A stretch of 64,000 nucleotides of DNA from a bacterium. Its GTDB lineage: Bacteria > Chloroflexota > Dormibacteria > Dormibacterales > Dormibacteraceae. This document shows positions 1-64,000 of this stretch, one piece after another. Under the pieces are notes generated by a model that saw only the letters and a program-made list of their open reading frames with translations, did no database searches and was not told where the DNA came from. Position 1 is the first letter of the stretch, and the number at the start of each line of letters is the position of its first letter. The translations under genes and the position numbers were made by a program. The stretch lies in the NCBI GenBank assembly GCA_004299235.1, contig SCQL01000031.1, forward strand, positions 310,001-374,000. The letters run 5' to 3'.

Positions 1-16
1 CAACCATAAGGGAGTA

Positions 17-36
17 TTTCAACCTCGGAGTTGAAA
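17..36. promoter_or_regulatory. Probable SufR operator (7-6-7 inverted repeat)
   Basis: TTTCAAC (17-23) and GTTGAAA (30-36) form a perfect inverted repeat with a 6-nt spacer, ending 19 nt before the GTG of sufR. It lies where the -35 region would be for the TAGAAT -10 at 43-48. SufR proteins are known to repress their own suf operon, so an autoregulatory operator is the natural reading; binding itself is inference. Confidence 0.6.
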
Positions 37-42
37 AACCCG

Positions 43-48
43 TAGAAT
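43..48 (+). promoter_or_regulatory. -10 element of the suf operon (leaderless type)
   Basis: TAGAAT lies 7 nt upstream of the sufR GTG start, so the mRNA would begin at or almost at the start codon. No Shine-Dalgarno sequence is visible. The same spacing recurs at many genes in this window. Confidence 0.5.
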
Positions 49-55
49 CCGGCTC

Positions 56-679
56 GTGGACTCCCGGCGCGAGACCATCCTCGCCTTCCTGAAGAGCCGT
101 GGGCACGCGACCCTCGGTGAGATCGCCGCCCACCTCGAGGTGTCCAAGCAGGGCGCCCTGCGCCACCTGGAAGCGCTGGCCACCGCCGGGCTCACCACGG
201 CCGCCACGGCCGAGTCCCACCGGCCCGGCCGGCCGGAGAACGTCTACCAGCTCACCCCCGCCGCGGCCGACCGCTTCCCGGACGGCCACCGTGAGCTGGC
301 CGGGCAGCTGGTCGAATTCCTGTCCAAAGCGCAGCTGAAGCGTTTCTTCGAGCAGCGCGCCGCACGCCTCGAGGTCGAATACGCCGCCCGATTGGCGGGG
401 CTAGACTTGGAAGCGCGCGTCCGCGAGCTGGCCAGGCTCGCCACCGAACACGGTCACATGGCCGAGGTGGTCGAGCGTGCCGAGGGTGGGCTCGCCATCC
501 GCCACTGCAACTGCCCGATCCAGGACGTCGCCGCCCGCACCGGGCTGCCCTGCCTGCACGAGCTGCAGATGTACGAGCGGCTCCTGGGCACGGCGGTGAC
601 CCGGTCGACATGGATGGCCGAGACGGCCAGCGACTGCACATATGAAGTGATAAAGGAGCGCAAGAAGAGAGTTGGCTGA
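56..679 (+). CDS. sufR: SufR-like Fe-S sensing transcriptional regulator
   Basis: 207-aa winged-helix regulator with a GTG start. Residues about 3-50 form the DNA-binding HTH (LGEIAAHLEVSKQGALRHLE). The C-terminal half carries Cys151, Cys153 and Cys166 (CNC...C spacing, LPCLHE), typical of SufR proteins that bind a labile Fe-S cluster, plus Cys194. It heads the suf operon and its last 8 nt overlap sufC. Predicted role: repress the operon when Fe-S supply is adequate, through the inverted repeat at 17-36. A second SufR-like protein lies at 56412-57074. Confidence 0.88.
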   Translation: MDSRRETILAFLKSRGHATLGEIAAHLEVSKQGALRHLEALATAGLTTAATAESHRPGRPENVYQLTPAAADRFPDGHRELAGQLVEFLSKAQLKRFFEQRAARLEVEYAARLAGLDLEARVRELARLATEHGHMAEVVERAEGGLAIRHCNCPIQDVAARTGLPCLHELQMYERLLGTAVTRSTWMAETASDCTYEVIKERKKRVG

Positions 680-1454
680 TTTCGAGATCAAAGACCTGCG
701 GGCCAGCGTCGAAGGCAAAGAGATCCTCAAAGGCGTGACGCTCGCCATTTCCAAGGGCGAGGTGCACGCGGTCATGGGCCCCAACGGCTCGGGCAAGTCA
801 ACCCTCTCCCACACCCTGATGGGCCACCCCGGCTACACGGTCGACGGCGGGGAGGTCCTCTTCATGGGTCAGAACGTGCTCGCTCTCGAGCCCGATGAGC
901 GCGCGCGACTGGGCATGTTCCTCGCCTTCCAGTACCCGGTGGTCGTGCCTGGGATCTCGATGACCAACTTCCTGCGCACCGCGCTCAACGCCAAGCGCGG
1001 CTACGACGGCAAGGACAAGTCGAAGCAGATCTCGCCGAAGGAGTTCCGCGCCCTGTTGAAGAGCGAGCTCGAGGTGCTGCACATGGACGACTCGTTTTTG
1101 CCGCGCTACATCAACGACGGGTTCTCCGGCGGTGAGAAGAAGCGCGCGGAGATCCTGCAGATGGCGATGCTCAAGCCCCAGATCGCGATCCTCGACGAGA
1201 CCGACTCCGGGCTGGACATCGACTCGATCAAGTTCGTCGCCGAGGCCGTGAACCGCATGCGCGGCCCTGAGCTCGGCGTCCTGATCATCACCCACTACAC
1301 CCGCATCCTCGAATTCATCAAGCCCGACTTCGTCCACGTCCTGGTCGATGGGAGGTTCGTCATGTCCGGCGGCCCCGAGGTCGCCAGCCGGCTGGAGAAG
1401 ACCGGATACGCAGAGTGGGGGGACACCGAAGCGCCGCCCCAGGAGGTTGCCTGA
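672..1454 (+). CDS. sufC: Fe-S cluster assembly ATPase SufC
   Basis: 260-aa cytosolic ABC ATPase of the SufBCD scaffold. Walker [10 protein letters not shown] (36-44), Q-loop region FQYPVV (about 86-91), signature FSGGEKKR (151-158) and Walker [11 protein letters not shown] (173-182) are intact. The start is TTG inside the end of sufR; a purine-rich AAGGAG lies upstream. The stop overlaps the sufB ATG (TGATG), indicating translational coupling. Gene order C-B-D differs from the B-D-C order of typical actinobacterial suf operons. Confidence 0.95.
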
Positions 1455-2863
1455 TGGCCACAGTACCCAAGCTCGACGTCGGCACCGATTACAAGGAGAA
1501 GTACGGCTTCTTCGTCCCCGAGGACTACGTGTTCAAGGCCAAGCGCGGTCTGAACCCGGAGATCGTCAACGAGATCTCGTGGATGAAGAAGGAACCGGAG
1601 TGGATGCTGAAGTTCCGGCTTCGCTCGCTGGAGATCTTCCGCAAGAAGCCGATGCCCACGTGGGGCGCGGATCTCTCGGTGATCGACTTCGAGAACATCT
1701 TTTACTACCTCAAGGCCTCCGCGAAGCAGTCGACGAGCTGGGAAGAGCTGCCGCCTGACATCAAGGCGACGTACGACCGCCTGGGAGTGCCGGAGGCGGA
1801 GCGCAAGTTCCTCGCCGGGGTCTCCGCGCAGTACGAGTCCGAGGTCGTCTACCACTCGCTGCAGGAAGAGCTGACGAAGAAGGGCGTCATCTTCACCGAC
1901 ACCGACTCCGCGCTGCGCGACCATCCTGAGCTGTTCAAGGAGTACTTCGGCACCGTCATCCCGCCGGCGGACAACAAGTTCGCGGCGCTGAACAGCGCGG
2001 TCTGGTCGGGCGGCTCCTTCATCTACGTGCCGAAGGGCGTGCGCGTGGACATCCCGCTGCAGGCTTACTTCCGCATCAACGCGGAGAACATGGGCCAGTT
2101 CGAGCGGACGCTGATCATCTGCGACGAGGGCTCCTTCGTCCATTACATCGAGGGCTGCACGGCCCCCATCTACACCACCGACTCACTGCACTCGGCGGTG
2201 GTCGAGATCATCGTCAAGAAGAACGCGCGGTGCCGGTACACGACCATCCAGAACTGGTCGACCAACGTCTTCAACCTGGTGACCAAGCGCGCGCTGGCCT
2301 ACGCCGACGCGACCATGGAATGGGTCGACGGGAACCTGGGCTCGCAGATCACGATGAAGTACCCGAGTGTCTACCTGATGGAACCCGGCGCCAAAGGCGA
2401 CGTGCTCTCGGTGGCATTCGCCGGCAAGGGCCAGCACCAGGACGCGGGGGGCAAGATGGTCCACGTCGCGCCCAACACGACATCGACCATCACCTCGAAG
2501 TCGATCTCCAAGGCCGGCGGCCGCGCCTCATACCGCGGCCATATCAAGGTCTATCCCGGCGCCAACAACTGCAAGTCGTTCGTCAAGTGCGATGCCTTGC
2601 TGCTCGATGACGAGTCGCGCTCCGACACCTACCCTTACAACGACGTCGACGCCGACAACGTCACCCTCGGCCACGAGGCGACCGTGAGCAAGGTCTCCGA
2701 CGAACAGCTCTTCTATCTGATGAGCCGCGGCATCGCGCGCAGCGAGGCGGAGACGATGATCGTCAACGGCTTCATCGAGCCCTTCACCAAGGAGCTCCCG
2801 CTCGAGTACGCGGTGGAGCTGAACCGGCTCATCCAGCTCGAGATGGAGGGCTCGGTAGGCTAA
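1454..2863 (+). CDS. sufB: Fe-S cluster assembly scaffold SufB
   Basis: 469-aa SufB with its right-handed beta-helix core. It keeps the family segments [12 protein letters not shown] and the Cys-containing [15 protein letters not shown] near the C-terminus, and it ends with a helical SRGI..SEAE segment. It partners SufC and SufD to build Fe-S clusters with sulfur from SufS/SufU. I chose the ATG at 1454 because AGGAGG lies 8 nt upstream and it overlaps the sufC stop; an in-frame start 39 nt further up lacks both. Confidence 0.95.
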
Positions 2864-2865
2864 AC

Positions 2866-4134
2866 ATGCCCTTCAATGCCAAAACCGTGGAGGAGATCGC
2901 CTCCATCCACGAGGAACCCGACTGGCTGCGCGACCGTCGTCGCACCGCGCTCGAGACGTTCGAGCGCCTTCCCGCCCCGAGCAGGACCGACGAGGAGTGG
3001 CGCCGCACCGACATCAGCCACCTGGACCCCTCCGCGTTCTCGCAGTTCGAACACCGGAACGGAGCCGCCCCGGCGGAACCGCTGCGTGATGTGGCCGGGT
3101 CGCTGACGCAGCGCGGCTCGCAGCACGAGGCGGTGCGCCTCGACCCCGGGCTCGCCAGCGCGGGCGTGATCTTCGAGCCGCTCAGCGTCGCGGCCAAGAG
3201 GCACCCCGAGCTGATCGAACCGCTTCTGTTCACGCTGACACGGGCGGACCGTGACCGCTTTGCGGCGCTCCACGCCGCCTTCTTCAGTGGCGGCGCCTTC
3301 CTCTATGTGCCGGACGGCCTTGTCATCGACCGTCCGATCGTCGGCCAGTTCTTCTCCTCCGAAGGCGGCACGGCGATCCTGCCGCACAGTCTCGTCGTCG
3401 CGGGGCGAGGCGCGCGATTCAACTACCTCGACGAATACCTCTCGCCCGCGGACGAGGCGGCCGGCTACAAGAGCGGCTCCGCCGAGCTTTTCCTGGGCGA
3501 GGGCTCGCAGGTCGGCTACGTCGCCCTCCAGAAGTGGGGACGCAACGCGTGGCACCTGGCCGACCAGAGCGCGAGGCTGGCGAAGGATGCGTCGCTGCGC
3601 CTGTTCAACGTCACGCTGGGCGCACGCTTCTCCAAGACTCGCGTCGAGGCCTCGCTCCAAGGCACGGGCGCCGACGCGGAGCTCAAGGCGATCTACTTCG
3701 CCTCCGGCGACCAGTTCTTCGACTTCCACACGCTGCAGGACCACCAGGTGGGCAACACCAGGTCGGACCTTCTGTTCAAGGGCGCGCTGCAGGACAACGC
3801 GCGCACCGTGTACGCGGGCCTGATCCGCATCGAGAAGGGCGCCGCGCGATCTGACTCTTACCAGGCGAATCGCAACCTCGTGCTTTCCGACCACGCCAAG
3901 GCGACGTCGATCCCCATGCTCGAGATCGACAACAACGACGTGCGCTGCACGCATGGCGCCACGGTCGGGCCCGTCGACCCGCAGCATCTTTTCTACCTGC
4001 GTTCGCGCGGCATCCCGGAGGCGACCGCCAAGCGGATGATCGTGCAGGGATTCTTCGGCGATGTGCTCGACCGCATCCCCTTCGAGCACGCTCGCACGCT
4101 CATCGAGACCGAGCTGGAGGCGCGCCTTGGCTAG
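2866..4134 (+). CDS. sufD: Fe-S cluster assembly protein SufD
   Basis: 422-aa SufB/D-family protein separated from sufB by 2 nt. The N-terminal part has the SufD-type DEEWRRTD segment. The beta-helix core includes SGGAFLYVPDG, and the C-terminal block has DNNDVRCTHGATVG and LFYLRSRGI. It pairs with SufB in the SufBC2D complex. The stop overlaps the downstream Rieske gene by 8 nt, so all these proteins are probably made from one transcript. Confidence 0.93.
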   Translation: MPFNAKTVEEIASIHEEPDWLRDRRRTALETFERLPAPSRTDEEWRRTDISHLDPSAFSQFEHRNGAAPAEPLRDVAGSLTQRGSQHEAVRLDPGLASAGVIFEPLSVAAKRHPELIEPLLFTLTRADRDRFAALHAAFFSGGAFLYVPDGLVIDRPIVGQFFSSEGGTAILPHSLVVAGRGARFNYLDEYLSPADEAAGYKSGSAELFLGEGSQVGYVALQKWGRNAWHLADQSARLAKDASLRLFNVTLGARFSKTRVEASLQGTGADAELKAIYFASGDQFFDFHTLQDHQVGNTRSDLLFKGALQDNARTVYAGLIRIEKGAARSDSYQANRNLVLSDHAKATSIPMLEIDNNDVRCTHGATVGPVDPQHLFYLRSRGIPEATAKRMIVQGFFGDVLDRIPFEHARTLIETELEARLG

Positions 4135-4441
4135 GTTTCGGGTGGCTTCGGTCGACGAGGTCCCCGAGGAGGCCACCAAAAGAGTTGACGCCGGCCGCAC
4201 GCCGATCTGCCTGGCGCACGCGGAGGACGGCAACTTCTACGCCCTCGACGACATCTGCACGCACGAGGAGTTCTCGCTCAGCGACGGCGAGCTGTGGGGG
4301 ATGGACGTGGAGTGCCCGCAGCACGGTTCGCGCTTCAACCTGGCCACCGGCAAGGTGACCGGGCTCCCGGCCGTGATCCCGGCGAGGACCTTCCCGGTGA
4401 CGGTCGAGAACGGCGATGTTTTCGTCGAGGTACCGGACTGA
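4127..4441 (+). CDS. Rieske-type [2Fe-2S] ferredoxin in the suf operon
   Basis: 104-aa single-domain Rieske protein. Both ligand pairs are present: C44-T-H46 and C63-P-Q-H66. The best start is a TTG at 4127 overlapping the end of sufD, giving MARFRVAS; in-frame upstream extensions lie inside sufD. Small Rieske proteins resemble the ferredoxin subunits of aromatic dioxygenases. Placed between sufD and sufS, it may donate electrons during cluster assembly or be an early client; that role is inference. Confidence 0.88.
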   Translation: MARFRVASVDEVPEEATKRVDAGRTPICLAHAEDGNFYALDDICTHEEFSLSDGELWGMDVECPQHGSRFNLATGKVTGLPAVIPARTFPVTVENGDVFVEVPD

Positions 4442-4443
4442 CG

Positions 4444-5694
4444 ATGGCCACCGCCAGGCGCGCGCAGGCCGACCAGGTGAAGCCTTCGCGGCTCGACGTC
4501 GCGGCGATCAGGAAGGATTTCCCGATCTTCGAGAGCGGGATCGCGTACCTGGACTCGGCGAACACCTCGCAGCGGCCGCGCCAGGTGACCGGCGCGATGA
4601 TGGATTACTTCGAGCACTTCAACTCGAACATCCACCGCTCGGCCTACGCCATCGCCGAGGAGGCGACCGCGCGCTACGAGGCCACGCGCCAAAAGGTCCG
4701 TGACTTCATCAACGCCGCCTCGACCAAGGAGATCATCTACACGCGGGGCACCACCGAGGCCATCAATCTCGTCGCCTACTCATGGGGCCGCAAGCACATC
4801 GGCGCAGGCGACCTGATCGTGCTGACCATCCTCGACCACCACTCCAACATCGTGCCGTGGCAGATCCTCGCCGCGGACAAGGGCGCGCACATCGAGTACG
4901 TCGACGTCGACGAGCGGGGCGAGCTGCGGCTCGAGGCGTTTCACAAGCTGCTCGAGCGGGCACCGAAGCTGGTCGCGTTCGGACAGGTCAGCAACGCCCT
5001 CGGCACCATCAACCCGGCCCAGGAGATGGTGGCGGCGGCGAAGGCGGCCGGCGCAACCGTGCTCGTGGACGGAGCCCAGGGCGCGCCCCACCAGGGCGTC
5101 GACGTCCGGGCGCTGGGTTGCGACTTCTATGCCTTCAGCGGCCACAAGCTGCTGGGGCCGACGGGCGCCGGCATCCTCTACGGCCGCCGGGAGCTGCTCG
5201 AATCGATGGACCCCTTCATGTCGGGCGGAGACATGATCAAAGCCGTGCGCATCGAGGGCACCACGTACCACGAGCTGCCCTGGAAGTTCGAAGCCGGGAC
5301 GCAGGCCATCGCCGAGGTCATCGGCCTGGGGGCGGCCATCGACTACATCAGCGGCCTGGGGATGGAAGCGGTCCGGGCGCACGAGCGCGAGATCACCGAG
5401 TACGCCTACGAGGCGCTCAGCGACATCGAAGGCCTCACGCTCTACGGCCCGCCGCCCTCGCGCCGCGCGGGCGTCATCTCGTTCACGCTGGCCGGCGTCC
5501 ATCCGCATGACCTCGCGACCATCGCCGACCGCGACCAGGTCTGCTTGCGAGCCGGCCATCACTGCGCGATGCCGCTGATGACCCGTCTGGGCCTCGCGGC
5601 GACCGCCCGCGCCTCGTTTTACGTGTACACGCAGAAGGCTGAGGTCGACCGGCTGGTAGGTGCCATCAAAGAGGCGCAGAGAATATTCGCGTGA
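4444..5694 (+). CDS. sufS: Cysteine desulfurase SufS
   Basis: 416-aa class V aminotransferase-fold PLP enzyme (group II NifS-like). The PLP lysine is K235 in FSGHKLLGPTG. The catalytic cysteine is C374 in RAGHHCAMP. RGTTEAINLV (about 101-110) binds the cofactor phosphate. It removes sulfur from cysteine as a persulfide and passes it to SufU, encoded next. The ATG at 4444 follows the Rieske stop by 2 nt. Confidence 0.95.
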   Translation: MATARRAQADQVKPSRLDVAAIRKDFPIFESGIAYLDSANTSQRPRQVTGAMMDYFEHFNSNIHRSAYAIAEEATARYEATRQKVRDFINAASTKEIIYTRGTTEAINLVAYSWGRKHIGAGDLIVLTILDHHSNIVPWQILAADKGAHIEYVDVDERGELRLEAFHKLLERAPKLVAFGQVSNALGTINPAQEMVAAAKAAGATVLVDGAQGAPHQGVDVRALGCDFYAFSGHKLLGPTGAGILYGRRELLESMDPFMSGGDMIKAVRIEGTTYHELPWKFEAGTQAIAEVIGLGAAIDYISGLGMEAVRAHEREITEYAYEALSDIEGLTLYGPPPSRRAGVISFTLAGVHPHDLATIADRDQVCLRAGHHCAMPLMTRLGLAATARASFYVYTQKAEVDRLVGAIKEAQRIFA

Positions 5695-5749
5695 GACTTG
5701 ACCCAGCCTTCAGCCCCCCACCCCAACTCCTCCCTGGAGGGGAGAGCGC

Positions 5750-6151
5750 ATGAGTACGGCGGCTGACGACCAGTTTTACCGCGAGTACATCCTCGACCAC
5801 TACAAGAACCCTCGGAACTTCGGACGCCTCGAGCATCCCGACATCAGCCACGAAGAGGACAACCCGCTTTGCGGAGACGTGATCGGCATGGACTTCCAGG
5901 TCCATGACGGCGTGATCGAGGACGTCCGCTTCCACGGCCGGGGCTGCGCCATCTCGCAGGCGTCGGCGTCCCTGCTCACCGAGCGGCTGAAGGGCCTTTC
6001 CCTCGATGAGGCGAAGAAGATCGGCAAAGCGGACGTGCTCGAGGAGCTGGGGATTCAGATCTCGCCCGCGCGCATCAAGTGCGCGCTCCTGTCGCTGAAG
6101 GTATTGAAGGTTGGTGCCTACGGGCTGGCGGACGATGAAAATGAGGAGTGA
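5750..6151 (+). CDS. sufU: SufU sulfurtransferase / Fe-S assembly protein
   Basis: 133-aa SufU. The zinc-site residues of the family are visible: C41 and D43 (NPLCGD), C66 (GRGCAIS) and C111 (RIKCALL). It receives persulfide sulfur from SufS. A 55-nt gap separates it from sufS, ending in GGAGGGGAG just before the ATG, one of the few strong Shine-Dalgarno sequences in the operon. The short stretch between catalytic cysteines fits SufU rather than IscU. Confidence 0.93.
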   Translation: MSTAADDQFYREYILDHYKNPRNFGRLEHPDISHEEDNPLCGDVIGMDFQVHDGVIEDVRFHGRGCAISQASASLLTERLKGLSLDEAKKIGKADVLEELGIQISPARIKCALLSLKVLKVGAYGLADDENEE

Positions 6152-6154
6152 CCG

Positions 6155-6484
6155 ATGAGCAACCAGGTGACGCCGTTTCGCGACTTGAAGCTGGACGACA
6201 TTCGCAAGCTGATCGATGACGGCTATGAGGTCGTCGACGTACGCGAGGATTGGGAATGGAAGAAGGGCCATCTCCCCGGGGCGCGCCACGTCGTGCTGAG
6301 CTCGATCCTGGCCAACCCCACCGGGCAGAAGTTCCGCGACCAGACGATCTTCGTCTGCGCCGTCGGGGAGCGATCCGCCGTCGCGGCCGAAATGGCGGTG
6401 GCGCTGGGGGTGAACGACGTCGTCAGCTTCCGCGGCGGCACCAACGCTTGGCGCGAGGCGGGCCTGCCGCTGGAGACGCCATGA
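6155..6484 (+). CDS. Rhodanese-domain sulfurtransferase
   Basis: 109-aa single rhodanese domain with active-site loop C68-AVGERS. It has the family's VVDVRE motif near residue 27 and the GHLPGARHV segment. It sits between sufU and sufT and overlaps sufT by 4 nt (ATGA). Sulfur relay within Fe-S assembly is the likely job, inferred from position. Confidence 0.85.
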   Translation: MSNQVTPFRDLKLDDIRKLIDDGYEVVDVREDWEWKKGHLPGARHVVLSSILANPTGQKFRDQTIFVCAVGERSAVAAEMAVALGVNDVVSFRGGTNAWREAGLPLETP

Positions 6485-6822
6485 GCGACTTTTCTCCGAC
6501 CACCGCGGTGGCGCCGGATTCGACGGTCAACCCCGAGGACGTGATCGAGGTCCTGCGCCAGTGCTTCGACCCCGAGATCCCGGTCAACATCGTCGACCTG
6601 GGCCTGATCTACGACATCGCGATCAAGCCCGCTCGGGTCGACATCAAGATGACGCTGACCGCGCTCGGGTGCCCGATGGCGGCCGAGGTCGTGGCGGACG
6701 TGCGCGATCACCTGCTCACGCTCCCCGGCGTCGATGACGCCGGCGTCGACATCGTTTACGAGCCGATGTGGACGCCGGAGCGCATGAGCGAAGAGGCGCG
6801 CTGGGAGTTGGGGCTGGTCTAG
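6481..6822 (+). CDS. sufT: SufT / MIP18-family (DUF59) Fe-S maturation factor
   Basis: 113-aa DUF59 protein with the hallmark DPEIPVNIVDLGLIYD (about residues 30-45) and LTALGCPMA with a single Cys. SufT/MIP18 proteins help deliver Fe-S clusters to targets. It is the last gene of the suf operon; start ATG overlaps the rhodanese stop. Confidence 0.9.
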   Translation: MSDFSPTTAVAPDSTVNPEDVIEVLRQCFDPEIPVNIVDLGLIYDIAIKPARVDIKMTLTALGCPMAAEVVADVRDHLLTLPGVDDAGVDIVYEPMWTPERMSEEARWELGLV

Positions 6823-6959
6823 CCGCCCGCCGCCGGCCTCACGGTGCCGTCGGAGACGGTCCACCGCCGAGGTTGCGCAAGCCGCGGTTTCTCGGCTGAT
6901 CATCGACTGAACTCCAACCGTCGCGCAGCGCTTGGAAACGGTCGTTCATCAGGTCTACG

Positions 6960-6965
6960 TAAACT
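6960..6965 (+). promoter_or_regulatory. -10 element of the citrate synthase operon
   Basis: TAAACT lies 8 nt before the GTG start chosen for the first citrate synthase (6974). The roughly 150 nt between sufT and this gene hold no ORF of note. Confidence 0.4.
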
Positions 6966-6973
6966 TACGTGTC

Positions 6974-8092
6974 GTGGCGGAATTCAGCCCAGGGCTGGAA
7001 GGTGTGGTTGCCGCCGAAACGGCGATCAGTGAAGTCGACGGAGCCAACGGCAGGCTTATCTATCGCGGCGGGTACCTGATAGAGGATCTCGCCCCTGTCG
7101 CCGGCTACGAGGAGGTCGCGTACCTGCTGTGGCACGGCGACCTGCCGAGCAGAAGCGAGCTCGAGGCCCTGTGCCGGCAGATGGCGTCGGCCCGGCGGCT
7201 CAACGATGGCGCGCGCGGTGCGCTGATGGCGATGGACCCGGCGACCAACCCCATGGACACGCTGAGGACGATCGTCTCGGCCCAGGGTGCGGCCAAGACC
7301 CTGACCAAGCCAACGCTGGACGAGGCCGTCGCTTTGACCGCGGCCTTCCCCACGATCGTCGCGGCTGCATACCGCCGCCGCCAGAGCAAGGACGTCATCG
7401 AGCCGCGCGACGACCTCCCGCACGCGGCGAACCTCCTGTGGATGATGGAGGGCGAAGAGCCCGCCGCGGACCGGGTGCGCTGGATCGAGTCCTACCTGGT
7501 CCTTCTCGCCGACCACGGGCTGAACGCATCGACCTTCGCCGCCCGCGTGGTCGCGTCCACGGGCAGTGACCTGACCTCCAGCGTTGTGGGCGCGATCGGC
7601 GCCCTGAAAGGGCCGGCCCACGGCGGCGCCACGTTTGCCGCCCGCACCATGCTCGACAAGATCGGGTCGGCCGAGAATGCCGCCAGGTGGCTCGAGGAAG
7701 CCCACGCCCATCACGAGCGGTTCGCGGGCTTCGGCCACCGCGTGTACCGAACCTACGATCCCCGCGCCACGATCCTTCGCGAGCTGGCCAAGACCGCGGC
7801 GCCGGACCTGTATCGGACCGCGGCGCGCACGGAGGAGCTGGCTCTCCAGATCCTCCACGAGGCGCACCCCGAGCGGCCCAATGCGACCAACGTCGACTTC
7901 TGGGCATCGGTGGTGCTGACCGGCGCGGGCATCCCCAAGGAGATGTTCACCTGCCTCTTCGCCACCTCACGCGTCACCGGTTGGACGGCGCACGTGCTGG
8001 AATCGCTTGCCGACCTGCGCATCATCCGGCCCGCCTCAAGGTGGGTTGGGCCTGAAGCCGGCCGGAAGCCGCCGGCGATCGCCCAGCGATGA
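6974..8092 (+). CDS. Citrate synthase family protein (copy 1)
   Basis: With the GTG start at 6974 the protein is 372 aa, exactly the length of its tandem paralogue, and both begin with PGLEG(V/I)VAA. An in-frame TTG 42 nt upstream is possible but adds residues the paralogue lacks. Catalytic segments visible: LADHGLNAS, GPAHGGA and GFGHRVYRTYDPR. It condenses acetyl-CoA with oxaloacetate, or propionyl-CoA if it is a methylcitrate synthase. The stop overlaps the next ATG by 4 nt. Confidence 0.9.
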   Translation: MAEFSPGLEGVVAAETAISEVDGANGRLIYRGGYLIEDLAPVAGYEEVAYLLWHGDLPSRSELEALCRQMASARRLNDGARGALMAMDPATNPMDTLRTIVSAQGAAKTLTKPTLDEAVALTAAFPTIVAAAYRRRQSKDVIEPRDDLPHAANLLWMMEGEEPAADRVRWIESYLVLLADHGLNASTFAARVVASTGSDLTSSVVGAIGALKGPAHGGATFAARTMLDKIGSAENAARWLEEAHAHHERFAGFGHRVYRTYDPRATILRELAKTAAPDLYRTAARTEELALQILHEAHPERPNATNVDFWASVVLTGAGIPKEMFTCLFATSRVTGWTAHVLESLADLRIIRPASRWVGPEAGRKPPAIAQR

Positions 8093-9207
8093 CCGGCGCG
8101 TACGTCCCAGGCCTCGAGGGGATCGTCGCCGCCCAGACCGCCATCTCCATGGTCGACGGCGTCAACGGCCGGCTCGTCTATCGCGGTTACGTCATCGCCG
8201 ACCTCGCCGAGGACATGGCTTTTGGGGAGGTCGCCCATCTGCTGTGGTACGGCCGCCTGCCGACCCGGGCGGAACTGGACGCGCTCACGCTGGAGTTGGC
8301 CGCCTCGCGAACGCTGACCCCGGCGTCGACGGCGACCCTGAACGCGCTGCCCGCGGACACCGATCCGATGGACGTGCTGCGCTGCGTCGTCTCGGTGCAG
8401 GGCATCGAGCACAAGCTCGAAAAGCCGACGATTCCGCTGGCGATTCACGCGACCGCTTCGTTCCCGACCATCCTGGCCGCCTTCCACCGCCGCCAGCAGG
8501 GCCTGGAACCAATCAAGCCGCGGGCCGACCTGGGCCATGCCGCCAACTACCTCTACATGCTGCACGGCAAGGAGTCGAGCCCTGAGCTCGTGCGCGCCCT
8601 CAACACCTACCTGGTGCTGCTCGCCGACCACGGCATGAACGCGTCGACCTTCACGGCTCGCGTCATCGCCTCCACCGACTCCGACATCGCGTCCTGCCTC
8701 GTCGGCGCGATCGGCGCGCTCAAGGGCCCGGCCCACGGCGGAGCGCCGTCGGCGGTGATGGACCAGCTCGAGCAGATCGGGACGGCGGACAACGCCGAGC
8801 ACTGGATGCGCGAAGCACGCAAGCGAAAGATCCGTTTCATGGGTTTCGGCCACCGCGTCTACCGCACGTACGACCCGCGCGCGAAGATCCTCAAGGCGAT
8901 GTGCGCTCGACTGAACCCCAAGTTCTACGAGCTGGCCTCCAAAGTCGAGGAGACCGCCCTGGCCATCCTGCACGAGGAGCACCCCGAGCGTCCTCAAGCG
9001 ACCAACGTCGAGTTCTACTCGGCCGGCGTGCTGCAGGCCATCGGACTGCCCAAGGAGTACTTCCCCCCCACCTTTGCCGTGTCGCGCGTGGCGGGCTGGA
9101 CCGCACACGTCCTCGAGCAGAGCGCCCACAACCGCTTGATCCGGCCCCAGTCGGAGTACATCGGACCCGAACCCCGAAAACCGGTACCGCTCGCCGAGCG
9201 GGGGTAG
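8089..9207 (+). CDS. Citrate synthase family protein (copy 2)
   Basis: 372-aa paralogue of the preceding gene, with LLADHGMNAS, GPAHGGA and GFGHRVYRTYDPR all intact. The two copies have diverged through their whole length, including the C-terminus, so this is not a recent duplication. One may be a 2-methylcitrate synthase, or they may form a hetero-oligomer; the sequence alone does not decide. Confidence 0.9.
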   Translation: MTGAYVPGLEGIVAAQTAISMVDGVNGRLVYRGYVIADLAEDMAFGEVAHLLWYGRLPTRAELDALTLELAASRTLTPASTATLNALPADTDPMDVLRCVVSVQGIEHKLEKPTIPLAIHATASFPTILAAFHRRQQGLEPIKPRADLGHAANYLYMLHGKESSPELVRALNTYLVLLADHGMNASTFTARVIASTDSDIASCLVGAIGALKGPAHGGAPSAVMDQLEQIGTADNAEHWMREARKRKIRFMGFGHRVYRTYDPRAKILKAMCARLNPKFYELASKVEETALAILHEEHPERPQATNVEFYSAGVLQAIGLPKEYFPPTFAVSRVAGWTAHVLEQSAHNRLIRPQSEYIGPEPRKPVPLAERG

Positions 9208-9220
9208 TCGCCTCTCAACC

Positions 9221-10366
9221 GTGGGGCGGCTCGCGCTCGACGCCCGCGCACGCCGCAACCTGGGCGCCGCCGCCCTCGCGTGGTTCGGAGTGCTCGCCGG
9301 CGCGATCACCGCATGGTTCGTCTTTCAGCCCATCCGGCATGACGCCCTAGACAGCGACCTCACCCTCGTCCTGGTCGGCATCCGCATCGGCCTCGACCAC
9401 GGCTGGACGCACATCTACTCGCTCGACCTACAGCGCCAGGCGTTCGAGCAACTCCGGCCGGGCGCCCTGTTCGGCAGCGGCGAGCGTTTCCTGTCTCCCC
9501 CGCCGCTCGTCTGGCTCGCCCTCCCGCTCAGCCTCCTCGGCGGCGCCGCGGCCTTCTACGTGTGGACGGCGGCCTCGCTGGCCGCCCTCGCCGCCGCCTG
9601 GTGGCTCGCGGCGCCAGGCGCCGGACCGCGGCGCTGGCTCTGGCTGATCGGCGCGCTGGCATGGTACCCGCTGCAGTACGGCCTCAGCCTGGGCCAGCCC
9701 GTGCTGCTCGTCCTGCTGGTCGCGATCGCAAGCTGGAAGCTGGCTGAAGCCGGCCGCCCCCTGCTCGCGGGCCTGGTGCTGGGCCTCGCCACGATCAAGC
9801 CCCAGCTGACCCTCGTCCTGCCAGCCGTGCTGCTGGCGGCCGGCCACTGGAGGCTCGCCGCCGCCTGGGCGCTGACCGCGGGCGTGCTCGCGGCGGCCTC
9901 GCTGATCGCCGTCGGCGGGCAGGGAGCGGCCGATTATCGAAGCCTGCTCGGCGACGCCCAGCTGGTCGCGAACAATCGCTACTTCACCCTGGCGTACTTC
10001 GTCGGGCCGGGCGCGCTCAGCTACGCGGCGCAGGCCGCGGTGATCCTGGCCGGCCTCGCCGGCGCGTACATGAACCGCGGCGCCGGCCTGGCGCGCCTGT
10101 TCGCCCTGGGCCTGGTCGCCAGCGCATCGAGCGCGACGTACTGGCACCTCCAGGATTACACGATGCTAGTAGCCGCGGCCTGGCTCTTCTGGCGCGGCGA
10201 CCCGCCGCGCTGGCAGCGCTGGTGGCTGCTGGTCGTGGTCGTGGGCGGCGAGCTGGCCTGGCCCCTGCGCCCGCTGCCGGTCCTCATCGGCCTGGCAGTC
10301 TGGTTGGCATGCCTGGCGGTGCCGCGGCGCCCCCAGGCCCGGACTCGCGCGCTGGCGCCGGCCTGA
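9221..10366 (+). CDS. GT87-like polytopic membrane glycosyltransferase
   Basis: 381-aa membrane protein with about ten predicted hydrophobic segments. The acidic DSDL in the first extracytoplasmic loop and the LATIKPQLTL segment are typical of GT87 (DUF2029) mannosyltransferase-like GT-C proteins that use polyprenyl-phosphate sugars. It begins with GTG 13 nt after the second citrate synthase. A related gene is cut by the right edge of the window (62889). The acceptor is unknown. Confidence 0.7.
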   Translation: MGRLALDARARRNLGAAALAWFGVLAGAITAWFVFQPIRHDALDSDLTLVLVGIRIGLDHGWTHIYSLDLQRQAFEQLRPGALFGSGERFLSPPPLVWLALPLSLLGGAAAFYVWTAASLAALAAAWWLAAPGAGPRRWLWLIGALAWYPLQYGLSLGQPVLLVLLVAIASWKLAEAGRPLLAGLVLGLATIKPQLTLVLPAVLLAAGHWRLAAAWALTAGVLAAASLIAVGGQGAADYRSLLGDAQLVANNRYFTLAYFVGPGALSYAAQAAVILAGLAGAYMNRGAGLARLFALGLVASASSATYWHLQDYTMLVAAAWLFWRGDPPRWQRWWLLVVVVGGELAWPLRPLPVLIGLAVWLACLAVPRRPQARTRALAPA

Positions 10367-10370
10367 CCGG

Positions 10371-11696
10371 ATGACCGCATCCGAAGTCCGGGTTCCGCAC
10401 GCCCGGCTTCTGGTCGTCGCCGGTGCGCTGGCGGCCGGCGCGGCGATCCTGTGGCTCGCGCGAGGTTTCACCTTCTACTTCGACGAGTGGGACTTCATCC
10501 TCCACGCGCCGGACTGGCAGTGGGTCAGCTACCTGCAGCCACACAACGAGCATCCGGCGATGCTCCATCGCGCCGTCTACTCCGCCCTCTTGGCGACGGT
10601 TGGGCTTCGCAGCTACCTGCCCTACATGGCCGTGCTGGTCGCCCTTCACGGCACCAGCGCGGTCCTGCTGTTCGAGCTCGTGCGCCGGCGGTCGGGCGAC
10701 CTTGCCGGCATCGCCTGCGCCGCCGTGCTCCTGGTCCTCGGCGCCGGCTGGGAAGACCTGCTCTGGGCCTTTCAGATGGCGTGGGTGGGCTCCGTCGCCT
10801 GTGGCCTCGGGGCGCTGCTGGCGCTGAACGGCTCGCGCCACGAGCCGCGCATGCTCCCCGCCACCGTCCTCGTGGGCGCATCGCTGATGTTTTCCGGCAT
10901 CGGTCTGTTCTTCGCCGTGGCCGCGGTCGTTCAGCTCGCCGCGAACCCGAGCCGCCGCCGCCGCCTGCTCTGCTTCCTGCCGCTGGGATTCGCGGTCGGC
11001 CTCTGGTATGTCGCGTTGGGACGAAGCGGAGCGCTGCCCAATCCACCACCGACGGCAGGCAATGTCGTCCTGGCCCCCCTGTACACGCTCTGGGGCCTTG
11101 GCGCGAGTGCGGCGGGCCTGGTCGGAGAGGGCGGGTCCTGGGGCCCGGCAGTGCTGGTCGCGGCCGCCGGAACGGTGGGTTGGACCTGGTGGCGGCACGG
11201 CACGGATCCGTACGCGTGGAGCGTCCTGGCGGCCCTGGTGGCGCTGTACCTCGTCACCAGCCTGAGCCGGGCTCAGCTCGGATACCAGCAGTCAGCCGCC
11301 GGCCGCTACGTCTACGTCGGCGCGGTGTTCTGGCTGATCCTGCTGGCCGATGCCGCGGGTCATTTGCCCTGGCGCGGCACCTGGCGTCCCGCCCTCGTCG
11401 CGTGCCTGTTCCTCGCCGGTTTCAACAGCGGCGTCCTTCTGTTCGCGTACTCAGCGGCCAAGACGGAGCAGATGCAGCGCGAGGTTGCCGACCTGCAGGC
11501 CCTGTCCGCCGAGCGCACCGACCCGTGCCTCAACCCGTCCGGCGCCGTCGACCTGCTGGTGATGCCTCAGGTCACCAACCCCTCGCTTTACTACCGCGCG
11601 ATCGATCGCTATGGCGACCCGAGCGCCTCGCTTCCGATCTCGGATCAGGCCGACTTCGAGCGGGCGCGAAAGAACCTCCACAAGCTCGGATGCTGA
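10371..11696 (+). CDS. Polytopic GT-C-fold-like membrane protein
   Basis: 441 aa, N-terminal membrane anchor, then FYFDEWDFILHAP (residues about 35-47) with a DE pair in the first periplasmic loop, followed by HNEH. That arrangement is common in GT-C glycosyltransferases. About ten more hydrophobic segments follow, and the C-terminal 60 residues are soluble with two Cys. It starts 4 nt after the GT87-like gene and is probably cotranscribed. No substrate can be assigned. Confidence 0.6.
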   Translation: MTASEVRVPHARLLVVAGALAAGAAILWLARGFTFYFDEWDFILHAPDWQWVSYLQPHNEHPAMLHRAVYSALLATVGLRSYLPYMAVLVALHGTSAVLLFELVRRRSGDLAGIACAAVLLVLGAGWEDLLWAFQMAWVGSVACGLGALLALNGSRHEPRMLPATVLVGASLMFSGIGLFFAVAAVVQLAANPSRRRRLLCFLPLGFAVGLWYVALGRSGALPNPPPTAGNVVLAPLYTLWGLGASAAGLVGEGGSWGPAVLVAAAGTVGWTWWRHGTDPYAWSVLAALVALYLVTSLSRAQLGYQQSAAGRYVYVGAVFWLILLADAAGHLPWRGTWRPALVACLFLAGFNSGVLLFAYSAAKTEQMQREVADLQALSAERTDPCLNPSGAVDLLVMPQVTNPSLYYRAIDRYGDPSASLPISDQADFERARKNLHKLGC

Positions 11697-11716
11697 AGTC
11701 GATTCGCGGCGGCTTC

Positions 11717-11722
11717 TAGACT
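11717..11722 (+). promoter_or_regulatory. -10 element of the 2-oxoacid dehydrogenase operon
   Basis: TAGACT is 8 nt before the GTG of the lipoamide dehydrogenase gene, in the leaderless spacing seen at many genes here. Confidence 0.5.
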
Positions 11723-11730
11723 TATTCGAA

Positions 11731-13107
11731 GTGCCCGCTGCTGATTTCGACGTGCTGATCCTCGGAGGAGGGATGGGTGGATACCCCGCCGCGATCCGAG
11801 CCTCCCAGCTTGGCTTGAAGGTCGCACTGGTCGAAGCGAACAAGCTCGGAGGCACCTGCCTGCACGTTGGGTGCATCCCGACCAAGGCCCTGCTCGAGTC
11901 ATCGGAGCTCTATCACCGCGTTGCGGCGCGAGGCCAGGAGTTTGGGATCGAAGCCGAAAAGGTGCGGTTCGACTATGCCCGCATCGCCACCCGGCGTGAC
12001 GCGATCGTCAGCCAGCTGCACAAGGGCGTCCAGTACCTGATGAAGAAGAACAAGATCGAGGTGGTCGAAGGTCGCGGCCGCGTGCGCGACCGCAACACGA
12101 TCGAGGTCGGAGGCAAGCAGCTCAAGGCCAGGAGCCTCATCGTCGCGACCGGGTCGGACGTCAAGTCCCTGCCCGGGATCGAATTCGACGGCGACTGCAT
12201 CATCTCGTCCGACCACGCGACGCTCGCGGCCAGGGTGCCCGAGTCCATCTGCATCATCGGGGCGGGCGCGGTCGGGGTCGAGTTCGCGACGCTGTACAAC
12301 CAGCTGGGGGTGAAGGTCACGCTGCTGGAGGCCCTCGACCGCCTGGTGCCGCTCGAGGACGAGGAGATCTCCAAGGAGATGCTGGCGGCGTTCAAGAAGG
12401 CGGGCATCGACTGCCGTCTCGGCGTCAAGGTCAAGGGCGCCAAGAAGGCGCGCGACGGCGTCAGCGTCGACACCGACCAGGGAGAGGTGTGGGCGCGTCA
12501 GCTCCTGGTGGCTGTCGGCCGGGCGCCGAGGTCGAAGGAGATCGGCCTCGAGCAGGCCGGCGTGACGACCCACCCCAACGGGTTCATCAAAGTCGACGAG
12601 TGGATGCGCACTTCGGCGGAGGGGATCCACGCCATCGGCGACGTCGTCGGCGGCTACCTCCTCGCCCACGCGGCGGCGCATGAGGGGATGACGGCGGTCG
12701 AAGACATCGCCGGCCGGCGGGTCGCCCCGATGGAGCAGGAGCTCGTCACCCGCTGCACCTACTCGCACCCCCAGATCGCGTCGGTGGGCTTGACCGAAAA
12801 GCAGGCAACCCAGAAAGGGCACGAGGTGAAGATCGGCCGCTTCCCGTTCTCGGCGCTCGGCCGGGCGATCATCCACGGCGAGACGGCCGGCTTCGTCAAG
12901 CTGGTCGCCGACTCCAAGACCGGCCAGATGCTCGGCGCGCACATCGTCGGGCCCAGCGCGACGGAGCTCATCGCCGAGCCGGCCCTGACTCAGCTGTTTC
13001 AGGGCGACGCCTGGGAGCTCGGCCGCAACATCCACCCCCACCCGACCCTGAGCGAGGCCGTGATGGAGGCAGCGCTGGCCGTGGACGGCCACGCCATCCA
13101 CATCTAG
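11731..13107 (+). CDS. lpdA: Dihydrolipoyl dehydrogenase (E3)
   Basis: 458-aa flavoprotein disulfide reductase. FAD-binding GGGMGG (12-17), redox cysteines C43 and C48 in GGTCLHVGC, NAD-binding GAGAVGVEF, and the C-terminal HPHPTLSE acid-base motif are all present. It reoxidises the dihydrolipoyl arm of the E2 encoded two genes on. The GTG at 11731 is preferred over a start 120 nt upstream because that region overlaps the previous gene and a -10 hexamer lies in it. Confidence 0.93.
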   Translation: MPAADFDVLILGGGMGGYPAAIRASQLGLKVALVEANKLGGTCLHVGCIPTKALLESSELYHRVAARGQEFGIEAEKVRFDYARIATRRDAIVSQLHKGVQYLMKKNKIEVVEGRGRVRDRNTIEVGGKQLKARSLIVATGSDVKSLPGIEFDGDCIISSDHATLAARVPESICIIGAGAVGVEFATLYNQLGVKVTLLEALDRLVPLEDEEISKEMLAAFKKAGIDCRLGVKVKGAKKARDGVSVDTDQGEVWARQLLVAVGRAPRSKEIGLEQAGVTTHPNGFIKVDEWMRTSAEGIHAIGDVVGGYLLAHAAAHEGMTAVEDIAGRRVAPMEQELVTRCTYSHPQIASVGLTEKQATQKGHEVKIGRFPFSALGRAIIHGETAGFVKLVADSKTGQMLGAHIVGPSATELIAEPALTQLFQGDAWELGRNIHPHPTLSEAVMEAALAVDGHAIHI

Positions 13108-15239
13108 TGTCCCGGCCCGAGAGTTCGACCGAAACGCCAGGGGCGCCCCTGCGCAGCGCCCACGCGGGACATCAGGTGGCCCAGGCGGTGAAGACGAAGG
13201 GCTCGACGTTCAAGCCTGAGTGGCGCTTCCAGGAGCCGGTGGCATGGCGTGACACGGACCTCGACGAGAAGACCCTCAAGGAATGGTTCAACTACATCCT
13301 GCTGGGCCGGCAGGTCGACTACCGCTTCCAGGTTCTGAACCGCCAGGGACGGGCGCCGTTCATCATCTCGTGCGCGGGTCATGAGGCGGCGCAGATCGGT
13401 GTCGGCTGGCCGCTGAAGCCCAAGTACGACTGGATCTCTCCTTACTACCGCGACGTCGTGCTCAACATGCGCATGGGCATGACAGCGCTCGACCTGATGC
13501 TGTCGGTGCTGGCCAAAGCCTCCGACCCGGCGTCCGGCGGTAAGCAGACACCCGGGCACTTCTCCGACACCCGGCTCAACATCATCTCCGGCGGTTCGCC
13601 GGTGGCGACGCAGATGGTGCATGCGGCCGGTGCCGCCTACGCGCTCAAGATGGACGGCACCGACAAGGTCGTCATGACCTGCTACGGCGAGGGCTCCGGC
13701 TCCGAGGGCGACACCCACGAGGCCTTCAACTTCGCCGCCGTCTACAAGCTGCCTGAGATCTTCGTCTGCCAGAACAACGGCTTCGCGATCTCGACCCCGT
13801 TCCGCAAGGAGTACGCGCTCGACCACGTGGCGCAGCGCGCCGCCGGCTACGGATTTCCCGGTGTCACGGTTGACGGCCGCGACCCGGTCACGTGCTACGT
13901 CGTCGCCTCGGAAGCCGTCGCCCGGGCCCGCGCCGGCCACGGCCCGACGCTCATCGAATGCCTGGTCGACCGCCTGGGCGCGCACTCGTCGGAGGACGAT
14001 CAGCGGCGCTACCGCACGCAGGAGGAGATCGACCAGCTCGCGCAGAACGACTGCCTGGAGCAGTTCAAGAAGCGGCTGCTCGAAGAGGGCGTGCTGACCG
14101 CCAAGGAGATCGGCGAGTACGAAGAGCGGGTCAAGGAAGAGGTCGCCAAGGCGACCCGCGACGGCATGCAGTCGCCGGACCCGGCCCCCGAGGACGCTCT
14201 GACGCACGTCTACGGGCTCGACGTGCCCGAGGCGATCGAACCCGCGGCCGGAATCGAGACCGAGGACATGAACATGGTCGCGGCTCTGCGCTCGGCGCTG
14301 ACCGAGGAGATGGAGCGCGACGACCGTGTCATGGTCCTCGGCGAGGACGTCGGCCAGAAGGGCGGCGTGTTCCTGGTCACCGACGGTCTGCGGAAGCGCT
14401 TCGGCGAGGCACGCGTCATCGACACGCCGCTGGCCGAGTCATCGATCGCGGGTGTCGCGCTCGGCCTGGCCATCGCCGGCAAGAGGCCGGTGGCCGAGAT
14501 GCAGTTCACCGACTTCACGCACATGGCGTTCAACCAGATCACCAACGAGATCGCCAAGTTTCGATATCGCAGCAACGGCGATTGGAGCGTGCCGATGGTC
14601 GTGCGGGCGCCGATGGGCGGCCACGCGCATGGCGCGCTCTACCACTCCCAGTCGATCGAGGCGCGCTTTGCCACCCCCGGGCTGAAGATCGTGATCCCGT
14701 CCAGCCCTTACGAGGCCAAGGGCCTGCTGCTGGCGGCGATGCGCGACCCCGATCCCGTCCTCTTCTTCGAGCACAAGCGGCTCTACCGCATGTTCAAAGA
14801 GGCGGTGCCGAAGGGCGAGTACCTCATCCCGCTGCAGGTCGCCCGTACCGTGCGAGAGGGAAGCGACATCTCGGTCTTCTGCTATGGACTGATGGTCCAC
14901 TACGCGCTCGAGGCGGCCAAGAACCTCGAGGCCGACGGCGTCAGCGTCGAGATCGTCGACCTGCGGACGGTCTATCCGCTGGACAAGGACGCGATCATCG
15001 CCTCCGCACGCAAGACAGGCAAGTGCCTGGTCCTGTACGAGGACAACTTCAGCGTCTCGATCGGGTCTGAGATCGCGGCGCTCATCGCGGATCAGGCCTG
15101 GGGCTGGCTCGATGCCCCAGTCAAGCGGTTCGGCGGCCTTGACGTGCCGTCCATGCCCTACGCCGCGCCCATGGAGGAGTTCTTCATGCCGAACCCGGAG
15201 AAGATCACCCAGGCGCTGAGAGAGCTGGCGGCGTTCTAG
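13107..15239 (+). CDS. Fused alpha-beta E1 of a branched-chain/2-oxoacid dehydrogenase complex
   Basis: 710-aa thiamine-diphosphate enzyme in which E1 alpha (about 40-345) and E1 beta (about 388-710) are one chain. The alpha part has the ThDP motif GEGS (194-197) ending in N223-N224, and ISCAGHEAAQ. The beta part starts MVAALRSALTEEM and contains VLGEDVG and the MPYAAPMEEFFMP end. It decarboxylates a 2-oxoacid and acylates the E2 lipoyl group. The GTG start overlaps the lpdA TAG by 1 nt. Branched-chain 2-oxoacids are the likeliest substrates, by similarity. Confidence 0.9.
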   Translation: MSRPESSTETPGAPLRSAHAGHQVAQAVKTKGSTFKPEWRFQEPVAWRDTDLDEKTLKEWFNYILLGRQVDYRFQVLNRQGRAPFIISCAGHEAAQIGVGWPLKPKYDWISPYYRDVVLNMRMGMTALDLMLSVLAKASDPASGGKQTPGHFSDTRLNIISGGSPVATQMVHAAGAAYALKMDGTDKVVMTCYGEGSGSEGDTHEAFNFAAVYKLPEIFVCQNNGFAISTPFRKEYALDHVAQRAAGYGFPGVTVDGRDPVTCYVVASEAVARARAGHGPTLIECLVDRLGAHSSEDDQRRYRTQEEIDQLAQNDCLEQFKKRLLEEGVLTAKEIGEYEERVKEEVAKATRDGMQSPDPAPEDALTHVYGLDVPEAIEPAAGIETEDMNMVAALRSALTEEMERDDRVMVLGEDVGQKGGVFLVTDGLRKRFGEARVIDTPLAESSIAGVALGLAIAGKRPVAEMQFTDFTHMAFNQITNEIAKFRYRSNGDWSVPMVVRAPMGGHAHGALYHSQSIEARFATPGLKIVIPSSPYEAKGLLLAAMRDPDPVLFFEHKRLYRMFKEAVPKGEYLIPLQVARTVREGSDISVFCYGLMVHYALEAAKNLEADGVSVEIVDLRTVYPLDKDAIIASARKTGKCLVLYEDNFSVSIGSEIAALIADQAWGWLDAPVKRFGGLDVPSMPYAAPMEEFFMPNPEKITQALRELAAF

Positions 15240-16493
15240 ATGGCCACCCAAAGAGTCGTCATGCCCCAGCTCGGCGAGTCAGTCCACGAGGGGACCATCT
15301 CCAAGTGGCTCGTCAAGCCAGGGGAAAGGGTGGTCGAGTTCGAGCCGATGCTCGAGGTCGACACCGACAAGGTCAACGCCGAGGTGCCCGCACCGGTGAC
15401 CGGCATCCTGCGCGAGATCCTGGCCCAAGAGGGCGAGACGGTCCAGGCCGGGGCCGAGATCGCGGTGGTGGAGGTCGGAGCCGACGGTGAGGCCGCCCAG
15501 GCGCCCGCGCCCGCCCAGGTGACGGCCGCCGCCCCCAAGCCACCGGCGCCGCCGCCGCCGCCCGCCGTCGCGGCGCCGGCCGCGCCCGCATCACCACCGG
15601 CGGAGCTCGAGACCGGCGAGCACCGCTACTCGCCGGCGGTGCTGCTGCTGGCCTCGGAGCTGAAGATCGAGCTCTCCAGGGTGACCGGGACCGGCATCGG
15701 CGGGCGTGTGACCAAGAAGGACGTGCGGGAGTTTTCGGCCGCGGCCAAAGCCGCCCCCGCGGCTCCCGCCCCCGCGCCCAGGTTCGCGCCGGGCGAGGGC
15801 GACCAGGTGGTGCAGCTCACCCGCGTCCGCCGGCTGATCGCCGAGAACATGACCCGTTCCAAGACCACCATCCCCCACGCCTGGCAGACCCAGGAGGCTG
15901 ACATGTCGGGCGTGGTCGCGAACCGGGCCGCCAACAAATCGGCGTTCCAGAAGCAGGAAGGGTTCTCGCTGACCTACCTGCCGTACGTGATGGCGGCCGC
16001 GGTCTCAGCCCTCCGCGAGCATCCGGACGTGAACGCGACCTTCAACGAGACGGAGCTCATCGTCCATCGCGACATCAACCTTGGCGTCTCGGTCGGCCTG
16101 GAGGGCACGCTGGTCGTCCCGGTCGTCCGCCGCGCCGACGGCCTGTCGATCGCCGGCCTGGCCCGCGCGGTCAACGACCTTGCCACCCGTGCCCGCAACA
16201 AGCAGCTGAAGGCGGACGACCTCACCGGCGGGACGTTCACGGTGAACAACTCCGGGACCTTCGGGACCCTGTTCAGCTACTCGGTGATCAACCCGGGCCA
16301 GGCGGGGATCCTGACGATGGAGGCGATCGTCGAGCGTCCGGTCGCGGTCAACGGGATGATCGGCATCAAGCCGATGATGTACCTCTGCTTCTCCTTCGAC
16401 CATCGCGTGCTCGACGGCCTGATGGCGGCGCGCTTCTTGACCTCCTGCCGCAAGTGGCTGGAGGCGGTGACGGCGGAGTCGCCGGTCTATTAG
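15240..16493 (+). CDS. Dihydrolipoamide acyltransferase (E2)
   Basis: 417 aa. N-terminal lipoyl domain with the lipoylated lysine K44 in EVDTDKVNAE, an Ala/Pro-rich linker (about 80-120), a peripheral-subunit binding domain (about 124-162, YSPAVLLLASEL...GGRVTKKDV), a second Ala/Pro linker, then the acyltransferase domain with FDHRVLDG. It begins directly after the E1 stop. It completes a three-gene E3-E1-E2 operon. Its stop interleaves with the convergent GT2 gene. Confidence 0.93.
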   Translation: MATQRVVMPQLGESVHEGTISKWLVKPGERVVEFEPMLEVDTDKVNAEVPAPVTGILREILAQEGETVQAGAEIAVVEVGADGEAAQAPAPAQVTAAAPKPPAPPPPPAVAAPAAPASPPAELETGEHRYSPAVLLLASELKIELSRVTGTGIGGRVTKKDVREFSAAAKAAPAAPAPAPRFAPGEGDQVVQLTRVRRLIAENMTRSKTTIPHAWQTQEADMSGVVANRAANKSAFQKQEGFSLTYLPYVMAAAVSALREHPDVNATFNETELIVHRDINLGVSVGLEGTLVVPVVRRADGLSIAGLARAVNDLATRARNKQLKADDLTGGTFTVNNSGTFGTLFSYSVINPGQAGILTMEAIVERPVAVNGMIGIKPMMYLCFSFDHRVLDGLMAARFLTSCRKWLEAVTAESPVY

Positions 16494-17686
16494 TCGCGAT
16501 CGATCGAGAGAATACTGATCAGGAAGCTGGCGAAGACGGTTTGAGTCCCCAGCGCCAGTAGGACCAGAGCGGGGATCACCTCTCGCATCGTCAGCGACGG
16601 GTTGAGGCTGCCGAAGCCGACCGCGCCCCAGCTCGCGACCGCCACGACGAGCGCGACCAGGCCGACGATCGCCATCAGCGCGCCGGCGCCGAGCCCGACC
16701 TCGAGCGTCACGTAGCGAGACACGCTCTGCAGCGGCGGGTAGGGCGGGTGGAAGCCGGCCCGGATGGCAAAGATCTTGGTGAAGACGGCGAAGAGCACCA
16801 GCTGATAGCCGAGCAGGGCGAAAAAGCCGGCCACGAGCAACGTGTGGATGTCGAGCCGCACACTGCCGACTCGCAGCGGACCCGCGACCAGGAGCGCTGA
16901 CAGGCCGATACCGATGGCGAAGAGCGCAAGGCCCGGATAGAGGAACAGCCACCGCGGGCTGAACAGAAGCATGAAGCGCAGATGCCGCCAGCCATCGCGC
17001 CAGGTGCGCAGATGCGGCGGGCGCGAGCGGCCGTCGGGCCGCAGCGTCACCGGCACCTCGGCGATCCGCATGCCCTTCAGCGAAGCTTTGATCACCATCT
17101 CGCTGGCGAACTCCATCCCGGTCGCCCGCAGCCGCATCTTCTCGTAAGCGTCCAGGCGAAATCCCCGGAGACCGCAGTGCGTGTCGCCGACCGGCGCGTG
17201 GAAGAACAGCCGGCTGATCAGGGTGAGCACCGGATTGCCGACCCAGCGATGCGACCAGGGCATGGCGCCCGGCTCGATACCGCCCAGGAAGCGATTGCCG
17301 ACCACCAGGTCAAACCCTTCGCGCAGCTTGTCGATCAGCGGCCCGATGGCCGTGAAGTCGTAGCTGTCGTCGGCGTCGCCCATGATGACCAACCGGCCTC
17401 GAGCAGCGTCGATGCCGCCGATCAGCGCGCTGCCATAGCCCTTCCCGGCGACGTCGACCACGCGAACCCCAAGCTCCCTCGCGACGACCTGCGATCCATC
17501 GGTGCTGCCGTTGTCGGCGACGATGATCTCCGCCGCGAGCCCGTCTTTCTCGATCGCCCGCTGCGCCTTGTGGATGCAGGCGGCAAGCGTCTCGGCCTCG
17601 TTGAGGCAGGGCATGACGATCGAAACCTCGACCGCCGTCGTGGTCGCGGCCTGATGGCGCCTGGGTGAACGCTGTGCGACCGTCAT
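16490..17686 (-). CDS. GT2-family glycosyltransferase with C-terminal membrane segments
   Basis: 398 aa. N-terminal GT-A domain of the dolichyl-phosphate-mannose synthase type: SIVMPCLNEAETL, IIVADNGSTDGS, MGDADDSYDF (DXD-like) and VGDTHCGLRGF. Four hydrophobic helices follow in the last 150 residues, suggesting membrane anchoring and transfer of sugars to a polyprenyl phosphate. The ATG at 17686 is 7 nt after a TAGGCT -10; in-frame upstream sequence has no protein-like character. Confidence 0.85.
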   Translation of the reverse strand: MTVAQRSPRRHQAATTTAVEVSIVMPCLNEAETLAACIHKAQRAIEKDGLAAEIIVADNGSTDGSQVVARELGVRVVDVAGKGYGSALIGGIDAARGRLVIMGDADDSYDFTAIGPLIDKLREGFDLVVGNRFLGGIEPGAMPWSHRWVGNPVLTLISRLFFHAPVGDTHCGLRGFRLDAYEKMRLRATGMEFASEMVIKASLKGMRIAEVPVTLRPDGRSRPPHLRTWRDGWRHLRFMLLFSPRWLFLYPGLALFAIGIGLSALLVAGPLRVGSVRLDIHTLLVAGFFALLGYQLVLFAVFTKIFAIRAGFHPPYPPLQSVSRYVTLEVGLGAGALMAIVGLVALVVAVASWGAVGFGSLNPSLTMREVIPALVLLALGTQTVFASFLISILSIDRD

Positions 17687-17693
17687 CGCGCTC

Positions 17694-17699
17694 AGCCTA
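17694..17699 (-). promoter_or_regulatory. -10 element of the GT2 gene
   Basis: TAGGCT on the minus strand, 7 nt before the ATG at 17686. Confidence 0.45.
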
Positions 17700-17957
17700 A
17701 CGCCGGGCGGCGCGATCAGCTTGCGGGGCGGCTGAAAAAGCAATGACCCCGACGGATCGCCTCTTGAGAGCGGGTACCGGCCTTGCGGCCTGTTCCTGCC
17801 CCCTTGAACGTGTCCCTCGGGGCCGTGGTCAACACTAAGGTCGGCCACGGCGATGCGCAAGCCCGAAAGTCAGTTCGCCGCCAACCCGTAATTCGTAGCC
17901 GGTTCCAGCGAGGCGGCGACGCCGTCACCGCGGTCCATGCGAGACTTAGCCCAAGCC
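17700..17957. other. Intergenic region between divergent genes
   Basis: About 260 nt between the GT2 and GlcG-like genes. It contains a GGCC-TTGC-GGCC mini-hairpin near 17790 and no convincing ORF. I see no match to a riboswitch class I know. Confidence 0.4.
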
Positions 17958-18359
17958 ATGCCTCTGAGTTTCGACGACGCGCAAGAGGCCATCGAAAGAG
18001 CGCATGCGAAGGCGGCCGCCCTCGGCGTCAAGGTGACGGCGGTGGTCGTTGACGAAGGCGGGTTTCTCGTCGCCCTGGGCCGGATGGACGGCGCGGTGCC
18101 GCTGTCACCGCAGATCGCGGAGGCGAAGGCTGTCGGCGCGGCGATGTTCCAGCGCGATGGCGGCTGGCTGGCGCAGACCGCTCAGGACCGCCCGGGATTT
18201 TTCCACGCGGTCGACCGCCTGGTCCGAACGCCTTTGATCCCAGGACCGGGATCCGTGACGATCCAGCGCGAGGGCAAGGTCGTGGGGGCGATCGGAGTCA
18301 GCGGTGCCCGTCCCGAGCAAGACCTGGAATGCGCCGAAGCGGGAGCCCTCTCAACCTAG
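17958..18359 (+). CDS. GlcG/HbpS (DUF336) family protein
   Basis: 133 aa from the second of two in-frame ATGs (the other is 21 nt upstream). It has the family's VVVDEGGFLVALGRMDGA and the terminal GAIGVSGARPEQD(L)ECA. Members bind heme or small ligands or occur in glycolate and other catabolic clusters; none of those partners is next to it here. It converges on thpR with a 9-nt overlap. Confidence 0.8.
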   Translation: MPLSFDDAQEAIERAHAKAAALGVKVTAVVVDEGGFLVALGRMDGAVPLSPQIAEAKAVGAAMFQRDGGWLAQTAQDRPGFFHAVDRLVRTPLIPGPGSVTIQREGKVVGAIGVSGARPEQDLECAEAGALST

Positions 18360-18929
18360 CCGCAGCAGGCGCAGCGGCTCGTAGACCGCCCCGGATCGGC
18401 TCAGGTGGCTCGCGTACAGGATCAGCTCCTCCGCGCGCCAGGGCTCGAGCTCAGGCGCCGCCGCCACGGCGGGCAGCACCGCGCCGTCCCGACGCCGGGC
18501 GCGAGCCAGTGTCAGGTGCGGTTGAAACGGTCGCTGTTCGGGAGCCAGCCCCGCCCTGGAGCACTCGTCCTCGACCTGCGCCGCCAGCGTCTGCGCCGCG
18601 GCCGCGCCGGCGCGCAGCCCAAGCCAGACCACCCGCGTCAACCGACCCCGCTTGAACGTGCCGAGCTCGCCAAGCTCGACCTCGAAACCAGCCAGCGCGG
18701 TCTGCCCGAGCCGGTCGGCGATGCCGTCCACCAATGCGCGATCGGCACCGCCGATGAAGCGCACGGTCAGGTGCAGGTTGGCCGCCGGCGTCCATCGAAA
18801 ATCGGGCGCCGCCGCCGAGCACGTGGCGAGGTAGCGGTCCAGGGCCTCGCGCTGTGCGTCGGGCAACCGCAGCCCGAAGAACGCGCGAACCCTCAGCGAG
18901 CCCGCTTCTTCCAGTGCGCCGGCACCCAA
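18351..18929 (-). CDS. thpR: RNA 2',3'-cyclic phosphodiesterase (2'-5' RNA ligase family)
   Basis: 192 aa with both catalytic motifs of the 2H phosphoesterase family: H53-L-T and H138-L-T. The start is a TTG at 18929 that overlaps the end of the upstream reductase gene by 37 nt; no better start lies closer to the conserved RAFFGLRLP. It is cotranscribed with the upstream gene by position. Confidence 0.85.
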   Translation of the reverse strand: MGAGALEEAGSLRVRAFFGLRLPDAQREALDRYLATCSAAAPDFRWTPAANLHLTVRFIGGADRALVDGIADRLGQTALAGFEVELGELGTFKRGRLTRVVWLGLRAGAAAAQTLAAQVEDECSRAGLAPEQRPFQPHLTLARARRRDGAVLPAVAAAPELEPWRAEELILYASHLSRSGAVYEPLRLLRLG

Positions 18930-19795
18930 GAGCTGGGCGCGGTGGGCCGCCAGCCGAAATGCGCGGTGACCGAGTCGAGACCGTCGGCGACGTTGTCCAG
19001 CTGGATGGTGTTGATCTCGTCCGGTGTCGCGATCGGATCGGTGAGCAGCGTTTCCATGACGATGGCGCCAGGCAGCAGCAGCGCGGTCGGCAGCTTGAGC
19101 TTGGGCTTCTTGATCTCCCGCGCCTGGATGAACCAGTCCAGCATGGCCTCGTAAGTGACGACCTCAGGCCCGCCGAGCTCGATGATCTTGCCCAGCAGCT
19201 CCGGCCGGGAGACCGCCTCGACGACGCAGCGCGCGGCGTCCTCACGCAGGATCGGTTGAAAGCGCGCCTGACCCGTGCCGGGGATGATCAGGACCGGTCC
19301 GAAGCCGGCCGCGCGCTCGAAGACGCTGAGCACTCCGCCCTCTTCGGCCAGGACGAAGGAGAAGCGGAGGATCGTGCCCGCGACGCCGGTCTTGGCCAGT
19401 TCCTGCTCGCCCATCCAGCGCGAGGTGAGGTAGCGGTAGTGCGGGTCGAGCCGGGCACCGATCGCGCTGACGAAGACGACCGACCTCACCCCCGCCGCTT
19501 TCGCCGCCTCGCCCAGGATGCGGGGGCCGTCGACATTCACCGCGAGGTAGGACTGCGGGCGGTTCCGGCGCACGGCGACGAGGCTGATGATGTGCTCCAT
19601 GCCCTGGGCGGCCTCCATGACCGCGGAGGGGTTCAGGGCGTCGCCGACGACCACCTGGGCGCCCCGCACCTTGAACGCGGCCGCCTTCAGCGGGTCGCGG
19701 ACCAGCACCCGGAGCTGGTGGCCGCCGTCGATCAGCTTGTGCCCGACGCCACGTCCGAAAAAGCCGGTCGAGCCGAGCAGGAGAATGCTGGCCAT
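18893..19795 (-). CDS. NmrA/NDUFA9-like NAD(P)-binding reductase
   Basis: 300-aa atypical short-chain dehydrogenase with nucleotide motif GSTGFFGRGV near the N-terminus, VVVGDALNP, and VRSVVFVSAIGA. This matches the complex I NDUFA9-like/NmrA group, which bind NAD(P) and often have regulatory or quinone-linked roles. Substrate unknown. A TAGCAT -10 (19805-19810) lies 9 nt before the ATG. Confidence 0.8.
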   Translation of the reverse strand: MASILLLGSTGFFGRGVGHKLIDGGHQLRVLVRDPLKAAAFKVRGAQVVVGDALNPSAVMEAAQGMEHIISLVAVRRNRPQSYLAVNVDGPRILGEAAKAAGVRSVVFVSAIGARLDPHYRYLTSRWMGEQELAKTGVAGTILRFSFVLAEEGGVLSVFERAAGFGPVLIIPGTGQARFQPILREDAARCVVEAVSRPELLGKIIELGGPEVVTYEAMLDWFIQAREIKKPKLKLPTALLLPGAIVMETLLTDPIATPDEINTIQLDNVADGLDSVTAHFGWRPTAPSSWVPAHWKKRAR

Positions 19796-19836
19796 AGGGT
19801 CAGAATGCTAGCTGAGGCCATACTGAGAGCCCATTG

Positions 19837-20064
19837 ATGGTTGGACAAGCCGCCGGCGGCTTCGGCCTCGGGCTGCTCGCCGTGCTGCTGGGCGTGGCCG
19901 GAATCGCCGCCGCCCTTCGCACCCGCCGCCGGAGAGCCCAGATCGCCGCCACGTATGCGTCCACCGGCGGCCTGGTCTACACGGTGGTCCAGATCGGCTG
20001 CTCCGGGGTGCTGCTCCTGGGCGGCGTCGGCCTGATGATCCTGGCGCTGGCCTTCAAGCGGTAG
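19837..20064 (+). CDS. Small two-TM membrane protein
   Basis: 75 aa, two hydrophobic helices (about 8-26 and 50-71) joined by a basic loop RTRRRR. It is oriented away from the NmrA-like gene and towards the minus-strand FAD oxidoreductase. Not recognised as a known family; the clean two-helix topology and good codon use argue that it is real. Confidence 0.5.
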   Translation: MVGQAAGGFGLGLLAVLLGVAGIAAALRTRRRRAQIAATYASTGGLVYTVVQIGCSGVLLLGGVGLMILALAFKR

Positions 20065-20140
20065 TCCGGCCGGTTGGCGGCTGACTTCCCGATCCCCCGG
20101 CGCCGGGGGACTCCGGCCGCCATGGGGAAGCGCTTGCGAT

Positions 20141-21283
20141 CTAGATGACGTTCTTCTCTTTGACCAAGGAGCCCTTGGCGAAGCGCGTGAAGGCGAACGG
20201 CGCGATGTCGATCTCGGATCGATGGTCGAGCAGCAGTTGGGTGAGCAGCAGCGCCGCCGCCGGCGCCTGCATGAAACCGTGGCCGCTGAACCCCGCCGCG
20301 CACCAGAACCCCTCCAGCTCCGGCACCGGCCCCAGGATCGCCTGGTGGTCGGGCGTCGTCTCGTAGAGGCCCGCCCACGCGGTCTTGACTCCCGCTCCAG
20401 CGAGAGCCGGCGCCCGGCGCGCGGCCTGCTCGAACATCTTCTCGAGGAAATCCCAGTTGACGTCCGTGACAAACCCCGGCGGCTCCTCCCGATCGCTCAT
20501 GCCGATCAGGACGCCATCGCCTTCGGGATGGAAGTAAAGCGAGGTCCGGAAGTCGACCGTCATCGGCATCGTGCGCGGTACGGCGGGGAAGGCGCCCGTG
20601 ACCGCGATGTGCCGGCGGAAGGGCAGCACTGGGATCTCGAGGCCGGCCATGCGGCCGATCGAGGCCGACCAGGCGCCGGCGCAGTTGACGACGAGCCGGG
20701 TCGCGATGTCGCCCTTGGACGTACGCACTCCCTGGACGCGGCCTGAGGCGACATCGACGCCGATGACCTCCACGCCCTCTTTCAGCCGGGCGCCGTGGCG
20801 CCTCGCGGCAACGGCGTAACCCGATGTGACGTCGGCCGGGCTCGCGATTCCGTCACTCGGGCAGAACGTGCAGCCGAGTACATCGTCGACGTTCAGCACG
20901 GGCACCATTCGCGCCGCCTCGGCGGCGTCGACCCAACGCGCCTCGTTGAGGCCGACGCGATGCCACATGTCCATGTTGTGGCGGAAGTCCTCGACCTGCT
21001 GCGGCAGCGTGAGCACGAACAGATAGCCGATCTGGCGAAAGTCGGCCGGGTGGCCGGTCTCCTGCTCGAACGCCTGCAGCATCCGCACCGACATGCGCTG
21101 CAGCCGGACGTTGGCCTCCATCGAGAACTGCTGCCGCACCCCGCCCGCGCATTTGCCGGTGGACTGCGAACCAAGGGTTTCGCGCTCGAGCACGATCACG
21201 TCCAGGCGCCGCTTGGCCAGCTGATAGGCCAGCGCGCAGCCCATGATGCCGCCGCCGGCGATGACTACGTCAGCGCTTTCCAT
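20141..21283 (-). CDS. FAD-dependent amine/amino-acid oxidoreductase (DAO family)
   Basis: 380 aa from the ATG giving MESADVVIAGGGIMG, the ADP-binding GxGxxG. It contains VNCAGAWS, typical of glycine/sarcosine-oxidase-type DAO proteins, and GFSGHGFMQAPA near the C-terminus for FAD binding. It is the last gene of a six-gene minus-strand operon, overlapping the ureohydrolase by 14 nt. It probably oxidises a secondary amine or amino acid; the neighbouring ureohydrolase hints at a guanidino-derived substrate (inference). Confidence 0.87.
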   Translation of the reverse strand: MESADVVIAGGGIMGCALAYQLAKRRLDVIVLERETLGSQSTGKCAGGVRQQFSMEANVRLQRMSVRMLQAFEQETGHPADFRQIGYLFVLTLPQQVEDFRHNMDMWHRVGLNEARWVDAAEAARMVPVLNVDDVLGCTFCPSDGIASPADVTSGYAVAARRHGARLKEGVEVIGVDVASGRVQGVRTSKGDIATRLVVNCAGAWSASIGRMAGLEIPVLPFRRHIAVTGAFPAVPRTMPMTVDFRTSLYFHPEGDGVLIGMSDREEPPGFVTDVNWDFLEKMFEQAARRAPALAGAGVKTAWAGLYETTPDHQAILGPVPELEGFWCAAGFSGHGFMQAPAAALLLTQLLLDHRSEIDIAPFAFTRFAKGSLVKEKNVI

Positions 21284-22187
21284 GGGCAGGCTGTGCGCGC
21301 TGGGCGCGCCCGGCGGCGCGGGACATCCCCCAGGCCTCGAAGATGAGCTTGAGCGCAGCGAACGTGGTGATGTCCCCATTGTCGAACGGGGGCGACACCT
21401 CGACGACGTCCAAGCCGACCAGGCTCGAGCGGTCCGTGACCGCCCTGAGCAGGTCGAGCGCCTGCCTGGTCGTCAGTCCGCCTGAAGATGGGATCTCGGT
21501 CCCGGGGGCGAACGCAGGGTCCAGCACGTCGATGTCGAGCGAGATGTGCAGGGTGGTCCCGGCGAGGCGGTCGGCGATGCGCTGCACCGATCGCGCCCAA
21601 TCGCCCGCCAGCTCAGTTGCATGGACCAGCAGCATGCCGTGCGCGGCGATGAATTCGAGCTCCTCGGCGTCGTAGTCCCGGCCGCCGGCGATCACCACGC
21701 GGGCCGGATCCAGCCCGGAAACGTCGAGGGCCCGACGCAGAGCGCAACCGCAGGTCCAACGGCCCCCGCGCGAGAAATCGCACAGGTCGGGATGCGCATC
21801 GACCCACAGCACCGAGAGGTCCGGGTGGCGCTTCACCTGCGCCGCGAGGGTGGCGATGGCGGTGCAGTGGTCCCCGCCAAGCACGGTGAGCAGCGCGGCC
21901 GTCGGGATCTGAGCCAGGGCCGCCGCCACTCGCGCCCACCCGGCCTCGATGTCGGCTCCCGCGTCCAGATCCCCCAGGTCGTGGACGTGGAGTCCGGTCA
22001 GCAGGCGACCGTCCTCGGTCACCGGCGGCATCGCCGCCGACAGGCTGCGCATCCGGCCAGGCGCAAGCGCCGCGCCTTTGCGGTAAACCGCGGATCCGTC
22101 GTACGCGATGCCGGTGATGACGACGTCCGCGGATTCCGGCGAGCCTCCGGCCAGACCGCCCCACGGCTGCAATCCATCGAGGTTCAC
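21270..22187 (-). CDS. Ureohydrolase (agmatinase/arginase family)
   Basis: 305 aa with the dimanganese ligand motifs GGDH107, D130-A-H132-P-D134, and SLDIDVLDPAFAPGT. The family hydrolyses guanidino compounds (agmatine, guanidinobutyrate, arginine, formiminoglutamate) to release urea or formamide. Residues alone do not fix the substrate. It overlaps the MFS gene by 4 nt and the oxidoreductase by 14 nt, so uptake, hydrolysis and oxidation may be steps of one pathway. Confidence 0.88.
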   Translation of the reverse strand: MNLDGLQPWGGLAGGSPESADVVITGIAYDGSAVYRKGAALAPGRMRSLSAAMPPVTEDGRLLTGLHVHDLGDLDAGADIEAGWARVAAALAQIPTAALLTVLGGDHCTAIATLAAQVKRHPDLSVLWVDAHPDLCDFSRGGRWTCGCALRRALDVSGLDPARVVIAGGRDYDAEELEFIAAHGMLLVHATELAGDWARSVQRIADRLAGTTLHISLDIDVLDPAFAPGTEIPSSGGLTTRQALDLLRAVTDRSSLVGLDVVEVSPPFDNGDITTFAALKLIFEAWGMSRAAGRAQRAQPAHGKR

Positions 22188-23530
22188 TGCTTTCTCCTTT
22201 CGGGCACTTTGAGGATCAACAACGCACCGATCAGCAACCAGGCGCAGAAAACCGAAAAGATGACGGGGTAGCCGCCCGGCAGGCCCAGCAGGTGTGGACC
22301 GGCGTTGAACGGGTCGAGGAGGAATCCTCCCACAAAGCGGGCGATGACCCCGGATCCCGCGGTCGCGATGTTGCTGAAGCCCATGAACAGCCCTGCCTCA
22401 CCGGACGGAATCACGTCCTGGATGAAAGCCCAATCGACGGCGAAGAACAAGCCGTAACCGACCCCGATCAGGATTCCCACCAGCGAGGCCTGGGCGGCGA
22501 GGTCGGGGACGTTCAGGGCGTCCGCCAGCGGCTCCACCGCCTGGACGGGCAAGAGCTCGAAGTGGCTGAAGACCAGCATCAGGACGCCGGCGGCGCCGAG
22601 GAGGCCGCCGACCAGGATGAAGGGGCGCCGGCCCAAGCGGTCTGAGGCCCGCGCGGCGGGCAGGGAGACGAGAAAGGCGCACGCGATCACGAGGCCCTGG
22701 AGCGTGTAGCTGGCGGTGATGGTGGCGTGGCGATTGCCCTGAAAGAAGACGTTGCTGAAATAGAAGAAGACGAAGCTCTGGACCCCGACCAGCCCCATGA
22801 GGATGAGCAGCCGCGACGCCATCAGCCACAGGAAGCTCGGCAGGCGCAGCGGGCGCGCGAACGTCGTGAAGAGCGCGTGCCTGATGCCGCCGAACTGGGC
22901 CTCGCTGGGTGGCACGCGGTCGGGGATCAGCAGCACGGTGGGCAGCATGGTGACGAGGAGCAGGCCGCAGATGCTGAGGATCGCCACCGTGCGTCCGGCC
23001 TGGGCCAGGATGAAGCCGGCGCCGACCGTGCCGCAAAGCAGGCCGGCGACGTTGGCGACGCCGTAGTAGCCCGAGGCCGTCCCGCGCTGGGGCTCGGACA
23101 CGACATCGGGCATCAACCCCTGGTATGGGCCCTGGCTGGTGTTGGAGGCGGTCTGCAGGAGGAAGTAGAAGATGACGACGATCCAGTAGCTGCCTGAAAG
23201 CGCGAGCCCGATGAGAAAGACGACGTCGCCCGCCGTGCCGACGGCGATGAACGGGCGGCGGCGCCCGAAGCGGCTGCGGGTCCGGTCGGAGACCGCTCCC
23301 ACGACCGGCTGCCAGATCACCGCCATGAGCGACCCGATGCCCTCCAGGAAGCCCAATGCGACGCCCTCGTGCTCCCTGCCCGCCAGCTGCAGGACGAGGT
23401 CGGGGATGATCAGACCGCCGAGACTCGTCCACAGGTAGCCGATCGCGATCCAGTAAACGGATAGGAGGGCGAGGTCGAGATGCCCGAGCCGGCGCCCGAA
23501 CGGCCGGGCGGCTGCGGTCAGCGTGGCCAT
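22184..23530 (-). CDS. MFS transporter (GPH/sugar-like)
   Basis: 448 aa with about twelve TM helices. The loop after helix 2 carries GAVSDRTRSRFGRRRPFI, the signature of GPH-type (sugar/sucrose-like) MFS carriers, and ASDRLGRRPF lies in the mid-loop. It sits between an acyl-CoA dehydrogenase gene (8-nt gap) and the ureohydrolase gene. Substrate unknown. Confidence 0.85.
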   Translation of the reverse strand: MATLTAAARPFGRRLGHLDLALLSVYWIAIGYLWTSLGGLIIPDLVLQLAGREHEGVALGFLEGIGSLMAVIWQPVVGAVSDRTRSRFGRRRPFIAVGTAGDVVFLIGLALSGSYWIVVIFYFLLQTASNTSQGPYQGLMPDVVSEPQRGTASGYYGVANVAGLLCGTVGAGFILAQAGRTVAILSICGLLLVTMLPTVLLIPDRVPPSEAQFGGIRHALFTTFARPLRLPSFLWLMASRLLILMGLVGVQSFVFFYFSNVFFQGNRHATITASYTLQGLVIACAFLVSLPAARASDRLGRRPFILVGGLLGAAGVLMLVFSHFELLPVQAVEPLADALNVPDLAAQASLVGILIGVGYGLFFAVDWAFIQDVIPSGEAGLFMGFSNIATAGSGVIARFVGGFLLDPFNAGPHLLGLPGGYPVIFSVFCAWLLIGALLILKVPERRKQ

Positions 23531-23538
23531 CCGGCCGA

Positions 23539-24735
23539 TCAGGCTGAGTAGGGCGGCAGGGACTTCTTGACCGGGCGGTCCTGGCGGTAACCGAGCGCGT
23601 ACTCACCCTGGAGGATGGTGTGCACCTCGCGCGTGCCTTCATAGATGATCGGAGCGCGCGCATTGCGCAGAAAGCGCTCGACCGGGTACTCGGCGGAGTA
23701 TCCGTACGCGCCGTGCACCTCGATCGCGTCGTGAGCGGCGTTGAAAGCGGCGTCGGTCGCGTACTGCTTGGCCATCGAAACGTCGCGGGTGTGGCGCACT
23801 CCGGTGTTCTTCATCCACGCGACCTTGAAGTACAGGAGCCGGCAGATCTCGTAGTCGCGGGCCATGCGGGCGATCATCTGCTGCACCAGCTGGTAGCGAC
23901 CGATCTCCTGGCCGAAGGTCTTGCGCTCGCGCGCGTACTTCACCGACGCATCGAGGCAGGCGCGAACCGTGCCGGTCGCCCCGGCGGCCACCGTGAAGCG
24001 GCCGTTGTCGAGGCAGCTCATGGCGATCTTGAAGCCATCGCCCTCGTCGCCGATCCGGTTCGCCTCGGGCACCTCGACGTCGGTCATGAAGATCGAGCCG
24101 ACGTCTCCCGCTCGGATGCCGAGACGGTCCTCGATCGGCTCGGTGCGCAGCGATTGACCGCATGCGGCGCGCTCGAGCATGAAGGCGGACACGCCTCGAG
24201 AACCTCCCTTGGGGTCGGTCTTCGCGAAGATGAGCAGGAAGTCGGCGGTGTCGGCGTCGGAGACCCACACCTTCTGCCCGTTGAGGACGTAGGCGTCGCC
24301 CGCCCGCCGCGCGGTCGCCTGCATCGACGCCACGTCGGAGCCGGCGTTGGGCTCGGTCAGGCCGTAGCAGGCAAGCTTCTCGCCGGAGGCCATCGGCACC
24401 AGCCACCGCTGCTTCTGCGCCTCGGTCGCCCAGGTGTAAAGCCCCATCCCGACCAGCCCGACATGGACTGAGAGCACCGTCCGGTAGACGGTGTCGACGT
24501 ACTCGAGCTCCTCACAGACCAGTCCCAGCGACAAATAGTCAAGCCCATGGCCGCCGTAGCGCTCGGGGAAGCAGACACCGGGCAGGCCGATCGAGGCGAG
24601 CTTGGCGAAGATCTCGGGATCGTGCCGGCCCGCGCGGTCGTTGGCCTGGATGCTGGGAGCGAATTCCCGGGCACAGAAATCGCGGACCGTGGCGACGAGC
24701 TGCTCCTGTTCCTCGGTCAGCGCCAGGTCGAGCAT
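23539..24735 (-). CDS. Acyl-CoA dehydrogenase
   Basis: 398 aa. It has the ACAD signatures CYGLTEPNAGSD (FAD/substrate loop) and QMIARMARDYEICR, and the C-terminal IYEGTREVHTILQGEYALGY. The segment around AHDAIEVHGAYGYSAEYPVERFLRNAR resembles glutaryl/short-chain ACADs. The ATG overlaps the stop of the upstream CvpA-like gene (TAATG). It oxidises an acyl-CoA with electrons passed to ETF. Confidence 0.9.
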   Translation of the reverse strand: MLDLALTEEQEQLVATVRDFCAREFAPSIQANDRAGRHDPEIFAKLASIGLPGVCFPERYGGHGLDYLSLGLVCEELEYVDTVYRTVLSVHVGLVGMGLYTWATEAQKQRWLVPMASGEKLACYGLTEPNAGSDVASMQATARRAGDAYVLNGQKVWVSDADTADFLLIFAKTDPKGGSRGVSAFMLERAACGQSLRTEPIEDRLGIRAGDVGSIFMTDVEVPEANRIGDEGDGFKIAMSCLDNGRFTVAAGATGTVRACLDASVKYARERKTFGQEIGRYQLVQQMIARMARDYEICRLLYFKVAWMKNTGVRHTRDVSMAKQYATDAAFNAAHDAIEVHGAYGYSAEYPVERFLRNARAPIIYEGTREVHTILQGEYALGYRQDRPVKKSLPPYSA

Positions 24736-25466
24736 TACGTGTGCGGGGTGGGTGTCGGGGTCACCTTCGGAGTGGGCGACGGCGAAGGCAGCGGTTTCAG
24801 GTCGCCCGGCCCGACATGACCGATGAAGGGGAGATGGTGGCCGATACGCAAGATGATCGGCACCACGCGCGAGCTGTGCAGCTGAGGCTGGAGGAAGTCG
24901 GTGTAGATCTGCTGCAGCTGGTGGATACCGGCCACCGAGTCGAGATGGGCTCCCGAGGCCTTGGCCCCCGCGGCCTTGAGGGTCGCCAGGTCCTGCTTGG
25001 AGACCATCGCCGAGGTGATCGGGTTCGAGAGGATCTCCGACTCGAGCTGGTTGACCTGCGTCAGAGTGAGGCTCGCGCTCTTCAACGCCGGCTCAAAGGC
25101 GTTGTCGAGGGTGACCAGGGCGGAGACGGCCAGGTAGACCACCACCCCGGTCACGACGACGTGGACGAACACGCCGAGGAGCCCGTCGATGCCGCGAATC
25201 GCCTCCATGCGGTGGAAGGCGCCGCCGATCCCGCCACCGATCGCACCCATGACCACGGCCAGGATGAGGGCGACGAAGACGCTCAGGACGGCATTGAGGT
25301 GCAGGAGCTTGGCCGCCTCGGCCGTGTACTGGTCGTGGAAGCGGAACACGGCGAGGAGGGTGCCGAAGAAGAAGATCTCGGCCAGCAGGGGCTGGATCAC
25401 ACCCTTCTGGTAGCCGACGAAAAGGGCCACCACCAGGACGAGCACGACGATGATGTCGATGATCAA
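24735..25466 (-). CDS. CvpA-family membrane protein
   Basis: 243 aa from a TTG directly before IIDIIVVLVLVVALFVGYQKG. Four TM helices occupy the first 150 residues, with GYQKGVIQPL after helix 1 as in CvpA proteins. The tail is a low-complexity Pro/Thr/Ser stretch, unusual for CvpA. CvpA proteins are linked to colicin V production, envelope stress and purine-related phenotypes. The start lies 5 nt after the stop of the 7TM gene; no ATG/GTG exists in the right place. Confidence 0.75.
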   Translation of the reverse strand: MIIDIIVVLVLVVALFVGYQKGVIQPLLAEIFFFGTLLAVFRFHDQYTAEAAKLLHLNAVLSVFVALILAVVMGAIGGGIGGAFHRMEAIRGIDGLLGVFVHVVVTGVVVYLAVSALVTLDNAFEPALKSASLTLTQVNQLESEILSNPITSAMVSKQDLATLKAAGAKASGAHLDSVAGIHQLQQIYTDFLQPQLHSSRVVPIILRIGHHLPFIGHVGPGDLKPLPSPSPTPKVTPTPTPHT

Positions 25467-25471
25467 TCCGG

Positions 25472-26152
25472 TTACGCCGCCGTCGGGTTCGTCACCCGGC
25501 GCCGAGCCTCCACCACGAGATAGCCCGTGAACATCGCGACGATGCCCAGGGCTTCGCTCAACGGTTGCGCGACGTAGACGCCCCTGGTCTGGGCGTAGCT
25601 GTGGCCGCCGGCGACGATGAATGCGCCCGCCGCCAGGATGCCCAGCCCGACCACCCGGTTTCGAGGGGCTCCGCCCCGAGCCGCCTTCCACGCCGACCAC
25701 GCGGCGCCGCCGATGAGCAGCAGCGACCCCCCGAGGTTGGTGACCAGCGGCAGCACGGCTGGGACGTCGATCGCCCCGCGCGCCGGCACCGGTGCCCTCA
25801 GCAGGGCGCTGTCGGTGTGTGCGGCGATCACCAGGACCAACCCGACGATCGAGATCAGGGCCATCACCCCGATGGCGTACCGGCCCGGGCGGGCCGATGT
25901 CAGAAGGAGCAGTGAACCGAGGCCGAGCCAGCCCACGTTGAGCACGCCGCCGAACAGGTAGTAGCCCTTGTAGGTGGCGTCGGACCACCCGGCCGCTTGG
26001 CCGGCGGTTTCGAAGAGGGCCGCGGCGGCGAACATGGCGAGGGCGAGCGCCCAGATCGCCTGGTAGGGTTTGCGGCGGTTCAGATACTGGCGGCCGACAG
26101 CGGCGGCGAAGGCGCCGCCGACCGCCGCAGCGATCAGGGGGATCACGAACAC
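25472..26152 (-). CDS. Seven-TM membrane protein of unknown function
   Basis: 226 aa from the GTG at 26152, which lies 7 nt after a TAGAAT -10; an ATG 9 nt upstream overlaps that hexamer. About seven hydrophobic helices are visible with few charged residues. It heads the minus-strand operon that runs to 20141. No family recognised. Confidence 0.65.
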   Translation of the reverse strand: MFVIPLIAAAVGGAFAAAVGRQYLNRRKPYQAIWALALAMFAAAALFETAGQAAGWSDATYKGYYLFGGVLNVGWLGLGSLLLLTSARPGRYAIGVMALISIVGLVLVIAAHTDSALLRAPVPARGAIDVPAVLPLVTNLGGSLLLIGGAAWSAWKAARGGAPRNRVVGLGILAAGAFIVAGGHSYAQTRGVYVAQPLSEALGIVAMFTGYLVVEARRRVTNPTAA

Positions 26153-26159
26153 CGCGGCC

Positions 26160-26165
26160 ATTCTA
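26160..26165 (-). promoter_or_regulatory. -10 element of the six-gene minus-strand operon
   Basis: TAGAAT on the minus strand, 7 nt before the GTG at 26152; the same hexamer and spacing as at sufR. Confidence 0.5.
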
Positions 26166-26218
26166 GACTCGCGGGCTGCAGCCCCGGGTTGGGGACGGCC
26201 GAAAAGCCCATCTTCCGT

Positions 26219-26224
26219 TAGACT
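26219..26224 (+). promoter_or_regulatory. -10 element of the parA-like operon
   Basis: TAGACT, 10 nt before the TTG at 26235. Confidence 0.45.
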
Positions 26225-26234
26225 CCAACCACTC

Positions 26235-26999
26235 TTGTCCCGAACGATCGCCGTCGCCATGCAAAAGGGGGGTGTGGGCAAGACCACCACCGCCGTCAAT
26301 CTCGGCGCCGCCCTGGCGGAGTTGGGCCAGAGGGTGCTTCTCATCGACCTCGACGCTCAGGGCCACCTCACCCTGTACATGAAGCCGCCCGGCGATATCG
26401 AGAAGACCGTGTACCACCTGCTGGTCGACCCCGACACGACGGTGACCGACGTCGTGCAGGAGGCCCCCCAGATGGGCGTCCACTACGTGCCGGCGGACAT
26501 CGAGCTGGCCGGGGCCGAAAACCAGCTGATCAACGAGATCGGCCGCGAGAGCATCCTGCGGGACAAGCTCGAGCCGGCGCAGAGGCGGTACGACTTCATC
26601 ATCATCGACTGCCCGCCGTCGCTGGATCTCATCGTCATCAACGCCATGGTCGCCGCCGACGAGGTCCTGGTGCCGCTGCAGGCTGAGTTCCTTGCCCTGA
26701 GGGGCATGCAGGAGCTCCTGGTCACGATGGAACGCGTCAAGCGGCGTCTCAACCCGCGCCTCGAGCTCATCGGCATCCTGCCGACCCTCTACAAGCACCG
26801 CGCCCTCCACTCCCAGGAGGTGCTGGCGGCGGTGAGGCAGAAATACGGAGACAAGGTGTACGAGTTCGGCGTGACAGATTCCATCCGGTTCGCCGAGACT
26901 CCGCTCGCGGGACAATCGATCCTGAAGTACGCCCGCGACTCGGACGGAGCGAAGGCGTACCGTGCGCTGGCGGCCAGGGTGTTGGAGAATCACAGGTGA
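26235..26999 (+). CDS. ParA/Soj-family ATPase
   Basis: 254 aa from TTG (MSRTIAVAMQ). Deviant Walker A KGGVGKTT with signature lysine K11, DLDAQGHLT, and Walker B FIIIDCPPSLDLI. This is a Soj-type ParA that would bind nucleoid DNA in the ATP state. No parB-like gene follows; instead a 99-aa unknown gene overlaps it by 4 nt. It may position a cargo other than the chromosome, which is inference from the missing ParB. Confidence 0.88.
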   Translation: MSRTIAVAMQKGGVGKTTTAVNLGAALAELGQRVLLIDLDAQGHLTLYMKPPGDIEKTVYHLLVDPDTTVTDVVQEAPQMGVHYVPADIELAGAENQLINEIGRESILRDKLEPAQRRYDFIIIDCPPSLDLIVINAMVAADEVLVPLQAEFLALRGMQELLVTMERVKRRLNPRLELIGILPTLYKHRALHSQEVLAAVRQKYGDKVYEFGVTDSIRFAETPLAGQSILKYARDSDGAKAYRALAARVLENHR

Positions 27000-27295
27000 T
27001 GCCGACTTTCAAACGCGTGTCGCTTGCCGGCTCCGAGGAGCTCTTCCGGCCGACCCGGCCACAGGTCGTCACCGACACCGACGATGTGATCCGGGACGCG
27101 GTCGACCGGCACGCGAAGCCGGTGAAAGAAGTCGTCTATCGAACCCTGAACTTCACCCCCGACGAGATCGAGCTTCTGGTGGAGGCGATCCAGACGGCCA
27201 AGTATCCCGACCGGGCGCGCTCCAAGCCGGCGCTGGACAAATTCGACTCGCTCGACGCCCTGCGCATCAAGGTGCAGGGCGAGGCCCACGACTAG
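26996..27295 (+). CDS. Small protein coupled to the ParA-like ATPase
   Basis: 99 aa, GTG (or ATG at 26999) overlapping the parA stop. The central part (about 28-85) is helical and charged: VIRDAVDRHAKPVKEVVYRTLNFTPD..., with an acidic LLVEAIQTAKYPD helix. No HTH or CTPase motif of ParB is visible. Strict coupling suggests a partner that stimulates or targets the ATPase. Family not recognised. Confidence 0.6.
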   Translation: MMPTFKRVSLAGSEELFRPTRPQVVTDTDDVIRDAVDRHAKPVKEVVYRTLNFTPDEIELLVEAIQTAKYPDRARSKPALDKFDSLDALRIKVQGEAHD

Positions 27296-27311
27296 GCCCT
27301 CCGCCCAGCGC

Positions 27312-27413
27312 TCAGTACTTCTTGCGAGCACGTCGCCTGACGTAGCCATAGATCCAGAAAAGGCACACCAGCAAGAGTGCGGCGGCGAACCCGACTGCAG
27401 CGGCGTGCTCCAT
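27312..27413 (-). CDS. 33-aa single-TM small membrane protein
   Basis: MEHAAAVGFAAALLLVCLFW, then IYGYVRRRARKKY: one hydrophobic helix (residues 5-24) and a strongly basic C-terminal tail, the usual form of small bacterial membrane proteins with a cytoplasmic C-terminus. It starts 18 nt from, and divergent to, the MBL-fold gene, sharing its AT-rich promoter core. Too short for routine calling. Confidence 0.45.
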   Translation of the reverse strand: MEHAAAVGFAAALLLVCLFWIYGYVRRRARKKY

Positions 27414-27418
27414 TGAGG

Positions 27419-27424
27419 TAAATA
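27419..27424. promoter_or_regulatory. Shared divergent -10 core
   Basis: TAAATA (TATTTA on the other strand) lies 7 nt before the plus-strand MBL start and 5 nt before the minus-strand 33-aa ORF start. Confidence 0.35.
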
Positions 27425-27431
27425 CTGATCG

Positions 27432-28019
27432 ATGCCGAAACTGGCCATCGTCAAGGTCAAGCTCGAACGCGAGGTCAACGCCTACATCGTCTCCTGCTCG
27501 GCGACGAAGGAGGCGGTCGTGGTCGACCCCGGCCTGCCGGCGGACAAGATCGCCGACCAGCTCACGGGCCTGACGGTGCGGTACATCCTGGCCACCCACT
27601 GCCATCCCGGTCACGTCGCGGGCAAGGACGCGGTCAAGGAGCTCGCGGGCGGCCTGACAGCGATTCATTCGGCTGACGCCAAGCAGTTCCTGCGCTCGGC
27701 GGACCGCTACCTGGTCGACGGCGACGAGCTCGAATTCGGAGAGTTCAAGCTCGCGGTCATGCACACGCCCGGCCACACGCCCGGCAGCCTGTGCTTCGTG
27801 GTCGCCAACCACGCCTTCGTCGGCGACACGATACTGGCCGGGGGCATCGGCCGGCAGAGGCCTGAGACCGACCTCCGCCGCCAGATGATGAGCATCGGCA
27901 CCAAGCTGTTCCGGCTGCCGCTGGCCACCGCCGTTTATCCAGGCCACGGACCGGCGACGAGCCTGGAACGCGAGCTGGCCCAGAACCCGATCTTCCGAGG
28001 CGCCGGGGCCCAGGCCTGA
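27432..28019 (+). CDS. MBL-fold hydrolase with altered HxHxDH motif
   Basis: 195-aa glyoxalase-II-like metallo-beta-lactamase fold protein. The expected H-x-H-x-D-H reads H56-C-H58-P-G60-H61, so the Asp that ligates the second metal is Gly. The other ligands look intact: HTPGHTPGS, VGDTILAGG and YPGHGP. It could be a mono-metal enzyme or one with changed chemistry. It is divergent to the 33-aa membrane ORF and converges on pyrC. Confidence 0.8.
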   Translation: MPKLAIVKVKLEREVNAYIVSCSATKEAVVVDPGLPADKIADQLTGLTVRYILATHCHPGHVAGKDAVKELAGGLTAIHSADAKQFLRSADRYLVDGDELEFGEFKLAVMHTPGHTPGSLCFVVANHAFVGDTILAGGIGRQRPETDLRRQMMSIGTKLFRLPLATAVYPGHGPATSLERELAQNPIFRGAGAQA

Positions 28020-28047
28020 TCTTCCGGACAGAGCCTGCCGGGAGCCG

Positions 28048-29430
28048 TCAGCGGCTGCGGCGCGCGGGCCTCACCATGCGACCCGCGGCGCGGCCGACCC
28101 TGCGACCGTCCCGCGCCACCGCCACGCCCCGCACGTACACGTCCTTGATCGCGAAGCTGAACTCTTTGCCGTCCAGGGCCCCGTGTCGCTGGCGCGAGCG
28201 CATCTGCGCCGGGCGCACCACCGTCTTGCGCCTGGGGTCGACGATCGCCAGGTCGGCGTCGTATCCGGGCGCGATCGCGCCCTTGCTCTCGCCCAGGCCG
28301 GCGAGAGCCGCCGGCCCTTCGCAGATCCAGCGAGGGGCGAGCCACACGTCGCCGAGTTGCTTCGCCAGCTCGAGACAGCTCACGTACAGGGTCTGGACGC
28401 CCGGGCTGCCGGCCGGCGCCGCGTCGAGCGTCCGCGCCTTCTCCTCATCGGTATGCGGTGCGTGGTCGGTGCCGATGATGCCGATGACCCCTTTCGACGC
28501 CGCCTCCACGAGGGCGGCGCGATCCGCGGCGGTGCGGATGGGAGGGAACACCTTCATCGCCGTGCCGAGCCGGCCGTAGTCCTGATCCGACAACCACAGG
28601 TACTGCGGGCAGGTCTCCAGGCTCAGCGGGCTGCCGGCCCTGATCGCGTCCTCGGCCGCGCTCAACCCCAGCGCACTCGACAGGTGGGCGACATGCAGGC
28701 GCACGCCGGCTTCCTTCGCGATGGCGGCCGCGGCCGAGATCGCCACCGCCTCGGCGTCGGGCGGGCGCGAATCGAGCACGTCCGCATACGTCGCCAGCGG
28801 CCGCCGAAAGGCGGCCAGGATGGTCGGATCCTCCGCGTGGATCACCAGCGGCAGGCCGAGCCGGGCCACCTCCGGCGCCAGACGCGCCAGCGTTCCGTAG
28901 TCGGGAGGCGCCTCCAGGTCCGGATCGCCGCCGTCGGGCGAGTAGAGCACCTGCTTGCGGCTGAGGCTGAACGCATAGCCGAGGTACGCCTTGAAGCCCG
29001 TTGCGCCCGCGGCCGCCAGGCTCTCCAGCTGGTCCGGCGTCGAGCTCGAGCGGATCAGGCCCCAGAGGCCGAAATCGACCCGAGCCTTGGGGCGGGCGAG
29101 GGCCGCTTTCGACTCGAGCACGCCGGCGGCATCGACGGCCGGCACGGTGTTGGGCATGTCGATCACGGTGGTCACGCCGCCCGCGGCGGCGGCTGCGGTC
29201 AGCGTGCCGAAATCCTCTTTCTCCGGGAATCCCGGATCGCGGCTGTGGACGTGGACGTCGATCGCCCCCGGCAGCACGTACATCCCGCGCACGTCCACGA
29301 CGGTCGCACCGGCGCCCGCCGGGAGGCCGGCCTCGACGCTCGTGATCACGCCGCCCGTGACATGCACGTCCACCTCGCGTGGACCCTCAGGCGTGTAGAC
29401 CGTGCCCCCCTTGATCAGGAGGTCAGTCAA
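28048..29430 (-). CDS. pyrC: Dihydroorotase (class I type)
   Basis: 460-aa amidohydrolase from a TTG overlapping pyrE by 8 nt (MTDLLIKGGTVYTPEG). Metal motif DVHVHSRDPGFPEKEDF, GFKAYLG for the carbamylated lysine, HLSS, and the C-terminal GTDHAPHTDEEK with the catalytic Asp. Allantoinase is the usual confusion, but pairing with pyrE supports dihydroorotase in de novo pyrimidine synthesis. Confidence 0.85.
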   Translation of the reverse strand: MTDLLIKGGTVYTPEGPREVDVHVTGGVITSVEAGLPAGAGATVVDVRGMYVLPGAIDVHVHSRDPGFPEKEDFGTLTAAAAAGGVTTVIDMPNTVPAVDAAGVLESKAALARPKARVDFGLWGLIRSSSTPDQLESLAAAGATGFKAYLGYAFSLSRKQVLYSPDGGDPDLEAPPDYGTLARLAPEVARLGLPLVIHAEDPTILAAFRRPLATYADVLDSRPPDAEAVAISAAAAIAKEAGVRLHVAHLSSALGLSAAEDAIRAGSPLSLETCPQYLWLSDQDYGRLGTAMKVFPPIRTAADRAALVEAASKGVIGIIGTDHAPHTDEEKARTLDAAPAGSPGVQTLYVSCLELAKQLGDVWLAPRWICEGPAALAGLGESKGAIAPGYDADLAIVDPRRKTVVRPAQMRSRQRHGALDGKEFSFAIKDVYVRGVAVARDGRRVGRAAGRMVRPARRSR

Positions 29431-29959
29431 GTTCCAGGTCCTGGATTCGGAACAGGGGCGAGTAAGGGATGCCGGCGCCGCCGATGTTCTCCTCGCCGCC
29501 CTCGCCCCGGTCGAGGACGACGACCAGGTGGATGACTTCGACACCGGCGTCACGCAGAACCTGCGCCGACCGCAGCGAATCGCCACCGGTCGTGACCACG
29601 TCTTCGATGACCGTGACCTTCTGGCCCGGTGCGAAACGTCCTTCGATCTGCTTGGAGGTCCCGTACCCCTTGGGTTCCTTGCGGACGAGAACCAGCGGGA
29701 GGCCCGTCTCCATCGAGACCGCACCCCCGAGCAGCACGGCGCCGAGCTCTGGCGCCGCGAGCAGCTGCGTTTCCTTGGGCACCAGGGCGCCGAGATGCCG
29801 GCCGAGCCGGCGAAGCAGCACGGGATCGGTCTCGAACAGGAACTTGTCGAAGTAGCGATTCGAGCGCTTCCCCGACCGAAGAACGAAATCGCCCTTCAGA
29901 TAGGAGGCCTTGACCAGGTCGCGCCCGAGCTCGCCCAACTCGGATGCTCCCGCCTTCAC
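29423..29959 (-). CDS. pyrE: Orotate phosphoribosyltransferase
   Basis: 178 aa. PRPP loop VTVIEDVVTTGGDSL and the N-terminal FVLRSGKRSNRYFD are diagnostic. It adds ribose-5-phosphate to orotate. The GTG start at 29959 is 7 nt after a TAGATT -10 and has no SD, so the mRNA is probably leaderless. It is coupled to pyrC. Confidence 0.92.
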   Translation of the reverse strand: MKAGASELGELGRDLVKASYLKGDFVLRSGKRSNRYFDKFLFETDPVLLRRLGRHLGALVPKETQLLAAPELGAVLLGGAVSMETGLPLVLVRKEPKGYGTSKQIEGRFAPGQKVTVIEDVVTTGGDSLRSAQVLRDAGVEVIHLVVVLDRGEGGEENIGGAGIPYSPLFRIQDLELD

Positions 29960-29965
29960 GAAACG

Positions 29966-29972
29966 TAATCTA
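29966..29972. promoter_or_regulatory. Shared bidirectional -10 heptamer (pyrE / DUF503-helY)
   Basis: TAATCTA reads TAATCT on plus (9 nt before the DUF503 ATG) and TAGATT on minus (7 nt before the pyrE GTG). One symmetric element could open for both directions. Confidence 0.5.
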
Positions 29973-29980
29973 GCCGATGG

Positions 29981-30283
29981 ATGTCCTCCCCCTTGACCAT
30001 CGGCCTGCTGCGCGTCGTCCTGCACCTGCCCGAAAGCGGGTCGCTCAAGTCGAAGCGCCAGATCGTGAGCGGCCTGCTCCGGCGACTGCGCCAGGAGCTG
30101 AAGGTCGCCGCCGCCGAGGTGGGCGAGCTCGACCGCTGGCAGCTCGCGGAGCTGGCCGTCGCCACGGTGAGCGGCGACGGCCGTCACGCTGATGAGGTGC
30201 TGGCGGCGTCGTTGTCCTACATCGAGTCGCACAGTGACGGCGCTCGCATCACCAACGTCTCCACCGAACTGATCCGGCTGTGA
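29981..30283 (+). CDS. DUF503 family protein
   Basis: 100-aa protein with the family's LHLPESGSLKSKRQIV (conserved LKsKR) and a C-terminal half on an alpha-beta pattern. DUF503 proteins often lie near translation genes and resemble RbfA in size, but their function is not settled. The stop overlaps the helY GTG. Confidence 0.8.
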   Translation: MSSPLTIGLLRVVLHLPESGSLKSKRQIVSGLLRRLRQELKVAAAEVGELDRWQLAELAVATVSGDGRHADEVLAASLSYIESHSDGARITNVSTELIRL

Positions 30284-32706
30284 AAACCGTCGATTCGCTG
30301 GTCGATGAGTTCGAGGCCGGCCTGCCTTTCAAGCTCGACGGTTTCCAACGTGAGGCCATCGACAAGCTGGACCTTGGTCGCGGCGGCGTGCTGGTCAGCG
30401 CGCCGACTTCGAGCGGCAAGACGATCGTCGCGGAGTATGCGATCTTTCGCGCCCTGACAGACGGCTCGAAGGTCCTCTACACGACCCCGCTGAAAGCCCT
30501 CAGCAACCAGAAATACCACGACTTCGTCCGCGCGTACGGCGAATCGATGGTGGGACTGGTGACGGGCGAGAACACCATCAACGACGAGGCGCCGGTGGTG
30601 GTGATGACGACCGAGATCCTTCGCAACCTCATCTACGAGGACCCCAAGCGGCTCGACCTCGTCCGTTACGTCGTCCTCGACGAGGTCCACTACATCGACG
30701 ACTTCCCGCGCGGTTCGGTCTGGGAGGAGATCGTCATCCAGGCGCCATCGACCCTCAAGCTCGTCGGGCTCTCCGCCACCATCGGCAACTACCAGGAGAT
30801 CGCGGACTGGATGGCGGAGAACCGCGGCGGCATGGAGACCGTCTTCCACGACGTGCGCCCGGTCGAGCTGAAGATGTGGCTCGCCATCAACAACCGGTTC
30901 CTCCCCCTGTTCAAAGAGGACGGCGGCATCGACCAGCGAACCTGGAGCAAGGCCGCACAGGAAGAGGAAGCGTCCTATCGCATCGGGGGTTACCGCGGGC
31001 TGCCCTCGAACGATCTGCTGCACGTGATCGAAGGGCTGCGCGGCCTCGACATGCTGCCCGCGATCTACTTCATCTTCTCGCGGCGCGGCTGCCGCGAAGC
31101 CCTCCAGCGCTGCTCGTACCACGAGCTGGACCTGACGACGGCGGCCGAGAAGGAGGCGATCGACCGCGTCGCGGCCGAGCGGCTCCAGAGACTCAAGGAC
31201 CACGACGAGGAGGCGCTGTTCCGGCGCATGGTCGACGCTCGCCTGCTCCGGCGGGGAATGGCCGAGCACCATGCGGGCCTGTTGCCCTACCACAAGGAGA
31301 TGGTCGAGGAGCTTTTTCAGCGCGGCCTGATCAAGGTGGTGTTCGCGACCGAGACGCTGTCGCTCGGCATCAACATGCCGGCCCGCGGCGTCGTCGTCTC
31401 CTCGTTCACCAAATTCGACGGCGTCAGCTTCTCCAACCTGACGACCGGTGAGCTCACACAGCTGATGGGACGAGCCGGCCGGCGTGGCATCGACGTCATC
31501 GGCCACGGCGTGATCCTCAAGGAGTCCGACGTCGAGGTGGGCACGATCTACGAGGTCGCCATGGGGCCGACCCTGGTCGTCGAGTCGAAATTCCTGCCGA
31601 GCTACAACATGGCGCTGAACCTCCTGCGCGTGTACACGCCCGAGGCGGCGGAGGCCTTGATGCAGCGCTCGTTCGGGCAGTTCCAGAAGCGGCTCGCGGC
31701 CGAGCAGACGAAGGAACGGCTGGTCAACGTGCGCTCACGCCTGGCGGACATCCGGCAGATGTGGGGCGAGCGCGAGGTCTCGATCGAGGATGTGGCCCAG
31801 TACTTCAAGCTCGAGGACCGGCGTCGCGCGATCCGGATCGAACTCAGGCGCCTGCGCCGCGAGGCCGGGGCCGAGCGCAGGGGGCGTCGCGGTCATGTCG
31901 GACGGCACACGCGCGCCCTCGGCTCGGCCGGCCGACTGGTGCAGCGGCTCGAGGTCGAGGCGAAGGGATTGCTGGAGCGCCAGCGGAAGCTCAAGGTGGT
32001 CCGCTCGCCGCGGTTTGGCGAGCTGCTGCAGAAGTACGGCGAGATCCGCGCCCTGCAGAAGGAGCTCGAGGGAGGCGAGCGCGAGGTGACGGGCCAGATG
32101 GATGAATACGCGCGCAAGCTCCGCCGCCTGTGCAAGATCCTCACTGAGGCCGGATTCCTGGCCCAGGACCGGCCCACCGACAAGGGCCTGTTCGCCTCGC
32201 GCGTCTACGGTGACAACACGCTGCTGGTCGCGGAGGCGGTGTGGCAGGGTTGGCTGGAAGGCCTCACCCCGGAAGAGCTCTGTGCCGTGCTGGTCATGCT
32301 CGCCGCCGAGGACCGCAACGGCCCGCGCCATCGACGCGGCGAGCCCAGCGGCCAGGCTCGCGCGCCTCGCCGCTATCCGACGCCCGCCGTCGCGCAGACC
32401 GCGAGGCTGTTCCGCTCCCTGTACTTCCGTTTCGCCGACATGGAGTCCGATCTCGACGAGCCGAACCTGCGACCGCCTTCGCACGATTACATCGATTTCG
32501 CCTTCCGCTGGTCCTCGGGCGAGCCGCTGGACCAGATCCCCCTCCCCGCCGGCGTGGACATCGGCGACGCCGTCAAAGCGATGAAGAGCCTGTACTCGCT
32601 GGTGCGCCAGCTGGAGTGGGCGCTTCGCCAGGCCAAGTCCCCCCTGGCCGGCACCGTCTCGCGCGCCGTGGCGCAGATGGAACGCGACGTGATCAAGCGC
32701 ACCTAG
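30280..32706 (+). CDS. helY: Ski2-like DEAD/DEAH helicase (HelY/Mtr4-like)
   Basis: 808 aa. Motif I APTSSGKT (41-48), II DEVH (134-137), III SATIG and VI QLMGRAGRRG are intact, with the Ski2-like AEHHAGLLPYHKEMVEELF. The C-terminal part has a coiled-coil rich, basic region and the family's helical domain. Related actinobacterial HelY and eukaryal Mtr4 unwind RNA for decay. GTG start overlaps DUF503. Confidence 0.92.
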   Translation: MKTVDSLVDEFEAGLPFKLDGFQREAIDKLDLGRGGVLVSAPTSSGKTIVAEYAIFRALTDGSKVLYTTPLKALSNQKYHDFVRAYGESMVGLVTGENTINDEAPVVVMTTEILRNLIYEDPKRLDLVRYVVLDEVHYIDDFPRGSVWEEIVIQAPSTLKLVGLSATIGNYQEIADWMAENRGGMETVFHDVRPVELKMWLAINNRFLPLFKEDGGIDQRTWSKAAQEEEASYRIGGYRGLPSNDLLHVIEGLRGLDMLPAIYFIFSRRGCREALQRCSYHELDLTTAAEKEAIDRVAAERLQRLKDHDEEALFRRMVDARLLRRGMAEHHAGLLPYHKEMVEELFQRGLIKVVFATETLSLGINMPARGVVVSSFTKFDGVSFSNLTTGELTQLMGRAGRRGIDVIGHGVILKESDVEVGTIYEVAMGPTLVVESKFLPSYNMALNLLRVYTPEAAEALMQRSFGQFQKRLAAEQTKERLVNVRSRLADIRQMWGEREVSIEDVAQYFKLEDRRRAIRIELRRLRREAGAERRGRRGHVGRHTRALGSAGRLVQRLEVEAKGLLERQRKLKVVRSPRFGELLQKYGEIRALQKELEGGEREVTGQMDEYARKLRRLCKILTEAGFLAQDRPTDKGLFASRVYGDNTLLVAEAVWQGWLEGLTPEELCAVLVMLAAEDRNGPRHRRGEPSGQARAPRRYPTPAVAQTARLFRSLYFRFADMESDLDEPNLRPPSHDYIDFAFRWSSGEPLDQIPLPAGVDIGDAVKAMKSLYSLVRQLEWALRQAKSPLAGTVSRAVAQMERDVIKRT

Positions 32707-32738
32707 CGCACCGGTTGGATGGCGCGAAGTGCCCGGGC

Positions 32739-32744
32739 TAGACT
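32739..32744 (+). promoter_or_regulatory. -10 element of the epimerase gene
   Basis: TAGACT, 10 nt before the GTG at 32755. Confidence 0.45.
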
Positions 32745-32754
32745 GGGCGCCGAC

Positions 32755-33879
32755 GTGAGGTCCAAGAAGCGCCGCGTCCTCGTCACCGGCGTCGCCCGCT
32801 GGTGGGGCGCGCTGGTCGTGCAGCGACTCGTCGAGGATCCCGACGTCGCCGAGGTCATCGGCATCGACACCCGCGAGCCCCGTTATGACCTGGGCCGCGC
32901 CGACTACCTGAAGCTCGACATCCGGCACTCTCTCATCGGCAAGCTGGTGCGCTCGGTCGGGATCGACACCGTCGTGCACACGCTGACACGCATCGATTCC
33001 TTCGACATGGATCCGCGCCGCGCGCACGAGACGAACGTCATCGGCACGCTCAACCTGCTCGCGGGCTGCGCCGGCGAAGGGAGCCCGGTCCGGCGCTTCG
33101 TGCTCAAGTCGTCGGGCCACGTCTACGGCTCGCGTTTCGATCTGCCGGCGGCGCTGCGCGAAGACCACCGCCTCGACAGCGGCTCGCGCCACCAGTTCGT
33201 TCGTGACATCGTCGAGGTCGAGTCGTATGTGAGCGACTTCGCGGTTCGCAACCCGAGCATCGCCATCCTGGTGCTGCGGTTCAGCAACAGCCTCAATCCG
33301 CAGGAACCCCAACCCCTGGCGCGGTATCTCGACCTCGAGGTGGTGCCGACGGTCGCCGGCTACGACCCGGCGCTGCAGCTCATCCACCGCGACGACTGCA
33401 TCGAAGCCATGGCACTCGCCGCCAAGCGCGGCCCGGCGGGCGCCTACAACATCGCCCCGCCGGGAGCCGAGACCTTGTCCAAGCTGCTCGACTCCGCCGG
33501 CAAGCTGCATGCACCGCTGCTGCCGCCCTTCGGGCTGGAGCTGGCCGCCTTCGCCTTCCGCCGCGCCGGCCTCGGGTTTCTCTCACCGCAGCTGCTGGAC
33601 CTGCTCCGGTGGGGGCGTTCGCTCTCGACCGCCAAGGCGGCTCGCGAGCTGGGCTTCCGCGCCGCCCGTGACACATGTGCCGCCTTCGAGGACTTCGTCC
33701 AGCAGCGCCGCGTCCTGCGCTTCGAGCCGGACCGTCACGCCTACCAGTACGAGAAGGAGCTCGAGGACTTCATCCACAGCCGCCAGATGGCGGCCGAAAG
33801 CGGCGACGGCGAAGGCAACGGCGCCGCGGTGACGGCGCCGGAACCGGGGTCTAAGGCTCCCCGCCCCCGCCGTCGATGA
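32755..33879 (+). CDS. NAD-dependent epimerase/dehydratase
   Basis: 374-aa extended SDR. The nucleotide motif reads VTGVARWWG, where the middle glycine of GxxGxxG is Arg; this variant (GVARxWG) is known in actinobacterial homologues. DIR/LKLD for adenine recognition is present, but the usual YxxxK is not obvious (SGHVYGSRF), so catalysis may be altered. Sugar nucleotide or isoprenoid substrate unknown. The GTG at 32755 is favoured by the upstream TAGACT. Confidence 0.82.
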   Translation: MRSKKRRVLVTGVARWWGALVVQRLVEDPDVAEVIGIDTREPRYDLGRADYLKLDIRHSLIGKLVRSVGIDTVVHTLTRIDSFDMDPRRAHETNVIGTLNLLAGCAGEGSPVRRFVLKSSGHVYGSRFDLPAALREDHRLDSGSRHQFVRDIVEVESYVSDFAVRNPSIAILVLRFSNSLNPQEPQPLARYLDLEVVPTVAGYDPALQLIHRDDCIEAMALAAKRGPAGAYNIAPPGAETLSKLLDSAGKLHAPLLPPFGLELAAFAFRRAGLGFLSPQLLDLLRWGRSLSTAKAARELGFRAARDTCAAFEDFVQQRRVLRFEPDRHAYQYEKELEDFIHSRQMAAESGDGEGNGAAVTAPEPGSKAPRPRRR

Positions 33880-34681
33880 CGATGACCTCTCCGTTGATGT
33901 AGCTGGCGGCATCGGAGACCAGGAAAACCACCGCCCCGGCGATCTCCTCCGGCGTGCCGATGCGGCCCATCGGATTCGCGCTCAGGACACGCTCCAGGAT
34001 CGCCTCGTTGGCCCACAGCGCCTCGGCGAAGCGCGTCCTGACCAGGCCGGGCGCAACCGCGTTGACGCGGACCTTGCCGCCCAGCTCGCGCGCGAGCTGG
34101 CGGGTGAGCATGATCACGCCCGCCTTGGTGATGTTGTAGACGCCCAGGCCCAGGCCCGGCCGCAAGCCGCCGACGCTCGCGACATTGACCACGTTGCCGC
34201 CGTGCGCTTCCATCGACGCCTCATAGACGAGCTTGGTGAGAATGAAGACACCGCGCAGGTTGACCTCGAACGTCTTGTCCCAGGCCGCCAGCTCGGCGTT
34301 GAGCACCGGACCGAAGTACGGGTTGGTGGCGGCGTTGTTGACCAGGATGTCGATGCGGGAGAACCGCTCCATCACGGCTTTGACCAGCCGCTCGAGCTCG
34401 TCCGGCCTGCCGTTGTGAGCCGCGATGGCGGTCGCCCTTTGCGGGTAAAGCGAGTTGATCCGCTCGGCCTGTTCGTCGAGGTCGGCCTGCTTGCGGCTCG
34501 AGATGACCACCTGCGCGCCCTGCTCCGCCAGCGCACGCGCGATCGCGCTGCCGATTCCGCGGCTCGCCCCGGTCACCAGCGCGACACGACCCTCGAGGTC
34601 GAAGCGTGAGGTCTGACCCTTGGCCGCGTCCGGCGCGCGCCCGGCCGCGCGCCCGGCGTCGAATCGGGACCCTGCGGACAC
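33851..34681 (-). CDS. SDR-family oxidoreductase
   Basis: 276 aa from GTG at 34681. It has TGASRGIGSAIA, NNAATNPYFGP and a C-terminal DGGGG, as in 3-oxoacyl-ACP-reductase-like SDRs. The usual YxxxK appears as Y-N-I-T-K (GLGVYNITKAG). The N-terminal 28 residues before SRFDLEGRVALVTG are poorly conserved in character; no other start codon lies between. The last 29 nt overlap the convergent epimerase gene. Confidence 0.88.
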   Translation of the reverse strand: MSAGSRFDAGRAAGRAPDAAKGQTSRFDLEGRVALVTGASRGIGSAIARALAEQGAQVVISSRKQADLDEQAERINSLYPQRATAIAAHNGRPDELERLVKAVMERFSRIDILVNNAATNPYFGPVLNAELAAWDKTFEVNLRGVFILTKLVYEASMEAHGGNVVNVASVGGLRPGLGLGVYNITKAGVIMLTRQLARELGGKVRVNAVAPGLVRTRFAEALWANEAILERVLSANPMGRIGTPEEIAGAVVFLVSDAASYINGEVIVIDGGGGEP

Positions 34682-34687
34682 GGCTGA

Positions 34688-34694
34688 TAGGATA
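34688..34694. promoter_or_regulatory. Shared bidirectional -10 heptamer (SDR / DUF4406-like)
   Basis: TAGGATA reads TAGGAT on plus (10 nt before the GTG at 34704) and TATCCT on minus (7 nt before the GTG at 34681). Confidence 0.5.
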
Positions 34695-34703
34695 GGCCGA
34701 GCA

Positions 34704-35156
34704 GTGGCGACGATCTCGGGGAAGGCGGCCGAGGACATCCTCGAGCGGATCTTTCAACCGGCGACCAAGCCAAGCGCGCGAGACCAGGCCGAGGAGACGC
34801 TGCGCCATCCCAAGCGCCTCGTCTACGTCGCCATGTCGAACAAGGTCTTCTACTGGCGGGCCCACATCCAGAAGTTCGTGCTGGATTCCGGGATGGTGCC
34901 TGTGAGCCCCTTCATGCTCTTCGACTACTACCTCATGCACACCGTGTCCAAGGACGTGGTGCGTGAGGCCATGAACAACCTGCTGGCTCGCTGCGATGAG
35001 GTGTGGGTCTTCGGCCGGATCTCGCTCGGAGTCAAGGTGCAGGTCGGGATCGCGAAGCGAATGAACAAACCGGTGCGCTACTTCGACATCGGCGACCTGC
35101 CCGTGGCCGTGATGCCGATCAGCGAGGAGACGGCGCAGGAGGAGCTGAAGGACTAG
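34704..35156 (+). CDS. DUF4406/nucleoside 2-deoxyribosyltransferase-like protein
   Basis: 150 aa. The fold signature is visible: YVAMSN at the first strand, PVSPFMLFDYYL, CDEVWVFG and KRMNKPVRYF. The family is Rossmann-like and related to NDT enzymes that bind nucleosides or nucleotides. GTG start. It converges on the DUF2342 protease with a 4-nt overlap. Confidence 0.7.
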   Translation: MATISGKAAEDILERIFQPATKPSARDQAEETLRHPKRLVYVAMSNKVFYWRAHIQKFVLDSGMVPVSPFMLFDYYLMHTVSKDVVREAMNNLLARCDEVWVFGRISLGVKVQVGIAKRMNKPVRYFDIGDLPVAVMPISEETAQEELKD

Positions 35157-36241
35157 CGGGGAAAGACGACGCGCCGCAGCCAGCGGTCCGGCGCCGCCAG
35201 CTCGTCCAGGTGGGGCATCTGCTCCGGGGCGGTCCACACGCGATTGAGGACCCTCAGCCCATGCCGGTCGTACACCGCCTTGCAGAACGCTTCTCCCCGC
35301 CGGTACTGCTGCAGCTTCAGGTCCAGGCCGGTCAGCTTCCAGGTCAGGATTGCCAAAGCGCTCCTGCCGGTGCTCCGCGCGCGGTAGGCCCGCTCGAGCC
35401 GCTCGAAGCCCGGCAGCAGCCTGCGACCGAGCTCGTTCATCACCAGGTTGCTGTATCCCTCGACGACCGACATCGTGCCCTGCACCTGTCTCATCACCCG
35501 CCATTGGGCAGGCAGGACGCCGGCAAAGGCCGCGATCCGGGCCACCGGCGCCTCCTTGCCGGTCACGGAATCGAGCAGCACCCTCATCGCCTGCTCCATG
35601 TGCGGCCGCAGCCAGAGATGCGCCGCGAACTGCCACGCATGCGTCATCTCATGGAGGATCAGCCACCGCTCAAGGTCCGGTCCGGGCAGCTCCGCCCCGC
35701 GCCCCCACTCCTCGACGTTCGTCTCGACCAGGTAGAGGCCCTCGCCGCCGAGGGGCTCCGCCCCCAGCAGCTGCGGGTCGTACTGGCCGAGGACCCGCCG
35801 GCCGAGAAAGGCGAGCATGAACGCCACGTAATGGTCGACGCCGGCGCGTCCGGCCTCGACGATCAGCGAGCTCGGCACGCGCCCGGCCTCGAGGACGGGG
35901 TCGACCACGCGGCGAAGGATGCCCAGGTTGAGATCGAGCCAGCCCGCCCGATCCAGGGCTTCGAACCGCGGGAGCCCGGCGCCCTTGGGCAGGCCGCCGA
36001 CGAAGTCCAGCAGAGGGCCTTCCAGCTCGGCCGCCATGGCGCGGTAGCCCTTGGCCGCCGCGGCCAGCGTCGCGGCGTCGACCGCCGACACCGCAAGCCG
36101 CGCTCGGGCGGCACTGCGCACCCGATCCCAGTCGACCAGCACGGTGCTGCCGCCACGCGGCCTGACGGCCTCGGCGACGGCCGCGGTCGCGAGTCCCGCC
36201 AGGACCCCGTAGACGGCGGCTCTGCGGGCCGAGCGCCTCAT
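35153..36241 (-). CDS. Zincin-like metalloprotease, DUF2342 family
   Basis: 362 aa with an N-terminal signal/TM segment (residues 8-24) and the zinc motif HEMTH in LILHEMTHAWQF, followed by VEGYSNLVMNELGR holding the third ligand. DUF2342 proteins are common in Actinobacteria, sometimes linked to F420 metabolism by phylogenetic profile. A TACTGT -10 (36248-36253) lies 6 nt before the ATG. Confidence 0.82.
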   Translation of the reverse strand: MRRSARRAAVYGVLAGLATAAVAEAVRPRGGSTVLVDWDRVRSAARARLAVSAVDAATLAAAAKGYRAMAAELEGPLLDFVGGLPKGAGLPRFEALDRAGWLDLNLGILRRVVDPVLEAGRVPSSLIVEAGRAGVDHYVAFMLAFLGRRVLGQYDPQLLGAEPLGGEGLYLVETNVEEWGRGAELPGPDLERWLILHEMTHAWQFAAHLWLRPHMEQAMRVLLDSVTGKEAPVARIAAFAGVLPAQWRVMRQVQGTMSVVEGYSNLVMNELGRRLLPGFERLERAYRARSTGRSALAILTWKLTGLDLKLQQYRRGEAFCKAVYDRHGLRVLNRVWTAPEQMPHLDELAAPDRWLRRVVFPR

Positions 36242-36292
36242 GCCTTCACAGTAGAGAGAAGGCCGCGACGCGCGGGTTCTAGCTGTGCGGCG

Positions 36293-36487
36293 CTAGTAGA
36301 TGTAAGGCCAGCTGCGGTTGCGCTTGAAGACGACCTTGCAGCCTTCGCACCGGAACACGATCTGCAGGTGCCGCCTCCCGATCGCCGCGGCGTCGCGGCC
36401 GCACACGGGGCAGGACGCGGTTTCGTCCTGGAATGGGCTGGGCAGCGGGTCGACCTTGATCTCCAAGCGCCTTCTTTTCTTTGACAT
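36293..36487 (-). CDS. Small zinc-ribbon protein
   Basis: 64 aa with two CxxC knuckles, CPVC and CEGC, about 22 residues apart, and a basic N-terminus (MSKKRRRLEIK). Probably nucleic-acid or protein binding. It follows the MerR-type regulator by 44 nt; that gap can form a GNRA-type hairpin (CCCG-GAAA-CGGG). Confidence 0.6.
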   Translation of the reverse strand: MSKKRRRLEIKVDPLPSPFQDETASCPVCGRDAAAIGRRHLQIVFRCEGCKVVFKRNRSWPYIY

Positions 36488-36531
36488 CTGCTTATTCGTT
36501 GCCTTCCATCAACCCGTTTCCGGGCTGTTAC

Positions 36532-36897
36532 TTAGACGTCGAGCAGGGACACGTCGAGGTTCTTGAGCCCTTCGGGTGGGTCGACTCCGGCGTTTTGCAA
36601 CCGCTTCAGCAGCGCCAGGATGAAGCGGACGCCCGCGAGGTTGACGCCGTGCTTCCTCGTGAGCGTTTGGATCGCCTGCAGCTTCATCACGTCTCGACGC
36701 GAGTAGCGCCGGCGATTGGTCACCGTCCGCTTGGGATGGATCATGTCCAAGTGCTCGTACATCATCAGAGTGCGCGGGTGCGTCTCCAGGATCTCGGACG
36801 CCACGCTGAGGGTGAAGATGGGCTTGTCCAGATCGATGCCCGCTTCGTGAGAAGCCACGGTTGAAGCCGCGACAGGATCGCGCTGCTTGACCTTCAT
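36532..36897 (-). CDS. HspR-like MerR-family regulator
   Basis: 121 aa. The HTH is FTLSVASEILETHPRTLMMYE, which matches HspR proteins (VAxxLxxHPxTLRxYE). RRRYSRRDVMKLQAIQ is the wing and linker, and a coiled dimerisation helix follows. HspR proteins repress chaperone operons, but no dnaK/clpB lies here. A consensus TATAAT (36917-36922) and a 14-bp palindrome lie upstream. Confidence 0.8.
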   Translation of the reverse strand: MKVKQRDPVAASTVASHEAGIDLDKPIFTLSVASEILETHPRTLMMYEHLDMIHPKRTVTNRRRYSRRDVMKLQAIQTLTRKHGVNLAGVRFILALLKRLQNAGVDPPEGLKNLDVSLLDV

Positions 36898-36916
36898 ATG
36901 CTTCTCGACGGGCCGG

Positions 36917-36935
36917 ATTATATCGTTTGAACGAT
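36917..36935 (-). promoter_or_regulatory. Promoter and palindromic operator of the HspR-like gene
   Basis: Minus-strand TATAAT (36917-36922) abuts the perfect palindrome ATCGTTTGAACGAT (36922-36935). A repressor bound there would cover the promoter spacer, so autoregulation is likely. Confidence 0.5.
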
Positions 36936-36965
36936 TGTCATCCTAACTTTGGGTTACAGGGGCGG

Positions 36966-37023
36966 TTGCAGGTTGTTTCAATTCTGAAGCCAGTTAACAC
37001 TCCCTGCAAAGTATTTTTGTTAA
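36966..37023. repeat. Interleaved inverted repeats in the MntP-like upstream region
   Basis: TTGCAGG (36966-36972) pairs with CCTGCAA (37003-37009), and TTAACA (36994-36999) pairs with TGTTAA (37018-37023). The order A-B-A'-B' is pseudoknot-like. It could be two overlapping operators or a structured RNA. Confidence 0.35.
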
Positions 37024-37050
37024 GGCGTATGAGCCACCTGACTACACGCG

Positions 37051-37077
37051 AGGCGCTTCCCGCGCCTCCATATAGTT
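37051..37077 (+). promoter_or_regulatory. Operator-like hairpin and -10 of the MntP-like gene
   Basis: GAGGCGC-TTCCC-GCGCCTC (37051-37069) is a perfect 7-bp inverted repeat placed over the expected -35/spacer of the TATAGT -10 (37072-37077), which lies 6 nt before the GTG. The position suits a repressor site; no U-tract follows, so it is not a classical terminator. Confidence 0.45.
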
Positions 37078-37083
37078 ACCGGC

Positions 37084-37638
37084 GTGCCCGGACTCGCCAG
37101 CCTCCTGCTCGTCAGCGCTTCGGTCGGCCTCAGCAACTTTGCGGGGGCGATCGGCATCGGGTTGAGCGGGATCGACGCGCGGACCCGCATCCGGGTCGGC
37201 GTCGCCTTCGGTCTGTTCGAGGCGACAATGCCGATCCTCGGCCTGCTCCTGGGTCAAGCGGTGGCCGGCTTCTTCGGCCACTACGCGAAGTACGCCGGGG
37301 GCGCCATCCTGATCCTCACCGGCCTGTACACGATCTGGCAGGGCCGCCACACGGTCGCCGCGGAGCCACCATCCCGGGATCTGGGCACCCATCGCCTGAT
37401 CGTCACCGCGCTCGCGCTGAGCATCGACAATCTCGCCGTCGGCTTTGCCCTCGCCATCTATCACATCCAGATCGTCCTGGCCGCGGCGACGATGGGCGTG
37501 GTCAGCGTCGGCATGTCGCTGGTCGGGCTTGAGCTCGGCAACCGGCTCGGCGCCCGCGTGGAAGCGTGGAGCGAAGAGTTGAGCGGGGCGGTGCTCATCG
37601 CCGTCGGCGCCGCCGTCGCGGCCGGGCTGCTGGGCTAG
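37084..37638 (+). CDS. MntP-like manganese/cation efflux membrane protein
   Basis: 184 aa with six TM helices in two related halves. Each half opens with the small/polar pattern of MntP (SASVGLSNFAGAIGIGLSG and ALSIDNLAVGFALAIYH); MntP keeps an Asp in each half, and here the first half has Asn, so metal preference may differ. Start GTG at 37084. Confidence 0.7.
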   Translation: MPGLASLLLVSASVGLSNFAGAIGIGLSGIDARTRIRVGVAFGLFEATMPILGLLLGQAVAGFFGHYAKYAGGAILILTGLYTIWQGRHTVAAEPPSRDLGTHRLIVTALALSIDNLAVGFALAIYHIQIVLAAATMGVVSVGMSLVGLELGNRLGARVEAWSEELSGAVLIAVGAAVAAGLLG

Positions 37639-37643
37639 CGACC

Positions 37644-37649
37644 TACGAT
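37644..37649 (+). promoter_or_regulatory. -10 element of the enoyl-CoA hydratase gene
   Basis: TACGAT, 6 nt before the GTG at 37656. Confidence 0.45.
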
Positions 37650-37655
37650 ATCGAC

Positions 37656-38450
37656 GTGACTGAGAGCCCCGCCCTGGACCAGGTAGCGCTCGCGGTGGAC
37701 AGTCACGTCGTCACGCTCACCCTCAACCGCCCCGAGCAGCGCAACCCGCTGTCGGCGGCCATGCTCCGCGAGCTCGTGACGGCATTTCGATGGTGCCAGG
37801 GGGAGCCGGAGGTGCGGGTCGTGGTCGTCACGGGTGCGGGCGACCGTGCCTTCTGTGCCGGCGCCGACCTCACCAGTTTCGAGGCCGATGCCTCGGAGCT
37901 GGAGCGCCATCGCGGCCGCGACCTGTTCGTCGAGCTGTTCGCTCTGATGGCCAGCCTCGGCAAGCCGATCGTCGGCCGGATCAACGGCCATGCGCTCGCC
38001 GGCGGGCTGGGCCTCGCCGGCTCGTGCGATCTGCTGGTCGCGGTCGACACCGCCACCTTCGGCACGCCGGAGGTCAACGTGGGCGTCTGGCCGATGATGA
38101 TCCAGGCGGTCCTAGCCCGAAACCTCCCGCGCAAGACGCTCCTGGAGATGATGATGCTGGGCGACCGCTGGACGGCGACGCAGATGCAGTCGCTGGGCCT
38201 GGTCAACCGGGTCGTGACGCACGACCAGCTGGACAGCGCGGTTCGAGAGATCACCGAGAAGCTGGCCCGGAAGTCGCCGGCGGTGATGCGGCTCGGCCGC
38301 GATTCGTTCTACCGTCAGCAGGACATGGAGTTCCACGCCGCCCTCGATTACCTGCAGGGCCAGCTGACGCTGGTGACGCTGACCGAAGACTCGAAAGAAG
38401 GGATCAAGGCCTTCTTCGAGAAGCGCGAGCCGGACTTCAAGGGGCGGTGA
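37656..38450 (+). CDS. Enoyl-CoA hydratase/isomerase family protein
   Basis: 264-aa crotonase-fold protein: LNRPEQRNPLSAAML, AFCAGADLTSF (oxyanion hole) and GHALAGGLGLAGSCDL. The typical catalytic Glu of hydratases is not obvious at the second position (TPEVNVGVWPMM has one Glu). The GTG at 37656 is favoured by a TACGAT just upstream. Its TGA overlaps the start of the carboxyltransferase, as in leucine/isovalerate or geranyl-type catabolic clusters. Confidence 0.88.
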   Translation: MTESPALDQVALAVDSHVVTLTLNRPEQRNPLSAAMLRELVTAFRWCQGEPEVRVVVVTGAGDRAFCAGADLTSFEADASELERHRGRDLFVELFALMASLGKPIVGRINGHALAGGLGLAGSCDLLVAVDTATFGTPEVNVGVWPMMIQAVLARNLPRKTLLEMMMLGDRWTATQMQSLGLVNRVVTHDQLDSAVREITEKLARKSPAVMRLGRDSFYRQQDMEFHAALDYLQGQLTLVTLTEDSKEGIKAFFEKREPDFKGR

Positions 38451-39979
38451 CCCGGATGGGCGATACGCGGCATCGCGAGCTGCGCGAGCGGGCGCTCAAG
38501 GGCGGGACGCGCTACCTGCCCAAGCTGCGCGCGCAGCACAAGCTGACCGCCCGCGAGCGGCTCGACCTGCTGCTGGACAGGGACTCGTTCGTCGAGGACG
38601 GGCTCTACGCCAACGTCCTGGCGGAGGAGCTGCCCGCGGACGGCGTGGTGACCGGCCTCGGTACCATCGACGGCCGTCAGGTCACGGTCATGGCCAACGA
38701 TCCGACCGTGAAGGCCGGGAGCTGGGGCGCGCGCACGGTCGAAAAGATCGTGCGCATCCAGGAGACCGCCGCCCGGCTCCGCGTGCCGCTGTTCTATCTC
38801 GTCGACTCGGCCGGCGCCCGGATCACCGACCAGATCGACATGTTTCCGGGGCGCCGTCACGCCGGGCGCATCTTCTTCAACGAGGTCCAACTGTCGGGCC
38901 TCGTGCCGCAGATCTGCCTGCTCTTCGGCCCTTCGGCCGCCGGCGGCGCCTACATCCCAGCGTTCTGTGACGTGGTCGTCATGGTCGAGGGCAACGCTTC
39001 GATGTATCTCGGCTCGCCCCGCATGGTCGAGGTCGTGGTGGGTGAGAAGGTGACCCTGGAGGAGCTGGGCGGAGCGCGCATGCACTGCACCGACAGTGGA
39101 TGCGGCGACGTGCTCGTCGCCGACGACAAGGAGGCGATCGACTTCGCCCGTGCCTATCTCAGGTTCATGCCGCAGCACTCGGGTGAGAAGCCGGCGGCCT
39201 GCACGGCAAGAGCGGCGCTGGCGGGGTCGAAACCGATCGAGGAGCTGATCCCCGCCGAGGCCAATCGCGGCTACGACATGCGCAAGGTGATCAACGCCAT
39301 CGTCGACGAGGGCAGCTGGCTGGAGATGAAGAAGCTCTTCGCCAAAGAGCTGCTCACCGGCTTCGCGCGCCTCGACGGCCACGCCGTCGGCATCCTGGCC
39401 AACCAGCCGATGCAGAAGGGCGGAGTGCTCTTCAACGACTCGGCCGACAAGGCCGCGCGCTTCATCCTGCTCTGCGACGCGTTCGAGATCCCGCTCCTCT
39501 TCATGGCCGACGTCCCCGGTTTCATGATCGGCACCGACGTCGAGCGCCGGGGCATCATCCGCCACGGCGCGAAGATGATCAGCGCGGTCTCCGAGGCGAC
39601 CGTGCCCAAGATCTCGGTGATCGTGCGCAAGGCGTACGGCGCGGGTCTTTACGCGATGGCCGGCCCCGCGTTTGATTCCGACTGCGTCATCGCGCTGCCG
39701 TCGGCGCAGATCGCGGTCATGGGCCCCGAGCCCGCCGTCAACGCCGTCTTCTACAACAAGCTGGCCGAGCTTCCGGAGGCGGAGCGGGCCGCGCACCGCA
39801 AGCAGCTCGAGGACGAGTACCGCCAGGACGTCGACCTCTACAAGCTGGCCGCCAACCTCATCGTCGACGACGTCGTCGAGCCGGAGCAGCTGCGCGGCGC
39901 GCTGATCGCCCGCTTCAAGGCGTACTCGACCCGGGTGTCAGCCCGGCCGGAGCGCAAGCACGGAGTCCCGCCCGTTTAG
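38447..39979 (+). CDS. Acyl-CoA carboxylase carboxyltransferase subunit
   Basis: 510 aa from GTG overlapping the hydratase stop (an ATG at 38456 is the alternative). N-terminal crotonase domain with KLTARERLDLLLD, SAGARI and GPSAAGGAYIPAF; C-terminal domain with DVPGFMIG and GAGLYAMAG. This is the 3-methylcrotonyl/propionyl-CoA type beta subunit. No biotin carboxylase gene is adjacent, so it must share one encoded elsewhere. Confidence 0.9.
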   Translation: MTRMGDTRHRELRERALKGGTRYLPKLRAQHKLTARERLDLLLDRDSFVEDGLYANVLAEELPADGVVTGLGTIDGRQVTVMANDPTVKAGSWGARTVEKIVRIQETAARLRVPLFYLVDSAGARITDQIDMFPGRRHAGRIFFNEVQLSGLVPQICLLFGPSAAGGAYIPAFCDVVVMVEGNASMYLGSPRMVEVVVGEKVTLEELGGARMHCTDSGCGDVLVADDKEAIDFARAYLRFMPQHSGEKPAACTARAALAGSKPIEELIPAEANRGYDMRKVINAIVDEGSWLEMKKLFAKELLTGFARLDGHAVGILANQPMQKGGVLFNDSADKAARFILLCDAFEIPLLFMADVPGFMIGTDVERRGIIRHGAKMISAVSEATVPKISVIVRKAYGAGLYAMAGPAFDSDCVIALPSAQIAVMGPEPAVNAVFYNKLAELPEAERAAHRKQLEDEYRQDVDLYKLAANLIVDDVVEPEQLRGALIARFKAYSTRVSARPERKHGVPPV

Positions 39980-39995
39980 AGGCGCCGGAAAAGCG

Positions 39996-40655
39996 CTAGG
40001 CCCGGTGAAAGGGGACGGCGTAGTGCACCACGATCACGTAGAAGGTCACGCTGGCGGTGATCACCGCCAGGTGGAACAGCTCGTGGTAGCCGAACACTCG
40101 CGGCCATAGGCGCGGCTTCTTGAACGCATAGGCCGCGGCACCCAGCGAGTACTGCAGGCCACCGAGGGCCATGAGCAGCGCCGCCACCCAACCCAGCGCG
40201 GCGGTCAGCGGGACCAGCACGATGACGGCCAGCCAGCCCATCGCGAGGTAAAGCGAAGCCAGGAGCAGCCGCGGGATGCGCAGGAATGGCGCCGCGCCCA
40301 CCACGCCGGCGGCGGCGCAGGTCCAGATCGCGGCCAGCGCCGCGGCGCGCCACCAGCCCCTCATGACGTTGAAGACCAGGGGCGTGTAGGTCGCGGCGAT
40401 GCAAACGAAGATCGTGGCGTGGTCCGCCCGGCGCAGCCAGTCCTTCACCCTGGGCGGCCAGTTGAAGACGTGGTACGTCGCGCTGACCGCGAACAGGAGC
40501 ACCAGGCCCGCCCCGTACACCGCCATGGAGACGAGCTTGGCGGCGTCATGGCGGGTGATGACGATCAAAGCCACCAGGCCGGCCACCGCGACCAGTGCCG
40601 CGGCGGCGTGGGACCATCCTCGCATCAACGGCTTGGCCGGCTGCTGCAGCTTCAT
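39996..40655 (-). CDS. trhA: Hemolysin III / TrhA (PAQR) family membrane protein
   Basis: 219 aa with seven TM helices. Family metal-site residues are visible: SATYHVFNW after helix 2 and the terminal FGYHELFHLAVI. I chose the ATG giving MKLQQPAK, 10 nt after a TACGAT -10 (40666-40671). PAQR proteins are thought to be metal-dependent lipid hydrolases or membrane-homeostasis factors. Confidence 0.87.
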   Translation of the reverse strand: MKLQQPAKPLMRGWSHAAAALVAVAGLVALIVITRHDAAKLVSMAVYGAGLVLLFAVSATYHVFNWPPRVKDWLRRADHATIFVCIAATYTPLVFNVMRGWWRAAALAAIWTCAAAGVVGAAPFLRIPRLLLASLYLAMGWLAVIVLVPLTAALGWVAALLMALGGLQYSLGAAAYAFKKPRLWPRVFGYHELFHLAVITASVTFYVIVVHYAVPFHRA

Positions 40656-40675
40656 GACACGTTGCATCGTACTGG

Positions 40676-41431
40676 TCAGATCAAGCGCGACGCCGCCAAC
40701 CCGACCGCCAGCGCGACCACTCCCCAGGAGAAAGCTCGCAGGGCCTGCTCCAGCGGTCGAAGCAAGGTTGACTCGTCGACGGCCACTTCCGAGCCGTCGC
40801 TCATGGTCATGGTGCCCCTCACCGACCGGCTGCGCCGGCGCACCAGCCGGGCGGGCGTGCTGAGCATCCGCTGGCCGTACGAGAGCGCGTAGGCGCCGCC
40901 GGCAGCCGCCACGGCGCCGATTGACACTCGCCCGGTCTGCGCGAAGTAGGCGGTCAGCACCGGGAACGCGCCCCATGAGACGGCGAACCAGAAGTCTCCA
41001 TGCAGCCGCCCGCCCAGCAGCTCGAGGCTGTAGGCGAAGACGAACACGACGCCGGCGGCAATGAACGGCACCAGCCCCAGGCCGGCAACCGGCACGCCCG
41101 CGATGCCGAGGCCGACGGCGCCGGCGAGCCCGATGGCGGCGGCCGTCCACAGGACGGCGCTCGGGATCTCGGTCCGCAGCGGACGGCCCTTCAGCTCATC
41201 CAGCGCATGGGCGGAGATGCCGACCGCCAGGAAGAAGGCCAGCAGTGTGGCGGCCAGGCGCACGGCGCTCACCGACGGCGCGAGGCTCGCGCCGATGACG
41301 ACGTAGGACAGGTGCCAGAGCGTGTAGGGCGGGTGGAGCACCGCCCAGGCGTCCCGGCGCCGGCCGCGCGTGCGAGCGGCGTAGAAGGCGGGAGCCAGGG
41401 GCTCCGACGGCTGGGTGCTGGCAGAAGGCAC
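40676..41431 (-). CDS. Polytopic membrane protein, UbiA-like
   Basis: 251 aa, about seven hydrophobic helices. The opening VLHPPYTLWHLSYVVIGASLA and the loop HALDELKGRPLRTEIP resemble the first motif of UbiA prenyltransferases (Asp-rich loop then Arg-Pro), but the canonical NDxxD is reduced. A GTG start 3 nt after the methyltransferase gene and the partner's identity support quinone synthesis; this is a weak call. Confidence 0.45.
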   Translation of the reverse strand: MPSASTQPSEPLAPAFYAARTRGRRRDAWAVLHPPYTLWHLSYVVIGASLAPSVSAVRLAATLLAFFLAVGISAHALDELKGRPLRTEIPSAVLWTAAAIGLAGAVGLGIAGVPVAGLGLVPFIAAGVVFVFAYSLELLGGRLHGDFWFAVSWGAFPVLTAYFAQTGRVSIGAVAAAGGAYALSYGQRMLSTPARLVRRRSRSVRGTMTMSDGSEVAVDESTLLRPLEQALRAFSWGVVALAVGLAASRLI

Positions 41432-41434
41432 TCT

Positions 41435-42172
41435 CTACCGCTTGGTGCCCCACATCACGACGCCGCCGCCGAGACTCATGACGCGGCACCCTACGTCCTC
41501 CATCCCCGCCGACCGCCAGGCTTCGACGAGTCGCGTCAGGGGCACGCGGCGGTAGTGCGCCTGGATGTTGGGGCCGAGAAATCGACCGACGCGCCACCAG
41601 GCCGGGCCGCCGAACAGCCAGCCGGCGACGGGCAGCAGCGATCGCGTGTAGAGCCACCAGGCCGCCCGCCACACCATGTGAGGCGGGACGAAGAAATCGA
41701 GGCTGGCCATGACGCCACCAGGTCGGAGGACGCGCGCGAGCTCGGCGACGGTCGCCTGAGGGTCGGCGACATAGCGCAACAGGTACGTGAAGCTGACGGC
41801 GTCAAACGCCTCAGCCGCGAAACCAAGCTCCTCCGCCCGGCCGGCCTGGAGCCGGATGCGCCCGGCCCTGCCCGCCGCGCGCACGCGCTCGCGGCCTCTC
41901 TCGAGCATCGCCTCACTGAGATCGACTCCGATGACCTCCGCCTCGGTTTCCCCGGCCAGCGCGAGAGCCACGGCGGCGGTGCCGGTGGCGACGTCGAGGA
42001 TCTTTCCCGGCCGACTCGACGCGATGCGTTTCACCAGCTCTCGGCGCCAGCGCGCGTTCTGGCCGAACGACAAGACCTCGGCCAGCAGGTCGTAGCGCCG
42101 GGGCAGGCCCTCGAACAGACCGACCGCGAAATCGTTCTCGGCAGCCGCAGACGGCGAACCTGCGCGCCTCAC
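41435..42172 (-). CDS. UbiE/MenG-like SAM-dependent methyltransferase
   Basis: 245 aa. Motif I ILDVATGTAAVALALA, VIGVDLSEAML, and the UbiE-like LFEGLPRRYDLLAEVLSFGQNARWRREL at the N-terminus. Likely methylates a demethylmenaquinone-type ring. A TACCCT -10 (42182-42187) lies 9 nt before the GTG. Confidence 0.85.
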   Translation of the reverse strand: MRRAGSPSAAAENDFAVGLFEGLPRRYDLLAEVLSFGQNARWRRELVKRIASSRPGKILDVATGTAAVALALAGETEAEVIGVDLSEAMLERGRERVRAAGRAGRIRLQAGRAEELGFAAEAFDAVSFTYLLRYVADPQATVAELARVLRPGGVMASLDFFVPPHMVWRAAWWLYTRSLLPVAGWLFGGPAWWRVGRFLGPNIQAHYRRVPLTRLVEAWRSAGMEDVGCRVMSLGGGVVMWGTKR

Positions 42173-42272
42173 TCGGACTCCAGGGTACGGTTTCGCCGCC
42201 CTTGTTGGCCCACACTAGCGGAATGTTGGGCGGATACGGTCGGCACCTCGGCAACCGGGCCCGCAGGCACCG

Positions 42273-43052
42273 ATGACGCTCGGTCCTGAACAGGATTCCG
42301 AGCGTCTCGTGGCCTGGCAGGCGGACGCGCTCGAGGCCCATCGTGCCGACACCGAGCTGCTTTCCATCGGCCCGTTTCGAGCCCTCCTGTCCACCGCCGG
42401 AGAGCCCAGCGGCTGGGTGACGCTCGTGGATGGCGAGATCACGCAGGCGGAGACTGCCAAGGGCGTCTCGAAGCTACGGGCCACGTTCAAGAAGCGCGGG
42501 GCGGCTCTGGAGATCGAGTACAACGAGGCGGCCTTTCCGCAGGTCGGGCCCTGGCTGGAGGCGGCGGGCCTCAAGGTGGAGGAGCGGAACCCGCTGATGT
42601 CATGCCGGCCAGCTCGTTTCAAGCCCTTCGCGGCGCCGGACGTCGTCCTCACCCGGCTCACGCCGACCTCGAAGCCCGCCGAGCTGCAGGCCTTCCAGAC
42701 GATGAGATGGACCAGTGGGGGCGACAGCGATCGACCAGCGCCGCCCGTGGAACGGCTGCAACAGGAGCTGGCCGTCTCGAGCAGCGTCTTTCTGCTCGCA
42801 TGGCTCGACTGGGAGCCCGCCGGCACGGGGGTGTCGCATGCGCTCAAGGGCGCCGCGGAGGTCGTCGGCGTCGCCACCCGAGCGGACGTGAGGCGGCGAG
42901 GAGTGGCCGCGACCGTCACCTCCGAGCTGGTGTCACGGCATTTCGCCGCGGGAGGGGACTTCGTCTTCCTCGACGCCGCCAACGAAGGGGCCGCGAGGGT
43001 CTACGAGCGGCTGGGGTTCACGAGGTTCGGCGCCAAGCTCGCCTACCGCTGA
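42273..43052 (+). CDS. GNAT-family N-acetyltransferase
   Basis: 259 aa. The N-terminal 120 residues are a separate domain; the C-terminal half has the acetyl-CoA loop VATRADVRRRGVAATV and YERLGFTRFG. Substrate unknown. It is divergent to ubiE with a 100-nt spacer. Confidence 0.8.
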   Translation: MTLGPEQDSERLVAWQADALEAHRADTELLSIGPFRALLSTAGEPSGWVTLVDGEITQAETAKGVSKLRATFKKRGAALEIEYNEAAFPQVGPWLEAAGLKVEERNPLMSCRPARFKPFAAPDVVLTRLTPTSKPAELQAFQTMRWTSGGDSDRPAPPVERLQQELAVSSSVFLLAWLDWEPAGTGVSHALKGAAEVVGVATRADVRRRGVAATVTSELVSRHFAAGGDFVFLDAANEGAARVYERLGFTRFGAKLAYR

Positions 43053-43106
43053 TCCCGACCCGCCGGGGGGCCGCCGATCTCCCGCCCGCTATCGTTGACG
43101 TTCACG

Positions 43107-43847
43107 GTGGGCGCTCGCTTCAAACAGCCGAAAGATGCGGCTCAGCAACGGCCGGCCGGCATGGCCGGCAAGCTGCCGCCGATCATCCTCAAGGAGGTCT
43201 ACGAGCAACGGTTCGACGCGGCCGACCGGGCCGCCAAGGAGGCCATCTGGCGCGAGCTCGGGGCGTTCCTGCAGCGTTACATCGACCCGGGCGCGCGCGT
43301 GGTGGACATCGCCTGCGATCTTGGCTATTTCATCCGCAACATCAAAGCCGCGGATCGGTGGGCCACGGACATCCGCGACGTCGAGGGAGCGCTACCAAAA
43401 GCTGTGCACTTCGTGCGCGCCAGCGGGCTGGATCTCGCCGAAGTCATGCCCAACGATCATTTCGACCTCGCCTTTTTCAGCAACTACCTCGAGCACCTGC
43501 CGTCGACAGAAGCGGTGCTGCAGCAGCTTCGCGTCACCTTTTCGCTGCTGAAGCCCGGCGGTCGTGTGCTCATCCTGCAGCCGAACATCCGGCTGATCGG
43601 CGGCGCCTACTGGGATTTCATCGACCATCAGACCGCGCTCACGGAAAAAAGCCTGGCCGAGGCCGCGACCATGGCCGGGTTCAAGACCAAGCAGGTGATC
43701 GCCCGCTTTCTTCCGTACACGACCAAGAGCCGGATACCTCAGCACCCGATGCTGGTGCGAGCGTACCTCGCGTTCCCGCCGGCGTGGTGGGTGCTGGGCA
43801 AGCAAACCCTGTACCTGGGTGAGAAGCCGCTGCCGACGTCAGCGTGA
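43107..43847 (+). CDS. Class I SAM-dependent methyltransferase
   Basis: 246 aa from the GTG at 43107 (a TTG 12 nt upstream overlaps a TATCGT -10). Motif I VVDIACDLGYFIRNI, then DLAFFSNYLEHLPS and LKPGGRVLILQPNIRL. The DIAC motif replaces the usual DxGxG with DLG. Similar proteins occur in glycan clusters; the substrate is unknown. It is the last ordinary gene before the accessory island. Confidence 0.8.
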   Translation: MGARFKQPKDAAQQRPAGMAGKLPPIILKEVYEQRFDAADRAAKEAIWRELGAFLQRYIDPGARVVDIACDLGYFIRNIKAADRWATDIRDVEGALPKAVHFVRASGLDLAEVMPNDHFDLAFFSNYLEHLPSTEAVLQQLRVTFSLLKPGGRVLILQPNIRLIGGAYWDFIDHQTALTEKSLAEAATMAGFKTKQVIARFLPYTTKSRIPQHPMLVRAYLAFPPAWWVLGKQTLYLGEKPLPTSA

Positions 43848-44504
43848 AGTCCGCCGTCATCGACGAATCAGCGGCTCGTGGCAGCGGGTCTGATGGTGCA
43901 CCCAGCCTTCCACAATAAGAACCTTTTAGCAATTCTTAACTGGGGCGAGATCAGCCTGGCCGCAACTCACGCGAAGGTCCGCCGCGACGGATATCGATCT
44001 ACCGCCCACCCTGGCCTCGCAGGAACGAGCGGCTCGAAGTAGCAGAGCAGTATCCGCACGCAAGCGCCAAGCCGGCTGACTGCCGACCATGAACCCCGAC
44101 CCTAGGAGGTCTTGGAGAATCGCCCATCGCGCGCGAACGCCCCCAACCTCGTCTACGCCTCGTTGACTGCCCTGGCATTGGTCTCCCCCGGACGGACAGC
44201 TGCCAGCGCAGATGGCGGCTGCTGCCATTGGCGTCGGGTTCGCCACGCTGGCAGCGGGCATCGTAGTGTCCTCGGCTTATCCGTCCGACTCCTCCAAGGC
44301 CCGCTGAACCCAAATTTGCCGGTCCTTGGTGTCCTGACATGACCTTCTGGAGCCTCCCAGTGCCGGGATCTTGTGACCCGGCTTGACCCGGCGAAGGTCA
44401 CATCGGCGGAGCAACTAAATGCTTGCGACCTCTTTCCGCTTGTTGGGAATCAACTCCTTGCGGCTTTCACGTGTTGGGCTGGGAGGCTCCCGAACCACAA
44501 ACCA
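43848..44504. other. Gene-poor left border of the accessory island
   Basis: 657 nt with no confident gene and a drop in GC. It contains a consensus AGGAGGT (44104-44110) followed closely by a TTG reading frame to 44342 (76 aa, MENRPSRANAPNLVY...), and a second frame at 44212-44307 that encodes a 31-residue hydrophobic peptide. They look like remains of a membrane-protein gene, but I cannot name it. Confidence 0.4.
44349..44490. repeat. 12-bp inverted repeat pair
   Basis: GGAGCCTCCCAG (44349-44360) and CTGGGAGGCTCC (44479-44490) are exact inverted copies 118 nt apart, bounding a 142-bp segment downstream of the minus-strand lipoprotein gene. Possible MITE-like fragment or terminator structure; no flanking direct repeat was seen. 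Confidence 0.4.
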
Positions 44505-45617
44505 TCACCCTGAAGCGCGCAGTTCCATCAGCCGATCGCCGGCTATGACCCAAGCCCCATTGGCGTCCGCCGCTATCAATCGCGCGTCTCCGGCCGGTAG
44601 GCTCGTCTGGGCCCGCTCCACCTCGGTTGCAGTATCAAATAGGCTCACACGGCCCGCACCGTCGCCATAGACCTGGTCGACGACCCATAACTGTGCCGAC
44701 ACCATCGCCAGGTCACTCGCCGATTTTGATCCGAAGGGATTTACATCAACCGTCGGGGCCGCTCGGTACACCCCGCCGCGACCAGGATCGTTGATCATGA
44801 AAAAGACGCCACGCTCGTCGCAGGCGATGCTCGTCCCTCCCGCGCTCAAAACACTTGACACCTGTGTCGTGGCACCCGTTTCAATCGAGACACGCGATAC
44901 CACCGTTCTGGACGAATCCTCGATGGTTGCTACGTAGATCCCATTGGTGCATACCGCGAGGACGTTACCGGTGAAACCCGGGTTCGATGCTGTCTGGCCA
45001 GGCAAGTCTGTGATCCGAGTCACCCGACCCCCTTGGAGCCGCAGCAACGTCGTCGGTACCGCGCCTATTCCGCCTGCCACCACCCAGGCGGTGTCTTTGT
45101 CGGCGGCGAGCGCCTGAGGTTGGCCGACTACATACGTAAACAACACCTGTCCGGTCGCGGCATCCGACTGAACAACTGTATCGGCGTCGGCAAGACTGAC
45201 AGTGTGGTCACCAGAACCGCCGGCGACCCAAAGGAATGATCCGCTGACGGCGAGGCCTACAGGATCTCCCGCGGTGCTAAAGCTCGACCGATGCGTCCCA
45301 TTCGTAACGTCGAACCGGAGAATGCTGCCGACCGCGGGCGTGCCGCCGAGATAAGGCGCCGCCGCTGGACTCGCGACCCAGACCTCCCCGGCACCTACGG
45401 CCAGACCAGTGACCTGTGTCGACGCCGCTATCGGGAGCATCCGAACGACATGGACTACACCGTTAAGACCGGGAGATGGGGAGGACGTCGTCGCGGTGGG
45501 AGAAGACGTGCAAGCGACGAGGAACACCACAGACAGTGGAACGGCCACGGCCATTTGATGGGAGACCCGGTGGACCCCCACAGCCCACCGGGTCAGCCCA
45601 ATTGCGGTAGCGATCAA
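44505..45617 (-). CDS. Lipoprotein with beta-propeller-like repeats
   Basis: 370 aa from a TTG overlapping the upstream gene. Signal peptide ends in lipobox LVACTSS (Cys about 36), then a Thr/Ser/Pro linker. The body has recurring V-W-V-A / L-A-V-A repeats (EVWVASPAAA, FLWVAGGSG, TAWVVAGGIG, LWVVDQVYGD, GAWVIAGD) of about 45 residues, as in NHL/YncE-type propellers. Probably an anchored extracellular binding protein. It is the last gene of the secreted cluster. Confidence 0.7.
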   Translation of the reverse strand: MIATAIGLTRWAVGVHRVSHQMAVAVPLSVVFLVACTSSPTATTSSPSPGLNGVVHVVRMLPIAASTQVTGLAVGAGEVWVASPAAAPYLGGTPAVGSILRFDVTNGTHRSSFSTAGDPVGLAVSGSFLWVAGGSGDHTVSLADADTVVQSDAATGQVLFTYVVGQPQALAADKDTAWVVAGGIGAVPTTLLRLQGGRVTRITDLPGQTASNPGFTGNVLAVCTNGIYVATIEDSSRTVVSRVSIETGATTQVSSVLSAGGTSIACDERGVFFMINDPGRGGVYRAAPTVDVNPFGSKSASDLAMVSAQLWVVDQVYGDGAGRVSLFDTATEVERAQTSLPAGDARLIAADANGAWVIAGDRLMELRASG

Positions 45618-46171
45618 GAAAACCTATTTACCCGGAGATCAAAGTGGAATGCGCGACCAGAAGGCGAGACGAGCTCGACGCTACTGCCTTCCACCGCCAC
45701 AATCGACAAAGGACCATCGGCACTCTCATCGGTGAATGTTCCTATCACCGTGTCGGTGAAGGTGGTGCCATCCGGGGACGGAGTCTGAAGGTGGACGATT
45801 ATGCCGGGCGTCCCTGGAGCAGCACTGATGCTGCCAGTGGAACCGGCCCACACGACGTACCACGTAGAACCTTCTCCGCTGACGGGGCCCTGCCATGAGT
45901 TAACCACGAGAAACTCGCTCGCCGAAACCGGGCCTTGCCTTACATCGAGGATGCCCTGCTGGCGCGATGCTCGTTGGTTAGTCTGCGGGCCGAGCTTCTG
46001 GATCTTCGGAGCGCGTGGACCGGCGACCGCAGCAGCTCGCTCCTTCGCTTGCTGCTGCATGAACGCGCTCTTCAGCGACGAATCTCCGTTTGACGCCGCT
46101 GATACAACCGAAATCATTGTCGCTGCGCCCACTAGAAGTGCAACCAGCCCGACGAAAAGACGTACCTTCAT
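45614..46171 (-). CDS. Secreted protein of unknown function
   Basis: 185 aa. Signal peptide MKVRLFVGLVALLVGA...VVSAAS, a basic/Gln-rich linker, then a beta-rich domain with STWYVVWAGS and Gly/Thr/Ser-rich strands. The start ATG is preceded by GAGGTGAT, a normal SD, unlike the leaderless genes elsewhere. It is flanked by two other exported proteins in the same orientation (4-nt overlap downstream). Confidence 0.6.
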   Translation of the reverse strand: MKVRLFVGLVALLVGAATMISVVSAASNGDSSLKSAFMQQQAKERAAAVAGPRAPKIQKLGPQTNQRASRQQGILDVRQGPVSASEFLVVNSWQGPVSGEGSTWYVVWAGSTGSISAAPGTPGIIVHLQTPSPDGTTFTDTVIGTFTDESADGPLSIVAVEGSSVELVSPSGRAFHFDLRVNRFS

Positions 46172-46181
46172 ATCAATCACC

Positions 46182-47102
46182 TCAAGAGGCCACGTGTATT
46201 TCAAGAGAGAAGTACATATAGGTCGACCAACTTTGAGCATTTCCTAGCGCGGTCCAGGCTTGGGAGGCTGTGAACGTCCCAGTGTTGAGGTCGTATTCGT
46301 CCAGCGGACCCTCAAAGAACATGTACTTCCAGAGCTTGATCTGGCCCCATTGATTAGCCTGGGCCTGAATGTAGATTTCGGGAGCTGCCAGGGCGGGAGC
46401 TGCTCCGTAACTAACGTACCAAACGTCGTCCTGGGTCCAACCGTTGTTGCAACCGCCGTTCGTGTGTGTGGTCTGAGGACAACCGTCTGCGGATCCGTAA
46501 TCCTCATATGCGGGCCCACCGGCTGACGTGTAGGCGTCCACCCATGATTTCGTCGCCGAATATGTGTCCCACGAGGGCTCCATGTCATTCGCACCGTCAA
46601 CGTTTACCTGGCTTTGGTAGTTGTTGCTGCTGACCCAATTCTTGACCGTGTTTGCGACCCCCGCCCATGCCGATCCACCGGCCGAATCGATGTGATAGGC
46701 GGAGTTATTGGTGCCGATCCCAATCGTGACCACTGACGTGAAATCACTCCCCGTGCAGTAGTAATAGCCGAGGGCAAAGTTCTCGGCGAGGCTTTCGATT
46801 GTGGCGTATGACACGAATGCATTGCTGCCCGTGAGGTAAGTCCCGTTGTTGTAGTAGGCCTGACCACCGAAGTCCAGGATGACTTCGCTGTTCACATTGC
46901 CTGCGTTGCGGTCAGCGTTGCCCTGGTTGCAGCCGAGGTTATAGAGCGTCGTGGTATTTGTCGTTCTGACGTAGAAAGACCAATCGGTTGGCGGCTGGCT
47001 TTGGGCTGCCGCACCGGAAATCCCGGTCTGAGCCAAACTCAAAATAGCCACGACAATCAGCGTCAGGCCGAGAAGCATGTGTTTAGCGCTCGTTGGGATC
47101 AT
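46182..47102 (-). CDS. Secreted protein, possible TIM-barrel-like domain
   Basis: 306 aa. Signal peptide with TM core LLGLTLIVVAILSLAQTG and cleavage near GAAAQS. The mature part is rich in Asn/Tyr/Trp/Ser with Cys pairs, and shows strand motifs VILDFGGQAYY, TIGIGTNN, VNVDGANDMEPSWDTY and WYVSYGAA at spacing that suggests a GH25/DUF1906-like barrel; catalytic acids cannot be verified. SD GGAG precedes ATG 47102. Confidence 0.6.
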   Translation of the reverse strand: MIPTSAKHMLLGLTLIVVAILSLAQTGISGAAAQSQPPTDWSFYVRTTNTTTLYNLGCNQGNADRNAGNVNSEVILDFGGQAYYNNGTYLTGSNAFVSYATIESLAENFALGYYYCTGSDFTSVVTIGIGTNNSAYHIDSAGGSAWAGVANTVKNWVSSNNYQSQVNVDGANDMEPSWDTYSATKSWVDAYTSAGGPAYEDYGSADGCPQTTHTNGGCNNGWTQDDVWYVSYGAAPALAAPEIYIQAQANQWGQIKLWKYMFFEGPLDEYDLNTGTFTASQAWTALGNAQSWSTYMYFSLEIHVAS

Positions 47103-47226
47103 TTCGGGCTCCGAGCGCCCGGCCGGGCGGTCTCGAATCTCATCGCAGTTATGCCTCCGCATTCCGGAATCCGCTTCCGGCGAAGTCTGTCAGCGCGAAA
47201 CCAAAGCGACAAGTCGATCGTTGGGC

Positions 47227-47246
47227 TGTCAATTGATCGATTGACA
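47227..47246. promoter_or_regulatory. 7-6-7 inverted repeat upstream of the secreted-protein cluster
   Basis: TGTCAAT (47227-47233) and ATTGACA (47240-47246) are perfect inverted arms, lying between the LuxR-type gene and the first secreted gene. Candidate LuxR-type binding site. Confidence 0.45.
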
Positions 47247-47251
47247 CCTGC

Positions 47252-47488
47252 CTATCCCCCCGATCCTGGAGCGATCCCAGTCGCTAGGGAAATCACCACG
47301 TCGGCGATCGCACAGGCCGCTGCCGCCTCCGCTCGATTCTTGAAGCCATGTTGCCGGTAAATTCGGCCGAGGTACGTCTTGACGGTTGAAGTCTAAAGGC
47401 CGAGCTGTCCCGCGATTTCCTTGTCCGATAGGCCCTGAATGATGAGAGCAAGGACTTCGCGCTGTCGGCCCGAGAGCCTTAAGGTCAT
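47252..47488 (-). pseudogene. LuxR/NarL-type HTH regulator interrupted by an in-frame TAG
   Basis: Reading from ATG 47488, residues 1-31 are MTLRLSGRQREVLALI..GLSDKEIAGQLGL, the start of a GerE HTH. Codon 32 is TAG (47393-47395). The same frame then continues TSTVKTYLGRIYRQHGFKNR to a stop at 47252. Typical members have Ser at that position, one base from TAG (TCG). The N-terminal sensor domain is absent. A one-base nonsense mutation is the simplest reading; neighbouring genes use TAG as a normal stop. Confidence 0.7.
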
Positions 47489-47814
47489 GTGGTCACCACC
47501 CTGGTTTCAAGACGTTTCTGTCCAACACTTTGTTCGAGGCCAAGATGCCTCGCCCTTACCGCCGCAGCCGTCCGGTATGTTAAGTGATAGTTGCCTGTCA
47601 TTCAACAGCGGGCAATGAACTTTAGTAAAGACGGCCAAAGTCCGCGTTGCGTCCGGTTGACCGACCGAATTGATCAACGCTCAAGACGGCACGGAACCTC
47701 CTACTTTGGCGACTCTGCGCGGGAAATTGTGACCCGGCTGTGCGCCGTCGACTCAAGACAACCCCTGGAATCGACGATTTTGAATACTGCGATGATCCGG
47801 CCGGTGGTTGTTGC
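47489..47814. other. Non-coding flank left of the IS21 element
   Basis: No convincing gene. Reading frames on both strands are short and lack domain character. Composition is more A+T-rich than the backbone. Confidence 0.4.
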
Positions 47815-47816
47815 CA

Positions 47817-47821
47817 CAGGG
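47817..47821. repeat. Left copy of IS target-site duplication
   Basis: CAGGG directly abuts the left TG end of the element; the matching CAGGG is at 50270-50274. Confidence 0.6.
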
Positions 47822-47885
47822 TGTCAATGGCCATCTCAAAGTCCGCGGTTTTGGCCAACTGAAAGTCCGCACCCTGTGAGGCTTC

Positions 47886-48665
47886 TCAGGCCTTCTTTTT
47901 AGCCAGCTCACCCCCCCTGGTCTTGGCCTCTTTCATGCGGAAGGACTCGCCCTCGGTGACGACCACGACCGCGTGGTGGAGGATGCGGTCAATCATGGAA
48001 ACGGCCGTGGTCTCGTCAGGCAGGAAGTGGCCCCACTGGTCGAAGGGCCAGTGACTAGCGAGGCCCAGGCTGCGTCGCTCATAGGCGGCGGCAATGAAGC
48101 GGAAGAAGAGCTGACTTCCAGTCGGGTCGAGCGGTGCGAAGCCGAGCTCGTCGAGGATGACCAGGTCGACGCGGAGCAGGTTGTCGATTACCCGACCGAC
48201 CGAGTTGTCGGCCAGACCGCGGTAGAGCGTCTCGACGAGGTCGGATGCGGTGAAATAGCGAACACGCAGTCCGGCCTGCACGGCGGCGTGACCGACGCCA
48301 ACCAGAAGGTGAGACTTACCGGTGCCGGCGGGACCGACCAGGCAGAGGTTCTCCTTGGCGCGGATCCATTCCAGACTGGCGATGTAGTTGAATGTTGCCT
48401 GCGGCACCGACGAGGCCTGGACCTTGAAGTCGTCCAGGCTTTTGAGCACCGGAAAGCCGGCCTGCTTGATGCGGCCGCGCAGGTTGGACTCGTCGCGGGC
48501 GACAATCTCGGCCTCGATGAGCGTGCGCAAGAACTCATCCAGCGCCCAGCGTTGAGTCTTGGCCGTCTGGCAGACCTCGGGCGCGATGACCCTGACGCGG
48601 GCAAGCTTGAGTCGACGCAGTCCGGCGACCAAGTCGGGCGCCAGAGCGGCCGCCGGCGCGGTCAT
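47886..48665 (-). CDS. istB: IS21-family helper ATPase IstB
   Basis: 259-aa AAA+ ATPase: Walker A GPAGTGKSHL, Walker B VILDELGFAPLD, and the family's FRFIAAAYERRSLGLASHW. IstB assists IstA in target selection and is needed for transposition. ATG overlaps the istA stop by 4 nt. Confidence 0.93.
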   Translation of the reverse strand: MTAPAAALAPDLVAGLRRLKLARVRVIAPEVCQTAKTQRWALDEFLRTLIEAEIVARDESNLRGRIKQAGFPVLKSLDDFKVQASSVPQATFNYIASLEWIRAKENLCLVGPAGTGKSHLLVGVGHAAVQAGLRVRYFTASDLVETLYRGLADNSVGRVIDNLLRVDLVILDELGFAPLDPTGSQLFFRFIAAAYERRSLGLASHWPFDQWGHFLPDETTAVSMIDRILHHAVVVVTEGESFRMKEAKTRGGELAKKKA

Positions 48666-50191
48666 CGAACCTCCTCCAAGGCATAGGCGCTCAGAGGTCG
48701 CACGGGAACTTCAGGCAGATTCAGCTTCAAGGTCTTGCCCGGAGGTGCGGGGTTGGGTGCGAGCCAACCCGCGGCCAGGATGTCGCGCACGTCCTTGGCC
48801 TTGAAGCGGCGAAAGCGCGTCGCTCGTTCCAAGGCGGTGAGCAGCTGGTCGCGGCCCCAGCTCTGCTCCAGGCTGACGATGTCGGCCAGCTCAGCGGCCA
48901 GGCGCGAGCTGCCAGTCGCCGCTGCTGAGCGGAGGAAGGCTTCGGCTGCAGGGCCGAACGCGATGAACGCCGGCTCGGTTCCGGTGCGGACACGAATCGC
49001 CCGCGCCGGCACTCTGGGCTTGCCCTTGTAGTGCTCGTCCTTGATAGAGACCTCGCCTGGCGCCATCAGCGGATGGCGGTCGATCTGGTGACCGTCATAC
49101 GCCAACACCATCTCGTGGTCGACGACCGAAACCTCGACCACCTTGCCGACCCACTCGGTCGGCAGCGAGTAGCGCGCCGAGCCGAAGCGAATCGTCTGGG
49201 TCTTGTTCACCTTGCGCAGCTCGCCGCGGCAGAGCGCCGGCCGCAGTGACGGCAGCGGTCGCATCAGCTGACGCTCCTGCTCGAGGCGCTCAGCCGGCAC
49301 CGCCTGGGTCTCGCTGTGAAGTCGGCCGTTGACCTCGATTCCCCACAGCTTGGCCTGACGGTTGCCCTTGGCGATGTCGCCGCCGAAGTTGCCTTCCGGG
49401 ACCACCAGGTCGCGCTGGGCATAGCCGACCAGGTTTTCGACCACGCCCTTGGATTCGGGGTCGCCGCCCTCACAGAAGTCGGGCCGGAAACCGTAGTGAG
49501 CGGCGAAGCGGACGTACTCGGGATGCGGCACCACGACGTTGGCGACAATTCCGTTCTTCAGGCAGGCCATGCGGTCGCTGAGCACCACCGCCGTCACCGC
49601 CCCGAGCTCCTCGAAGCACTCGGCCAGCAGCCCCAACGTGGTTTCCCTGGTCTCGTTGTTGGCGAAGCGCACGAACCGATATCGGCTCCAGGCCAACACC
49701 GCACAGAACATGTGCAGCCGGGCCGTGATCTTGGTCCAGTCGATGACCAGGTGCTGGCCCGGCGTGGCCACCCAGGGCCGGTACAGGCGGCGCTTCTGTC
49801 GCCAGTCCGATTTCATCTTCGCCACCGCGCGGCGCAGGTTGCGCGCCGAGCCGCTGTAGCCGGCCGCCCTCGCCACCGGCACTAATCGCTTCGCCGAGAT
49901 GCGACCGTCGGTGGCTTCTACCTTCTTGGCGATGACTGCCATCACGGCATCCGTGTTCTTGGTCAGCGGACGCGGCCGCCGGATCCACGGACCGCCGGCC
50001 TGGTGTCGCTCGACTGCACGCTTGACCGTCTTGTCGGTGGTGCCGCAGGCCCGCGCGGCCGCCCGGTAGCTCCCTAGTTGGTGAAACGCATCGATGATGT
50101 TCAAGTGCTCCCTCGTCGTCTTCAATAGGTGGGTCCTCCGGCTGGGCTGGTGGGATTGAGACGTCTCCACTTTGCCCGGCCCGGGGGACAC
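48662..50191 (-). CDS. istA: IS21-family transposase IstA
   Basis: 509 aa from a GTG at 50191 (a TTG 66 nt downstream, giving KTTREHLNI, is an alternative). N-terminal HTH (YRAAARACGTTDKTVKRAV), then DDE catalytic core: D in HLVIDWTKI, D in VVLSDRMA, E in ESKGVVENL. A basic C-terminal beta-domain follows. It catalyses cut/paste or circle-based transposition with IstB. Confidence 0.92.
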   Translation of the reverse strand: MSPGPGKVETSQSHQPSRRTHLLKTTREHLNIIDAFHQLGSYRAAARACGTTDKTVKRAVERHQAGGPWIRRPRPLTKNTDAVMAVIAKKVEATDGRISAKRLVPVARAAGYSGSARNLRRAVAKMKSDWRQKRRLYRPWVATPGQHLVIDWTKITARLHMFCAVLAWSRYRFVRFANNETRETTLGLLAECFEELGAVTAVVLSDRMACLKNGIVANVVVPHPEYVRFAAHYGFRPDFCEGGDPESKGVVENLVGYAQRDLVVPEGNFGGDIAKGNRQAKLWGIEVNGRLHSETQAVPAERLEQERQLMRPLPSLRPALCRGELRKVNKTQTIRFGSARYSLPTEWVGKVVEVSVVDHEMVLAYDGHQIDRHPLMAPGEVSIKDEHYKGKPRVPARAIRVRTGTEPAFIAFGPAAEAFLRSAAATGSSRLAAELADIVSLEQSWGRDQLLTALERATRFRRFKAKDVRDILAAGWLAPNPAPPGKTLKLNLPEVPVRPLSAYALEEVR

Positions 50192-50269
50192 CCCCGATGG
50201 CTAAATCAGACGGTCGAAGGTGCGGACTTTCGCTGGCCACAGACGCGTACTTTCACATGGCCACGCGCA

Positions 50270-50274
50270 CAGGG
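50270..50274. repeat. Right copy of IS target-site duplication
   Basis: CAGGG, matching 47817-47821. Confidence 0.6.
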
Positions 50275-50552
50275 TTGACCCCTTTGAATACCGAGGCCCT
50301 CACAAGGCAGCTCAGCGACCTGCGATGCGATCGGGTCGGACTGCAGAATGCGATCGACCTGGACAAGCCTTCCGTCTCGCGACGAGATCGAGACCATTCT
50401 TGCCGAAGTCTGCGACATGATCGCGTCGGGAACCAGAGAGGACCATGAGGCTGTCACCTCAGTCCTTGTCGGGCCGACACGGGTAGAGGGCCGGCACTCG
50501 ATCCAGCCGTCGTTCATCGTGCCCACCCAAAAGGTTCGCGTTCTGTCAAGAG
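50270..50552 (+). pseudogene. Serine-recombinase C-terminal remnant
   Basis: Two frames joined near 50367 read LNTEALTRQLSDLR...LDKPS and then SRDEIETILAEVCDMIASGTRED...VEGRHSIQPSFIVPTQKVRV. This is the C-terminal coiled-coil and tail of large serine recombinases. It is missing its catalytic domain and carries a frameshift. The N-terminal side is cut by the IS21 element, and the tail reads into the antisense of tRNA-Arg(CCG), so it marks an old integrated element at that tRNA. Confidence 0.6.
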
Positions 50553-50628
50553 TGGTGCGCCTGGCAGGAATTGAACCTGCTGCCTTTCGGTCCGGAGCCG
50601 AACGCTCTATCCGGTGAGCTACAGGCGC
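50553..50628 (-). tRNA. tRNA-Arg (anticodon CCG)
   Basis: 76 nt with encoded CCA. Acceptor GCGCCTG/CAGGCGC, D-stem GCTC/GAGC, anticodon stem TTCGG/CCGAA with loop CTCCGGA, T-arm GCAGG-TTCAATT-CCTGC all pair. Reads CGG codons. Its 3' end borders the recombinase remnant. Confidence 0.95.
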
Positions 50629-50646
50629 GTGATGTCTCCAGCAGTC

Positions 50647-50652
50647 TAAACT
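50647..50652 (+). promoter_or_regulatory. -10 element of lipoprotein copy 1
   Basis: TAAACT, 10 nt before the GTG at 50663. Confidence 0.45.
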
Positions 50653-50662
50653 GCGGGCCGCC

Positions 50663-51295
50663 GTGACCCGGCTGACCTCCATCATCGTCCTGAGCGCGCT
50701 CCTCGTCGCCTGCGAGGCCGCCGCGCAGCCAGTGCCCACCCCAAGTCCGAGCCCGACGCCTCACACATCCCCGTCGGTCGCCAGCCTTCAACCAGGCGAC
50801 GTACCCACCGGCCTCAACGCCTGTCTGGGATCGGGGCCGATCGATGTGTACCTGACGAACCTGGCGGCCGGCGATGCGCCTCTTGCCACCAGGGTGGAGG
50901 TGCAGTGGCTGCACCTGCGCGCCGCGGGCGCGCTCGATGCGGCGATCTCGCTTTTCGCCGCCAACCCTTCCGCCTGCAATGTCGAGCTCGCCGCGACGCC
51001 CGACATCAAGGCGGCGGCCAGTTTTGTCGCCGTCTTCGCCGACGCTGGGCAGGCCGAGCGCGCTTGGGAATCCGGTGTGTTCGGCCTCGTCCCACCGGCC
51101 CGTGGCGAGCTGCCGCCGGGACTCAACCGCGGCACCGTCACCGGGCTCGGCCTCAGCTCGTGGACTTACGATCACGCACCGCTTCGGCTGGCCTGCTGGC
51201 ACCGGTCGGTCTTTGTCGCGCTGGTGGCGGTGAGCAACCTCGACGCGACCGCATTCAAGACCGCGACGGCCGCCGTCGATGCTCGCTTAAACTGA
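50663..51295 (+). CDS. Lipoprotein, novel paralogous family (copy 1)
   Basis: 210 aa. Signal peptide with lipobox LVAC (Cys17), then a Pro/Thr/Ser tether. The domain (about 40-210) starts LQPGDVPTGLNACLGSGPIDVYL and ends TAAVDARLN. It matches the minus-strand gene at 52440 in layout: PxDxPxGxxxC..SGxID, a central pair of hydrophobic strands, and a C-terminal Ala-rich helix. Function unknown; probably an envelope ligand-binding protein. Confidence 0.75.
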   Translation: MTRLTSIIVLSALLVACEAAAQPVPTPSPSPTPHTSPSVASLQPGDVPTGLNACLGSGPIDVYLTNLAAGDAPLATRVEVQWLHLRAAGALDAAISLFAANPSACNVELAATPDIKAAASFVAVFADAGQAERAWESGVFGLVPPARGELPPGLNRGTVTGLGLSSWTYDHAPLRLACWHRSVFVALVAVSNLDATAFKTATAAVDARLN

Positions 51296-51321
51296 GTGGC
51301 GCGCTGCGCTGAACCGCTCGC

Positions 51322-51397
51322 GCGCCTGTAGCTCACCGGATAGAGCGCTTGCCTGCGGAGCAAGAGGCAGCAAGTTCGATTCTTGCCAGGCGCACCA
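51322..51397 (+). tRNA. tRNA-Arg (anticodon GCG)
   Basis: 76 nt with encoded CCA. Acceptor and D-arm are identical to the CCG tRNA at 50553. Anticodon stem CTTGC/GCAAG, loop CTGCGGA (GCG), T-stem GCAAG/CTTGC. The anticodon stem and T-stem are the same sequence in reverse roles, so an alternative pairing is possible. GCG is uncommon in bacteria, which usually use ACG. Confidence 0.85.
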
Positions 51398-51434
51398 CCC
51401 CGTGACGGGCTCTGAGCAGGTGACCACCCGCCGC

Positions 51435-52319
51435 TCAGCCGGCGGCGCTCAGGTACTTCAAGAGGCCGGACGCCAACGCCCCCGCGATCCGCTGCTGGCC
51501 GGCCGGGTCGGCCGCCAGCTGGGCGTCCGCCGGGTTGGTCACGAACAAGGGCTCGACCAACGCTCCGGGCATCTGGCTTGGGTTGTCGACCCAGCCCGAG
51601 GCCGTCGGACCGAGCTCGATGAGATGGCCGTAAGCGCTGCCGGCGTTCGTCAGCGTGGGCGCCGCCAGCTGGTCGTCGGTCCACACGCCGCGATCAGATG
51701 TCCCCAGCTCAGCGACCAGCGCCGACTGCAGGTCAGCGGCCAGCTGCTTGTTGGCCGCGGCAAAGGGGCGTGCAACGTCATAGAACGTCTCCGTGCCGCC
51801 GACCGACGGGTCGTCAAAGCCGTTGAAATGGATCGACAGCAGAACGGACGCACCGGCGGCGTTGGCGCAAGCCGCCCGGGCCAGCAGATCCCGATGCTCG
51901 GCGTCATCGGTGAGGGCGCCGGTCGCGGAGTCGGAAGCCGACAGCTTGATCACGCTTGAATCCTGCGTTCGCGCCATGACCACGCGATAGCCGTCGGCAC
52001 GCAAAAGGGTGCTCAGGCGCGTGGCCACGGCGAGCGCGGAATCCTTCTCCAACACCTGGTGACCTCCGGCCGCACCGACGACACCCGGGTCGAGCCCGCC
52101 GTGGCCCGCATCGAGGAAGACCGTCCTGACGGAGTTCCCATGAGTCGGTGGATAGCTGATGCATGCTCCCGACTCAAGGCCGCTCAACGGGACCTGACTG
52201 GCGGCCAGCGACGGCGTCAGGCCGCCCAATGAGCCGAGGTTGGCGGTGATCGCGCTCGCCGCCCGGGTCACGCCGATCACGCGTACCGCCACGATGGCGA
52301 GCGCGACCAAGAGCGCCAC
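51435..52319 (-). CDS. N-acetylmuramoyl-L-alanine amidase (Amidase_3), membrane-anchored
   Basis: 294 aa from GTG. N-terminal TM helix, then the zinc amidase fold: FLDAGHGGLDPG (H73), E91, LSIHFNG (H164) and the catalytic Glu in ALVEPLFVTNP. It cleaves peptidoglycan stem peptides. The frame stays open further upstream (RTRRRRGPSPLLRTALAV), with only CTG or ATC-type starts, so the true N-terminus may be longer. Confidence 0.85.
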   Translation of the reverse strand: MALLVALAIVAVRVIGVTRAASAITANLGSLGGLTPSLAASQVPLSGLESGACISYPPTHGNSVRTVFLDAGHGGLDPGVVGAAGGHQVLEKDSALAVATRLSTLLRADGYRVVMARTQDSSVIKLSASDSATGALTDDAEHRDLLARAACANAAGASVLLSIHFNGFDDPSVGGTETFYDVARPFAAANKQLAADLQSALVAELGTSDRGVWTDDQLAAPTLTNAGSAYGHLIELGPTASGWVDNPSQMPGALVEPLFVTNPADAQLAADPAGQQRIAGALASGLLKYLSAAG

Positions 52320-52439
52320 GGCTAGCGCTGTGCGAAGCAGGGGCGAAGGGCCCCGCCGGCGCCGAGTGCGGAGTGGGACGTGGCGGGCGTTTGCGATCGG
52401 CCCGGCAATTCTAGGCCGAGTCGGATCTCGGCCGAATAG

Positions 52440-53084
52440 CTACTTGATCCGGCTGTTCTCCGCGAGGGCCGCCTTCTTGCAGGCCGCTGGATCGATGTTG
52501 AGGATCGCCAGGATGACCATGAACGCCTTGTTCTGCCACACCGCCACGTAGAAGGACTGAGTGGCGATGGCGATGCTGAGCACGATCGAATTGGCGGTCA
52601 GGCCGGTCTGGGTGCCTTCGAGCACCGGCGCCCCTCCCCCCTTCAGCGAGCTCGCGCTGAAGCCGAATATCGACTCGCTCGTAAATCCCTTTGACGCGGT
52701 CGCCTCGTCTTTGAACTGGATGGCGAAGTTGACCACGAGCTTGTAGGTCGCGGAGCTGATGTCGGAGCTGTTCGACTCGATCGTCGAACAGTGCGCGGCG
52801 CTGTCCGTGTAGAACGCGGTGTAGGCGGCGGTGGCGCCGTTTTTCCTGGCCGCATCCCATTCGCCCTTGGTCGATGTGTAGGTGTTCGGATCTTTCGCCT
52901 TGGCCTTGTTGAGGAAGGTGTCGATGTCGCCCGACAGGTCGCACTTCTGTATCCCGGCGGGGAGGTCGGCGGGCTGGACGGACACGCTGGAGGGGGTCGG
53001 CCCCTGGACCGGGTTCGACCCCTTGCCGCCACAGGCGAAGAGCATCAGGGCGACGACCAGTCCGGCGAAGGATTTGCGAACCAT
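52440..53084 (-). CDS. Lipoprotein, novel paralogous family (copy 2)
   Basis: 214 aa from the ATG at 53084, 6 nt after a TAGCCT -10. Signal peptide with lipobox LFAC (Cys18), then a Gly/Ser/Pro tether. The domain shares VQPADLPAGIQKCDLSGDID with copy 1's LQPGDVPTGLNACLGSGPID, and has an internal helix pair GATAAYTAFYTD. The two genes flank the amidase and the tRNA. Confidence 0.72.
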   Translation of the reverse strand: MVRKSFAGLVVALMLFACGGKGSNPVQGPTPSSVSVQPADLPAGIQKCDLSGDIDTFLNKAKAKDPNTYTSTKGEWDAARKNGATAAYTAFYTDSAAHCSTIESNSSDISSATYKLVVNFAIQFKDEATASKGFTSESIFGFSASSLKGGGAPVLEGTQTGLTANSIVLSIAIATQSFYVAVWQNKAFMVILAILNIDPAACKKAALAENSRIK

Positions 53085-53090
53085 CAAAGA

Positions 53091-53096
53091 AGGCTA
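53091..53096 (-). promoter_or_regulatory. -10 element of lipoprotein copy 2
   Basis: TAGCCT on the minus strand, 6 nt before the ATG at 53084. Confidence 0.45.
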
Positions 53097-53163
53097 GCAG
53101 CGCCCGGACCGAAGCCGTGCACCTCCGGCAAGGGCGTTGTGGCAACATGCAGTCGGCCTCGAC

Positions 53164-54105
53164 ATGCCACTCGATTTGCAGGCCGCCGCCACTGAATACC
53201 TCGGCTGGCTTCAACTGGAAGCGAACCGCAGCCCGAACACGGTCCGGGCCTACGGGTCCGAGCTGCGAAAGCTGATCGGTTTTCTGGCCGGCCACGAACA
53301 CTCGCTCTCGCTCGACCAACTTCGGCACGACGACCTGCGCGCCTATCAGCGCCACCTGGCGGGCCGGTTGAAGAGCCCGGCGTCACGCGCTCGCGCGCTC
53401 GTCGCCATCCGCTCGTGGTTGCGCTGGATCGCGAAGGAGGGACTCATCGAGCGGGACCTGTCCAACGGCATCACGCTCCCCAAGCTCGAGCAGCGCCTGC
53501 CCAAGCCGATCGACCCGGATGAGCTGGCACGGCTGCTCGCGGCCCTGCCGACCGAGACCGTGCACGAGAAGCGCGACCGCGCGCTGGTCCAGTTCCTGGT
53601 CAGCACCGGATGCCGTATTTCCGAGGCGCTGGCGCTCGATCGCACCGACTTCCCGCGCTCTGGCAACAGGCTGGTGGTCACAGGCAAAGGTGCCAAGCAG
53701 CGCGCGGTCTATCTCACCGCCGACGCGCGGACGGCGCTCGAGGGCTACCTGGCGGTGCGCGACGACGCTTGCCTGGCGCTTTTCGTCAACTTCGACCGGT
53801 CCGCGGCCGACGACGGCGGCCGGCGGCTGACCGCGGCGGGTGCGCGCTACATCGTGCGCCGCATTCGACGCGAGCTCGGCGCCTGGTCGTTCAAGTCGCC
53901 GCACGTGGCGCGACACACTGCCGCCACGACCCTGCTCGAGGTGACTGGAGGTGATGTGCGCCTGGTCCAGGAGGTCCTGGGCCACGCCAACCTCAACACC
54001 CTGCAGGGTTACACCAAGATCGTCGACAGCCGCAAGCAGGAAGCGTACCGCCGCTACCAGGAGTTCCTGGACGAGAAGAAGAAAGCGGGCCCCCAGTCAC
54101 TGTGA
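53164..54105 (+). CDS. Tyrosine recombinase (XerC/XerD-like)
   Basis: 313 aa. N-terminal SAM-like core-binding domain (NRSPNTVRAYGSELRKL), then catalytic residues R151 (GCRISEAL), K175 (GKGAKQR), H247-VAR250, H273 (LGH) and Y283 (LQGYTKI), all intact. Length fits XerC/D; position next to an accessory region also allows a phage-type integrase. The start ATG at 53164 is preferred over a TTG 27 nt upstream. Confidence 0.9.
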   Translation: MPLDLQAAATEYLGWLQLEANRSPNTVRAYGSELRKLIGFLAGHEHSLSLDQLRHDDLRAYQRHLAGRLKSPASRARALVAIRSWLRWIAKEGLIERDLSNGITLPKLEQRLPKPIDPDELARLLAALPTETVHEKRDRALVQFLVSTGCRISEALALDRTDFPRSGNRLVVTGKGAKQRAVYLTADARTALEGYLAVRDDACLALFVNFDRSAADDGGRRLTAAGARYIVRRIRRELGAWSFKSPHVARHTAATTLLEVTGGDVRLVQEVLGHANLNTLQGYTKIVDSRKQEAYRRYQEFLDEKKKAGPQSL

Positions 54106-54226
54106 GCACGCTGCACGCCACTGAGGGTTAAGGCCGCGCGGCCAGAACACGTTGGCGCACTGCCAACGGAGCCGCTCGACATCGAAGACTGACCGGTCAC
54201 CGGGGATGAATCGGCGGTGTCGTGCA

Positions 54227-54255
54227 TTGCCCGGAACCCTACAAAAGTGTATGGT
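54227..54255 (+). promoter_or_regulatory. Promoter of the AbiE operon
   Basis: TTGCCC (54227-54232), 17-nt spacer, TATGGT (54250-54255); a short leader precedes the ATG at 54276. Unlike most genes here this has a normal leader. Confidence 0.45.
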
Positions 54256-54275
54256 AGCAGCGAACAGACGACACC

Positions 54276-55019
54276 ATGGCATGCTCCGAAGTTCCCGACT
54301 GGTACCTTTCGCGGCGAATCGCCGTCGTCGACCTGGGCTCCGCAACATGGCGCAAGGCCCGAGCTGAGGTCGTACCGCCGGGCTACGCCGCCGACGAATG
54401 TTTGCGCCGACTGGCTAAGGCCGGGAAAGTCCGACGGATCGGCCGTGGACTGTATGTCCTTATCGATCCGGTGCGCGAGACCCCGCCCATCGCAATAGCC
54501 AGCACTCTGTTTGCAGACGAGCCGCACTACGTGACCACCGACGCGGCTCTTGCCTTTCACGGGGTTATCGACCAGCCAATCCGACAGATCGCGGTCGTGC
54601 TTACTCACAGCCGACGCGCGATCGACGCCGGTCCAGCAGTGGTTCGACCGGTCACGATGAGGGCGGATCGATTCACAACTTCAGATGCCTACGACACCAC
54701 CACTGAGGGCTTCAAGATCAGGGTGGCAACCCGCGATCAAGCCGTGGTCGACGCCCTGACAGAACCCGCCTGGATGGTGCATGGAGACCTCCTCGCCGAG
54801 GTGTTGGCCACATTCACCGTCGATGAGATTGAACGCACGGCATCCGCCGCAACGGCCCGGTCTAAGGCAGCCGCGCAACGCTTGGGTTACCTGCTCGAGG
54901 ATGCCGGCCGCCCGGTGGCCGATTCGCTTGCGAGCCTCCGCCCGGTGCGGGCCGTCCGGCTACGGCCCGGTCATCGGACCGGTGGACCGTACTCGACGCG
55001 TTGGCGCGTGTATGGCTGA
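54276..55019 (+). CDS. AbiEi-family antitoxin (type IV TA)
   Basis: 247 aa. N-terminal winged helix (CLRRLAKAGKVRRIGRGLYVLID) and the AbiEi C-terminal block (HYVTTDAALAFHGVIDQ, FKIRVATRDQAVVDAL). It would repress its own operon and counter the AbiEii toxin without binding it. It overlaps the toxin by 8 nt. Confidence 0.87.
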   Translation: MACSEVPDWYLSRRIAVVDLGSATWRKARAEVVPPGYAADECLRRLAKAGKVRRIGRGLYVLIDPVRETPPIAIASTLFADEPHYVTTDAALAFHGVIDQPIRQIAVVLTHSRRAIDAGPAVVRPVTMRADRFTTSDAYDTTTEGFKIRVATRDQAVVDALTEPAWMVHGDLLAEVLATFTVDEIERTASAATARSKAAAQRLGYLLEDAGRPVADSLASLRPVRAVRLRPGHRTGGPYSTRWRVYG

Positions 55020-55833
55020 CTCACGCGACCAAGAACAGATCGCGGCCGACTACAGGCGCGCCCGCGCAGCCCGCGATGTGAATGCGATGCGGCGCTTTCA
55101 GAACGAAGAAGCGTGCTTTGTCTTGCTGGCCATCCTCGAGCGCCTCGCCACCGAGAAATCGAGCTTTATCCACGGCGTCGCACTCAAGGGCGGAATCCTG
55201 ATGGCCGGCGAACTCCATTCGCCACGATCGTCCGCTGACATCGATGCCACGACCGGACACATGCAGCGGCTCGAGGCCGATCAGGTGATCGGCGACCTGC
55301 GGCGCGCTGGTCGTGCATTCAACGTGCGACCGGACGGGGAGCCGGAGCGCACCCCTGGAGGTCTGATCGTCCACTTTCGATTCGACTCGATCACCGATGC
55401 GGGTTCGGCCAAACTCGAGGTCAGCGTTCGCGAGGACCTCATCTTTGCAGTCCGCGACGCCTTCTTCGACGTGTCCGCATTCGGGCTGTCGCCGTTTGAG
55501 GTGCCTGCCGTGGCCCAAGTGGAGCTGGTCGCGGAGAAGATCCGTACCGTAGTCCAGCGGGCTCAACCTCGGGATCTGTTCGACCTGAGGTTCTACCTGG
55601 TTCAGTCGGGTTGGCATCTCGACGCGGGAGACCTACGAAAAGCCGTCGATGCCAAACTCGCACTTACTCGATACCGTCGTTGGCGCGCTGGACTGTGGCG
55701 CAATAACATCGCCGCCATCGAGAAGGCTTGGGACGAGAACCTTCTCTCGTGGATTGATCCAAACCAGCTGCCGCCATTCGACACCGCCCTCGAGGAGGTC
55801 GACCGACGACTACGCGAACTGCACCTGGATTGA
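55012..55833 (+). CDS. AbiEii-family nucleotidyltransferase toxin
   Basis: 273 aa. The nucleotidyltransferase motifs are LKGG (58-61), RSSADID with metal-binding D76 and D78, and the helical domain with DLFDLRFYL. AbiEii toxins modify cellular targets with nucleotides and can give phage resistance. It follows the XerC/D gene and precedes a repeat cluster, as expected for a mobile defence cargo. Confidence 0.87.
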   Translation: MADSRDQEQIAADYRRARAARDVNAMRRFQNEEACFVLLAILERLATEKSSFIHGVALKGGILMAGELHSPRSSADIDATTGHMQRLEADQVIGDLRRAGRAFNVRPDGEPERTPGGLIVHFRFDSITDAGSAKLEVSVREDLIFAVRDAFFDVSAFGLSPFEVPAVAQVELVAEKIRTVVQRAQPRDLFDLRFYLVQSGWHLDAGDLRKAVDAKLALTRYRRWRAGLWRNNIAAIEKAWDENLLSWIDPNQLPPFDTALEEVDRRLRELHLD

Positions 55834-55854
55834 GGCTGCGCGGCGCCTGAGAGC

Positions 55855-56035
55855 GATCTGGTTGTCACGAGATCCGTTACAGACCGATCTGGTTACTACA
55901 CGACCTCATGCGGTCCAGGTTCCACAAACCGATCTGGTTGGAGCATGCAGCGGGAACCAGATCTAGGCAAAGGAAAGGCCGGAATCGTATTCGAATCCGG
56001 CCTGGTAAGGCTTCTACTCGTCCTCGATCTGGTTG
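55855..56035. repeat. GATCTGGTT repeat cluster
   Basis: Direct copies at 55855-55863, 55886-55894, 55932-55940 and 56027-56035 and one inverted copy at 55956-55964. The last one lies inside the 3' end of the 56014 gene. The spacing is not regular. Origin unknown. Confidence 0.5.
55978..56003. terminator. Bidirectional terminator-like hairpin
   Basis: GGCCGGA (55978-55984) and TCCGGCC (55997-56003) form a 7-bp stem between convergent genes. No long U-tract. Confidence 0.35.
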
Positions 56036-56328
56036 AACATCAGGCTGTCCTGGATCTCGTAGAGGGCGTCCATCGCCTCCATCACCGAGGCTGGCTTGGC
56101 CTGCGCCAGGACGATGACCTCCGGCGAGTCCTCGATCACCTTGTTGATCGCGACCGAGAGCACCGGCGGCATCTGCCGCTGGTCGGCGAGATTCAGCATC
56201 TCGAGCTCGTTCAGGAGCTTGTCGATGTGGTGCATCTTGTTCCGCCGCGCATACTTGGCCCGCTGGACGCGACGCTCGCGTGCAGTCATGTGCTCGATGG
56301 CGCGGCTGGCCTGCTTGATCATGGTCAC
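56014..56328 (-). CDS. Conserved-looking helical protein of unknown function
   Basis: 104 aa from a GTG at 56328, 9 nt after GAGGAG; an upstream ATG at 56349 overlaps a TAAAAT -10. All-helical, basic N-half (ARERRVQRAKYARRNKMHHIDKLLNELEML) and acidic C-end (FNQIEDE). No family recognised. It is divergent to the SufR-like regulator. Confidence 0.55.
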   Translation of the reverse strand: MTMIKQASRAIEHMTARERRVQRAKYARRNKMHHIDKLLNELEMLNLADQRQMPPVLSVAINKVIEDSPEVIVLAQAKPASVMEAMDALYEIQDSLMFNQIEDE

Positions 56329-56411
56329 GGTTCTTTTCTCCTCAGCCATTTTAAGGCCTCACAGCCTTTTGTCAAGGACCATATGTAATAAATGCCCAAG
56401 GGTGTGGTAGC

Positions 56412-57074
56412 ATGGCGCGCCAGCGAGCGGATGAGCCCAACATGATCGCCGGCCATTCGACCCGCATGGAAGTCCTGGAGCTGCTCCGGCGCAGGGGCCG
56501 CTGTAGCGCCGAGACCATGGCCGCGGACCTTGGCGTGACGCCCAACGCGGTGCGCCAGCACCTGACCAACCTCGAGCGAGACGGTTTCGTCGTCAGCCAC
56601 CCCGAGCGGAGCCGCCGCGGGCGGCCGGCCCTCCTCTTCTCGCTGACGGAGCGCGCCGACTCGGTCTTTCCCAAGCGCTACGGCCAGCTCGCGACCATGG
56701 TGCTGCAGGAGGTCCAGGAGATGGGCGGCCCAGCGGCCCTCGACGAGGTCTTCGAGCGCGTCGCCACCCGGCACGCGGCCGCAATCGCGCCCGACCTCCA
56801 CGGCCTCGAATTTGACGAGAAGCTGCGCCGGGTGGTGGCGTGGATCGGGCGGGCCGGGACGCTCGCCGAGCAGACCGAGACTGCGGAAGGAGTTAAGGTG
56901 ATGATTCACAACTGCCCCTTCCGCAACACCGCGCTCAAGTTCCCCCAGGTCTGCGCCATCACGCCCCACCTCATGTCGCAGCTGCTGGGCACAGCGGTCT
57001 CGCAGTCGGACTCCATCCACCGTCACGACCCCTACTGCTCGTTTGTCGTCCAGCGGCCTTCCGGCGCTCAGTAG
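56412..57074 (+). CDS. Second SufR-like Fe-S transcriptional regulator
   Basis: 220 aa. Winged helix at about 18-65 (CSAETMAADLGVTPNAVRQHLTNLERDG), and a C-terminal metal-type half with three cysteines in HNCPF, QVCAI and DPYCSF, the SufR layout. It shares architecture with the sufR at 56 but has its own cysteine spacing. No suf gene is near. Its 3' end overlaps the YjeF_N gene by 32 nt. Confidence 0.75.
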   Translation: MARQRADEPNMIAGHSTRMEVLELLRRRGRCSAETMAADLGVTPNAVRQHLTNLERDGFVVSHPERSRRGRPALLFSLTERADSVFPKRYGQLATMVLQEVQEMGGPAALDEVFERVATRHAAAIAPDLHGLEFDEKLRRVVAWIGRAGTLAEQTETAEGVKVMIHNCPFRNTALKFPQVCAITPHLMSQLLGTAVSQSDSIHRHDPYCSFVVQRPSGAQ

Positions 57075-57735
57075 CCGGCAAGTCAAGGAGGTCGACGCGC
57101 TCGCGTGGGAGCGCTTCGGCATCTCGGTCGACTGGTTGATGGAGGCGGCCGGCTGGCAGGTCGCGCGGTCTTGCCCGGTGCCGGCGGCCGTCGTCTGCGG
57201 CGTCGGCAACAACGCCGGTGACGGCCTGGCGGCCGCCCGTCACCTGCACCGCTGGGGCAGGCTCGCGAGCGTCTGCTGCGTCGATACGGGCCGGTTGCGC
57301 GAGGCCGCCGGCCGGGAGCTCGAAAGCCTGCGCAGGATCGGGGTCGCCGTCTCCGGCGAGCTCCGGCTCGATGGCGCTGAGATGGTCGTCGACGCCATCT
57401 TCGGGACCGGGCTCTCCCGGCCGCCGGAAGGCCGTTTTGCCGCCTGCATCGAGGCGATCAACGCATCGGGTCTGCCGGTGCTTGCGGTCGACCTGCCGTC
57501 GGGGCTCGACGCCGACTCCGGCGTCGCCTACGCTCCAACTGTGAAGGCTTCGACGACGGTCACGCTCGGGCTGCCCAAACCCGGCCTACTCAAGGGAGAC
57601 GGCCCCGGACTCGCGGGCGAGGTCTGGGTGGCGGATATCGGCGTTCCGTTCGAGGCCTACGCCGCGCTGGGATTGGATGTCCCGCCTCACCTCTTCTCGG
57701 CCCAGGATCGGGTGCGTTTGGACGCGATCCGATGA
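57043..57735 (+). CDS. NAD(P)HX epimerase domain protein (YjeF_N)
   Basis: 230 aa, TTG start inside the upstream gene. Family motifs GNNAGDGLAAARHL, VVDAIFGTGLSRPP and VDLPSGLDADSG are present. It epimerises damaged NAD(P)H hydrates. The C-terminal ADP-dependent dehydratase domain usually fused to it is absent, so the dehydratase must be elsewhere. Stop overlaps the next gene by 4 nt. Confidence 0.85.
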   Translation: MSSSGLPALSSRQVKEVDALAWERFGISVDWLMEAAGWQVARSCPVPAAVVCGVGNNAGDGLAAARHLHRWGRLASVCCVDTGRLREAAGRELESLRRIGVAVSGELRLDGAEMVVDAIFGTGLSRPPEGRFAACIEAINASGLPVLAVDLPSGLDADSGVAYAPTVKASTTVTLGLPKPGLLKGDGPGLAGEVWVADIGVPFEAYAALGLDVPPHLFSAQDRVRLDAIR

Positions 57736-58700
57736 CCCGCGAGGTGGTTTGGGATCGGGGCGTCTCGCTCCCCGGACACCGGCTGTGGCTCGATCCGCTG
57801 GTGGTGCGCACGTTCGCCTTCATCTCGCACGCCCACACCGACCACGCACGCCGGCACAAAGAGGCGCTGCTGACACCCCAGACGCTGGCCCTGATCCCCG
57901 AAGCCCGCCGGCCGCGCGGGTGGCGGATGCTCGGCTACCGGGAGCCGATGCGGCGCGGACAGGCCACCGTCACGCTTTACCCGGCGGGCCACATGCTCGG
58001 ATCGGCACAGCTTTGCTTCGAGCACGCCGGGACGAGCCTGCTGTACACGGGCGACATCAAGCTGCGCCAGCCGGGCGGGGACGCGCCCACTTTCGTGCCC
58101 AGGACGGACGTGCTGGTGCTCGAGAGCACGTACGGGCGGCCGCACTTCCGCTTTGGCGACCCGGACTCGACTGTCGAAGCCATGGCGCGATGGTGCCGCC
58201 GAGCGATCGACAGCCGCGTGACGCCGGTGCTGCTGTGCCACGCGCTCGGCAAGGCCGAGGAGGTCATGCTCGCGCTGTCGCCTTATGGCTTCACGTTCGC
58301 GCTGGAGAAGCGATGCGCGCCGTATGCGCGCGAGTACGCGACGGCCGGGCGGCCGCTGCCCCAATGGGTGGAGCTGGATGGGCAGGCCGAGCCCGGGCGT
58401 GTGGTGATCGCACCGCCCGCGGGCAAAGACGAGGTCCGCAGGCTCGATCGCTACCGGACGGCGCTGGTGTCCGGATGGGCGAAGGACGCCGAGTTCGCCC
58501 GCCTCTTCGGCGCGGACGCCACCTTCGATTTGTCCGACCACTGCGACTTCGATGAGCTGATGGAGGTCGTCGAGCGTTCAGGCGCCGACCAGGTCTACAC
58601 GGTGCACGGCTACACCGAGGACCTCGCGCGTCACCTGCGCAAGCGCGGCATCCGGGCCTCAGCCCTCGAGGCGACTGAACAGCTGGCTCTCGCGCTCTAG
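57732..58700 (+). CDS. Ligase-associated MBL-fold exonuclease
   Basis: 322 aa metallo-beta-lactamase/beta-CASP-like protein. HAHTDHARR, AGHMLGSAQL, YTGDIKLR and the terminal LSDHCDFDEL...HGYTEDLA are as in putative mRNA 3'-end processing/ligase-associated exonucleases (Exo). In many bacteria this protein is encoded with an ATP-dependent ligase, as here. Confidence 0.82.
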   Translation: MTREVVWDRGVSLPGHRLWLDPLVVRTFAFISHAHTDHARRHKEALLTPQTLALIPEARRPRGWRMLGYREPMRRGQATVTLYPAGHMLGSAQLCFEHAGTSLLYTGDIKLRQPGGDAPTFVPRTDVLVLESTYGRPHFRFGDPDSTVEAMARWCRRAIDSRVTPVLLCHALGKAEEVMLALSPYGFTFALEKRCAPYAREYATAGRPLPQWVELDGQAEPGRVVIAPPAGKDEVRRLDRYRTALVSGWAKDAEFARLFGADATFDLSDHCDFDELMEVVERSGADQVYTVHGYTEDLARHLRKRGIRASALEATEQLALAL

Positions 58701-58711
58701 GGGCCGGAGAC

Positions 58712-59068
58712 TCAGCGCAAAGCCCAACCGGAGCGCAGGACCGCCCGGCGCAGGTCGGCGTCGACCGCCGCCGCGTCGCTGAGCCCGGTCAGCAGCAGGT
58801 CGACCCATGCGGTCAGGTCGACCGGAGGCACCAGTTCCAACCCTTCGCTCTTGACCCTGGCGCGAAAGCTCCTGCCTGCGGCTTCGATCATCACCTCGGT
58901 GATCGGGCCGCGGTTGAGATGACCGCGCTTGACCTTGGCGATCGGGACCCGCTCGACGAGGTAGTCGAGCAGCTCGGTCGAATCCCGCTCTTCACTCGTG
59001 GGCACGTGGCAGAAGACGCAGGCGCCCTCGAGCGGTAGAGTTGGCGCCCCGCAGACGGAGCAGTTCAA
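58712..59068 (-). CDS. Zinc-ribbon protein of unknown function
   Basis: 118 aa. N-terminal CSVC...CVFC knuckles (residues 3-20) and an alpha-beta C-terminal domain. It overlaps the 70-aa gene upstream by 4 nt. It may belong to the ligase module it is embedded in. Confidence 0.6.
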   Translation of the reverse strand: MNCSVCGAPTLPLEGACVFCHVPTSEERDSTELLDYLVERVPIAKVKRGHLNRGPITEVMIEAAGRSFRARVKSEGLELVPPVDLTAWVDLLLTGLSDAAAVDADLRRAVLRSGWALR

Positions 59069-59277
59069 TCCGTGTAGCGCGTGATCGATTGGTCCTCACG
59101 CCGCTTCTCGGACCGGTACAGGGGGCAGTCTTCGAAGTTGCGGACGCAGATGGGCGGGCTGTCGCTCAACGCGTACTTGCGCTTCGAGCGCCGGTCGACA
59201 TGACAGTCGAATCGATAGATGCGCAGCACCGAGCGCCGTTCCTTCAGGTATTCCTCGAGAAACGGACAGCGACGCAT
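59065..59277 (-). CDS. Small Cys-rich protein
   Basis: 70 aa with Cys at 4, 25, 44 and 51 (RRCPFLEEYL, FDCHVD, PPICVRN, EDCPLYR), the right number for one zinc or Fe-S site. Basic. Start ATG is 8 nt after TATCGT, opposite the ligase gene. Confidence 0.55.
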   Translation of the reverse strand: MRRCPFLEEYLKERRSVLRIYRFDCHVDRRSKRKYALSDSPPICVRNFEDCPLYRSEKRREDQSITRYTD

Positions 59278-59284
59278 CGAGAAT

Positions 59285-59291
59285 TACGATA
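59285..59291. promoter_or_regulatory. Shared -10 heptamer (Cys-rich protein / DNA ligase)
   Basis: TACGATA reads TACGAT on plus (18 nt before the ligase ATG) and TATCGT on minus (8 nt before 59277). Confidence 0.45.
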
Positions 59292-59308
59292 GGCCACCGT
59301 GCTCGGAC

Positions 59309-60964
59309 ATGCTTGATTTCGCGCGAGCCGCCGCGGCGGTCGGAGCCACCTCCGCCACGCTCGAGAAGACACGCCTCCTCGCCGCCTACCTGCGAACCCT
59401 CGACCCCGACGACCTCCGACGGGCCGCGGTGTTCCTGACCGGGCGTGCTTTCAGCCCATCCCAGCGACGCACGCTCGGACTCGGCTGGTCGGCCGTGAGC
59501 AAGGTGGTGTCGAGGATTTCGGGCCGAGCGCCCGAGGAGCTCGACTTGCTGTTTCAAAAGCACTCCGACCTCGGTGACTGGGCGGGCGAGGCGCTCACCG
59601 GCCGGACTCAGCCGGTTCACGTGTCGCTGGAGGAGGTGGCGGGAACGCTCGAATCGATCCGGACCGCGCGCGGGGGGGCGAAAACCGCGCCTCTCGAGCA
59701 CCTCGTTCGACGGCTCGATCCGGAGGCGGCGAGGTTCCTGATCAAGATCATCGCGGGCGAGCTGCGCATCGGCTTGAGCGAGGGCCTGGTGGAGGCCGCG
59801 GTCGCCGAAGCGTTCGCGGTCCCGATCACGCAGGTCAAGCGCGTCCATCTCATCACCGGCGACATCGGCGAGACGGCGGTGCGGTGCAAGCTTGGAACGC
59901 TCGATACCACCGCGGTCACCCTGTTCCAGCCGGTGCGCTTCATGCTCGCCAGCCCCGTCGAGACCGCCGCCGAGGCCTTCGACCGGATGGGCGCGGACAG
60001 GGTTTGGACGGAGGAGAAGTACGACGGCGTCCGCTGCCAGCTCCATCGCCAGGGCGCTCGGGTCGAGCTCTTCTCGCGTGACCTGAAGGAGACGACCACC
60101 GCGTTCCCGGAGCTGGCGGAGAAGGCTCAGAGCATCGGCCACGACGTCCTCCTCGACGGCGAGGTGCTGGCACACCGCGCCGGTCGTGTGCTGCGCTTCT
60201 TCGAGCTCCAGCACCGCCTGGGCCGCAAGCAGGTGGCGGCCGAGCTGAGGCGCGAGGTGCCTGTGGCGCTGGTGATCTTCGACCTGCTGTGGCTCGACGG
60301 CCGCTCACTGCTGGACGAGCCGCTCGACCGGCGCCGCAAGCTGCTCGAGAGCTTGGGGGTTGAGCATCCCTTCCTCCTGGCCAGGGTGGAGGAGGCGACC
60401 GGCCCCGAAGACCTCGAGCGGATCTTCGCCGAGACTCGCGCGCGGGGCAACGAAGGGTTGATGGTCAAGGACCCGCTGAGCCCTTACACGCCGGGGCGCC
60501 GCGGGCTGGCCTGGCTGAAGCTGAAGCGGCCGCTGGCGACACTCGACGTGGTCGTGACCGCGGTCGAGTGGGGACACGGCAAACGCAAGGGGGTTCTCTC
60601 CGACTACACGTTCGCGGTCAAGGACGCCGGCGCCGACCGCCTCGTCAACGTCGGCAAGGCTTACACCGGCCTCACCGACGCCGAGATCGCCACCATGACC
60701 GAGCGGTTCCTCGCCCTCACCATCGAAAACCTCGGCCGAGCGCGCGTGGTGCGCCCCGAAGTCGTGCTCGAGGTCGCATTCGATTCCATCCAGCACTCGG
60801 GCCGCCACCTGAGCGGCTATGCGCTTCGCTTTCCGCGCATCGTCCGCATCCGCGACGACAAGCCGGTGGAGGAGATCGACACGCTCGAGCGCGTCGCCGA
60901 GCTGTATGACCGCTATTTCGGGGAGAAGACCGAGGTCTCGCTGTCGGAGGTCGCAGAGACATGA
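59309..60964 (+). CDS. ATP-dependent DNA ligase
   Basis: 551 aa of the archaeal/eukaryal LigI-like type with an N-terminal DNA-binding domain. Adenylated lysine K237 in EEKYDGVRCQ, DGEVL, EGLMVKD, and LAWLKLKR are intact, followed by an OB domain. It is distinct from the NAD-dependent LigA and probably works in repair. The ATG at 59309 is preferred over in-frame upstream sequence, which overlaps the minus-strand gene. Confidence 0.93.
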   Translation: MLDFARAAAAVGATSATLEKTRLLAAYLRTLDPDDLRRAAVFLTGRAFSPSQRRTLGLGWSAVSKVVSRISGRAPEELDLLFQKHSDLGDWAGEALTGRTQPVHVSLEEVAGTLESIRTARGGAKTAPLEHLVRRLDPEAARFLIKIIAGELRIGLSEGLVEAAVAEAFAVPITQVKRVHLITGDIGETAVRCKLGTLDTTAVTLFQPVRFMLASPVETAAEAFDRMGADRVWTEEKYDGVRCQLHRQGARVELFSRDLKETTTAFPELAEKAQSIGHDVLLDGEVLAHRAGRVLRFFELQHRLGRKQVAAELRREVPVALVIFDLLWLDGRSLLDEPLDRRRKLLESLGVEHPFLLARVEEATGPEDLERIFAETRARGNEGLMVKDPLSPYTPGRRGLAWLKLKRPLATLDVVVTAVEWGHGKRKGVLSDYTFAVKDAGADRLVNVGKAYTGLTDAEIATMTERFLALTIENLGRARVVRPEVVLEVAFDSIQHSGRHLSGYALRFPRIVRIRDDKPVEEIDTLERVAELYDRYFGEKTEVSLSEVAET

Positions 60965-61698
60965 AGCTCACCTTCATGGGCACGGCCGGCGCCCGGTTCA
61001 TGGTCGCCAAGCAGCTCGCGGCGTCCGGCGGTCTTTACGTCGAAGACGGGGACGCGCGCATCAGCCTCGACCCCGGGCCGGGGGCCATCGTGCAGTATGC
61101 GAAGCGCAAGGTCGACCTGACCAAGTTGGACGCCATCGTCCTCAGCCACCGTCACCTCGACCACTCCGGCGACGTCAACGTGATGATCGAGGCGATGACC
61201 GAGGGCGGCTTCCGCCGCCGCGGCCGGCTTTTCTGCCCGTCCGACGCCCTCGACGACGACCCCGTGGTGCTCAACTATCTCCGCCGGTTTCCGCAGGAGG
61301 TGGTGCGCCTGCAGCCGGAAAGCTCGTACGCCGTCAACGGCCTCTCCTTCACCACGAGCCCGCGACACATCCACCAGGCCGAGACGTATGGGTTCCGTTT
61401 CGGCGACAAGCTCGGTTGGGTCACCGACTCCGCCTACTACGACGGCATCGCCGAACAGCACAGGGCCGAGGTGATGGTGATCCACCTCGTCCTGATGCAG
61501 TGCCGGCCCGAGCTGCCGCATCTGTGCCTCGAGGACGCCGAACGCATCATCCGTGAGGCCAAGCCGCGCCTGGCGATCCTCACGCACTTCGGGATGACCG
61601 TCTGGCGGGCCCATCCGTGGGAGCTCGCCGCCGACCTGACGCAGAGACTGGGGACGGAGGTCAAAGCCGCGCGTGACGGGATGCGCGTCGAGATCTGA
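60961..61698 (+). CDS. MBL-fold metallohydrolase (RNase Z/PhnP-like)
   Basis: 245 aa, ATG overlapping the ligase stop by 4 nt. LSHRHLDHSGD, TSPRHIHQAETYGF, VTDSAYYDG and LTHFGMT supply the metal ligands of the RNase Z/PhnP-like group. Second MBL enzyme of the ligase module; a nuclease or phosphodiesterase role is likely. Confidence 0.83.
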   Translation: MKLTFMGTAGARFMVAKQLAASGGLYVEDGDARISLDPGPGAIVQYAKRKVDLTKLDAIVLSHRHLDHSGDVNVMIEAMTEGGFRRRGRLFCPSDALDDDPVVLNYLRRFPQEVVRLQPESSYAVNGLSFTTSPRHIHQAETYGFRFGDKLGWVTDSAYYDGIAEQHRAEVMVIHLVLMQCRPELPHLCLEDAERIIREAKPRLAILTHFGMTVWRAHPWELAADLTQRLGTEVKAARDGMRVEI

Positions 61699-61701
61699 GC
61701 G

Positions 61702-62892
61702 ATGACACCGCAGCAGCGATTCCTCCTCCTGCTGATCCTGGTCGGAGCCCTCGCCACCGTCCTCGGCCTGGTTTCGAGGCGCGCCCGGCTGCTGCCCTAT
61801 CCGGTGGTGCTGGCGGCGGCCGGCATCGCGATCGGGCTGCTTCCCGGCGGGCGGTTCCCGCGCGTCGGCGCGGACGTGATCCTGCTGGCGTTCGTGCCGG
61901 GCCTGGTCTTCGAAGCCGCGCTCACGCTCGACCTGGGCGAGCTGCGCCGGCAGTTCGTCTCGGTCGGCCTCCTGGCCAGCGCCGGCGTGGCCCTCACCGT
62001 GCTGCTGATCGGCGCCCTGACTCACCTCATCCTCGGGTTGAGCTGGGCGAGCGGCATGCTGCTGGGGGCGATCCTCGCGGCCACGGATCCGATTGCCGTG
62101 ATCACGTTGCTGCGCCGCCTCAAGGCGCCGGCCGGCCTGGCTGCCATCCTCGAGGGTGAGAGCCTGTTCAACGACGGCACCGGGGTCGCCGTCTTCACGG
62201 CCGTGCTGGCCACCATTCTCAGCGGCGCGCCATCGGCCGGCGACGCGACGCTGCGCTTTTTCGAGATCACCGTCGGCGGCACGGCGCTGGGATTGGGCGC
62301 CGGCTTTCTGGGGCTCGCCCTCCTTCGATTCGCGGAGGACGCGCCGCTGGAGATCCTGGCCACGCTGGTCATCGCCTACGGCAGCTACCTCGTCGCCGAC
62401 GTCATGCACGCGTCAGGGATCGTCGCCGCCGTCGTCGCGGGCATCGTGGTGGCCCGATACGGCTCGGCGATCGGCCGCCTGCACGGCCCTCAGCTGCTCG
62501 GTTTCTGGAACCTGCTCGCTTTCGTCCTCAACGCGATGCTCTTCATCCTGGTCGGGGCCGCGCTGCCGGCGTGGAAGCTGCTGCCCGTGGCCGGGATGGT
62601 GGCCGTGGCGTTCGTGATCATGCTCGTCACCCGCGCGATCCCGGTTTACGGGCTGCTCGGAGCGGCGGCCCTGCGGCCGCCGGCCATACCCTGGCGGTGG
62701 CGGCATCTCACCTTCTGGTCCGGGCTGCGCGGCGCGCTCTCTGTGGCGCTGGCGCTTTCGGTCGCAGGCGTGACCGGGGTGGACAGCCGCGTCTCGCTGA
62801 TCGCCTACGGCGTGGTCCTGCTCTCGCTCCTCGTGCAGGGCGCCCTCATCACACCGATCACGCGCGGCCTTCGTCTCGAGATTCCGGCATGA
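61702..62892 (+). CDS. Cation:proton antiporter (CPA1)
   Basis: 396 aa with about eleven TM helices. The CPA1 motifs are present: AATDPIAVI (ATDP, ion path) and LFNDGTGVAVF (the ND pair). It extrudes Na+ or K+ for H+. No cytoplasmic tail. 3 nt after the MBL gene, 4-nt overlap with the next. Confidence 0.87.
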   Translation: MTPQQRFLLLLILVGALATVLGLVSRRARLLPYPVVLAAAGIAIGLLPGGRFPRVGADVILLAFVPGLVFEAALTLDLGELRRQFVSVGLLASAGVALTVLLIGALTHLILGLSWASGMLLGAILAATDPIAVITLLRRLKAPAGLAAILEGESLFNDGTGVAVFTAVLATILSGAPSAGDATLRFFEITVGGTALGLGAGFLGLALLRFAEDAPLEILATLVIAYGSYLVADVMHASGIVAAVVAGIVVARYGSAIGRLHGPQLLGFWNLLAFVLNAMLFILVGAALPAWKLLPVAGMVAVAFVIMLVTRAIPVYGLLGAAALRPPAIPWRWRHLTFWSGLRGALSVALALSVAGVTGVDSRVSLIAYGVVLLSLLVQGALITPITRGLRLEIPA

Positions 62893-64000
62893 ACGCCTGG
62901 CGGTGGCGGGGGAAGGTGGCGCTGCTGGCGGTGGCGGTCGGCTTCGTCATCTACCCGCTCATCGAAACCGGCAACGACGTCATCAACTCGGACTGGCCCG
63001 CGTTCGCCACCGGCGCCCGGGTGCTGGTCAGCGATCCCGCGCACCTCTACGACCTGGACGTGCAGCGTCGCGTCCAGTTCGAAGTCACGGGCGGCCGGAC
63101 CCTGGTCAGCCTCGGCATCCACGGCATCCTTCCTTTCGTCGCCCCGGCCTGGGTCGCGTTTTTCGCGGTGCCTTTCGAACTCCTCGGGACGAACCTGGGC
63201 GGCAGGCTGTGGATCCTGTTCGGGCTCGGCTGCTTTGCGCTCGGCCTCCTGCTCGCCGTCCGGCCGAGACCTCCGTCGGCCATCCTGCCCGCGTTTGCCG
63301 GCATGCCCACGGCGCTGTTGCTGCTCAACGCCCAGGTGGACGGCCTGGTCGCGCTCGGCTTCGGCGGCGCCATCGCCCTGTGGTCGCGCCCTTACCTGGC
63401 CGGGCTGTGCCTGGGCTTGACCCTGGTCAAGCCGCAGCTGGTGCTGCCGGCCGGCGCCGCGCTTTTGCTGACGCGGCGGTGGAGAGTCCTGGCGGGCTGG
63501 GCGGCGGCCGGAGCCCTGATGTGCGCGGCCGCCGCCGTCCTCAACCCACGGTGGGTGCTCGACTGGCTGCCGGCGCTCAACGGCCCGGTGCGACCGGGCA
63601 GCCGCGAGATCGACCTTCCCCATTTCGGGACCGTGCTGCCCGCCTTTGGGGGTTACGCCGTGGCGGTGCTGTCCCTCGCCACGCTGGTCGCGATCGTGGC
63701 CCTCGCGAACCATCGCCGCGCCGAATTCCGGCCCGCCGCCGCCGTGCTGGTCGCCGGCGGTGTCCTGGTGGCGCCGCACGCCCTGCCGACCGACTTCGTG
63801 CTCGTGGCGGTGGCGATGGCGATCTGGGGCGAAGCCGGATGGGCGGACTGGCTGCTGCTGTCAGCCGGCGCGGCGATCGCGGCGCTCACACCGGCGCCGG
63901 CACCGGCGGCCGTCGGGGTGCTGGTGGTGGGTTGGCTGTGCCTGCGGATCGCCGGCGTCAGCTGGTGGCGGCGAGCACCGGTACCGGCGTCTGCTCGATG
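62889..64000 (+). CDS. GT87-like membrane protein (cut by window edge)
   Basis: At least 370 aa. NSDWPAFATGARVLVSDPAHLYDLDVQR and LTLVKPQLVLPAG place it with the protein at 9221, which has IKPQL in the same setting. About nine hydrophobic segments. The frame is still open at the last base and ends in TG, so a stop may follow at once. Confidence 0.65.
   Translation, partial: MNAWRWRGKVALLAVAVGFVIYPLIETGNDVINSDWPAFATGARVLVSDPAHLYDLDVQRRVQFEVTGGRTLVSLGIHGILPFVAPAWVAFFAVPFELLGTNLGGRLWILFGLGCFALGLLLAVRPRPPSAILPAFAGMPTALLLLNAQVDGLVALGFGGAIALWSRPYLAGLCLGLTLVKPQLVLPAGAALLLTRRWRVLAGWAAAGALMCAAAAVLNPRWVLDWLPALNGPVRPGSREIDLPHFGTVLPAFGGYAVAVLSLATLVAIVALANHRRAEFRPAAAVLVAGGVLVAPHALPTDFVLVAVAMAIWGEAGWADWLLLSAGAAIAALTPAPAPAAVGVLVVGWLCLRIAGVSWWRRAPVPASAR

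Follow-up and report, generated by a model that had tools for sequence, protein, structure and literature searches.

An exonuclease-ligase locus with two lineage-specific cysteine proteins in Dormibacterota

In a genome of the Dormibacterota, soil bacteria of an uncultured lineage, a conserved and ordinary pair, an exonuclease (EXO) and an ATP-dependent DNA ligase (LIG), is accompanied by two lineage-specific, uncharacterised Cys proteins of 118 and 70 residues (P118 and P70) and by a second metallo-β-lactamase (MBL) enzyme, MBL2. Of P118, P70 and MBL2, P118 is the strongest candidate for a ligase partner. Within the family (f1), represented by 42 genomes, LIG and P118 each occur in 39, and these are the same genomes; in G011 and G021, which form genus g12, both are gone around a P70 gene that is kept, together with MBL2 on one contig. 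Because g12 is nested inside f1 on two trees, one of five locus proteins and one of rpoB, this joint absence reads as loss, and LIG and P118 were probably lost together. EXO is also retained in both genomes, which carry only a more distant ligase elsewhere (39-43% identity). G024 stands outside the judgement on LIG and P118, because the contig that carries its MBL2, 3192 bases in length, stops at that point. The case for P70 as a ligase partner is fair and that for MBL2, probably a mere neighbour, is poor.

The window, a stretch of 64,000 nucleotides, is part of a 2.87 Mb metagenome-assembled genome. The first-pass annotation had proposed a DNA-repair-like module here, and all five of its genes lie where it had placed them (Table 1), EXO being followed by two divergent units, P70-P118 and LIG-MBL2. 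The two minus-strand Cys genes are coupled, as claimed; 4-nt overlaps join P70 to P118, LIG to MBL2, and the epimerase gene to EXO. LIG likely starts at ATG 59309, as against 59219 in the mechanical ORF list. The SufR-like gene, first in the EXO operon, overlaps the epimerase gene by 32 nt, and the predicted transcription unit of regulator, epimerase and EXO is likely one operon. The idea that EXO belongs to one unit with the ligase finds no support: EXO is translationally coupled to the NAD(P)HX-epimerase gene instead, the 4-nt overlap being found in 18 of 20 mapped family genomes. The exceptions are G011 and G021, so that in g12 the missing overlap coincides with the missing LIG and P118. 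A literature search for Dormibacter with DNA ligase or DNA repair listed nothing on this locus.

Table 1. Features of the locus and its upstream flank, with positions in the window
Feature	Position	Strand	Basis
SufR-like winged-helix regulator	56412..57074	+	TIGR02702 74.7 bits, cut-off 178.8 not reached
NAD(P)HX epimerase, YjeF_N domain only	57043..57735	+	PF03853, TIGR00197 above cut-off
EXO, MBL/β-CASP nuclease of ligase-associated type	57732..58700	+	TIGR04122 below cut-off; PDB matches
P118, CxxC...CxxC protein, TTG start	58712..59068	-	conserved columns, AF2 model
P70, four-Cys protein	59065..59277	-	conserved columns; 41/42 family genomes
Divergent P70-LIG promoter region, putative	59278..59308	.	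symmetric -10 element TACGATA at 59285-59291
LIG, archaeal-type ATP-dependent DNA ligase	59309..60964	+	DNA_ligase_A_N, _M, _C
MBL2, RNase Z/PhnP-like metallo-β-lactamase hydrolase	60961..61698	+	PF12706 3e-21

P118 and P70 are real genes, because homologues occur family-wide (in 39 and 41 of the 42 genomes, respectively) and their median pairwise dN/dS values, 0.25 for P118 and 0.22 for P70 (related pairs, dS up to 1.5), indicate purifying selection. P118 has an invariant, zinc-ribbon-like CxxC-CxxC head at its N terminus, its tail is conserved and closes with GWxLR, and 25 columns are invariant in an alignment of 36 sequences; its AF2 model (pLDDT 92, pTM 0.85) places an α-β(4)-α-α domain after the head. 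No Pfam family scores above cut-off for either protein. The P118 model gave no confident fold match against PDB and viral structures and no Foldseek match at 0.001; RWD and UEV entries appear among the VIA-align rows for its C-terminal domain, weakly, with all Z ≤3.4. P70 carries four invariant Cys in the motif CPYLE ... DCHVD ... PPxC ... CxLY and 18 invariant columns in an alignment of 41 sequences; its AF2 model is poor (pLDDT 61). The two differ in reach. P118 turned up only in f1, both among 101 relatives (39) and, four weak partial matches elsewhere apart, in a 301-genome sample of the phylum (16 f1 genomes). P70 extends over f1, f2 and f3 (76 of the 101 relatives at E 0.1, G024 being marginal) and was found in 30 of the 301 genomes, one marginally; its named relatives belong to Candidatus Dormibacterota or Chloroflexi.

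LIG is a three-domain ATP-dependent ligase, with PF04675, PF01068 and PF04679 all above cut-off, as is the superfamily model TIGR00574, and it matches PDB entry 3gde, which we take to be an archaeal ligase, at E 2e-96. Its best NCBIfam model is PRK03180, presumably linked to mycobacterial LigB; LIG resembles these LigB-type bacterial ligases by score (367 bits) and stays below their 641-bit cut-off. EXO combines an MBL core with an RMMBL domain (RMMBL above cut-off, Lactamase_B_2 just below) and has CPSF73 and TTHA0252 among its PDB matches; an HxHxDH motif and later motifs of the enzyme class were assigned by eye. In a profile search TIGR04122 covers EXO over model positions 6-321 of 326 with 195.1 bits, short of its cut-off of 325. 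The PDB matches of MBL2 are 6kns and 3py5. By homology, the locus should work as an exonuclease-ligase pair.

Within f1, P118-LIG, P70-LIG and EXO-P118 are linked in 39 of 39 genomes each, and MBL2 adjoins LIG in 36 of 38, the two misses being G040, whose ligase runs off the contig end, and G030, where MBL2 is on another contig. Separation of the small Cys genes or the second MBL gene from the ligase in relatives had been set beforehand as grounds for refuting the module; in f1 the three genes stay beside the ligase (39/39, 39/39 and 36/38). The coupling of MBL2 to LIG noted at first pass likewise recurs, with a 4-nt overlap in 13 of 18 mapped genomes, the remainder being 4-49 nt apart. Adjacency within a single family nevertheless carries little weight, because the whole block is syntenic: some 20 kb around the locus, including genes for XerC-like, SufR-like, epimerase, antiporter and ClpP proteins, is conserved as well. 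The g12 genomes do not support the five genes as one unit: MBL2, EXO and P70 all outlast LIG and P118 there. Co-occurrence of the two small proteins with the ligase divides, P118 following it through the same 39 genomes and P70 persisting without it in G011 and G021.

The sister families separate the genes further. We counted as a LIG orthologue a listed match with at least 45% identity and E 1e-40 or better, a cut of our own made by eye. Among the matches listed, 16 of 25 f2 genomes have both P70 and LIG, 9 have neither and none is mixed, and neither is present in any of the 16 f4 genomes; in f3, all 18 genomes have P70 and 14 have LIG, with P70 alone in G045, G055 and G065 and, in G063, a 41% ligase fragment that was counted as absence. 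P70 and LIG are unlinked in the mapped f2 genomes. In f3, EXO, LIG and P70 sit in three unrelated contexts (in G043, L220, L114 and L132), and at E 1e-20 EXO was found in f2 only in G064, directly beside LIG in a different layout (L124). A single unit across relatives is thus not what we find, as P70 and EXO reside at other loci. On an rpoB tree of 19 of the 25 f2, 7 of the 16 f4, 5 of the 18 f3 and 9 of the 42 f1 genomes, chosen among those with a listed match, the joint P70/LIG absences fall into four groups; with the weak backbone support, this corresponds to about two to four joint losses. The best reading is that P70 tracks LIG across the class.

The annotation had also suggested that the ligase shares its promoter with the Cys genes, and here the comparison is favourable. 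At the locus 31 bp separate P70 from LIG. From 50 loci, merging identical sequences and dropping loci without both genes (L109 of G006, with a broken ligase start, was left out), we obtained 34 distinct intergenic sequences: 33 contain TACGATA and the remaining one TACCATA, and 27 are 17-34 bp long. Either strand of TANNNTA can be read as a -10 element. Across 240 upstream regions, which are homologous and not independent, 38 of 91 TANNNT occurrences end 6-10 nt before the start codon, and TANNNT just ahead of a start codon is described in PMC3160421 as a pattern of leaderless genes. Symmetric -10 elements common to divergent genes are a known kind of promoter (Warman et al.; PMC12825309), for which PMC12825309 gives start-site spacings of 18 and 23 bp. 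Because a conserved two-strand -10 element, start-proximal TANNNT and a known promoter kind coincide, P70 and LIG likely use one shared promoter. The resemblance to bidirectional symmetric promoters lies in a short -10 element that reads in both directions between divergent genes and in gaps of 17-34 bp, near the spacings given in PMC12825309; the P70-LIG case differs in being read from sequence alone in an uncultured lineage, and in the near-leaderless spacing of its element to P70.

We give about an even chance to the proposal that LIG and P118 work with EXO as a module for trimming and sealing DNA ends, to which P70 is tied through the ligase and in which the part of MBL2 is doubtful. EXO would trim 5' ends and the archaeal-type LIG would seal the nick; P118 could be a dedicated accessory factor of LIG, an adaptor connecting it with DNA or the nuclease. 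P70, presumably driven by the symmetric -10 element that also serves LIG, would probably be a metal- or Fe-S-binding auxiliary, and MBL2 a co-transcribed neighbour whose share in repair is questionable. Biochemistry, promoter activity, metal binding and repair role are all matters that we infer, the repair function from the homology of EXO and LIG alone. The module is favoured because LIG and P118 occur in an identical set of 39 among the 42 genomes and are jointly missing in g12 around the kept P70, where their loss coincides with that of the epimerase-EXO overlap; because EXO and LIG, which lie apart in f3, share a locus in f1 and are neighbours in another arrangement in G064; and because P70 and LIG co-occur in f2 and share a -10 element. 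It is weakened because synteny of the wider block makes adjacency a weak argument, because P70 survives without LIG in g12 and in some f3 genomes and has varied neighbours in f2 and f3 (thiolase, response regulator, M55 peptidase or FAD oxidoreductase genes), because the g12 loss is a single event, because EXO is in another operon, and because P118 has no confidently recognised fold. What endures of the original interpretation is family-level linkage and the shared promoter element; a single unit with EXO, MBL2 and P70 does not.

The known exonuclease-ligase cluster also carries Lhr-Core and MPE. This bacterial repair gene cluster (Lhr-Core/MPE/Exo/Lig, TIGR04120-04123) is reportedly the subject of work by Ejaz and Shuman in 2018 and 2019. 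According to PMC8301817, 276 of 319 genomes have MPE close to blhr. The Dormibacterota locus shares with the cluster the pairing of a β-CASP exonuclease with an ATP-dependent DNA ligase and differs in having neither Lhr-Core nor MPE, in the two lineage-specific Cys proteins and second MBL enzyme, and in the separate transcription units of EXO and LIG. The absence of helicase and phosphoesterase, noted at first pass, extends beyond the locus: the genome has no TIGR04123 match, and its best TIGR04121 match is a distant one (454.3 bits, cut-off 850) in a 1461-aa frame on contig C2. That the locus is a degenerate version of the cluster, stripped of its helicase and phosphoesterase, would fit the distant match of EXO to TIGR04122 and of LIG to TIGR04120 over nearly their full length, but both fall under the curated cut-offs (327.1 bits against 400 for LIG with TIGR04120), and LIG scores higher with PRK03180 and PRK09247 than with TIGR04120. 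TIGR04123 is above cut-off in 0 of 101 relatives, with weak matches in 14, and so there is no sign of an earlier complete cluster in the class. The locus falls outside the curated system, and we consider its descent from one quite improbable.

Chance packing is a more serious competitor. The genes could be a housekeeping string with no joint function, unrelated and tightly packed and kept by family synteny; many of the mapped family loci have antiporter, ClpP, XerC-like and other genes around the cassette, EXO is part of the epimerase operon, and MBL2, EXO and P70 outlive LIG in g12. Such a string would not account for LIG and P118 occupying exactly the same 39 genomes and vanishing together around a kept P70, for the co-occurrence of P70 and LIG in f2, where the mapped pairs are unlinked, or for the adjacency of EXO and LIG in G064, and we hold it to be on the unlikely side. 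Somewhat more room, still short of even, is left for P70 being a small metal or redox protein of general metabolism that shares only the promoter, the module then consisting of LIG and P118, perhaps with EXO; as a sub-case of the module proposal, its likelihood overlaps with the one given above. Retention of P70 without LIG in G011 and G021 agrees with it, as does an M55 D-aminopeptidase gene near P70 in f1 (G004, G012, G013, G021) and f2 (G044, G064). Against it stand, among the matches listed, the absence of mixed f2 genomes and of either gene in f4, and the joint absences in four rpoB-tree groups, on a weak backbone.

Little is known, to our knowledge, about the accessory proteins of bacterial ATP-dependent ligases. 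Should P118 or P70 prove to be such a protein, the locus would offer a testable ligase partner from an uncultured soil phylum and an exonuclease-ligase pair that does without the helicase and phosphoesterase usually found with it; the patterns of joint loss and co-occurrence single out specific candidates. That both P118 and P70 are new lineage-specific families of dedicated accessories to an archaeal-type ligase, serving helicase- and phosphoesterase-free repair from one symmetric promoter, is a tentative proposal that we regard as rather unlikely.

Several other candidates were set aside. An anti-phage defence system was rejected, the five proteins giving 0 matches to PADLOC-DB models at E 0.1, and a phage origin of P118 and P70 was dismissed as neither has a PHROG match. 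Remote partial P118 matches in G113, G123, G247 and G310 (E 2e-4 to 2e-3) and a P70 match in G274 (E 7e-4) were treated as chance. TACGATA was also considered as a damage-response operator; the window contains two sites only, and the second lies 5 nt before the start of an unrelated gene at 37656, which makes a generic -10 element likelier.

The likely operon that includes EXO, the MBL/beta-CASP nuclease gene, is headed by a SufR-like regulator gene, which lies distant from the SUF-like operon at the start of the window; that operon, whose genes were named by eye, has a regulator-like gene of its own. Divergently oriented to the SufR-like gene is a conserved 111-aa protein, present in 19 of the 41 mapped sequences and matched by no Pfam family. 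An AbiEi/AbiEii-type toxin-antitoxin pair (PF09407, PF13338, PF08843) adjoins a XerC-like recombinase gene, and its position is occupied by other genes in relatives.

P70, the four-Cys protein encoded divergently from the ATP-dependent DNA ligase, is adjoined by an M55 D-aminopeptidase gene in four genomes of the source family (G004, G012, G013, G021), and likewise in G044 and G064 of a sister family. Elsewhere in the window, a transposase pair of IS21 type (IstB plus an rve/Mu-type transposase) adjoins 4 kb without called genes, in the window's lowest-GC part.

Coordinates of the features (window positions, or positions within the locus where a locus is named)
Feature	Locus	Position
Regulator-like gene of SUF-like operon		56-679
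Stretch without called genes		43.8-47.9 kb
IS21-type transposase pair		47886-50125
AbiEi/AbiEii-type pair		54276-55833
111-aa protein		56014-56349
SufR-like regulator gene		56412-57074
M55 D-aminopeptidase gene beside P70	L097	4763-5341
M55 D-aminopeptidase gene beside P70	L130	7819-8652
M55 D-aminopeptidase gene beside P70	similar loci
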